Shown: one piece after another, positions 1-33,716 of the stretch
Position numbering within the stretch: position 1 is the stretch's first letter
How the letters are laid out: each line of letters opens with the position of its first letter
NCBI GenBank assembly: GCA_003094555.1
Contig: NATW01000086.1
Span: 1 to 33,716, forward strand
Reading direction: 5' to 3'
Length of the DNA stretch: 33,716 nt
DNA from: a gamma proteobacterium symbiont of Ctena orbiculata
Lineage (GTDB): Bacteria > Pseudomonadota > Gammaproteobacteria > Chromatiales > Chromatiaceae
Notes under the pieces: generated by a model
Seen by the model: only the letters and a program-made list of their open reading frames with translations
Told to the model about the DNA's origin: nothing
The model's database searches: none
Translations under genes and position numbers: made by a program

Positions 1-1
1 A

Positions 2-1315
2 CAGTGCTCCGACAAAGAGGGTCACCTGAGCTACTTCGCCGGTGTCACCGATCTGGTCTCCATCAAGCAGGCTATGTACTTCAAGGAGCTCAACGACGAT
101 TGCGACACCACCATCCTGTTCGACAACCTGCGCACCCCCGGTGCCGGCGGTGAGGATTTCTACCGCGCCGGTCAAGAGGCGATGGTCACCTTCTCCAAGG
201 GTATCGCCTCAGAGGTCGTTACAGGCGACAGCCTGACAGTTAAGTTCGAGGACAAGATCCTCAACGAAGAGACCGAGATGGTCTGTGACCTGGTGGTCCT
301 GGCCACCGGCATGGAGCCCAACTCCGGTCCCGATCCCTACGCCCAGTTGATGGTGGACGAGGCAGAGGACGAAGAGGAAAAGGCCAAGGCCCAGGCGATG
401 CTTGAGAATGCGCCGCCCTCGATCCTCAACCTGCAGTATCGTCAGGGCACCGATCTGCCCCATCTGAAGAACGGATTCAATGACTCTCACTTCATCTGTT
501 TCCCCTACGAGAGCCGCCGTACCGGCATCTACGCCGCCGGCCCTGTACGCCGTCCCATGGACGCCCAGCAGGCCCGCGACGACGCCACCGGTGCAGCCTT
601 GAAGGCGATCCAGGCGGCTGAGAACGCGGGCAAGGGACGTGCCGCGCACCCCCGCTCCGGCGACCTCTCCTTCCCCAGCTTCCGCAAGGAGGGTTGCACC
701 CAGTGTAAGCGCTGTACCGTTGAGTGCCCCTTCGGCGCCATCAACGAGGACGAGGAAGGCTACCCGATGTACAACGAATCCCGTTGTCGTCGTTGCGGCA
801 CCTGCATGGGCGCCTGCCCGGTGCGGGTCATCTCCTTCGAGAACTACTCGGTGGAGACCGTCAATCAGCAGATCAAGAACGTGGAGATCCCGGAAGAGTG
901 GGATGAGAAACCCCGTATCCTGGTACTGGCCTGTGAGAACGACGCCTATCCGGCACTCGACCAGGCCGCCCAGGCGGGCGTGGAGATCAACCCCTGGGCG
1001 CGGGTCATACCGGTGCGCTGCCTCGGCTCCGTGAGCCTCTCCTGGGTGACCGACGCCTTGAACAACGGTTATGACGGCATCGTCATGATGGGCTGTCGTC
1101 GTGATGACGACTACCAATGCCACTTTGTACGCGGTTCGGCCATGGCGGCGGAGCGCATGAGCAAGGTGGGTGACACCCTGGATACGCTGAACCTGGAACC
1201 GGAGCGGGTGATCCTGCACGAGGTTGCCATCACCGACGTGGAGCGTGCGCCGCAGTTGATCAACGACATGGCGGAGACCGTCGAGAAGATCGGCCTGAGC
1301 CCGTTCAAGTTCTAA
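2..1315 (+). CDS. qmoB: QmoB, HdrA-like subunit of the quinone-interacting membrane-bound oxidoreductase complex (5' end missing)
   Basis: The reading frame is open from the window edge, so the N-terminal part with the first FAD-binding region is missing. What remains shows the end of an HdrA-type flavoprotein domain (VCDLVVLATGMEP), then two ferredoxin-type [4Fe-4S] motifs (CTQCKRCTVECP and CRRCGTCMGACP), then a C-terminal MvhD/FrhD-like domain (RILVLACENDAYPA, MMGCRRDDDYQCHFVRG). HdrA plus ferredoxin plus MvhD-like is the QmoB layout. In sulfur oxidisers the Qmo complex is thought to carry electrons between adenylylsulfate reductase and the quinone pool. The hdrC-like gene follows after only 11 bases, so the genes are one operon; qmoA is expected just upstream, outside the window. 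An HdrA2-type protein is the alternative, but the aprBA genes nearby favour QmoB. Confidence 0.88.
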   Translation, partial: QCSDKEGHLSYFAGVTDLVSIKQAMYFKELNDDCDTTILFDNLRTPGAGGEDFYRAGQEAMVTFSKGIASEVVTGDSLTVKFEDKILNEETEMVCDLVVLATGMEPNSGPDPYAQLMVDEAEDEEEKAKAQAMLENAPPSILNLQYRQGTDLPHLKNGFNDSHFICFPYESRRTGIYAAGPVRRPMDAQQARDDATGAALKAIQAAENAGKGRAAHPRSGDLSFPSFRKEGCTQCKRCTVECPFGAINEDEEGYPMYNESRCRRCGTCMGACPVRVISFENYSVETVNQQIKNVEIPEEWDEKPRILVLACENDAYPALDQAAQAGVEINPWARVIPVRCLGSVSLSWVTDALNNGYDGIVMMGCRRDDDYQCHFVRGSAMAAERMSKVGDTLDTLNLEPERVILHEVAITDVERAPQLINDMAETVEKIGLSPFKF

Positions 1316-1326
1316 GGGGATAGAAA

Positions 1327-1950
1327 ATGAGTGATTTGAATACCGCAATGATCGAAAAGTATCGCAGCAGCTTCTTGAAAGAGGTTGAGGCGAATGTGGA
1401 GGAGGGAGAATGGGTCAAGATGTGCATGCAGTGCGGCGTCTGCTCCGGCTCTTGCCCGCTGGGTAAGCATTGGGATCATCCCCCACAGGAACTCTTCATG
1501 ATGATCCGCGCCAACAAGCGCGACGAGGTGCTGGGCACCGATTCCATGTGGATGTGCACCTCCTGCTACAACTGCATCGCCCGCTGCCCCCGCGGCCTGC
1601 CGATCACCCACATCATGCACGGCCTGGCGGTCTACTCGAAGCGCCTCGGCCTGGTGCAGAAGAAACAGCCCACCGCTGAGTTCTCGCAGATCTTCTGGGA
1701 CAACCTGATGAAAAAAGGTCGCGTCAACGAACTGAAACTCGGTCTCTCCATGTACTTCAAGGACGGTTTCGGCCAGGGCATCAAGAACGCCATGGCGAAT
1801 CAGAAACTGGGCCAGAACATGATGAAGGCCAAGCGTATGAACGCCATGGAGTTCTTTGGCGGACACAGCGTGAAGGATCTCTCCGGCTTCCAGAAGATGG
1901 TGAAGAAGGCCCAGGAGATCGAAGAAGGCAACCTGAAAGACGCGAAGTGA
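1327..1950 (+). CDS. hdrC: HdrC-like iron-sulfur subunit of the Qmo/Hdr complex
   Basis: This 207-residue protein carries two classical [4Fe-4S] motifs, Cys33-36-39-43 (CMQCGVCSGSCP) and Cys77-80-83-87 (CTSCYNCIARCP), as in the HdrC subunit of heterodisulfide reductase. It has no membrane helices, so it corresponds to the HdrC-like front half of QmoC without the cytochrome b part. It should pass electrons between QmoB and the HdrB-like partner in the cytoplasm. The start is backed by AAGGGGAT five bases before the ATG. It sits 11 bases after qmoB and 12 bases before hdrB. Replacement of qmoC by hdrCB is known from some sulfur oxidisers and Gram-positive sulfate reducers; the role here is inferred from context. 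Confidence 0.88.
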   Translation: MSDLNTAMIEKYRSSFLKEVEANVEEGEWVKMCMQCGVCSGSCPLGKHWDHPPQELFMMIRANKRDEVLGTDSMWMCTSCYNCIARCPRGLPITHIMHGLAVYSKRLGLVQKKQPTAEFSQIFWDNLMKKGRVNELKLGLSMYFKDGFGQGIKNAMANQKLGQNMMKAKRMNAMEFFGGHSVKDLSGFQKMVKKAQEIEEGNLKDAK

Positions 1951-1962
1951 GGAACGACCGAC

Positions 1963-2862
1963 ATGGCTAAGATAGAACTATCATTCTACCCGGGTTGCTC
2001 CTCACAAAAGGGCGCCACCTCATCCAACTATTTAGTCTCCGCGCAGACCATGTGCGAGGAGCTGGACATCCAGCTCAACGAGATCCCCGACTGGAACTGC
2101 TGCGGCGCCTCCATCGGCTACGGCGGTGGCGGCGAACTGCCCCGTCTGGCCCTCTCCGCCCGCAACATCGCGCTGTCCGAGGAGCACAACTCCGGCCAGG
2201 AGATCGTCGCCACCTGCGCCGCCTGCTGGCTCTCCACCCGGGAGGCCAAGGAGCGTCTTCACGAAGACGAGCAGATGTTCAAGGACGCCAACGCCGCCCT
2301 CTCCGAGGCCGGTCTGAAATACCAGGGCGAAGCCAACGTGCGCCACATGGTGGAAGTGCTGGTGGAAGACATCGGTTTCGACGGCATCAAATCCAAGGTC
2401 AAAAAGCCCCTGGAGGGCCTCAAGATCGCCGGTTACGTAGGCTGCCAGACCAATCGTCCCTTCGGTATTGCCGGCGAGTCCTTCGAAAACCCCCAGTATC
2501 TGGACAAGATCGTGGAGAGTGTCGGCGCTGATTCGATTCCCACCTACGAGAAAAAGGTCCAGTGCTGCGGCGGCGCCCTCGCCTTCTCCGAGCCCGAAAA
2601 GTCCCAGGAGATGATCAAGGGCATCATCGAAGCGGCCTACGACAACGGCGCCGACATGATCGTCACCCCCTGCCCCCTGTGTCAGGCCAATGTGGAGATC
2701 TACCAGGACAACATCAATGACACCTACGGCACCAAGTTCAACATGCCGGTGGTCTATTACTCTACCTTGATGAGTGTCGCCTTCGGGCGTAGTGCCAAGG
2801 ATGCCGCCCTCGACGGCCAGGTGATCCCGGCCAAGCAGCTTGAAGAAATCGCTAATAAATAA
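1963..2862 (+). CDS. hdrB: HdrB-like subunit with two CCG domains
   Basis: The 299-residue protein has two complete CCG (cysteine-rich) domains: Cys12, Cys46-Cys47, Cys85-x2-Cys88, and Cys161, Cys201-Cys202, Cys237-x2-Cys240. In methanogen HdrB such motifs bind the non-cubane [4Fe-4S] clusters that reduce a disulfide; both sets are complete here, so the catalytic centres may be present. The natural substrate in sulfur bacteria is not known from the sequence; it could be a disulfide or simply an electron relay for the Qmo complex. It is the last gene of the qmoB-hdrC-hdrB run, with a GAGG ribosome-binding site and an intrinsic terminator 22 bases downstream. Confidence 0.88.
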   Translation: MAKIELSFYPGCSSQKGATSSNYLVSAQTMCEELDIQLNEIPDWNCCGASIGYGGGGELPRLALSARNIALSEEHNSGQEIVATCAACWLSTREAKERLHEDEQMFKDANAALSEAGLKYQGEANVRHMVEVLVEDIGFDGIKSKVKKPLEGLKIAGYVGCQTNRPFGIAGESFENPQYLDKIVESVGADSIPTYEKKVQCCGGALAFSEPEKSQEMIKGIIEAAYDNGADMIVTPCPLCQANVEIYQDNINDTYGTKFNMPVVYYSTLMSVAFGRSAKDAALDGQVIPAKQLEEIANK

Positions 2863-2883
2863 GGCGGTCAAACTTCAGACTTG

Positions 2884-2910
2884 AAAGCCCGCTTAGGCGG
2901 GCTTTTTTTT
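2884..2910 (+). terminator. Intrinsic terminator of the qmo-hdr operon
   Basis: A perfect 9-bp stem (AAAGCCCGC with GCGGGCTTT, loop TTAG) runs directly into a run of eight T. It lies 21 bases after the hdrB stop codon and marks the end of the operon. Confidence 0.93.
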
Positions 2911-3323
2911 GCTTTGGGAAAATTGTGGGGGGCGTGAGAATATGAATCTTTTTATCGCATGTATACAGCTTATCTGAGTTTAAACAGGCTTTGCTGGGGA
3001 GACAAACACGCTGCTTTCTTGCATTGGGTTTAGAAATGGTTTAAATAAACAGTGAAATCCAATTCATGCCAGCACAGGGAACTTTGGAAGTGAATGCAAC
3101 GGATCGGAAAATCCAACCCCGTACCCACACCGCCTCAACCAGTTTGACGTCACAGAAAACTGTCGGGCACATGCCCCTTCAATTAATCAAAGTCCTTATA
3201 TGGTGCTTTAAATATTCACTTGTCGGCATAAGTCATTATTTGTGGCGTCCCCAAAATCCACTGTTATGCGATAAAAATAGAGTCACTAGCAGTGCTTTAT
3301 TGTAAAACACTGGGGATATGCAT
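2911..3323. other. AT-rich intergenic region before the DUF4062 gene
   Basis: About 410 bases after the terminator hold no convincing gene. Base composition shifts sharply to AT-rich here, matching the DUF4062 gene that follows. A 79-codon open frame at 3066-3305 has no family resemblance and no good ribosome-binding site. The region presumably contains the promoter of the next gene, but no box close to consensus stands out. Confidence 0.5.
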
Positions 3324-4910
3324 ATGAAAAGTAATGGTTTGTATGAGCAAGAAAGAAAATACCAAGTATTTATAAGTTCGCCATTCAGCTTGCAGGAAGT
3401 GAGGCAGCAGGTGTTTCGCGCCGTATTGATGACAAATCACATTCCGATCAGAATGGAAGAGACTCCCGCCACTAGTAGAGCCACCAGAGAAGTCATTAAA
3501 AGCGCCATTCAGAAATCTGACATTTATGTACTGATTTTAGGTTGCCGTTATGGATCGTTAATGCATGATGAAGGCGGCAATATGAGTTTTACGGAGTGGG
3601 AGTATAATCAGGCGGTTGCCTCGGGTGCCGAAATATTGATTTACTTGTTGAACGAAACTGAAATACGAGAAAAAAGACGTTTGTTAGACGGAGAAAAAAA
3701 GCATGATTCGGAAGAACTTAAGAATGAAGATAAGTTTTGGCGCTTTTACAATATGCTTCGAGAGGGCGATCATTTCGATAATATATGGACAGAACAAGAT
3801 TACCCTGCTCTTTCTGGCGCAGTTGGTATCTCTGTCAACAATACGGCAACAGAGTTATTTAAGAAGAGTCCTGATAGAGGGTTGATACCAGCATCTAGTG
3901 CTCAGACCCTTGATATATTCACTAAAGCTTTAAAGAATGAGTTAAGAGCCGACGTTCATTATAGATTTAATAAATTCGTTGAGCTCGACGATAGGTGCGC
4001 AGATAGCAAGGCAGAAAAAAAAGCGCTAGCTAAGCATTTTGTTACGTATTATATAGAGCGTATCGCAAGCAAGAATGTAAACCTCTATTTTGATACAGGC
4101 TCCACTTCTTCATATGTGGCAAAAGAACTAGGCATTGAAGTAAAGCGTGCCAAGCATAGGGCATACTCGTCGCAGAAACTGATTTCTTCTGTATCCACTA
4201 ATTGTGCATTAACATTTCTACATTTGTGGCTGAGTAGCGACATACCCGCTACCATGTTCCCTGAAGGCCCTGTTGAAGCGCCCTATGGAGCATCTCATGG
4301 GCCACTATCTCTATATGGTGAAGAGTCTTCAAGTCAACAGGCGGACTATTGCCGTTTGGAATTATCACCAGCAGAACAAAAAAGAATCGCAAGCTTGATC
4401 AAGCTATCCCCGCGACTAAACCATGGAAAAGAAACCCCGGTTTTAATTATTGGCGGAGTGTCTGGTGTGAAGATTGCGGATACGCCCGAACCGGTTACTG
4501 ATGACGCTTCCAATTTCTTCATAGATGAGGAAATAAGGGCTTGTATAAAGAGATACCGAGGCTTTCATGTAGGTGATTACCACAGCATGCTGTTCAAACG
4601 GTATTTGTATGAAACAGGATTACCGATAGTCGTTTGCATGCACTACAACAAGATCCATCAGCCGATCAAAGTAGGGAAATGTCACCTTGTGTTTGATGAT
4701 GCATACTCGTGGGAACAATTTTTAGAAAACTACCCATTCGCGCTGTGCATTGGATATGACCACAACGATGAGTCAGAAGTCAAAGATGTTTTGGATGAAC
4801 TAGCTTTGACTCCGTTGATTCCACAGCGTCATGACGGGTCAAGAAAACGAGCGATATTAGTGGGGAACAAGAAGTATCTAGAATGGGAAGATAGCATAAC
4901 AAAGGCATAA
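3324..4910 (+). CDS. DUF4062 domain fused to a DeoR-type (ISOCOT-like) effector domain; possible defence or stress protein
   Basis: The N-terminal ~110 residues match DUF4062: YQVFISSPFSLQEVRQQ, then IPIRME, SDIYVLILGCRYGS and the acidic MSFTEWEYNQA. DUF4062 is a presumed Rossmann-like domain often found in front of NACHT/STAND ATPases and TPRs. The C-terminal ~300 residues look unlike those. From about residue 235 they follow the DeoR C-terminal sensor fold: a helix with AKHFVTYYIERI, then VNLYFDTGSTSSYVAKEL (compare the DeoR pattern of LDxGTT), STNCALTFL, GPVEAPYGASHGPL, and a late SMLFKRYLYETGLPIVVCMHYNKI block. No helix-turn-helix is visible. The start at 3324 is chosen because GGGG at 3312-3315 lies 8 bases before it; the ATG at 3318 would be too close. 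The gene is monocistronic and AT-rich, suggesting acquisition by transfer. DUF4062 is well supported; the DeoR likeness is by eye; function is unknown. Confidence 0.75.
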   Translation: MKSNGLYEQERKYQVFISSPFSLQEVRQQVFRAVLMTNHIPIRMEETPATSRATREVIKSAIQKSDIYVLILGCRYGSLMHDEGGNMSFTEWEYNQAVASGAEILIYLLNETEIREKRRLLDGEKKHDSEELKNEDKFWRFYNMLREGDHFDNIWTEQDYPALSGAVGISVNNTATELFKKSPDRGLIPASSAQTLDIFTKALKNELRADVHYRFNKFVELDDRCADSKAEKKALAKHFVTYYIERIASKNVNLYFDTGSTSSYVAKELGIEVKRAKHRAYSSQKLISSVSTNCALTFLHLWLSSDIPATMFPEGPVEAPYGASHGPLSLYGEESSSQQADYCRLELSPAEQKRIASLIKLSPRLNHGKETPVLIIGGVSGVKIADTPEPVTDDASNFFIDEEIRACIKRYRGFHVGDYHSMLFKRYLYETGLPIVVCMHYNKIHQPIKVGKCHLVFDDAYSWEQFLENYPFALCIGYDHNDESEVKDVLDELALTPLIPQRHDGSRKRAILVGNKKYLEWEDSITKA

Positions 4911-4912
4911 AC

Positions 4913-4956
4913 TCAGGCCACAAAAAGCGCCGCTTCACTTTGCTTTTTGTGCCTGA
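4913..4956. terminator. Long imperfect hairpin after the DUF4062 gene
   Basis: TCAGGCCACAAAAAGC (4913-4928) pairs with GCTTTTTGTGCCTGA (4942-4956) apart from a single bulged base, with a 13-base loop. It begins 2 bases after the stop codon. The A-run on one arm and T-run on the other could serve as a terminator on either strand, although no separate T-tail follows on the plus strand. Confidence 0.6.
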
Positions 4957-5209
4957 ACTAGCACAACTCTGCCGTTATGTTTTGAACTTCCCCCACCAAA
5001 TCGGAGACCAGGCTACCATCCATTTCAACATCGGTGGTAATGGCGTCATCCATCATGGTGGAATTGAGTTCCAGTTGGAGGCTATCTGTTAACAGTCAGT
5101 AAATTGCGATCAGCTTCACATCACTTATGACATCGATACGTTAATAATTCCATAAGCACGTTTCTTTCTCGAGCATTCAGGGACGAAGCGATAATCATTG
5201 AGATCCCTG

Positions 5210-6244
5210 ATGAAGAAGATTCTCAAACAAAACAAACGTCTGTTTTTCAGCCAGTTGTTGTGGAGCAAACGCATCAACCGGAAATTTATGCCGCATGCCG
5301 GATACATGGGCAATGGCGGAGACATTCACTTGATACTGGGTGTTGATGGCACCGGTATCAATCATTTGATTCAACTTCTGTCACAAGCAGTACCCAACAA
5401 CCGCTTTATTCACAATCCGCTTGCAAAGTTTGAACCCAAACTCACCCTGTCTTACCAAGGTGACAGATTGGCAATTCCCTATCAAAAGGAGTTGACAGCA
5501 GATCACCCCCTGAACCGCGTCTATCGGATTTATGCTGAAGAAAATCTGGCGGAAACCAATTACGATCTGTTACTGATGGAGAACAAAGCAACACCTAGCG
5601 CTTCACTCATTATGAAGGAGACGCATAGCTTACTCGCGACAGAAGCCCTGTTACGGGAATTACAATGTCATACACTGTTCTATATAAGCGATCCCGTCAT
5701 TCTGGCTGAACAGATCTTCTCGCGGGAGGGATTAAATACTTCCTATCTCGAGTCGGAAAGTAAGGCGGTTATGGAATCCCGGTTTCTGAAGCGTTTTCTA
5801 TCTCACGATCTTCGCGCTGTACTACATGCCTATAAACTGATTCAGCGTCTGCCTACAGATCGCCAGCGAAGTATACAGATGAAAGTCTTTACCATCGCCT
5901 TAATCCAGCATATGTTTCGCATGTTGGCTGCTCGCTATCCTGAATTGGCGTCAGTGGTGGATTTTGAGTGTATAGAAAATGATCCCGAACGTTTGCAGTT
6001 CCCTCTTGTCAATTGGTTGGGGTCGAACAGTCTGGAGCACTCAGAACTAATACTCAATAGATCAACCTTCAAGCCGGACGGACAAATGTCTAGACGCTGG
6101 ACACGCTCCTGGCCGGAATCAATCAACACTTTTGATGCACTCACCGCTAAGGATGCGAACCTGGCGTACCAGATCATGATTGATCACGGATTAATGCGTG
6201 ATGAAGGTAAGCACAAAACCTGGGATGAGAGGTTTGCAGTGTGA
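5210..6244 (+). CDS. Sulfotransferase-like P-loop protein
   Basis: The 344-residue protein shows the two landmarks of the sulfotransferase fold. There is a degenerate 5'-phosphosulfate loop near residues 41-55 (LILGVDGTGINHLIQLL, compare GxxRSGTT in classical members), and a downstream MKETH...TLFYISDPVILAEQIF block at about 135-170 that resembles the 3'-phosphate-binding strand usually written as RDP. Here Arg is replaced by Ser. The C-terminal half is helical with no recognised domain. If active it would transfer sulfate from PAPS to a carbohydrate or small molecule, but the altered key residues leave this open. TTG at 5198 is an alternative start; ATG at 5210 is preferred, with a weak GAG 7 bases upstream. 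It has no operon partner and is convergent with sucA. Confidence 0.5.
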   Translation: MKKILKQNKRLFFSQLLWSKRINRKFMPHAGYMGNGGDIHLILGVDGTGINHLIQLLSQAVPNNRFIHNPLAKFEPKLTLSYQGDRLAIPYQKELTADHPLNRVYRIYAEENLAETNYDLLLMENKATPSASLIMKETHSLLATEALLRELQCHTLFYISDPVILAEQIFSREGLNTSYLESESKAVMESRFLKRFLSHDLRAVLHAYKLIQRLPTDRQRSIQMKVFTIALIQHMFRMLAARYPELASVVDFECIENDPERLQFPLVNWLGSNSLEHSELILNRSTFKPDGQMSRRWTRSWPESINTFDALTAKDANLAYQIMIDHGLMRDEGKHKTWDERFAV

Positions 6245-6319
6245 AACAGCATACAGCACAGAGGTCAGAGAGCAACTGCTCCAAATAATCAAGCAGGCAG
6301 AGATACGGCCTTTCTCGAT

Positions 6320-9133
6320 TCAATGAACATCGGTATCATCCAGCCGCTCCCCCGGATCATCCACGGCTGCCTCGGATAGCGCCCGTTCGATCAGTTCCAT
6401 TTGTTGCTGGGCATGCATGCGCGAATTACCGCAAGCGGGCGATGCCGAGGGTGGCCGCCCCGAATAACCCAGCACCATGGACTTGGGCTTGCTGACACGT
6501 AGATGGTGCTGAATCTGGTACCAGGCACCCTGGTTGCGCGGTTCCTCCTGACACCACACGAGTTCATGCGCATACACATATTTTTGTAATATATCCATCA
6601 GGGTTCTACGCGGGAAAGGATAGAGCTGTTCGATGCGCAGAATGGCTATATTTGTAATCCCGCGCTCTCGACGCGCCTTGAGCAGGTCAAAATAGACCTT
6701 GCCGCTGCACAACACCACACGCCGGATCTCTGTAACCTGATGCTCATCGAGCTCTTCGATCACCAACGTCAGGGAGCCCTGGGTAATCTCTTCAATCGAC
6801 GATGTGGATAATCGATGCCGCAACAGGCTCTTTGGGGTCATAATCACCAGGGGACGGCGGAAGGCCCGCTTTTGCTGATCCCGCAACAGATGGAACATCT
6901 GCGCCGGAGTGCTCGGGTTCCACACCCGCATGTTCAACTCTGCACACAACTGCAGAAAGCGTTCCAGACGCGCTGACGAATGCTCCGGGCCCTGGCCATC
7001 GAAACCGTGGGGCAGAAACAGGGTCAGCTGACAGAAGCGCCCCCACTTCAGATAACCGCTGGAGATGAACTGATCGATCACCACCTGGGCGCTGTTGCCG
7101 AAATCACCAAACTGGGCTTCCCAGATGACCAGGGTCCCGGGGCTCGATGTGGCATAGCCGTATTCGAAGGCCAGCACGGCGAGTTCGGAGAGGGCGGAGT
7201 TGATGATTTTGAAACTGGGACCATCCCGGGTGATGTGCTGCAGGGGTATGTAGCGCTCATCGGTCCGTTGGTCATGGAGAATGGCATGGCGGTGAGAGAA
7301 GGTACCGCGACCGCTGTCCTGTCCTGAAAAACGCACCGACTCCCCTTCGCTCAACAACGAGGCATAGGCAAGCAGCTCCGCCATACCCCAGTCGAAGTTT
7401 TGCACGCCGGCTATCATATCTGCACGGTTCTCGAGCACCTTTTTGACCCGCGGATGCGGACTGAAGGATGCGGGCAAATGGAGGAGTTTTTCCCCCAAAG
7501 CATTCAATTGCTCAAGGCTGATGGCGGTATCGACCACTTCACCCGGCCTGGCATCGATGTAGCGCTTCCAGTGGCTTAACTGGTAACCCGTGACTGAACC
7601 TTGCAGAAACTCGTGTACCGTGACCTGGCCTTTATCAAGCATGTTGCGGTAATCGCTGATCAGTTGTTCCTCTTCCCCCTGCTGAAGAGTGCCTTCGGTC
7701 ATCAGGCGCTGCGCATAGAGGGCACGTGTCGTTTTCATCTGCTTGATGCGTTGATACATACCGGGCTGGGTGATCATCGGCTCATCGGCCTCGTTGTGGC
7801 CCTGACGACGGTAGCAGACCAGATCGATGACCACGTCGTTGTGGTAGGTATTGCGATATTCGATCGCCAGGCGGGCGACGAAGACCACCGCGTCAGGATC
7901 ATTGGCGTTGACATGAAATATCGGCGCCTCGATCAACTTGGCCATCTCGGTGCAATAGCGGGTCGAGCGCGCTTCCTGGGGCAGACTGGTGGTGAAACCG
8001 ATCTGATTGTTGACCACCACATGCACCGTGCCACCTGTCTGATAGCCGGGGGTCTTCGCCAGGTTGAGGATTTCAGAGGTCACCCCCTGGCCGATGAAGG
8101 CCGCATCCCCATGAATCAGTACCGGCATCACCCGGCCTCTGCCGTTTTCATCAATACTATCCTGCCGCGCACGTACCCCCCCCTCCACCACAGGCGCCAC
8201 AATCTCCAGGTGGGAGGGGTTGAATGCCAGCGCCACATGCACGGGACCACTCGGAGTCTGGATGGTGGAATAGAATCCCTGGTGGTACTTCACATCCCCC
8301 GAGCCGGTTGAATCCTCTTCATCGAGAGTGCCCTCGAACTCGGAAAAGAGCTCCTGTGGCGACTTACCCATCAGGTTGACCAGCACATTCAGACGTCCAC
8401 GGTGGGCCATGCCGATGACCACATGGGTGACACCGAGTTGGCCGCTGCCCTGAACCACCTCATCGAGTAGCGGAATCAGGGAATCTCCACCTTCCAGTGA
8501 GAACCGCTTCTGTCCGATGTAGCGACGATGCAGGTATTGCTCGAGCCCTTCCGCTGAGGTCAGGTCCCTGAGAATTCCCACCCGCGCCTCATCGCTGTGC
8601 TGTCCCCGCCAATCCCCATGGCCGGATTCCAGGCGCTGCTCTATCCAGCGCCGCTGCTCGGTTGAGCTGATGTGCATGTGTTCAGTGGCCAAACTCCCAC
8701 AATAGACCTTATTCAGGATGGCGACGATCTCATCCAGAGGGATTTTACGCTTCGGATCTATCGAAATGTGGTTGAAGCGTTTTTTCAACGCCTCCTCCTG
8801 GAGACCATAGTATGACGGACTGAGCTCTATAGGCCGTTCAATCTTATTCAGTTGTAGAGGGTCGGTTGCAGCACATAGATGTCCCATCATGCGGTACGCG
8901 GTGATCAGACGTTCCGCTGCCGCGGCGACACCTACCCCGGGAGTTGGGACGGAGTCTGCCTGAGGTGTGATACTACCGGGCGTCTGTCCCTCGCTATGGG
9001 CGAGTTCGAAACCGTAGAAATAGTGCCTCCACTCGGTGGAAACGCTATCCGGATCCTGCCTGAAGGCTTCGTATAGTTGATCGATATACTGTGCGTTTTG
9101 CGGGTTGATCCCTGTCTTGTTGAAGGTATTCAT
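6320..9133 (-). CDS. sucA: 2-oxoglutarate dehydrogenase E1 component
   Basis: The 937-residue product has the usual length and all main SucA features. The N-terminal segment (YIDQLYEAFRQDPDSVSTEW) is the part that docks on the E2 subunit. The thiamine diphosphate site is seen in GMAHRGRLNVL, NPSHLEIV, GDAAFIGQGV and VVNNQIGFTT, and the C-terminal transketolase-type half carries WEAQFGDFGNSAQ and LPHGFDGQGPEHSSAR. It decarboxylates 2-oxoglutarate and hands the succinyl group to SucB in the oxidative TCA cycle. The ATG has a GAG six bases upstream. The usual downstream sucB and lpd are absent: the next gene is on the other strand. E2 and E3 must be encoded elsewhere if the complex works. Presence of this enzyme argues for a complete TCA cycle and some ability to grow on organic carbon. 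Confidence 0.96.
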   Translation of the reverse strand: MNTFNKTGINPQNAQYIDQLYEAFRQDPDSVSTEWRHYFYGFELAHSEGQTPGSITPQADSVPTPGVGVAAAAERLITAYRMMGHLCAATDPLQLNKIERPIELSPSYYGLQEEALKKRFNHISIDPKRKIPLDEIVAILNKVYCGSLATEHMHISSTEQRRWIEQRLESGHGDWRGQHSDEARVGILRDLTSAEGLEQYLHRRYIGQKRFSLEGGDSLIPLLDEVVQGSGQLGVTHVVIGMAHRGRLNVLVNLMGKSPQELFSEFEGTLDEEDSTGSGDVKYHQGFYSTIQTPSGPVHVALAFNPSHLEIVAPVVEGGVRARQDSIDENGRGRVMPVLIHGDAAFIGQGVTSEILNLAKTPGYQTGGTVHVVVNNQIGFTTSLPQEARSTRYCTEMAKLIEAPIFHVNANDPDAVVFVARLAIEYRNTYHNDVVIDLVCYRRQGHNEADEPMITQPGMYQRIKQMKTTRALYAQRLMTEGTLQQGEEEQLISDYRNMLDKGQVTVHEFLQGSVTGYQLSHWKRYIDARPGEVVDTAISLEQLNALGEKLLHLPASFSPHPRVKKVLENRADMIAGVQNFDWGMAELLAYASLLSEGESVRFSGQDSGRGTFSHRHAILHDQRTDERYIPLQHITRDGPSFKIINSALSELAVLAFEYGYATSSPGTLVIWEAQFGDFGNSAQVVIDQFISSGYLKWGRFCQLTLFLPHGFDGQGPEHSSARLERFLQLCAELNMRVWNPSTPAQMFHLLRDQQKRAFRRPLVIMTPKSLLRHRLSTSSIEEITQGSLTLVIEELDEHQVTEIRRVVLCSGKVYFDLLKARRERGITNIAILRIEQLYPFPRRTLMDILQKYVYAHELVWCQEEPRNQGAWYQIQHHLRVSKPKSMVLGYSGRPPSASPACGNSRMHAQQQMELIERALSEAAVDDPGERLDDTDVH

Positions 9134-9255
9134 TACTGCTCAATATTGGACTGCCAGATGGTTCCAGTGCACTACCCAAGTCTGTATGGATAAAGGGTAA
9201 TATATAGTATAGGAGTCAGAGTGAACCTCTTCATACCAAAATAGTGTTTTACCCC

Positions 9256-9513
9256 CTAGAGCAATGGGTGGTCTTTCGGTAGTTGTTTTGCATACCAGAT
9301 GGCAAGCTTGTGTTTCATGGACAATTGGGAGACCTGATTCTCCGGCAAGGGTTGGATGACTTTGTCATGTACCAAGAGTCGGTAGATGTAGAGGATCTTT
9401 TCACTTGCGGAGTCCGTCGGCTCGAATACGGCAGCACCCCTTTTTTCAGCATATTTTACACCCGCAATAATGGCCCCTTTGACCAACTCTGCTTCATTTT
9501 TAAGTTTCTTCAT
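9256..9513 (-). CDS. DUF5062-like small protein
   Basis: This 85-residue protein (MKKLKNEAELVKGAI..., RGAAVFEPTDSASEKI, LPKDHPLL end) resembles the DUF5062 family of gammaproteobacteria, whose members share the length, the internal EPTDSA segment and the HPLL end. It has no signal peptide or membrane segment and is mostly helical and basic. ATG at 9513 is preferred over the GTG at 9516 because AGAGAG lies 5 bases upstream. It begins 24 bases after the stop codon of the subtilase gene and probably shares its transcript. Function is unknown; the family name is from memory. Confidence 0.75.
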   Translation of the reverse strand: MKKLKNEAELVKGAIIAGVKYAEKRGAAVFEPTDSASEKILYIYRLLVHDKVIQPLPENQVSQLSMKHKLAIWYAKQLPKDHPLL

Positions 9514-9537
9514 CACACTCTCTTATGTGTAAGTGAG

Positions 9538-11559
9538 TCAAGGCCTTGCTCGAACGGTGAGTGTGTCCGATGCAATCTGTCCTGACTGGTCGGTGACCGT
9601 GACGCCAATCGTATAGTTTCTATCCTCGTCAAATGTCAGTTCGACAGTCGGACCGGAAAGTGCCGTCTGCACCGAACCGTCGATTGTCCATTCTATACTG
9701 CAACAGGGTACACCACCTTCAACATCGACCGCACGGGCGGTGACCGTTACCGGACTCCCCATATCGACCACCGGTGTACCAAACACTCCCGGCATGGGAT
9801 CGACGATACGGACGATAGGTGCAAAGTCGGTATCCGAAAAACTATTGATCAGTGCCTGCTGCACCGGTCGCGAAGCATTAAGCCAGCGGTTGACGGTATT
9901 ATCGGGCACCGCAGCTTCAGGTAGGTTGTTCTCATTGGTAGAGGCCAGTGAGAGCAACAGATCCGTCACCTGCGACGGAGTCAGTGTGGGTTCGACTGCA
10001 GTAATCAGTGCAGCCACGCCCGCCGCCAACGGTGCGGCAATCGAGGTACCCGAAGCGGATTGAACAGAGTCGTTGGGCACTCCAGGAAACTGGGGATCAG
10101 CACCGACAAAGATGCCACTACCTGGAGCATAGATATCTACCGTATCGTTATCCTTACCCTGTCCGAAGGTCCCGGTGCCGAAATTGCTCTGCGCCAATCG
10201 TTGCGTACTGTTCGAACGCAACGCTCCGACACACACCACCCCGGTCAGTTCACAGGGCAACTTACGCTCTGTCTCATAGCAGTTGGCGAGGCTGCTTTCG
10301 GGACAGTAGGTCGCATCAATATCCTCACCGTCGTTACCTGAAGCAGCCACCAGCAGAACGCCCAGCGATTCCAGCGATAGCGCGGCAACGTCCAACGGTG
10401 TGGTAGACCATTCAAAGAGTGCGGGAACCGAATAGCCAAAACTCATATTGACGACACGCGGACGCTCGACAACTGTCTTGCCAAGACCGGCAATCCATCC
10501 GATCAATGACCAGGTTTCGTAACCTTCGAAGTTTTGCAGGATCATCTGTGAGACCACAGGTCCAGCCGGACCCGCCACGGCCTTTCCATTACCCAGTCGG
10601 GCAGCCATCGTCTCAGCCGTATTGGAACCGTGCCACTGGCACGCAAATCCACCGGTACAGGTAGCGCTGGCCGGAATATCAAACGGGCCGCCATTCAGCG
10701 TCGGATTTGTCACATCAACGCCTGACCAAAAGCCGGTATCGGCAACACCCGCCACAATCTGGTGCGGCGGGATCGCGAAATTGTTGCCGTCCAGGACGCC
10801 GGCAGCTTTCATCAGGTGCCAGGCATCTGTCACACCAACTGCAGCTGCACCCGTACCGTTGAGGTAGTTGAGCAGGAACGGATTGACGAAGCCGGCATTG
10901 CTGGGCAGAACACCCTCGATAAGGATTTCGTTTTCCAGCGAGAAGGGTTGGCCGACCCAATTAATACCGATGCTGGCCCTGCCACCAAGATGAAGCGCAG
11001 TGGCAAGTCGCAGTGTCGCCCCGGCTTCAGGGGAAGAGACTTCATAGATCCCTCCGTATGCACCGGGAGCCATGCGTTCAATATCGTGAAAGATTTTTGG
11101 GTTTTCGTACTTGCTTGCTTCGATCCGGATCAGACGCTGGTAAAGCGGTCTCTTCTCTCCATCCAGAATCGATGTAATGTCGTGGGTAGCGACAATCCTG
11201 GCATCCAGGCCTTGTCCGATCGCTTCCAGTACCTCAATTTCCGGCGAGACGAGAATCAGCTCATTCTCGACAAATAGGGTGCTCGTGCGATCCTTACGAA
11301 GGACAGCCAGCCGGCGTTCCGAGCCACTGCGGTCGGGCACAATACGATGCTTGGCTGTCAACTTTTGCAGCTGAGGTATGGCACGTATCCGGATACCTAC
11401 ATCCCTCTCCCGCTTTCCTGATTTCGCAATCGGTACTTTCAATTTCATCGACTCAAGCATCTCTGCCGATTTGAATCTTGATTGTTCGGCATGTTTAATC
11501 GGTGCGCACGCAATAAACGTTGAGGCAAGAGAAACAAGTAAAAAGACAAAGACTCTCAT
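9538..11559 (-). CDS. Subtilisin-like (S8) serine protease, predicted lipoprotein with a C-terminal Ig/PKD-like domain
   Basis: The 673-residue precursor begins with a signal peptide and a possible lipobox (FIAC, Cys18), so it is likely a membrane-anchored periplasmic or surface protease. The catalytic triad of the S8 family is visible: Asp274 in AGVADTGF, His310 in WHGSNTAETMAARLG and Ser506 in SASGTSIAAPLAAGVAAL, with oxyanion-hole Asn409 in AASGND. The His motif (HGSNTA in place of HGTHVA) is unusual. Residues ~40-190 form an N-terminal region, perhaps a propeptide. Residues ~580-673 look like an Ig/PKD-type beta-sandwich (PIVRIVDP...VTVTARAVDVEGG...YTIGVTVTDQSG) that may bind substrate or surface. 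GGAGGGA lies 9 bases before the ATG. An 82-codon gene ends 21 bases upstream. Confidence 0.9.
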   Translation of the reverse strand: MRVFVFLLVSLASTFIACAPIKHAEQSRFKSAEMLESMKLKVPIAKSGKRERDVGIRIRAIPQLQKLTAKHRIVPDRSGSERRLAVLRKDRTSTLFVENELILVSPEIEVLEAIGQGLDARIVATHDITSILDGEKRPLYQRLIRIEASKYENPKIFHDIERMAPGAYGGIYEVSSPEAGATLRLATALHLGGRASIGINWVGQPFSLENEILIEGVLPSNAGFVNPFLLNYLNGTGAAAVGVTDAWHLMKAAGVLDGNNFAIPPHQIVAGVADTGFWSGVDVTNPTLNGGPFDIPASATCTGGFACQWHGSNTAETMAARLGNGKAVAGPAGPVVSQMILQNFEGYETWSLIGWIAGLGKTVVERPRVVNMSFGYSVPALFEWSTTPLDVAALSLESLGVLLVAASGNDGEDIDATYCPESSLANCYETERKLPCELTGVVCVGALRSNSTQRLAQSNFGTGTFGQGKDNDTVDIYAPGSGIFVGADPQFPGVPNDSVQSASGTSIAAPLAAGVAALITAVEPTLTPSQVTDLLLSLASTNENNLPEAAVPDNTVNRWLNASRPVQQALINSFSDTDFAPIVRIVDPMPGVFGTPVVDMGSPVTVTARAVDVEGGVPCCSIEWTIDGSVQTALSGPTVELTFDEDRNYTIGVTVTDQSGQIASDTLTVRARP

Positions 11560-11580
11560 GACATAGACTCCCTCCCCAAC

Positions 11581-11829
11581 TTACAGGGCTCCCTTATAAT
11601 TTCTTGTGGCTATGGCAGTGCCGATGACACCGCAGCGGATACCAGCCATTATTGAGCGTTCAAAATAATCCGGCCCCAGCAGGAACAGACTGCGGATATT
11701 TTCGATTCGTTTTAGCTTATGACTGGCGCAGGTATAGTGTGTAAAGAGTAGCGGCGGCCCTTCGCCTATTCCGACATAGACAGCATTAGGGCCCTTGAGG
11801 CTTAAGAGATGTTGCTGGTATCGACTCAT
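11581..11829 (-). CDS. Uncharacterised 82-residue protein
   Basis: No family is recognised. The sequence (MSRYQQHLLSLKGPNAVYVG..., IENIRSLFLLGPDYFERS, ending NYKGAL) has no signal peptide, no clear transmembrane helix and two cysteines. It is considered real because an AGGG ribosome-binding site stands 8 bases before the ATG and its stop is 21 bases before the subtilase start, consistent with an operon. It could be a cytoplasmic partner or simply a small unrelated gene. Confidence 0.5.
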   Translation of the reverse strand: MSRYQQHLLSLKGPNAVYVGIGEGPPLLFTHYTCASHKLKRIENIRSLFLLGPDYFERSIMAGIRCGVIGTAIATRNYKGAL

Positions 11830-11856
11830 CTCGTCATCCCTAAGCTAAATCCATGA

Positions 11857-11883
11857 TCTATAGAAAATAGTTCAGAATGGCAA
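11857..11883 (-). promoter_or_regulatory. Possible sigma-70 promoter of the subtilase operon
   Basis: On the minus strand TTGCCA (11878-11883) and TATAGA (11857-11862) stand 15 bases apart, 28 bases before the first ATG of the three-gene run. The spacing is shorter than the usual 17, so this is a weak call. Confidence 0.3.
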
Positions 11884-12245
11884 TGATTGCGAGAGCAAAC
11901 AACTGCGCTTGACTTGTGGTCTTTGTGTCGACTGCAGCATAGGCGCCAGAGAGCAATTATTTATAATACTCGTGCAGACTAGCATTCCATAGGTGACAAT
12001 TTTTTCCGGATTCATGTCTATCGTGATGACCAACCATATGCATCTACTTGATACCCCCCATGCATGAGCATATTGGGAGGGGCGGTACAAGACCAGCCTC
12101 ATTAATAGTGACAACCCTCTTTTGACATGTGTCCGAGATATCGTATCGCGTTGAGTGAGACTGTAGCGAAATGTCAGATAAGGTTAGGTGACCTGGAAAA
12201 TCAAGAGTTGAGGAGAAACACGGCATTTACTTGGTTAGGTAACAG
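11884..12245. other. Intergenic region without a recognisable gene
   Basis: The stretch between the 82-codon gene and the GGDEF-EAL gene contains only short open frames with no family resemblance. It probably holds upstream control sequence of the subtilase run and the 3' end of the signalling operon transcript. No clear terminator hairpin with a T-run was seen. Confidence 0.4.
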
Positions 12246-15200
12246 TCATTCGAGAAAATTGTTCTCTTGCGCGGGTTTCTTTATTAATATCTCAAAAGCC
12301 GTCAAATCCACGGGTTCGCTGAACAGGTAACCCTGATAAATCGGACATCCGTGCTGCGCCAGAAACTCTCTTTGCACCTCGGTCTCCACACCCTCGGCGA
12401 TGGCGGTAATACCGAGGCTTTCGGCCAATTTGATAATGGTTTGAACCACCACCGCATCGTTGAGGCTGTCAGGCAGGTTTCGAATGAATGTACGGTCGAT
12501 CTTTAGCTGGTCAAGGGGAAAGCGCGTCAAGTAGGCGAGGGATGAGTAACCGGTACCGAAATCATCCATGGAAAAACCCACACCCAGCGCCTTCAGTGCG
12601 AGCATTTTTTCAATTGAACCTTCGAAATCATCAACCACCAGGCTCTCAGTAAGTTCCAGTTTAAGCCGTTCGGGGGGGGCGCCTGTGTCAGCGAGTACCT
12701 CTCCCACCCGTTCCACGAAATCGTTTTGACGGAACTGTAACGCGCTGACGTTGACCGCAAGATTCAGCTCTCTTTTTTCCGTTTCCCGCGACCAGTCGGC
12801 AAGCTGTTTACAGGCAGTTTCCAAAACCCACTGACCGATAGGGAGAATCAAACCGGTATCCTCTGCCAATGGAATAAATTCAGCCGGCATCACCAGGCCA
12901 CGCTCCGGGTGCTGCCAGCGCAGTAGCGCCTCCGCGCCAATGATATGGTCTTGGCTATAGACCTGGGCCTGAAAATGCAGTACGAAGTTCCTGGTGTGGA
13001 TAGCTGTGCGCAAGTCTACTTCCATATCGGCACGAGCGGCAAGACTCGCCTGCATGTCGGGATCGAAAAAGCGCAGAGTATTACGTCCTGCCGTCTTAGC
13101 CTGGTACATGGCGATATCGGCCTGCTTCAACAACTCATCCACCGATTTCTCGCTGCCTAAAAACAGCGTGGCGCCAATACTTGGCGTGCTATGGTGCACC
13201 CGATCAGCCATGTTGTAGGGATGATTAAGCTCATTGAGGATCTTTTCACCTATACCTTTCGCCTGCGCGGCGGCATCAGATTGGTCTTTGCTCAGACCTT
13301 CCAGCATGACCACAAACTCGTCTCCACCGAGTCGTGAGATTGTGTCGCCTTCCCGGGTGCAGGTAGCCAAGCGATGCGCCACCTCGATCAACAGCTTATC
13401 GCCCGTGTCGTGACCATAGGTATCGTTGAGGATCTTGAAATTGTCCAGATCGATGAAAAGCAACGCCCCCATGTGCCGGCTGCGGGCGCTGCCCATTATC
13501 GCCTGGTGCAGACGATCCATGAGAAGTCGTCTATTGGGCAGATCGGTGAGCAGATCATAGAATGCAAGATGCTCGATCTTGCTCTCGGCCTCTTTGCGCT
13601 CGGTGATGTCGGTCATGGTGCCGACAAAGTGGGTGACTTTACCCTGTTCATTCTTCACCGCCGTGATGTTCAACCATGCCGGAAAGACCTCTCCCCCCTT
13701 GCGACGGTTCCAGATCTCCCCCCACCAGGCACCATCCCTCAGAATGGCTTTCCACATTGTCTCGAAAAAGCCTTTGTCATGAACACCCGATTTGTAGAGA
13801 CGTGGCGTTGAACCCACCACCTCCTCTGCCGTGTAACCGATGATATCGACAAACGCCCGGTTGACACGCAAGATGGTCTCATCTACATCGGTTATAACGA
13901 TTCCCTCTTGTGCTTCGAATGCGGTTGCCGCGATGCGTATCTGTTCCTCAGCCCGGTAATGCTCTTCACGGGTGCGCAGGGTATCGATACCGAAAGCAAG
14001 ATCGGAGGAAAGCTCTTCCAACAGGCGTTGCTCTTCGACGGGAAAGGCATGGGCTTCGCTGGAATAGATAGAGAGAACACCGAAGATGTGTCCGTTATTA
14101 TCCTTCAGCGGCAGCGCTATTGAGGAGCGATAACCGCGCTGCAATGCAGCGTCGCGCCAAGCCGCAACCCGTGTGTCGCTTACAAAGTCATCAACACAAG
14201 CGATCTCCCCGGTGCGAATCGCAATCCCGCTCGAACTGCGCTCATATTCCGTATCCGCCCAGGTAAATTGTCTGGTTTCCATGTAACCATTCTCCTCACC
14301 AGCCCAAGCGACCGGATACAGTGTCTTGGTTTCATCGTCTTCAGCATAACCAACCCAAGCCATGCGATAGCCGGCTTCGTCACAAATGATACGGCAGATC
14401 GAGTCCACCAGGGTTTGTTCCTCCTCCGCCCGAACAAGAATCTGGTTACAATCGCTGATAGCCCGGAGTTCACGATTCAATCTCCTTAGCGCTTCTTCCG
14501 CCAGTTTCCTCTCGGTGATGTCCTGGTGGGTTCCGACACGTTTGATCTCATTTCCGTGTTGATCCAATACATTCACCCAGCGATTATGCACCCAGCGCAC
14601 TTCACCATCGGGCCGAACGATTCTGAACTCCTGCTGATACTCACCCATTGCGCTGGCTGATGCTTCCATCGCTTTTCGCAACCGCGGCTGATCTTCCGGG
14701 TGAATCCACTCGAACCCCCGCTCCAGCATAGGCTTTTGCGGCTCTCTACCGAGTATTCTGAAAAACTCGTCCGACCAATAAACCTCACCGGTGACCAGAT
14801 CGTGCCACCAGTTACCGATGTGCGCTATTCGCTGCGCCTCGAGCAGCAATTCCTGTTTTTCCTCTATCGCCCCCATCATCGCATTGAAGCTCCGGCCAAG
14901 GCGCGCCACTTCGTCCTCTCCCCTTGCGGGTACGCGTTGCTTGTAGTCCATGCTGGCTCTTACATGCTCCACAGCGCGGGTTAGGGTTGCAAGGGGATGG
15001 ACGATCATGCGTCTCAGCACGGTCAGCTGACCAATGGTGGCCGCCAGTAGGATCAATACCCCTGATATGAATATCCAGATGATCTGTTTGGTCTGTTTTT
15101 TCAACAGGGCCAGGTCCATGCTGATATGCAGGCGTGCGCCGCCATGCAGATCTTGCAGCAGCTCCGCCCTGTCGAACCCGATGAGGACACCTTCCTTGCC

Positions 15201-15533
15201 GATGACGGGCGCAACAGGTTTTTTTTCCGTGCTTTGGCTGAACCAGGCAAGAACCTGTCCGTTTTCCAAATAGATCCCCGCTTCCAGGATATGCGGATCA
15301 CTGCGCAAGGTATCGAGAATCTCCTGGGCCCGTCGTGGATCCTGGAAAGATACTGCAGTGTCGGTACCCACAGAGACCATTTGTGCATAGGGTTGCATGA
15401 TCTCCGTAGCGCGGGCTTTCAAGGTAAGTCGATCATAGATCACAAGCCCGATACCCGCCACGGTAAAAGCGAGCAGGATCGATCCCCAAAGCACCAGGGC
15501 GACTCTTTTCTCAATGTTGAGATGGCTGAGCAT
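12246..15533 (-). CDS. Membrane c-di-GMP enzyme: periplasmic sensor-HAMP-PAS-GAF-PAS-GGDEF-EAL
   Basis: The ~1095-residue protein has a first membrane helix (about residues 12-34), a periplasmic sensor (~40-145, CHASE8-like), a second helix (~150-172) and HAMP (~172-225). Then follow a PAS (~238-343), a GAF (~368-520), a second PAS (~535-647), GGDEF and EAL. The cyclase motif RLGGDEF (GGDEF at ~736-740) and the phosphodiesterase motif EALLRW (E ~868), with DDFGTGYSS at ~990, are all intact, so either activity is possible. The I-site region reads CTREGD, where Arg-x2-Asp is conserved as REGD. The gene overlaps the yfiR-like stop as TGATG; ATG 15533 is favoured because AGAGG (15542-15546) stands 8 bases before it, but ATG 15539 is possible. 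Together with YfiR it resembles a YfiRN-type module. Confidence 0.93.
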   Translation of the reverse strand: MLSHLNIEKRVALVLWGSILLAFTVAGIGLVIYDRLTLKARATEIMQPYAQMVSVGTDTAVSFQDPRRAQEILDTLRSDPHILEAGIYLENGQVLAWFSQSTEKKPVAPVIGKEGVLIGFDRAELLQDLHGGARLHISMDLALLKKQTKQIIWIFISGVLILLAATIGQLTVLRRMIVHPLATLTRAVEHVRASMDYKQRVPARGEDEVARLGRSFNAMMGAIEEKQELLLEAQRIAHIGNWWHDLVTGEVYWSDEFFRILGREPQKPMLERGFEWIHPEDQPRLRKAMEASASAMGEYQQEFRIVRPDGEVRWVHNRWVNVLDQHGNEIKRVGTHQDITERKLAEEALRRLNRELRAISDCNQILVRAEEEQTLVDSICRIICDEAGYRMAWVGYAEDDETKTLYPVAWAGEENGYMETRQFTWADTEYERSSSGIAIRTGEIACVDDFVSDTRVAAWRDAALQRGYRSSIALPLKDNNGHIFGVLSIYSSEAHAFPVEEQRLLEELSSDLAFGIDTLRTREEHYRAEEQIRIAATAFEAQEGIVITDVDETILRVNRAFVDIIGYTAEEVVGSTPRLYKSGVHDKGFFETMWKAILRDGAWWGEIWNRRKGGEVFPAWLNITAVKNEQGKVTHFVGTMTDITERKEAESKIEHLAFYDLLTDLPNRRLLMDRLHQAIMGSARSRHMGALLFIDLDNFKILNDTYGHDTGDKLLIEVAHRLATCTREGDTISRLGGDEFVVMLEGLSKDQSDAAAQAKGIGEKILNELNHPYNMADRVHHSTPSIGATLFLGSEKSVDELLKQADIAMYQAKTAGRNTLRFFDPDMQASLAARADMEVDLRTAIHTRNFVLHFQAQVYSQDHIIGAEALLRWQHPERGLVMPAEFIPLAEDTGLILPIGQWVLETACKQLADWSRETEKRELNLAVNVSALQFRQNDFVERVGEVLADTGAPPERLKLELTESLVVDDFEGSIEKMLALKALGVGFSMDDFGTGYSSLAYLTRFPLDQLKIDRTFIRNLPDSLNDAVVVQTIIKLAESLGITAIAEGVETEVQREFLAQHGCPIYQGYLFSEPVDLTAFEILIKKPAQENNFLE

Positions 15534-15538
15534 CAGCA

Positions 15539-16132
15539 TCACCTCTTGACCCCACGCAACTTTCCGTTCTCTATGATGTCATTGGAGACTTCCAGCATTT
15601 TCGTCTGGATTGCGAGTTCCACCGCCCGCGCCTGATCCAGATTGACATTGATTTTTACATACTCCTCCACATCGAACCGGATGACCCCGCCCTCGTGTAA
15701 AAAATCGCGAGCATTACCAACCGTCAGAACGGGCTTGCCTCTCAACTTGGCGAGCGCGGCACGACGACTAGCACTGACTTTGTAGGCGACGTAGACGATC
15801 TGACATTGATTCAGCTCCGAGGGGTTGTCACTACGCAGGATTTTAAATGTGCGTCCAAGCTCGGTCCGCCCCTCGAAAGTACGTTCCAGCACCTCGCCGA
15901 AGGGGTCATTACCCAACACGCAGACATACCAGGGCGAACGCTCGTCGGCAAAGGCGTGATCTGGCCAGTCTACATAATGGGCAAAATTGCGCAGGAACGC
16001 CGCTTCGACAATACGCGGATCCGCTGGAATGATCTCCTGGGAAGCGGATGAGAGCGGCAACCATAGCAGCAGTCCAAAAAGCGATATCTGCGAGAAGAAC
16101 GAATTACCCAATTGCCAATCTCCATGCGACAT
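15539..16132 (-). CDS. YfiR-like periplasmic protein (DUF4154)
   Basis: The 197-residue precursor has an N-terminal signal peptide (hydrophobic stretch about residues 13-30, cleavage likely near SSASQ). The mature part follows the YfiR/DUF4154 pattern: EAAFLRNFAHYVDWPDHAF, VCVLGNDPFG, CQIVYVAYKV, PVLTVGNARDFLHEGGVI and a final KINVNLDQAR. YfiR in Pseudomonas is a periplasmic repressor of the membrane diguanylate cyclase YfiN. Here it is followed by a GGDEF-EAL membrane protein with a periplasmic sensor, and the genes overlap, so the same inhibitory partnership is likely. A TonB receptor lies just 113 bases downstream on the transcript's upstream side. No strong ribosome-binding site precedes the ATG. 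Confidence 0.87.
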   Translation of the reverse strand: MSHGDWQLGNSFFSQISLFGLLLWLPLSSASQEIIPADPRIVEAAFLRNFAHYVDWPDHAFADERSPWYVCVLGNDPFGEVLERTFEGRTELGRTFKILRSDNPSELNQCQIVYVAYKVSASRRAALAKLRGKPVLTVGNARDFLHEGGVIRFDVEEYVKINVNLDQARAVELAIQTKMLEVSNDIIENGKLRGVKR

Positions 16133-16245
16133 TCAGCAGTTTAACCAGTTGCCAAGTTTGTGAAGCAATCTTTAAAAATCAAACCGCACTAAGGGCGCAG
16201 GCTTTACTCATCAAAACCACATCCTCTCTATTATGATAGACGGCA

Positions 16246-18603
16246 TTAAAACCTGACAGAAAGGGTAAGAAGAAATTCACGGGGTCGACTGCGTGAACTT
16301 TGCGAGGGACGATAGTGTTCGTTCGTAAGGTTCTTACCCATCAGGTCCAGATTCATACCCCTGCCTTGCCAGCTCCAGTCGTATCCGGCCTTGAGATTGA
16401 TCAGTCTATAGGTTTGACGGGATGAATCAGGACTGTCAGGCAGAAGCGTCTGGTCATACACATAGTTGACACCACCCGCGACATAGAGGCCATTGAGCCC
16501 CTTGCTGGAGAAATCGTAGCGTGTCCAAAGATTGGCAAGCTGTGGTGCGCTCATCTGCAACGGAGCATCATGAAAGCGTCTCACATTCCTATAGTTGGCC
16601 TGCCCGGCGCTATCGAGGGTAGCGGGGTCCTGGGCAAGTATGGCCGCGTCATTACCACTGAACTCGGTGATCTTCGCATCCATGTAACTGTAGGAGAAGT
16701 AGAGCTGCCAGTTGTCGGTCAGGGTGGCCGTGGCGTCCAACTCGACGCCACGGGAACGCTGTTCGCCGCTCTGCTCGTTGAAGATCACCACATTACCGGT
16801 GGCATCTGTATGTGCCAAGTCATTCACGATATTCCGGTTCTTGATATCGAAGAGAGTGAGTGTGCCCGAGAGGCGCCCACCGAGCAGGTCGGCCTTTATT
16901 CCCAAGTCATAACCTTGACCCTCGGTCGGTTCCGCGGAGGAGGTCGTTCCGTCCTGATGTCTGAGTATTTGTGAACCCGGAAGGAAAGACTCGGCATAGG
17001 AGGCGAAAATGGAAAGTTCCGGATTGAATTTGTAGAGCAGACCATACTGAGGTGTAACCTTGCGTTCCTTGAACACCGGTTCGGTTTGCCCTGTCAGGTT
17101 GTTGGTAAGCCGGTTTTCAGTCATGGTCAGGCGCCAGCCCGCAAGCAGCAGCAATCGGTCATCAAGAAAACCGAAGGTGCTGCCTCCATACAGGGACTTG
17201 TCCCGATAGTCGATGCCGACATCGGTCGCGTTCTCGGTGAGCGCGGAGCGGGGTATGTCGACGTCGCGGTCCCAGGTGGTGGGATCACTCAGATCCCAGA
17301 GCGGCAGCGGGGATGCGGTTGGATCATCACCCAGCGCCGGATCGTTTGGTGCCTGAGCGGCCCAGTCGTCAAAGTGACGGTCGACGTACTGCGCCCCGAG
17401 CAGCAGCCGCAGTTTCATTTTCCCGAAGTCGTAGTTGCCGACAGCTTGGGTTTCCAGCGTGTCTCCCCAGTTGGTGTAGGTCTGCCCTCTCAAGCGGCGA
17501 CCCTGCAGGAGCGTGGTGTTGTTGGCCATGCCGATATTTCCAGAGAAAAGCGCGTCTACCTCATATTTCTGGTGGGCGTAACCGGCCCGCAGGGCCCAGA
17601 TATCATTGAGCTCGTAATCGAGCCAGGTATTCAGACTCTCGGTGTCGCTATTGCGATAATCGATATTCGACATAGTGTTCCAGTCGTCTGCCAGGCCAGG
17701 CACATCGACACCAGCGAGGTTGGGGTCGGACGGGGTCGGTAGCGGTCCCGAGTGAGGATTGTAACCGGGCTTTTGCATCACCTGCGGCTGCTCAACCTTG
17801 TGGAACCTTTCATACTTCAACGAAAGGCTGGTGCGATCATTGGGTTGCCAGAGAAGCGACGGGGCAAAGTCCCAGGAATAGGCATCGTACGGCTCCCAGT
17901 AATGGATGTCCTGGTCATAGGAGGTTGCCAGCCTGAAATACAGCACATCGGATACAGGGCCTGTGATATCTGCATCCAGACGATATTCATCGTAGGATCC
18001 GTACGAGATGTCGGCATTGGCGGCAAAACGGGGCTGGGGCTTCTTGGTGATGATGTTGACGATGCCGCCCGGTGATACCTGGCCGTAGAGAAACGACGAC
18101 GGTCCCTTGACAACCTCCACCCGTGAGATATTGGTGAAATCGAATATCGAGGGTCCGTTGAATCCGTCGCGTAGTATCTGGATATTTCCCTTGGTGGCAC
18201 TGATGGGAAAACCACGGATGGCCAGATTGGCGTTACCCTCGTTAAAATCGTTGCTGCGATAGGTAACGCCGGGAGAGTAGCGTACGATATCGTGGATATT
18301 TTCCGCTTTCTGGTCCTTGATGAAGGAATCGGTAAATGCCTGTATGGCGAACGGGAGTTCCCGAATCGGGGCATCGAAGCGGGAACCTGATACAGAGTTG
18401 GACGCCCGGTAGCCACTGTCCAGATGGACGGCAACGTCGAAGGGTGAAACTCTCACGTTCACCAGCTCATCAATATCCAAGTCGGCCAGATCACTCCTCT
18501 GCTCGGCAGAGGTTGAAGTAACTGACGGCTCGTCGGCCATGACAGCAAGATGACTCATGAGAGCCAGGCCCGATGTCAGTACGAGGATTTGTGTTATATG
18601 CAT
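16246..18603 (-). CDS. TonB-dependent siderophore-type outer-membrane receptor
   Basis: The 785-residue product has a signal peptide (MHITQILVLTSGLALMSH... cleaved near VMADE) and a plug domain (~55-190: ELPFAIQAFTDSFI, DIVRYSPGV, LAIRGFPIS, VEVVKGPSSFLYGQVSPGG). A ~590-residue beta-barrel follows, ending in the typical aromatic LTLSVRF, with FhuA-like barrel motifs such as YDWSWQGRGMNLDLMGKNLTN. The subclass is ferric hydroxamate/ferrichrome-like; the substrate cannot be read from the sequence. Before the plug lies DLADLDIDELVNVRVSPFDV, an N-terminal extension resembling the DLTELSLEELMNIEV segment of TonB receptors found next to YfiR/GGDEF genes. The ATG 18603 lacks a clear ribosome-binding site; TTG at 18624 with GGA upstream is possible. 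The YfiR gene begins 113 bases downstream. Confidence 0.92.
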   Translation of the reverse strand: MHITQILVLTSGLALMSHLAVMADEPSVTSTSAEQRSDLADLDIDELVNVRVSPFDVAVHLDSGYRASNSVSGSRFDAPIRELPFAIQAFTDSFIKDQKAENIHDIVRYSPGVTYRSNDFNEGNANLAIRGFPISATKGNIQILRDGFNGPSIFDFTNISRVEVVKGPSSFLYGQVSPGGIVNIITKKPQPRFAANADISYGSYDEYRLDADITGPVSDVLYFRLATSYDQDIHYWEPYDAYSWDFAPSLLWQPNDRTSLSLKYERFHKVEQPQVMQKPGYNPHSGPLPTPSDPNLAGVDVPGLADDWNTMSNIDYRNSDTESLNTWLDYELNDIWALRAGYAHQKYEVDALFSGNIGMANNTTLLQGRRLRGQTYTNWGDTLETQAVGNYDFGKMKLRLLLGAQYVDRHFDDWAAQAPNDPALGDDPTASPLPLWDLSDPTTWDRDVDIPRSALTENATDVGIDYRDKSLYGGSTFGFLDDRLLLLAGWRLTMTENRLTNNLTGQTEPVFKERKVTPQYGLLYKFNPELSIFASYAESFLPGSQILRHQDGTTSSAEPTEGQGYDLGIKADLLGGRLSGTLTLFDIKNRNIVNDLAHTDATGNVVIFNEQSGEQRSRGVELDATATLTDNWQLYFSYSYMDAKITEFSGNDAAILAQDPATLDSAGQANYRNVRRFHDAPLQMSAPQLANLWTRYDFSSKGLNGLYVAGGVNYVYDQTLLPDSPDSSRQTYRLINLKAGYDWSWQGRGMNLDLMGKNLTNEHYRPSQSSRSRPREFLLTLSVRF

Positions 18604-19090
18604 GTTGCAAAATGGACCAAGCAAGCTTCAATCCAATTTCAGGATAAACTAGCTTGAGCCTTTTATCTTGATTTATTTATGTCGCTTGGTGGCCAGCAGG
18701 ACCTGCTAATTGTCGTTTCAGCCTGCATCAGCAAAACGACCACCAAAAATTATAATTAATACCTCAACCTGTATAATAAATATACATTAAATTTTACTCA
18801 CTGGTATTGTTCTCTCACTCGAACCGGCGATACCTGGTCAACATATGCATGGGAGAATAGTGACGAAAAAACATCCGATACCGTCACATAAAGCGAAGCG
18901 GGGATTCACCACGAAAAGCTGAAATCAGCCCGCAAGCCCCCGTACTGTGAACTCAGAAACCGAGGATCCCAAGAGAGGATAAGCCGGGTGCGGGTTTAAA
19001 ACCGAAGGGAGTTGAACCGATCTCTTTTAACAGATAGATTGATATGACTTTTCAGGCAGCAATCCAGAATCAGAACAAACCGCTATAGGA
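18604..19090. other. 487-bp divergent intergenic region between the TonB receptor and the AAA+ ATPase
   Basis: The half next to the receptor (about 18640-18800) is AT-rich and likely carries its promoter; a classical Fur box was not found. The half next to the ATPase is GC-richer and holds several inverted repeats (see the separate RNA entry). No coding frame of note is present. Confidence 0.6.
18855..19020 (+). ncRNA. Possible structured leader RNA, unidentified
   Basis: On the plus strand a GTGACG/CGTCAC stem (18860-18865 with 18882-18887) is followed by GCGGG (18898-18902) with CCCGC (18929-18933) enclosing a GCTG/CAGC hairpin (18918-18921 with 18926-18929). After these come CCCCCGTACTGTGA and later AAGCCGGGTGCGGG. 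CCCCCG...ACTGTGA and AAGCCGGG recall pieces of the cobalamin riboswitch core, but GGGAA/GGTG and the AGACC of the B12 box are missing. It lies upstream of the AAA+ ATPase gene. It may be a leader RNA, a small RNA or DNA-level symmetry only. Confidence 0.3.
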
Positions 19091-20554
19091 ATGAGCGACT
19101 TACAAGACCTTGAACTCATCATCAGATCCGGCACCTCCATCATCTTCATCGAGAGCGATGACGAAAAGCAGGTCGAGACCCTCTTCGAGCGCCTCGCCAA
19201 TCAACTGGGACGCCAGCTGCTGCGCTGGACCGTGGCCAGCGGCCTGACCAACCTGCATACCAATCAGATCAGCCACCTGGCGATCAAAGAGCCCGCCAGG
19301 GTTCTTGCCGAGTTCGCCGGCCGCACCGCACCCGCGATCTATATGCTGATGGATGTTCATCACTGGCTGGACGACCCCCTGACCCTGCGTCAACTCAAGG
19401 AGATTGCCCTGGGCAACCGCTCACAGACCCTTGTCCTGGTCAGCCACAACGCCGAGATACCTGATGAGCTGCGCTCACTTTCCGCCAGATTCGAGCTCTC
19501 ACTGCCCGATCGCAACGCCCTGAAGAATCTGCTCCAGGCGGAGATCCGGGAGTGGGGACGACACAACAACCGCAACGTCAAGGCGAAACGTGAGGTGATC
19601 GAGCCCATGCTGAGCAACCTCTCCGGCCTCAGCCTAAGGGATGCCAGACAGCTGATACGTAATGCCATCTACGATGACGGAATGCTCACGGAGACCGATC
19701 TGGACGACCTGGCAAAGACAAAATATCGCCTGCTCGACAACACCGGGGTACTCTCCCTCGAACTCGACAGCGCGAAGTTCAGCCAGGTGGCGGGGCTTGG
19801 CAACCTGAAACGCTGGCTGGAGCAGCGCCGGGAGATCTTTATCAACGATGGAGCACCCAGTGGACTCGATCTTCCCAAGGGCATCCTCCTCCTCGGGGTC
19901 CAGGGCGGCGGCAAGAGCCTGGCAGCGAAATCGGTCGCCGGCAGTTGGCACCTGCCCCTGCTACGCCTCGACTTTGCCACCCTCTACAACAAATATTATG
20001 GCGAAACCGAACGCAATCTGCGCGACTCCTTGAAGACGGCTGAGTCGATGGCTCCCTGCGTTCTCTGGATCGACGAGATCGAGAAGGGGCTTGCCACAGA
20101 CGATGACGGCGGCCCTTCGAAGCGCATCCTCGGCACCCTGCTCATCTGGATGGCGGAACGTGACTCCCGGGTCTTTCTGGTAGCCACTGCAAACGATATC
20201 GAGATGTTACCCCCCGAACTGTTGCGCAAGGGACGATTCGACGAGGTCTTCTTCGTCGATCTCCCCGACGCCGAGATCCGTGAGGCTATCTTCGCCATCC
20301 ACCTTGCCAAGCGCGAGCAGAATCCGGACGCCTTCGATATGAAGAAATTGCAGCAGGCCAGTGAGGGTTTCTCCGGCGCCGAGATTGAACAGGCGATTGT
20401 CGCCGCGCTCTACACCTCCCATGCATCCAGGGAGTCCCTTGATACCGCCCATATCCTGAGCGAGATCGAACAGACCCGACCGCTTTCGGTGTTGATGGCT
20501 GAGAAGATCGCCCACTTACGCAGCTGGGCTGCACAGCGAACTGTTACCGCATGA
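19091..20554 (+). CDS. Ycf46-like AAA+ ATPase
   Basis: The 487-residue protein has the layout of the bacterial relatives of plastid Ycf46. There is an N-terminal ~210-residue region (LELIIRSGTSIIFIESDDE..., VLVSHNAEIP), and a single AAA+ module with Walker A GVQGGGKS (269-276), Walker B CVLWIDEIEK (~323-332), sensor 1 VATAND, the RKGRFDEVFFVDLP segment with the arginine finger, and a helical lid with SGAEIEQAIVAALY. In cyanobacteria Ycf46 has been linked to CO2 and photosynthesis regulation; its role in sulfur bacteria is not established. The ATG follows AGGA directly, an abnormally tight spacing, but the protein start agrees with relatives. It stands alone between a divergent receptor and a convergent receiver-protein gene. 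Confidence 0.9.
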   Translation: MSDLQDLELIIRSGTSIIFIESDDEKQVETLFERLANQLGRQLLRWTVASGLTNLHTNQISHLAIKEPARVLAEFAGRTAPAIYMLMDVHHWLDDPLTLRQLKEIALGNRSQTLVLVSHNAEIPDELRSLSARFELSLPDRNALKNLLQAEIREWGRHNNRNVKAKREVIEPMLSNLSGLSLRDARQLIRNAIYDDGMLTETDLDDLAKTKYRLLDNTGVLSLELDSAKFSQVAGLGNLKRWLEQRREIFINDGAPSGLDLPKGILLLGVQGGGKSLAAKSVAGSWHLPLLRLDFATLYNKYYGETERNLRDSLKTAESMAPCVLWIDEIEKGLATDDDGGPSKRILGTLLIWMAERDSRVFLVATANDIEMLPPELLRKGRFDEVFFVDLPDAEIREAIFAIHLAKREQNPDAFDMKKLQQASEGFSGAEIEQAIVAALYTSHASRESLDTAHILSEIEQTRPLSVLMAEKIAHLRSWAAQRTVTA

Positions 20555-20679
20555 ATCGAGTCCAGGCATTCACCCAGACAAAGTAAGCGATAGCCGTAGA
20601 GACCCTCGTTCCGGGCATAATCGTCATGAGTCTCCACATGGGTAGACCGCCCAGATAAGGGAGGGTGTTGATAGGGGAA

Positions 20680-22074
20680 TCAGGGATTACTGTAGAGACT
20701 GACCCTTACCCGCTGATTCTGCGCGGCTATTCGGTTCCACTCCGTGACTGTCTTCACTTCATAGATCGAGGGATAGGGTATAACAGGGTCGCTGTAGCCG
20801 CTACTGAAAAGCAGTATCTCCAGCTCACCGCCACTCCTTGCCAACTCGACATTCAGATAGTTTGCAAAGGCCACGGACTGGCCATTGATATAACCATTGT
20901 TACCGCGGTGATCGGCCGCAAAAAGACACTCACTAACATCCGTGCCATCCTTTGCCAGGATCAGTTTATCCCCTTCGGCTTTCTGCAGACAGTAGTTGCC
21001 ATGGGTTGCACGCAACTCAATGGTGCCGGTAAATCCCGCCTCTCTCAGTTGGTCGACAAGTTCCGATAACCAAAGCGCCCGTTGATCATTGAAGGGTCTT
21101 TCGCCATACGCAAATTCGGTGCCCTGATTTGCAGCCCATTCAATCAGCTTGACCGGAATCAGTGGTCCAGTGTTATCCGCATTGCCGAACCCACTCTCAT
21201 CAATTTTCTGAGACAGGTTCTCTATTCTGTCACCCTGGTCAGCGATCAATTCGAATAGACCTTCACTGTTCCCGCCAAGGCCGGTATTCACGTTCTGATC
21301 CACTGGAGCAAGAATGAGAAAGTAGTAGGTAAGGGTGAAGCCGACGAACATAAACAGAAGACTCAATAAACCCAGCAATTGCGCTCTGCTGGCCTGATTC
21401 TTTGATGCTTCCTGCATCGCTTCAAGTTCGTACAGCTCTCCTTGGGTCTCGGCAAAATGCTTTTCCAACCGCTCCTGAAGCCGGCTCTCGCTGAGACTCT
21501 GTTCTTTACGGATAAAGCGTTTCAGGGATTCATCACCTGTGGATATAGAGCCCAGAATGTCTTCCATGGGCAGGCTGACCGGCTCCACAGGCGCCGATTT
21601 GCGACGCTCATGTTCACTGATGGAGTGAATGTTGCTCTGACGACGAACGGTTTTGACCCCGCTCAACTCGCTGTCCTCGAAACCGTGTACCAGAGACTCC
21701 TGATCCGGCATCAGGTGTAGCGAGTGGAGCACATCCTCCAGGTCATGGGACTCCAGCTGTTTCGGCAGTACCCCGACCGCACCCAGCGCCCTGGCCTGAC
21801 TAAGTTCCAGTCCTCCGGCTTTAGAGGTATACATCATGACCGGTATCACAGCGGTGTTGGGATTGGACTTGATGACCTTCAGTGCCTGGAATCCATCCAT
21901 GCCGGGCATCTCGTAATCCATGAAGATGGCATCCGGTGCATTGTCATACAGAAAGTCGATTGCCGCTGCCGCTGACTCCAGCGACACCACCGAAATACCA
22001 TATTGCGAGAGCTTACCCGACAGGACCTGTCGAGCTGTTTTTGAATCATCGACGATGAGTGCGCGTTTGGTCAC
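20680..22074 (-). CDS. Receiver (REC) domain fused to a transmembrane helix and an extracytoplasmic domain
   Basis: Residues 1-120 are a complete receiver domain: Asp9-Asp10, phosphoacceptor Asp53 (IFMDYEMPGMDG), Thr83 and Lys105 (VLPKQ). A disordered linker and a coiled coil (about 185-228, many Glu/Arg/Gln) lead to one strong membrane helix (~232-255). The remaining ~210 residues (LIEWAANQGTEFAYGERPF..., FTGTIELRATHGNYCLQK, LLFSSGYSDPVIPYPSIYEV, QRVRVSLYSNP) should be outside the cytoplasm and match no family I recognise. A receiver on a membrane anchor with an outside domain is the reverse of a usual receptor kinase. The start is GTG with AGGGA five bases upstream. No histidine kinase is adjacent. 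Confidence 0.85.
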   Translation of the reverse strand: MTKRALIVDDSKTARQVLSGKLSQYGISVVSLESAAAAIDFLYDNAPDAIFMDYEMPGMDGFQALKVIKSNPNTAVIPVMMYTSKAGGLELSQARALGAVGVLPKQLESHDLEDVLHSLHLMPDQESLVHGFEDSELSGVKTVRRQSNIHSISEHERRKSAPVEPVSLPMEDILGSISTGDESLKRFIRKEQSLSESRLQERLEKHFAETQGELYELEAMQEASKNQASRAQLLGLLSLLFMFVGFTLTYYFLILAPVDQNVNTGLGGNSEGLFELIADQGDRIENLSQKIDESGFGNADNTGPLIPVKLIEWAANQGTEFAYGERPFNDQRALWLSELVDQLREAGFTGTIELRATHGNYCLQKAEGDKLILAKDGTDVSECLFAADHRGNNGYINGQSVAFANYLNVELARSGGELEILLFSSGYSDPVIPYPSIYEVKTVTEWNRIAAQNQRVRVSLYSNP

Positions 22075-22235
22075 TTAATCCCTAGGCCGCACCGGAGTGC
22101 CGCTTTCCCCTATTGATTCTGTGTATGCAATCCCGACTAACTGCATGATAATCCTATCGTGGTGTCTTGCACAAATGACAGAGGCACCATCCTCGACTAA
22201 CTATATCTGACATATTCGAACAGAGGAAACACCTA

Positions 22236-22577
22236 ATGCTAGCGTTGACTGAAGAAAAGTGTGAGGCATGTCGCGCTGATGCGCCAAAAGTCAGCGATGA
22301 CGAGCTGGCGGAGCTGATACGTGCCATTCCTGATTGGAACATCGAGGTCAGGGAAGGCATCATGCAGCTGGAGAAGACTTACCATTTCAACAACTTCGTC
22401 GAGGCCCTGGATTTCACCAACAGGGTCGGGCACCTGGCCGAGGAGGAGGGGCACCACCCCGCGCTATTGACCGAGTGGGGCAGTACCAGGGTAACCTGGT
22501 GGTCGCATAAGATAAAAGGCCTTCACCGCAACGACTTTATCATGTCATCGAAAACCGATCAGCTCTACCGGGGATAG
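22236..22577 (+). CDS. phhB: Pterin-4a-carbinolamine dehydratase
   Basis: The 113-residue protein is a full-length PCD: DWNIE at the start of the fold, [19 protein letters not shown], the [19 protein letters not shown] region with the catalytic His pair and Glu, and the conserved ending [14 protein letters not shown]. It dehydrates 4a-hydroxytetrahydropterin to recycle the pterin cofactor of phenylalanine hydroxylase; many bacteria carry it without that hydroxylase, where it may serve other pterins. GAGGAA stands 7 bases before the ATG. It is monocistronic here, with no phhA nearby. A CEAC pair near the N terminus (residues 9-12) is an extra feature. Confidence 0.95.
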
Positions 22578-22850
22578 CAGCGTAGCATCCTCCGGTTTGC
22601 CGTCCGCGCTCTACAGGGTGATTGGCCTTCTGCCCAGTGGCTGTCAGGTCCATTTTTTTGTGGACAGACCACAGAAACGCTTGTTTTTTAATGCAGACCA
22701 GACACTGAACGGTGTAAATTAAACACAGTAGTCATTCCCTTAATCCCAGGTTCCGGCTCGACGGCCAGGACGGTACAGGGATACTTATTGGCGACGACTG
22801 TTCCAGGATCCCCCATATGGTGCAGGATTTGTAGAAAATGGAGTTTTTAT

Positions 22851-25796
22851 ATGCGACATTGGAAAAGCTATATCGGACTCATTCTGTCAGTTTCATCCAT
22901 CCTGCTCCTACTGACCTCATGTGGCGGCTCCGGCAACAGTGGTGAGCCTGGTGATTCGACAAATGACACGCCCTCCAATGGCGACTCGGATAATGTGCAA
23001 ATTCAGGACCCGTCGGTCCTTAGCGTCAGTAACCTGCGTACCGCCGCCAATCCAGACATTCCGATCAGCGTATTCAACGATGCAGGGGATGGCTTGGCCG
23101 TCTGGGCGGTGACCAGCGAAGGCACCTGGCTCTATTACTCACTCTATGACTGCGCTTCGGACAGCTGGACAAGTGCGCAAAGATTGGCTGAAGTTGCCCA
23201 TGACGAGTTATATATTGCACCCAAGGTGGTTTCGAACGGTGTCGGCTTTGCCGTTGCCTGGAATACGGATAACAGGCTGTATATCAATCTGTTCAATGAT
23301 GGTGAGTGGGTCACAACCCAGGCAAATCCCGGTGCAACCTGGTTCGATAGTCATGAGTTAATCTCCAATGGCAGAGGTTATCTACTTGCCTGGAGGCAGG
23401 ATTCCGGGGCCAGACAATGGGTATACACCACACTATCAGAAGATGGCATGACATGGGGAGACACGGTTATCCACAGTGAGGCAGCCAGCGATAACGCATT
23501 TTCCATTCAAGTCGAGTCTGATGGAACCGGCTATGCAGTGATCTGGGAAGAGAGTAATACCCGAATCCTGGGTAATATTCATGACGGATCAGCCTGGCTA
23601 GGCACCCAAGAACTGGTCAACCTGCCCGACAGCTCTATTTTCCGTTCCCGCATCGCCAGCAACGGCACGGGATATTTACTGGCCTGGACCAGAGGTGGCG
23701 AATCCATAATGAATCGGATCTATACGCCATCTGACGGCTGGGGTCTCAGCGAAGTACTGTTCCCGCGGGACAGCGATGACAATTCAGCACACGTCAATGC
23801 GATCGTCTCAAACGGTACGGGATATTGCGCACTGATCACGAAGTACGAGGAGGCCGGTCAGTGGGGACTCTATGCGGCAATCGACTCTCAGGGCAATGGA
23901 GCCTGGGAAGATACCTCATTGTTGGACATCTCCAGGCAGTGGGGGACCGAACAGTGGACGCTGGTCTCTGACGGCGACGGTTATGCCGCTGCATGGGGTT
24001 ACTTTGACGCTAACAACGACAATATCGTACAACACACCGCAAGTGTTTATCAGGGAACCGGCTGGCATACCTTAAGCAATCCGATAAGCATTGCCCCCAT
24101 AGTCTCGGAAGTGTTGTACCGGTATCGCCTGCACGATCAATTGGACATCGAAATCGCAGGCCTGAACGGTCAGTATGTCCTCACTTCAAAACAGGTAATC
24201 GATGATGTGGACAGCATCACCGCCACCCGCTACGACAGCAATCTGGGTTGGCTTGATACGGAGATCCTGGAAAACGGCTCTGGAACGGCAAAAGACCCAA
24301 AGTTATCCGTGAATCAAGACAGGGGTCTCTCGGTCATCTGGCACCAAATCGATGACAGTGGTACAGCTATCTCGACATACCGTAACCGTATGGATGGGGA
24401 ACAATGGAGCGGTGCGGAACTGCTTCACGAATCCACTTACCTACTCGGCAGCAGTTACACACCACAGCTGGTCGCCGCTGACAACGGCACAACCCTTGCA
24501 CTCTGGTCACAGCATAGAAACGGATACCGGGCGTTGATCGCCAATATCCGTGATGGCGACGCCTGGGCACAACCCGTTGTTCTATCCGACTCAACAACAG
24601 AGACCACACCACGTATTGCCAGTAATGGAACCGGCTTTGCTGTCACCTGGGAGGAACGCAGCGGCGAGGAGTATCTCCTCAAGGGCGTGACCTTTGAGCG
24701 GGATGGGTGGAGTGATTCCATTGTGCATGATATCAGTGTGCTGCAATACTCATCCAAACCCATACCCATGGTATTGGCGTCAAATGGCCGCGATTACATG
24801 TTGTTGCATTTCGACTACCCCAGCCAGTCAAACACAACGGGAAACCTGATCGCACGCCATTTTGACGCCATCGATTGGCGCGAACCCGCTATGGTTGCCG
24901 AAGGTGTCTATTTCGCAACCAGGTATCCAAAGATCGCAACCAACGGAACAACCTATTTGACGGCCTGGTTACAACAGGGCGATACCATGGACATCTATTC
25001 GTCTCAATATGATGGCGATGTCTGGGGCAGCGGCCTGTTGGTGGCATCCGACCTGGAGATCATATTAAATGAATATGGGATGAGCAGGCCGGATGGCCCT
25101 GAATTGGCGAGTAACGGTGAAGGCTATGGAATATTCTGGTTCGACCGTGGCAACGTGATAGGCAGCCTCTATACAGAGAGCTGGAGCAGTCCCGAAGATA
25201 TTGGTGATATCAACCTCCAGGCCTGGCGCGGTGAGGAGACGCCATACGTCGCATCCAACGGCAGCGGTTATGCGGTTGCATGGCGATCCGATAACGAGAC
25301 GGGATCAACCCTCTATGCCAATGTCTACAACGCTACCTCATGGATCGGCGCCGAGGGATTCAGCGCCAGCCAAAACGACACTTTCGTTCTGCCCGACGAC
25401 GGTGACCTGCTCGAGGCATCAGGGGAAAAATATGCCCTGCTTTGGGCTACACCCTACCCCGAAGTCTCAGCCAGTGTGTACGATGGGAGCCAATGGTCCA
25501 CCACTACCCGCTTGAATCGTGTTCTCAATGAGACCAGCCAGTTTCAATTGGCCAGCGACGGCATGGGATTTCTCGCGGCCTGGATACAAGACAACGGAAG
25601 CGGTACACATGAGATTGTCAGCAGCAGCTACGACAACAATAGCTGGGGAGAGCCCGTGGTCGTGGATGATAACCAACTCAGTAAATTTGATCTCGATCTG
25701 ATTGGGGATTCAACCGGTTTCCAGGCTGTCTGGACGGGGGCTGAACAGGGTGGCGATCCTTGGGTGAGAATTCCCTGGGCCAAGTCGGGACTCTAG
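22851..25796 (+). CDS. Large repeat lipoprotein, probable beta-propeller
   Basis: The 981-residue precursor starts with a lipoprotein signal (MRHWKSYIGLILS..., lipobox LLTSC, Gly following, so probably outer membrane). ATG 22851 is chosen because GGAG (22840-22843) lies 7 bases before it; the frame is open back to 22788. After a short disordered linker come about 17 tandem units of roughly 50-60 residues built on the pattern SNGxGYxxAW (ASNGTGYLLAW, VSNGVGFAVAW, LASNGEGYGIFW, VASNGSGYAVAW and so on), each with further Tyr/Trp positions. The pattern suggests four-stranded blades of one or more beta-propellers. Function cannot be given; such propellers often bind glycans or partners at the cell surface. 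It is transcribed alone. Confidence 0.85.
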   Translation: MRHWKSYIGLILSVSSILLLLTSCGGSGNSGEPGDSTNDTPSNGDSDNVQIQDPSVLSVSNLRTAANPDIPISVFNDAGDGLAVWAVTSEGTWLYYSLYDCASDSWTSAQRLAEVAHDELYIAPKVVSNGVGFAVAWNTDNRLYINLFNDGEWVTTQANPGATWFDSHELISNGRGYLLAWRQDSGARQWVYTTLSEDGMTWGDTVIHSEAASDNAFSIQVESDGTGYAVIWEESNTRILGNIHDGSAWLGTQELVNLPDSSIFRSRIASNGTGYLLAWTRGGESIMNRIYTPSDGWGLSEVLFPRDSDDNSAHVNAIVSNGTGYCALITKYEEAGQWGLYAAIDSQGNGAWEDTSLLDISRQWGTEQWTLVSDGDGYAAAWGYFDANNDNIVQHTASVYQGTGWHTLSNPISIAPIVSEVLYRYRLHDQLDIEIAGLNGQYVLTSKQVIDDVDSITATRYDSNLGWLDTEILENGSGTAKDPKLSVNQDRGLSVIWHQIDDSGTAISTYRNRMDGEQWSGAELLHESTYLLGSSYTPQLVAADNGTTLALWSQHRNGYRALIANIRDGDAWAQPVVLSDSTTETTPRIASNGTGFAVTWEERSGEEYLLKGVTFERDGWSDSIVHDISVLQYSSKPIPMVLASNGRDYMLLHFDYPSQSNTTGNLIARHFDAIDWREPAMVAEGVYFATRYPKIATNGTTYLTAWLQQGDTMDIYSSQYDGDVWGSGLLVASDLEIILNEYGMSRPDGPELASNGEGYGIFWFDRGNVIGSLYTESWSSPEDIGDINLQAWRGEETPYVASNGSGYAVAWRSDNETGSTLYANVYNATSWIGAEGFSASQNDTFVLPDDGDLLEASGEKYALLWATPYPEVSASVYDGSQWSTTTRLNRVLNETSQFQLASDGMGFLAAWIQDNGSGTHEIVSSSYDNNSWGEPVVVDDNQLSKFDLDLIGDSTGFQAVWTGAEQGGDPWVRIPWAKSGL

Positions 25797-25895
25797 TCCG
25801 AATATTTCATCCTAAAGCAGAATCACCAAGGATCATCTCGTTCCCGGACTGGAACAGGGGTAGGAGATAATTGAGTTGAAACTATTGGCAAAACG

Positions 25896-25919
25896 TAGGG
25901 TGGGGCAGGCCCCACCCTA
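25896..25919. terminator. GC-rich hairpin between convergent genes
   Basis: TAGGGTGGGG (25896-25905), loop CAGG, CCCCACCCTA (25910-25919) form a perfect 10-bp stem. There is no T-tail on either strand. It lies between the end of the repeat lipoprotein gene and the convergent YkgJ gene and may act as a two-way terminator or be a REP-type dispersed element. Confidence 0.5.
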
Positions 25920-25957
25920 GATTGATAATCTAACTTACGCACCGAATCCTTGAACAA

Positions 25958-26848
25958 TCAGGACAGTGCATCCTTCATCTGCTGCTCCTGTTTCTGTTTG
26001 TGCAGTTCGATCTCAGCCTTTCTGCGCATCTCCAGGATCTCTTTGCGCTCTTCTACACGCTTTTCAGTTGCGTTATCTTTCACCGGAATGGTGACCTCGC
26101 CGAACAGGACCTGTTTCAACAGCCGGGTACCGAACTGCATCAGGGCGAGATCCTCTTTCTCCATGGTCTGGTAAAACGTCTCATCCAGGTCGTAGGAGGC
26201 CTTGAAGGAGTCGCTTAACACGAAACGGCGCAGGCGGTCAGTGTCGTAGGAGCACATGAAGAAGAACTGCAGACTGGTGTCGGAGGGTCGACCGATTGCC
26301 GGGCCGGCGGATTTCTTCTTCAGCATCAGCTGCAGCCATTCACGATTCAGCTGATCGTAGACCTCAACCTCCTGCTCCTTACGGTAATCATCGACCAATA
26401 TCTCCCTATCCTCTTCATGCCCCTTACAGTGATCCTCTCGGATCAGAAAGTAGCGAGCCTCGTCCTCGGTGGAACCTGCCTCGCGCATGGCCATATGTCC
26501 GATCGGATAGTAACGGCAGGCCGTGGGACGATCCTTATAGACACTGCAGCCCTCATCATTCACAAACAGACAGGCACCCTCATTATCGGTACGCAGTTTC
26601 ACCCCCGGCAGACCATCCTTATCCATCTCGTAAGGTACCGTGTGGTCCTTGAGAAACGCTGTGGCACTGATCCCCAGATTATCCTTCAAACGCAGGATGT
26701 CATAGGGTGTGAGCTGAATATCCGCATGCTTGCAGCAGGCATTGAAGCAGGAAATTCCCTTGTGACAGTTGAATTTGATCTTGGCGCCAGGCTCAAGCAC
26801 CGCGGGTACGAAGCTGCTTTTGAATGGAATATCGAATTTTTCGCTCAT
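25958..26848 (-). CDS. YkgJ-type cysteine-cluster protein
   Basis: The 296-residue protein has the YkgJ (CxxxxCC) signature: CHKGISCFNACCKHADIQLTPYDILRLK, later CLFVNDEGCSVYKDRPTACRYYPIGH, and a following conserved Cys near EDHCKGHEED. The family is believed to bind zinc or an iron-sulfur cluster through these cysteines, without a known reaction. The last ~45 residues are a charged coiled coil (VEERKEILEMRRKAEIELHKQK). GGAGG stands 6 bases before the ATG. Upstream on the same strand lies aprA, but its terminator and 227 bases separate the two, so co-transcription is unlikely. A link to sulfur metabolism is possible only by position. Confidence 0.88.
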   Translation of the reverse strand: MSEKFDIPFKSSFVPAVLEPGAKIKFNCHKGISCFNACCKHADIQLTPYDILRLKDNLGISATAFLKDHTVPYEMDKDGLPGVKLRTDNEGACLFVNDEGCSVYKDRPTACRYYPIGHMAMREAGSTEDEARYFLIREDHCKGHEEDREILVDDYRKEQEVEVYDQLNREWLQLMLKKKSAGPAIGRPSDTSLQFFFMCSYDTDRLRRFVLSDSFKASYDLDETFYQTMEKEDLALMQFGTRLLKQVLFGEVTIPVKDNATEKRVEERKEILEMRRKAEIELHKQKQEQQMKDALS

Positions 26849-27016
26849 TGTCTGCCTCCGACATGGGAATCGGCTGGTGTAGGAATCAATTTGTAAATGG
26901 ACACCGTGAAACTGAATATTAGTCCAAGTTGCGGACGGCTGATACGGTTCGCCCTTAGAGTATCAGCGCACACATGTGTTCATTTAAAAACTGCATAAAT
27001 AACAACCATTAAAGAC

Positions 27017-27048
27017 GGAAAAGTCCGGGCACCTTACGATACCCGGAC
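27017..27048 (-). terminator. Intrinsic terminator of the aprBA operon
   Basis: On the minus strand GTCCGGG pairs with CCCGGAC (27042-27048 with 27023-27029) around a 12-base loop and is followed by CTTTT. It lies 28 bases after the aprA stop codon. Confidence 0.7.
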
Positions 27049-27075
27049 CCTCCTAAGCTACTAAACAGTCAAGTA

Positions 27076-29061
27076 TTACTTGAACAACTTAGCCTTATCT
27101 ACGATATCTACGTGTGCCCGCTTGAAGCACTTGTAGGTCTTGGTCTCTCTGTCGTAGATGGAGTTTACGAAGCACTTCCAGTTCTCTTCGTCGACAAAGT
27201 TCTTATCCATGCGGTAGTAGAAACCAGGATAACGAGACTCTTGACGGAACTGAATGTGTTTCATGTGAGCTTCAGCAGTCAGGATGCGGTGATAGTTCTC
27301 CCACGCACGCAGCAGTTCGTGGAGGTCCTTGGCGCGCATCTTGAGGGCGTCTTCCTTGAGCATTTCCAGCTTCTGCTCAGCCAGGTCCAGCATGTGCTCG
27401 TTGGTGGTGTAGTAGGTGGCAACACCGGCAACGTACTCATCCATAACCTTCTGCAGACGGAACTGCAGCATCCGCGGTGTGATGTAGTTGGGATTCACAT
27501 CAATCGCAGTTGAGTAGTCCTTGTGCTCTAGGTAGTTGCGAACCGGACGGTAGATCTCTTCGATCAGGGAATCAACGTCGGTGTCCAGCTCAGGGCTGAG
27601 ATCCTTGTTGTCCATGACGTACTTGACCATGGCCTTGGCGGCCATACGGCCTTCGGCATGGGAACCGGAAGAGAATTTGTGACCGGAAGCGCCCACGCCG
27701 TCACCAGCGGTGAACAGACCGGAGACGGTGGTCATACCACGGTAGCCCCAGTTCCAGCCCTGAGGCAGATGCTCAGGCACGCCAGCCTCGGTCTCCTCGG
27801 TAGGTGCGCCAACATCTTCAGGACCGGAGGTCCAGATGCCGCAACAACCGGAGTGAGAGCCCAGCAGGTAGGGTTCGGTAGGCATCAGCTCTGAGTTCTT
27901 TTTCTCAGGCTCGATGTTCTCACCAGCCCAGATACCGCACTGGCCGATACACATGTCCAGGAAGTCTTCCCAGGCCTCGGCTTCCAGATGCTTAACCTCA
28001 CGGGGAGACAGGGTCTCACGCAGGTTGGCAAGGGCGGTGACAGTGTCCATCCAGATAGGACCACGACCCTCTTTCATCTCTTTCAGCATCAGATGGTTAC
28101 GCAGGCAGGATGCGGGAACGGCAGCCTGACCATAAGGAGGATAGTCGTCCAGCATCTCCTTGTTGCGGTCCATGTAGACTTCACCAAAGGCGTTGGTGGC
28201 CTTGGATTTGAAGAGCAGGAACCATGCGCCAACAGGACCGTAACCGTCTTTGAAACGGGTAGGTACGAAGCGGTTTTCCATCATGGTCAGCTCAGCACCA
28301 GCCTCGGCAGCCATGGCGTAGGTGGAACCAGCGTTCCATACCGGGTACCAGGCACGGCCCTGACCCTCACCCACAGAGCGGGGACGGAAGATGTTTACAC
28401 AACCACCGGCAGCCAGCAGGATGGCCTTTGCCTTGAAGACATACAGCTTGTGCTCACGTACAGAGAAACCAACGGCACCGGCGATGCGGTTGGGATCGTT
28501 CTTGTCGTTGACCAGCTTGACGATGAAGATACGCTCCTGGATGTTGTCCATGCCCAGGGCTTTCTTCGCGGCTTCAGCGACGATCCACTTGTAGGACTCA
28601 CCGTTGATCATGATCTGCCACTTACCGGAACGTACGGGCTTGCCGCCGTCCTTCAATGGGGTCATGCCCTTGGAACCGTCGTGACGCTCACCGTTCTCAT
28701 CAGTCTTCCAGATGGGCAGGCCCCACTCTTCGAACAGATGCACGGACTCGTCAACGTGGCGACCCAGGTCATAGGCCAGATCGTCACGGGTGATACCCAT
28801 CAGATCGTTGGAGACCATACGTGCGTAATCGGCGGGATCCTGTTCCGAACCGATGTAAGTGTTGATAGCGGAGAGACCCTGGGCGACAGCACCAGAACGG
28901 TCCATAGCGGCCTTATCGACCAGCTTAACTTTAATGTCGCCACCAGCGGCTTGTACCCAAGGACCGATCTCATAGGCGGCACCACTACAGGCCATACCAC
29001 CACCGATCAGCAGGATGTCTACCTCTTCTTGGACGACTTCCGGATTTCCGAACTCAGCCAT
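27076..29061 (-). CDS. aprA: Adenylylsulfate (APS) reductase alpha subunit
   Basis: The 661-residue protein is a full-length AprA: FAD-binding EVDILLIGGGMACSGAAYE at the N terminus, MENRFVPTRFKDGYGPVGAW and GSHSGCCGIWTSGPED around the active site, and the FAD-contacting GDGVGASGHKFSSGSHAEGR. With AprB it interconverts adenylylsulfate and sulfite plus AMP in the cytoplasm; in a sulfur oxidiser it runs toward adenylylsulfate, whose sulfate and ATP or ADP are then released by sulfurylase. It follows aprB by 51 bases; GAGGAA lies 6 bases before the ATG. No aprM gene is adjacent, while Qmo-type genes exist at the left edge, which fits the Qmo-dependent type of AprBA. Direction of the reaction is inference from the Qmo/Hdr context, not from residues. 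Confidence 0.97.
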   Translation of the reverse strand: MAEFGNPEVVQEEVDILLIGGGMACSGAAYEIGPWVQAAGGDIKVKLVDKAAMDRSGAVAQGLSAINTYIGSEQDPADYARMVSNDLMGITRDDLAYDLGRHVDESVHLFEEWGLPIWKTDENGERHDGSKGMTPLKDGGKPVRSGKWQIMINGESYKWIVAEAAKKALGMDNIQERIFIVKLVNDKNDPNRIAGAVGFSVREHKLYVFKAKAILLAAGGCVNIFRPRSVGEGQGRAWYPVWNAGSTYAMAAEAGAELTMMENRFVPTRFKDGYGPVGAWFLLFKSKATNAFGEVYMDRNKEMLDDYPPYGQAAVPASCLRNHLMLKEMKEGRGPIWMDTVTALANLRETLSPREVKHLEAEAWEDFLDMCIGQCGIWAGENIEPEKKNSELMPTEPYLLGSHSGCCGIWTSGPEDVGAPTEETEAGVPEHLPQGWNWGYRGMTTVSGLFTAGDGVGASGHKFSSGSHAEGRMAAKAMVKYVMDNKDLSPELDTDVDSLIEEIYRPVRNYLEHKDYSTAIDVNPNYITPRMLQFRLQKVMDEYVAGVATYYTTNEHMLDLAEQKLEMLKEDALKMRAKDLHELLRAWENYHRILTAEAHMKHIQFRQESRYPGFYYRMDKNFVDEENWKCFVNSIYDRETKTYKCFKRAHVDIVDKAKLFK

Positions 29062-29112
29062 TTTTAATTCCTCAAAAAATTTCGTTAGTTTCTAAATCTG
29101 TCTGAATCCGGC

Positions 29113-29586
29113 TTATTTGCGGATCAGTTCGCTAGCATCACCGGCACGGTAGCCGTTCTGCTCATTGTGATTGAAGAAACCGGGCTCACCGATCTTCGCG
29201 ATATCGGCAGCAGGCTTACCACCATAGGGATCGATGGAACCCTCTGGAGTGGTACGGATCGGGAACTTGAAGCGCTTCATGGTGCCGTTGCGGAACTTGA
29301 TGGTCCACATGATGGAATCGGTACCGCGCAGAGGCTGTACAGATGCGCCCAGAGGTACGATATCGGCGTAAGGACGCGCTTCGATGGCCTGCTGAGGGCA
29401 GATCTTGATGCAGGAGTAACACTCCCAGCACTGCTCAGGCTCTTGGTTGAAGGACTTCATGGCATGGCCTGTCTCTGAGCCGTCTTTATCCAGCTTCATC
29501 AGGTCGTGAGGACAGATGTACATGCAAGCTGTCCTGTCCTGGCCTTTACAGCCATCGCACTTCTCAGTACGCACAAATGTTGGCAT
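29113..29586 (-). CDS. aprB: Adenylylsulfate (APS) reductase beta subunit
   Basis: The 157-residue protein carries two [4Fe-4S] motifs: Cys10-13-21-25 (CDGCKGQDRTACMYICP, with the longer AprB spacing) and Cys53-56-59-63 (CWECYSCIKICP). The C-terminal tail (MWTIKFRNGTMKRFKFPIRT, then PAADIAKIGEPGFFN) wraps AprA in known structures. It relays electrons between the AprA flavin and the outer partner, here presumably the Qmo complex. AGGAGA stands 8 bases before the ATG. It is the first gene of the aprBA transcript, with a long upstream region of ~510 bases. Confidence 0.97.
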   Translation of the reverse strand: MPTFVRTEKCDGCKGQDRTACMYICPHDLMKLDKDGSETGHAMKSFNQEPEQCWECYSCIKICPQQAIEARPYADIVPLGASVQPLRGTDSIMWTIKFRNGTMKRFKFPIRTTPEGSIDPYGGKPAADIAKIGEPGFFNHNEQNGYRAGDASELIRK

Positions 29587-30100
29587 GGTGTTTATCTCCT
29601 AAGGGTTTCACTGCAGTGATTCAGACGCCGTGAGATGCCGCAGCTTTAGTAAGCACACCCGGGCAATACCCGGCGTCATTCTTTAGTATCTCTACCGGCC
29701 CGTGCCCAGTGGCGTCCGAACCTAGTTTCACTCCCGAATCCGCCAGGCCGCACAGCCAGGCACTCCGTCGCACGCATGCGCGCATGCTGGACTCGGGGCG
29801 ACAAACATTAATGCCTTATAATCCCTTTAGCCAAACAGTCTTTTTATGAGGGCGCATAAAATACGCTTATTGACCTAGCCCATTGTAAAACATACTATTT
29901 TAGTTGGTTTAGTAACTACCTATTTATAAAAAAGAAAATTCCAATATTCTAAATAAGGTCTTTTACCTCAGGCTTGATCAACCGGCCAAATATGCGACGC
30001 GACTATCCCAAGGGAGATATGCATTGCGCGATAATCTATCGAGTCAAAAAGTTGCAGACCCGGCCTTTTCGGTTAGAGTGGCCCTTTTTCGAGTATCCAC
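29587..30100. other. 514-bp divergent region between aprB and the thioredoxin-HEAT operon
   Basis: The part near aprB (29587-29790) is GC-rich and should be the leader of the aprBA transcript; it holds a CCGGG/CCCGG hairpin at 29659-29673 and a perfect 14-base palindrome at 29774-29787. The middle (about 29800-29970) is strongly AT-rich, as expected for promoters on both strands, but no pair of -35/-10 boxes is close enough to consensus to call. No gene is seen. Confidence 0.6.
29774..29787. promoter_or_regulatory. Perfect 14-bp palindrome in the aprBA leader, possible operator
   Basis: GCATGCGCGCATGC reads the same on both strands and lies ~190 bases upstream of aprB, at the edge of the AT-rich promoter zone. 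Such symmetry fits a dimeric regulator site, but none is named by this sequence; chance formation in GC-rich DNA is possible. Confidence 0.35.
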
Positions 30101-30751
30101 ATGAGCAAAGCTGAAGCCCCTGACGCCCTACTTCTCCTGGCCACTGGTTGTGCTCACTGTCCCGTGGTTTTGCAACATCTGAGCCAGCTGCTGAAGCAGG
30201 GCAAGATCGGTCGCCTGGAGGCTGTAAACATCGTTGAACATCCCCAAGTCGCACACAGCATGGGTACCCGCAGTGTTCCCTGGACCCGCATCGGCTCCTT
30301 TGAGCTGGAGGGTGTCCTGTCCCAGGGAGAACTCGAGCGATGGATCGACCTGGCAGGCCGGGAGGAGGGAACAGCAAGCTATCTCAGCCACCTGCTGGAA
30401 TCCCAGCGGGCCCATGGGGCGGTTTCCTGGTTGCAGAGACATCCCGATGCACTGGGGGATCTACTGAGTCTGCTGAATTCCCCCGAAACCCCCATCGTGG
30501 TACGCATCGGTATCGGTGTGGTTGCTGAGGAGTTGCAGGGAACACCCCTTTGGAAGTCAGTACTCTCTGACCTGCTGCCACTGGCAGAATCCCCTGACCC
30601 CACCCTGCGCGCCGATGTTGCCCACTATTTGGGCCTGACCCTGTCCAAGCAGGCCATCGAACCATTGCGAGGAATGCTCGATGACGAACACCCTGATGTC
30701 AGAGAGATCGCTGCGGAATCACTCGACCTGCTGCAGGGAGAAAACAGCTGA
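30101..30751 (+). CDS. Thioredoxin-fold protein with HEAT repeats
   Basis: The 216-residue protein opens with a thioredoxin-like domain: LLLLATGCAHCPVVLQHL with active-site Cys17-Ala-His-Cys20 and a likely cis-proline at SVP60. From about residue 140 HEAT-type helices follow (PLAESPDPTLRADVAHYLG, DDEHPDVREIAAESLDLL). It lacks a signal peptide, so it acts in the cytoplasm, probably on disulfides or as a partner-binding redox protein. Its stop overlaps the start of the next gene by one base (TGATG), showing translational coupling. It is the first gene of a five-gene run. Confidence 0.85.
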   Translation: MSKAEAPDALLLLATGCAHCPVVLQHLSQLLKQGKIGRLEAVNIVEHPQVAHSMGTRSVPWTRIGSFELEGVLSQGELERWIDLAGREEGTASYLSHLLESQRAHGAVSWLQRHPDALGDLLSLLNSPETPIVVRIGIGVVAEELQGTPLWKSVLSDLLPLAESPDPTLRADVAHYLGLTLSKQAIEPLRGMLDDEHPDVREIAAESLDLLQGENS

Positions 30752-31302
30752 TGGATAAGAGAGCCCAGATCCTGGCGGTGCACGCCGCCTTCATCAATCA
30801 GGTTGTCGCCACCGGACCCAATCCTGAGCGTAACAGCGAGTTCGAACAACTCATGGCCCTGGCGAGCGAGAATGGCTGGTCAGAGCTGGTAGAGACCATA
30901 CGCAAGATCTTCAATCAGGGTCGGCGTGATATTGAGTTGTTGAACAATCTTGACGAAGAGGACCAGGTGATCACCGAAGCGATCCTGCTTGGCCTGCAGG
31001 ACCCCTCCACCCTGCCTGATCCCAACGCAAAACCAGACCCGGCAATGGCAGCCCCCGGTCTTGCCTCCATGATTCACGCCGCTGGCAGTGGCAATCCCCA
31101 GGCACTGCAGATTATCGCCGAGATGGCGAATCAGATGAGCAAGGCCGGCGGTCCCATGAGCCGACTGGCTGCTGTGATTCGCCCCATGATCGATGGCGAA
31201 CGCCATCCCGAGGTTCTATGCAAACGCATGGATAGCAAAACAGAAGCCATCGTCATGGGTATTCTGGAGGAGCTCAAACAACTCGAAGGGGACGACCGCT
31301 GA
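30751..31302 (+). CDS. Uncharacterised cytoplasmic protein (183 residues)
   Basis: No family is recognised. It is soluble, acidic and helical, with a Pro/Ala-rich middle (DPSTLPDPNAKPDPAMAAPG) joining an N-terminal helical part (FEQLMALASENGWSELVETIRKIF) and a C-terminal part (IIAEMANQMSKAGGPMSRLAAVI). Start and stop both overlap the neighbours by one base (TGATG), so it belongs to the operon and is made in step with the thioredoxin-HEAT protein, with which it may interact. Confidence 0.75.
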   Translation: MDKRAQILAVHAAFINQVVATGPNPERNSEFEQLMALASENGWSELVETIRKIFNQGRRDIELLNNLDEEDQVITEAILLGLQDPSTLPDPNAKPDPAMAAPGLASMIHAAGSGNPQALQIIAEMANQMSKAGGPMSRLAAVIRPMIDGERHPEVLCKRMDSKTEAIVMGILEELKQLEGDDR

Positions 31303-31676
31303 TGCCGCGCACCTTACTGGTTCTCGCCGCTGTCAGCGGTATGCTGCTGGTGATACTCGGTGCATTCGGCGCCCACACCCTGGAGGCCCGCCTGCCACCC
31401 GGCCACATGATCTGGTGGCAAAAAGCGGTTCACTATCAAGGCTTGCATACCCTGGCCCTGTTGGGTTGCGGACTACTTGGCCTGCACTATCCCAGCCGCG
31501 CACTGAGTATCGCCGGCTGGTCTTTCCTGGCCGGAATCCTGCTCTTCTCCGGCAGCCTCTATATCCTGGCACTCACCGGTGTACGCAGCCTGGGCATGGT
31601 CACCCCCCTGGGTGGTGTGGCCTTTATCGCAGGCTGGTTTGCCCTCGCCCTGGCTGCATGGCGCCTGCCCCGCTGA
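31302..31676 (+). CDS. DUF423 small membrane protein
   Basis: The 124-residue protein is typical of DUF423: four membrane helices, the early GAFGAHTLE motif, WWQKAVHYQGLHTLALL, and the glycine-rich FLAGILLFSGSLYILALTG followed by TPLGGVAFIAGW. It sits in the inner membrane; function is unknown. Its first and last codons overlap the flanking genes by one base each. Confidence 0.92.
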   Translation: MPRTLLVLAAVSGMLLVILGAFGAHTLEARLPPGHMIWWQKAVHYQGLHTLALLGCGLLGLHYPSRALSIAGWSFLAGILLFSGSLYILALTGVRSLGMVTPLGGVAFIAGWFALALAAWRLPR

Positions 31677-32611
31677 TGCAGCTCAGTGATTTCGGTAATC
31701 GCCTGCAGAAGAACCAGCGCCACTGGAGCAAGTGGGCACGCCGGCGTGGCATCAGTTGCTACCGCCTCTATGACCGGGATATCCCCGAATTTCCCCTCGC
31801 CATCGATTGGTACGAAGGCGAGGTCCACGCCCAGGTCTTTGCCCGCAAAGGCCAGGTGCCGCTGAGCGAGGCAGAAGAACTGGCCATCGGTGAGACGATC
31901 TGTGAGGCGCTGCAGATCCCAAACCAGTCACTGGCGTTCAAGACCCGTCAAAGACAGCGCGGCCTCGCCCAATATGAAAAAACCGGCCAACGGGGCTGCC
32001 ATCAGGTGGTCAGCGAGGGAGGTCTGAAATTCGAGATCGACCTGTACAGCTATCTGGATACCGGGCTGTTTCTCGACCACCGGGAAACCCGTGATCTGAT
32101 CCGCCGGCGTGCCGAAGGGCGGCGCATGCTCAACCTGTTCGCCTACACCGGCAGCTTCTCGGTCTACGCCGCAGCGGGCGGGGCTCTGGCCACCACCAGT
32201 GTCGACCTCTCCAATACCTACCAGGCCTGGACCCGGCGCAACCTGATCCTCAACGGTTTCAGCGGCGATGAGCATCAGTTGCAGCGGGCAGATGTGTTTG
32301 ACTATCTGGAACGGGCGGTGCGTGAACGGCGGCTGTTCGGCCTCATCGTCCTCGACCCACCCAGCTTCTCCAACTCGAAAAAGATGCAGGAGATACTCGA
32401 TGTTCAGCGGGACCACAGACAGCTGATAGAGGCCTGCCTGAAACTGCTTACCCCCAGCGGCGAACTCTACTTCTCCACCAACAAGCGCCGTTTTAAGATC
32501 GATCAGGGTCTGGAGTCCCTGCCTGGTTGTGAGGAGATCACCCGCCAGACACTGCCCGACGACTTCAAACGCCACCCGGCCCATCGATGCTGGATCTTCC
32601 GTCAATCCTGA
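31676..32611 (+). CDS. rlmK: RlmK-like 23S rRNA guanine-N7 methyltransferase, stand-alone
   Basis: The 311-residue product matches the C-terminal (RlmK) half of the RlmKL fusion of enteric bacteria: SAM-binding LNLFAYTGSFSVYAAAGG, TTSVDLSNTYQAWTRRNLILNG, catalytic LDPPSFSNSKKM, DVQRDHRQLI and FSTNKRRFKID. It should methylate N7 of G2069 (E. coli number) in 23S rRNA. The N-terminal THUMP-RlmL half is absent, so the two activities are separate in this organism. The frame is open back to 31193, but ATG 31676, overlapping the DUF423 stop as TGATG, is the natural start. An RlmI-type C5 enzyme is less likely given the FSNSKKM motif. Confidence 0.88.
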   Translation: MQLSDFGNRLQKNQRHWSKWARRRGISCYRLYDRDIPEFPLAIDWYEGEVHAQVFARKGQVPLSEAEELAIGETICEALQIPNQSLAFKTRQRQRGLAQYEKTGQRGCHQVVSEGGLKFEIDLYSYLDTGLFLDHRETRDLIRRRAEGRRMLNLFAYTGSFSVYAAAGGALATTSVDLSNTYQAWTRRNLILNGFSGDEHQLQRADVFDYLERAVRERRLFGLIVLDPPSFSNSKKMQEILDVQRDHRQLIEACLKLLTPSGELYFSTNKRRFKIDQGLESLPGCEEITRQTLPDDFKRHPAHRCWIFRQS

Positions 32612-33039
32612 ACCTGTCGGGTGGGCCAGTCGGACTCTTCATCGGCAGCTTCCTTGCCTCGACCCTGTTGCCCGGCGGTTCAGAGGCTATGTTGGTATGG
32701 GAACTGCAACAGCATCCTGACCAGGCAATCCTGTTATGCAGCGTTGCCACCCTTGGCAACACCCTTGGTGGACTCAGCAGTTGGCTGATCGGCTGGTGGA
32801 CGGGGCGTCGATATCCCGGACGAGGGCTAAGCGACGAGAGACAGAGGCTTGCGTTAAAGCGGGTAACCCGCTACGGCAGCCCGATACTGCTGCTCTCCTG
32901 GCTGCCGGTGATAGGCGACCCGCTCTGCCTGGCAGCAGGCTGGAGCGGCGTCAGGCTGCTACCGGCCACCCTCTTCATCGGACTTGGCAAGGCACTGCGG
33001 TACGGGGCACTGGCAGGAACCATGGGCAGCCTGGGATAG
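32587..33039 (+). CDS. YqaA/DedA-family membrane protein
   Basis: The 150-residue protein has the YqaA layout of the DedA (SNARE-associated) superfamily: a re-entrant first segment FIGSFLASTLLPGGSEAMLV, ATLGNTLGGLSSWLIGWW, a loop with RVTRYGSPILLLSWLPVIGDPLCLAAG, and a last amphipathic-hydrophobic helix. The acidic and arginine residues typical of DedA transporters (SEA, RYG, GDP) are present. It starts inside the end of rlmK, overlapping by 25 bases, so it is coupled to it. Substrate unknown; DedA proteins are tied to lipid carrier flipping and membrane homeostasis. Confidence 0.88.
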   Translation: MLDLPSILNLSGGPVGLFIGSFLASTLLPGGSEAMLVWELQQHPDQAILLCSVATLGNTLGGLSSWLIGWWTGRRYPGRGLSDERQRLALKRVTRYGSPILLLSWLPVIGDPLCLAAGWSGVRLLPATLFIGLGKALRYGALAGTMGSLG

Positions 33040-33165
33040 CGGCTGACGTATCTAGCTGCCTCCCTTGTAAGGATGTCGATTTACTTTACATATCTCAGTC
33101 ATTGGGTCTCACCCTTCCCACACACAACCCTGCAAGCTATTAATTAAACACGCATATTTTAGCCC

Positions 33166-33182
33166 TGGCACGGTTCATGCTT
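33166..33182 (+). promoter_or_regulatory. Sigma-54 (RpoN) promoter of the PEP-CTERM gene
   Basis: TGGCACGGTTCATGCTT has the -24 GG and -12 GC exactly ten bases apart and matches the TGGCAC-N5-TTGCT consensus apart from one base (A for T). It lies 78 bases before the ATG at 33244. Sigma-54 control by PrsK/PrsR is known for PEP-CTERM genes. Confidence 0.75.
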
Positions 33183-33193
33183 AATTAGGCATT

Positions 33194-33215
33194 AAAGCTT
33201 TACTGACAAAGCTTT
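33194..33215 (+). repeat. Short AAAGCTTT repeat in the leader
   Basis: The self-complementary octamer AAAGCTTT occurs at 33194-33201 and 33208-33215 with 6 bases between, so it can form a hairpin at the 5' end of the transcript starting just downstream of the sigma-54 box. Confidence 0.45.
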
Positions 33216-33243
33216 TGAATATAACTACGGGGAATCGAAATAA

Positions 33244-33716
33244 ATGTATAAATCAAGCAATTTACTTTTGGGACTCTTGCTCCTGCTTCCTCTGGCCACC
33301 TCTGCGAACATCATTAGTACGACCGGATCGATTACAGCTTCTGGTGCTGGATCAGTCGCGTACACGTTGTTCGACCAGAGTACAGCTGGATGGACAGGCA
33401 TTTCTGTTAATTCACGTGATTTTGACACCTATGTCTATCTGTTTGAGAGCAACGGTGCTCTCGACAACACCGACTACATCACGCGGAATGATGATGGCGG
33501 ACCCGGCCTTAACTCTTTCATCGGCAGGATGTTGAGTGCAGGCAGTTATATCCTGGCCGTGTCTGATTTCCATCTCTCCTTGAGCGAGGCACTATCGGGG
33601 TACAACAGCAACAACCGATATGGTGACTATGCTATTACTATCGCGTCGCGGGCCGAGGTGGGTTTCAACTCCAGCTCCGTACCCGAACCAACAACCCTAT
33701 CCTTATTGGGCCTGGG
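33244..33716 (+). CDS. PEP-CTERM sorting-signal protein (3' end cut by the window)
   Basis: The frame runs from ATG 33244 to the window edge without a stop. It has a signal peptide (MYKSSNLLLGLLLLLPLATS, then AN), a beta-rich body resembling the DVUA0089-type/pre-peptidase family (DTYVYLFESNGALDNTDYIT, NDDGGPGLNSFI, SAGSYILAVSDF), and at the end VPEPTTLSLLGLG, the start of a PEP-CTERM tail. The following helix and Arg cluster are outside. Such proteins are exported and handled by exosortase, usually with exopolysaccharide; the host must therefore carry exosortase genes elsewhere. GGGG 11 bases before the ATG is the ribosome-binding site. Control by the sigma-54 promoter is likely. Confidence 0.88.
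   Translation, partial: MYKSSNLLLGLLLLLPLATSANIISTTGSITASGAGSVAYTLFDQSTAGWTGISVNSRDFDTYVYLFESNGALDNTDYITRNDDGGPGLNSFIGRMLSAGSYILAVSDFHLSLSEALSGYNSNNRYGDYAITIASRAEVGFNSSSVPEPTTLSLLGL

What the first reader, a model, noticed from the sequence alone, without database searches (positions are those of the whole stretch)
3324..4910. DUF4062 fused to a DeoR-type sensor domain without DNA-binding part
The front of the protein is DUF4062, normally attached to STAND/NACHT ATPases. The back shows the order of motifs of the DeoR C-terminal sugar-phosphate sensor (LYFDTGSTSSYVAKEL, STNCAL, GASHGPL, SMLFKRYLYETGLPIVV). The combination would be a two-part device: ligand sensing by an ISOCOT-type domain, response by DUF4062. 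DUF4062 may belong with TIR/SLOG-like nucleotide-processing folds, so a nucleotide- or sugar-phosphate-triggered defence or stress protein is a reasonable guess. The gene stands alone on an AT-rich islet between core genes, as defence genes often do. DUF4062 is seen directly; the DeoR likeness is pattern recognition; defence is inference.
Basis: partly seen in the sequence, partly recalled or inferred. Interest (0 to 1): 0.8.

Follow-up and report, generated by a model that had tools for sequence, protein, structure and literature searches.

The report
NAD-destroying protein with metabolite-sensor tail
A foreign-looking bacterial gene joins a domain of the kind that destroys the cell's NAD during virus attack to a tail that resembles the sugar-sensing half of DeoR gene regulators, hinting at a suicide-type defence switched on by a small molecule, though nobody has tested it.

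Summary
The finding holds up in its anatomy. The 530-aa ORF at 3318-4910 begins with DUF4062 (E 2.3e-21). A 2026 preprint, whose body I read, shows DUF4062 to be a TIR-like NADase, the executioner of the phage-defence protein KpSwz. The catalytic Glu (E95 here) is invariant in 24 aligned DUF4062 sequences.

The tail, unnamed by Pfam, matches 31 independent DeoR regulators in profile-profile comparison (92.8% probability, score 54.0; best of 200 shuffles 23.0). The signal comes mostly from residues 232-309; the rest alone is not distinguishable from shuffles. DeoR sensor motifs are kept, the DNA-binding winged helix is not. Structure prediction of the tail was inconclusive.

The layout recurs in a Magnetococcales MAG (35%) and a Rhizobiaceae MAG (25%), each time as an AT-rich gene among ordinary chromosomal genes. 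Between two same-species genomes the gene is about eightfold less diverged than its flanks, which suggests recent exchange.

Best reading: a single-gene Swarozyc-like NADase whose portal-binding sensor is replaced by a DeoR-type small-molecule sensor. NADase activity, ligand and defence are untested here. New variant of a known kind.

The parts
3318..4910 (+). 530-aa gene: DUF4062 (TIR-like) + stalk + DeoR-like sensor; alternative start ATG at 3324
3357..3866 (+). TIR-like domain, residues 14-183 (Pfam DUF4062 match = residues 16-99, nt 3363-3614)
   Evidence: PF13271 2.3e-21; model pLDDT 68-96 per block over residues 11-190; TIR/NDT Foldseek matches
3600..3602 (+). codon of Glu95, aligned with catalytic Glu97 of KpSwz
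   Evidence: invariant in 24 aligned DUF4062 sequences; the KpSwz PDB chain has Ala there, which fits the E97A mutant (inferred from construct numbering)
3879..3998 (+). stalk: G188 element (GW in the two homologues, GL here) followed by a long predicted helix, residues 188-227, in place of a winged helix
   Evidence: equivalence with the KpSwz helical stalk of PMC13174449 is inferred
4008..4865 (+). DeoR-C/ISOCOT-like sensor, residues 231-516 (best supported over 232-309)
   Evidence: hhalign probability 92.8 to 31 DeoR proteins; order of secondary structure in the model
4098..4109 (+). GSTS loop (residues 261-264), counterpart of DeoR G-T/S-T-T
4197..4202 (+). Thr-Asn (residues 294-295), counterpart of the DeoR TN motif
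   Evidence: invariant in 3 of 3 family members; T 100%, N 97% of 33 DeoR rows
4257..4301 (+). FPEG...YGASHG (residues 314-328), counterpart of the DeoR GG...G motif
   Evidence: G317, G328 invariant; G 94% and 91% in DeoR rows
4641..4652 (+). H442-x-x-K445, counterpart of the DeoR D-x-x-K ligand contact (Lys kept, Asp replaced by His; Asp kept in the Rhizobiaceae homologue); lies in the weakly supported half of the alignment
   Evidence: ligand role of D/K in UlaR and LacR from a passage of PMC10991401

Best explanation
A single-gene, self-contained stress or defence switch. The N-terminal DUF4062 domain is a TIR-like NADase held inactive by its oligomeric packing. The stalk passes a signal from the C-terminal DeoR-type (ISOCOT-fold) domain, which oligomerises and binds a small phosphorylated or acidic metabolite whose level changes on phage infection or another insult. 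Ligand binding rearranges the oligomer, lets the TIR-like domains form an active site and depletes NAD, stopping growth or killing the cell (abortive infection). Shown by sequence: the TIR-like domain with its catalytic Glu, a statistically supported relationship of the tail to DeoR sensors, absence of the DNA-binding part, recurrence of the layout in three lineages, foreign composition. Inferred: NADase activity, the gating mechanism, the ligand class, the defence role.
For: DUF4062 hit; KpSwz match; DUF4062 shown to be an NADase in phage defence, PMC13174449; Glu95 invariant in 24 sequences; TIR/NDT fold neighbours. DeoR relation: profile-profile 92.8%, score 54.0 against 31 DeoR proteins, 0 of 200 shuffles reaching it. 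Used alone against that profile, the Magnetococcales tail ranks 1 of 502 queries (493 background ORFs, 6 RpiA controls, 3 tails), the window's tail 9, with one background ORF just above it (rank 6 and above all background with the older DeoR set). In 337 genomes of the class of the Rhizobiaceae homologue, the only match besides the homologue at E 0.01 was a DeoR protein, aligned in register. The own genome has no DeoRC match at E 0.001 (0 of 1), so this is unlikely to be a locally decayed DeoR. Layout conserved in Magnetococcales and Rhizobiaceae MAGs. GC of the three genes 42.0/35.8/38.8% against flanks of 52-63%. The gene differs by 5 of 1593 nt between two same-species genomes, the adjacent flanks by 124 of 4726 (Fisher p about 1e-10).
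Against: No Pfam DeoRC hit in 3 of 3 tails; no DeoR chain found when the tail profile searched PDB (one match, an unrelated protein, E 0.13). Residues 310-530 alone are not distinguishable from shuffles. The Rhizobiaceae tail alone does not stand out (rank 21-22 of 502; not among the listed rows). Several DeoR-conserved sensor positions (290, 316, 460) are not kept throughout. Structure models of the tail have low confidence and no ISOCOT protein is recognisable in the listed Foldseek rows. The Asp of the DeoR ligand pair is His in 2 of 3 members. No convincing defence gene beside the three loci among those tested. The family is very rare.
Confidence: 0.48

Rival explanations
1. Same NADase effector, but the DeoR-like domain has lost ligand binding and serves as an oligomerisation and protein-recognition module, triggered by a phage protein as the KpSwz auxiliary domain is by the portal.
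For: KpSwz, the best-studied bacterial relative, is triggered by the phage portal (PMC13174449); the Asp of the DeoR ligand pair is replaced by His in 2 of 3 members, and an insert lies in the sensor of 2 of 3.
Against: The GST, TN and G motifs and the Lys are largely kept across tails that are 27-37% identical, which is unexpected for a mere scaffold.
Confidence: 0.25
2. Not a defence protein: an NADase or nucleotide-processing enzyme of general metabolism that senses sugar phosphates and tunes NAD pools or stress responses.
For: No convincing defence gene beside the three copies among those tested; DUF4062 is also related to nucleoside deoxyribosyltransferases (PMC13174449) and its model matches DNPH1.
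Against: Patchy distribution (2 of 22 genomes of the genus, both of one species), foreign GC in three lineages, signs of recent exchange, and no recognisable metabolic operon partner in the three loci.
Confidence: 0.17
3. The DeoR likeness is convergent motif noise and the tail is an unrelated new domain.
For: No Pfam or PDB sequence hit; structure models inconclusive; the C-terminal part alone no better than shuffles.
Against: Score 54.0 against at most 23.0 in 200 shuffles with a DeoR set chosen without reference to this tail; the Magnetococcales tail alone ranks first of 502; order of motifs and secondary structure fits DeoR.
Confidence: 0.1

Closest known systems
Swarozyc (KpSwz; DUF4062 + winged-helix auxiliary domain; PMC13174449, PDB 10wc/11cq/11cv)
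   Same: DUF4062 TIR-like domain with catalytic Glu, a G-W-type element and helical stretch after it, single gene
   Different: The portal-binding HTH/winged auxiliary domain is replaced by a DeoR-C-like domain; 530 aa against a 326-aa PDB chain; defence, portal sensing and NADase activity not tested for this protein
DeoR-family regulators (PF00455 DeoRC with HTH_DeoR)
   Same: Sensor motifs EK..IA, GST(T/S), TN, G..G, Lys of the D-x-x-K ligand pair
   Different: No winged helix; Asp to His in the ligand pair; inserts; fused to a TIR-like domain; below Pfam detection
Ribose-5-phosphate isomerase A (ISOCOT enzyme)
   Same: GTGST-type loop after a K...A helix (sequences)
   Different: Profile comparison with 26 RpiA-like ORFs (picked by a GTGST-like motif, RpiA by eye) gives only 0.4%, against 58.7% for 3 DeoR proteins in the same call
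Human TEP1, NWD1, NWD2, NPHP3
   Same: DUF4062 domain (PMC13174449)
   Different: Those carry an adjacent NACHT ATPase and other domains; no such match here

Membership tests
DUF4062 TIR-like NADases (PF13271) | Profile match above the curated cut-off | tested here: met
   76.2 bits against 24.7
DUF4062 TIR-like NADases (PF13271) | Catalytic Glu at the KpSwz E97 position | tested here: met
   E95, invariant in 24 rows; correspondence with E97 inferred from the mutant PDB chain
DUF4062 TIR-like NADases (PF13271) | NAD hydrolysis | not testable with these tools
   needs enzyme assay
Swarozyc as first described (KpSwz type) | HTH/winged portal-binding auxiliary domain | tested here: not met
   no HTH model in Pfam for the tail; tail instead matches the DeoR sensor profile; KpSwz aligns only over residues 12-176
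Swarozyc as first described (KpSwz type) | Abortive phage defence | not testable with these tools
   needs plaque assay
DeoR family | N-terminal DeoR winged helix | tested here: not met
   no HTH_DeoR match; aligned positions 199, 201, 205, 212, 215, 216 do not keep the DeoR residues throughout (this part of the alignment is of low confidence)
DeoR family | DeoRC sensor domain (PF00455) | tested here: inconclusive
   no Pfam hit but profile-profile 92.8% with controls, resting mainly on residues 232-309
ISOCOT fold | Rossmann-like ISOCOT structure | tested here: inconclusive
   low-confidence tail models; no ISOCOT protein recognised in the top 50 Foldseek rows; strand-helix order compatible as I recall it
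ISOCOT fold | Ligand-binding D-x-x-K pair of DeoR sensors | tested here: inconclusive
   Lys in 3 of 3; Asp in 1 of 3, His in 2 of 3

The most novel reading that the evidence does not exclude
A metabolite-gated suicide NADase: the DeoR-type domain, freed from DNA binding, measures a phosphorylated sugar produced by infection (for example deoxyribose or ribose phosphate from breakdown of host DNA or of NAD itself) and converts it into NAD depletion through a DUF4062 domain. This would be a class of TIR-type defence that reads metabolism and not a phage structural protein, built by reusing a transcription-factor sensor.
Probability: 0.3. Interest if true: 0.85.

Novelty: new variant of a known kind. 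Interest (0 to 1): 0.6.

Why it matters
DUF4062 proteins were reported as phage-defence NADases only in a 2026 preprint, and their auxiliary domains vary. A member that carries the sensor half of a transcription factor would show that this effector can be plugged to small-molecule sensing, predicts a testable ligand class, and offers a clean biochemical assay (ligand plus NAD) for what trips a TIR-like enzyme.

Tried and rejected
Structure route: AF2 of the full protein gave a confident TIR-like domain but a weak tail; AF2 of the shorter Rhizobiaceae tail with 3 rows had mean pLDDT 49, and its Foldseek rows, mostly methyltransferases with E of 0.16 or more, I treat as meaningless. In one search the first row is 3knz, a putative sugar-binding protein, E 9.5e-4 but TM-scores of 0.14-0.21, and two more sugar-isomerase-type entries (2aml, 6r4g; type recalled) appear with equally low TM; I give them no weight. 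RpiA as nearest relative: 0.4%, although RpiA proteins, used as positive controls, also score with the DeoR profile. Weak tail matches in class and phylum searches (3 genomes at E 0.017-0.084; 5 genomes with 6 places at E 0.027-0.075) were short, four places with in-frame stops, and were dropped as chance. Viral contigs: none; two and twenty-three loci, whose matches lie within query residues 3-256; a scan with the tail profile found none. Among 614 open frames of at least 150 aa in the loci held and the window, the tail profile passed HMMER's inclusion threshold only in the family members and the DeoR protein L027. Phage records: no match. Plasmids: 163 records, none covering 80% of the query, at most 40% in the 40 rows listed; the tail alone gives two hits at E 4. 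tRNAs: none in the window; repeats around the islet showed no insertion signature that I could recognise. Flanks of the second OGDH copy in three of the four other species that have one (L135-L137) match the window only in and next to that gene, so no empty site could be shown. The first DeoR comparison included one protein twice that my own search had selected; repeated without it, which lowered the score and removed the support from the C-terminal half.

Literature: DUF4062 alone gives 9 papers (listing); DeoR+ISOCOT+TIR and DeoR+TIR domain+antiphage none; 'Swarozyc' none (possibly printed with an accent in the text searched); ISOCOT 28 papers, 15 listed; two four- and five-term DeoR searches none; DeoR+NADase 10 and DeoR+antiphage defense 13, 12 listed. 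No title or abstract opening shown in those listings describes such a fusion; that is all I claim about print. PMC13174449: body and figure legends read, most of the reference list and the supplements not. PMC10991401: passages only.

Full report
What is there. The ORF 3318-4910 (+) encodes 530 aa. PF13271 (DUF4062) matches residues 16-99 at E 2.3e-21. PADLOC gives nothing and NCBIfam nothing significant. The only sequence match in PDB below E 0.1 is KpSwz DUF4062, E 1.8e-13, over query residues 12-176.

What DUF4062 is. A May 2026 preprint (PMC13174449; body and legends read) reports that DUF4062 is a TIR-like NADase, that the Klebsiella protein KpSwz (system named Swarozyc) protects E. coli by NAD depletion, that E97 is the active-site residue, and that its winged-helix auxiliary domain binds the phage portal. 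In an alignment of 24 DUF4062 sequences (the window, two full-length homologues, 21 N-terminal parts) the invariant acidic positions are E47 and E95; E95 lies in SFTEWEY. The PDB chain of KpSwz has Ala at the aligned position, which fits the deposited E97A mutant (my inference from construct numbering). So E95 is the likely counterpart of the catalytic Glu. An AF2 model has a confident N-terminal domain; its Foldseek rows include DNPH1, nucleoside deoxyribosyltransferase, SARM1 and plant TIRs at probability 1.00, E 0.002-0.01.

Homologues. Tail or full-length searches: relatives, 3 of 39 genomes matched, own plus two with short N-terminal matches; class, 4 of 369, own plus three weak; phylum, 7 of 398, own, G477 at 4.8e-72 and five weak; genus, 2 of 22, own and the same-species G769; class of G477, 1 of 48, G477 itself; class of the Rhizobiaceae MAG, 2 of 337, itself and a DeoR protein. 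The Magnetococcales protein is 35% identical, the Rhizobiaceae one 25% over residues 12-505. The layout is therefore real and old, but rare. The scans look for short patterns and will have missed relatives.

What the tail is. The three tails share EKK, GS or SS, TN..L, FP.G.....YG...G, Y...LFKR..Y....P and an invariant Lys. Pfam names none of them. In 337 genomes of the Rhizobiaceae homologue's class the tail profile's only other match (E 0.0097 for one genome, so weak alone) was a bona fide DeoR protein, L027, aligned on R-(x)n-EK..IA and the GSTT loop. Against 33 DeoR rows, hhalign gave probability 95.3, score 62.1, but the rows held L027 twice (again as L102). With both taken out, 31 DeoR proteins gave 92.8%, score 54.0, E 3.9e-7; the best of 200 column shuffles scored 23.0 and the reversed alignment 12.6. 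Splitting: residues 232-309 score 41.7 against at most 22.3 in 200 shuffles; residues 310-530 score 21.5, reached by 1 of 200. As single sequences against that profile, with 493 background ORFs (six-frame open frames, not all real genes) and 6 RpiA controls, the Magnetococcales tail ranked 1, the window's tail 9 (behind it, the six controls and one background ORF) and the Rhizobiaceae tail 21 of 502 (1, 6 and 22 with the older set). Plain hmmsearch of the older DeoR profile gave 12.4 bits (Magnetococcales) and 9.5 (window) against a best of 3.9 among 900 residue-shuffled proteins; the Rhizobiaceae protein was not among the rows listed. Column by column, on the older 33 rows (32 distinct proteins), DeoR positions conserved at 90% or more that are identical in at least two of the three tails include K234, G261, T263, L271, T294, N295, G317, G328 and K445; positions 290, 316 and 460 are not kept so. 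DeoR regulators UlaR and LacR bind phosphosugars through an Asp and a Lys three residues on (passage of PMC10991401); the aligned residues are His and Lys here and in Magnetococcales, Asp and Lys in Rhizobiaceae. The winged-helix positions of DeoR are not kept.

Limits. The tail model has pLDDT 35-76 per ten-residue block; a second model of the Rhizobiaceae tail averages 49, and I recognise no ISOCOT protein in the 50 rows of either Foldseek listing. hmmsearch of PDB with the tail profile found no DeoR chain. I rate the DeoR relationship likely (about 0.8), resting mainly on residues 232-309, and not proven.

Surroundings. Left of the islet are Hdr/Qmo-like iron-sulphur genes, right a converging 2-oxoglutarate dehydrogenase gene; the genome holds a second, 51%-identical copy elsewhere. 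GC: gene 42.0%, left 59.7%, right 54.2%. The Magnetococcales gene is 35.8% against 61.5/62.7%, the Rhizobiaceae gene 38.8% against 52.3/55.3%. Neighbours there are RNase Y pieces and a mechanosensitive channel, and a small methyltransferase, an S49 peptidase and glycyl-tRNA synthetase. In Magnetococcales an unnamed 180-aa open frame lies 69 bp downstream on the same strand, so the gene may not be alone there. PADLOC matches among the 18 neighbours tested (mad2-like methyltransferases, a subtilase, Cas3-like HD of RNase Y) look like generic domain overlaps. Between G000 and same-species G769 the gene has 5 differences in 1593 nt (2 amino-acid changes) while the adjacent 4726 nt have 124. The low-divergence tract roughly coincides with the gene, which suggests recent exchange.

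Mechanism. KpSwz is kept inactive by head-to-head packing, and the preprint proposes that portal binding by its auxiliary domain repositions the TIR-like domains (PMC13174449). DeoR-type regulators include dimers, tetramers and octamers (PMC10991401 passage) whose sensor domain answers to small molecules. Joining the two parts by a stalk suggests ligand-driven rearrangement of TIR-like domains. This step, the ligand and the defence role are inference.

Verdict. This is a Swarozyc-like DUF4062 protein with a sensor of another kind: a new variant of a known kind, with defence plausible but untested.

Noticed in passing
window 5198-6244 (+): 348-aa ORF in the same AT-rich islet, without Pfam or PADLOC match; its sequence recalls a P-loop sulfotransferase-like protein (recalled, not tested).
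   Followed up: partly
window 6320-9133 (-): One of two copies of 2-oxoglutarate dehydrogenase E1 in the genome; 64-65%-identical relatives in four other genomes of the genus, and a 51% paralogue elsewhere in the own genome. Between the two same-species genomes it has a tract of high divergence, 97 differences in window 7201-7800.
   Followed up: partly
window 22788-25796 (+): 1002-aa ORF without Pfam match at E 0.001.
   Followed up: no
window 27076-29586 (-): APS reductase beta subunit and an adjacent FAD-binding protein (AprA-like by context), with Hdr/Qmo-like genes at 74-2862: a dissimilatory sulphur metabolism context.
   Followed up: no
L022:9968-11203: Lachnospiraceae DUF4062 protein whose tail contains a GADSVGKST P-loop-like motif, so possibly DUF4062 fused to a kinase-like domain.
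   Followed up: no
L023, L024, L028-L050: DUF4062 proteins, many with a G-W-type stalk element, occur on viral (perhaps prophage) contigs: 23 loci in one scan and two in another, the latter two 600-915 bp upstream of a terminase-like ORF (terminase by eye).
   Followed up: partly
L009:5022-6062 and 9143-10246: Exiguobacterium plasmid pEYLC1.2 carries two DUF4062 genes about 3 kb apart; 152 of 163 plasmid records with a DUF4062 match are from Staphylococcus.
   Followed up: no
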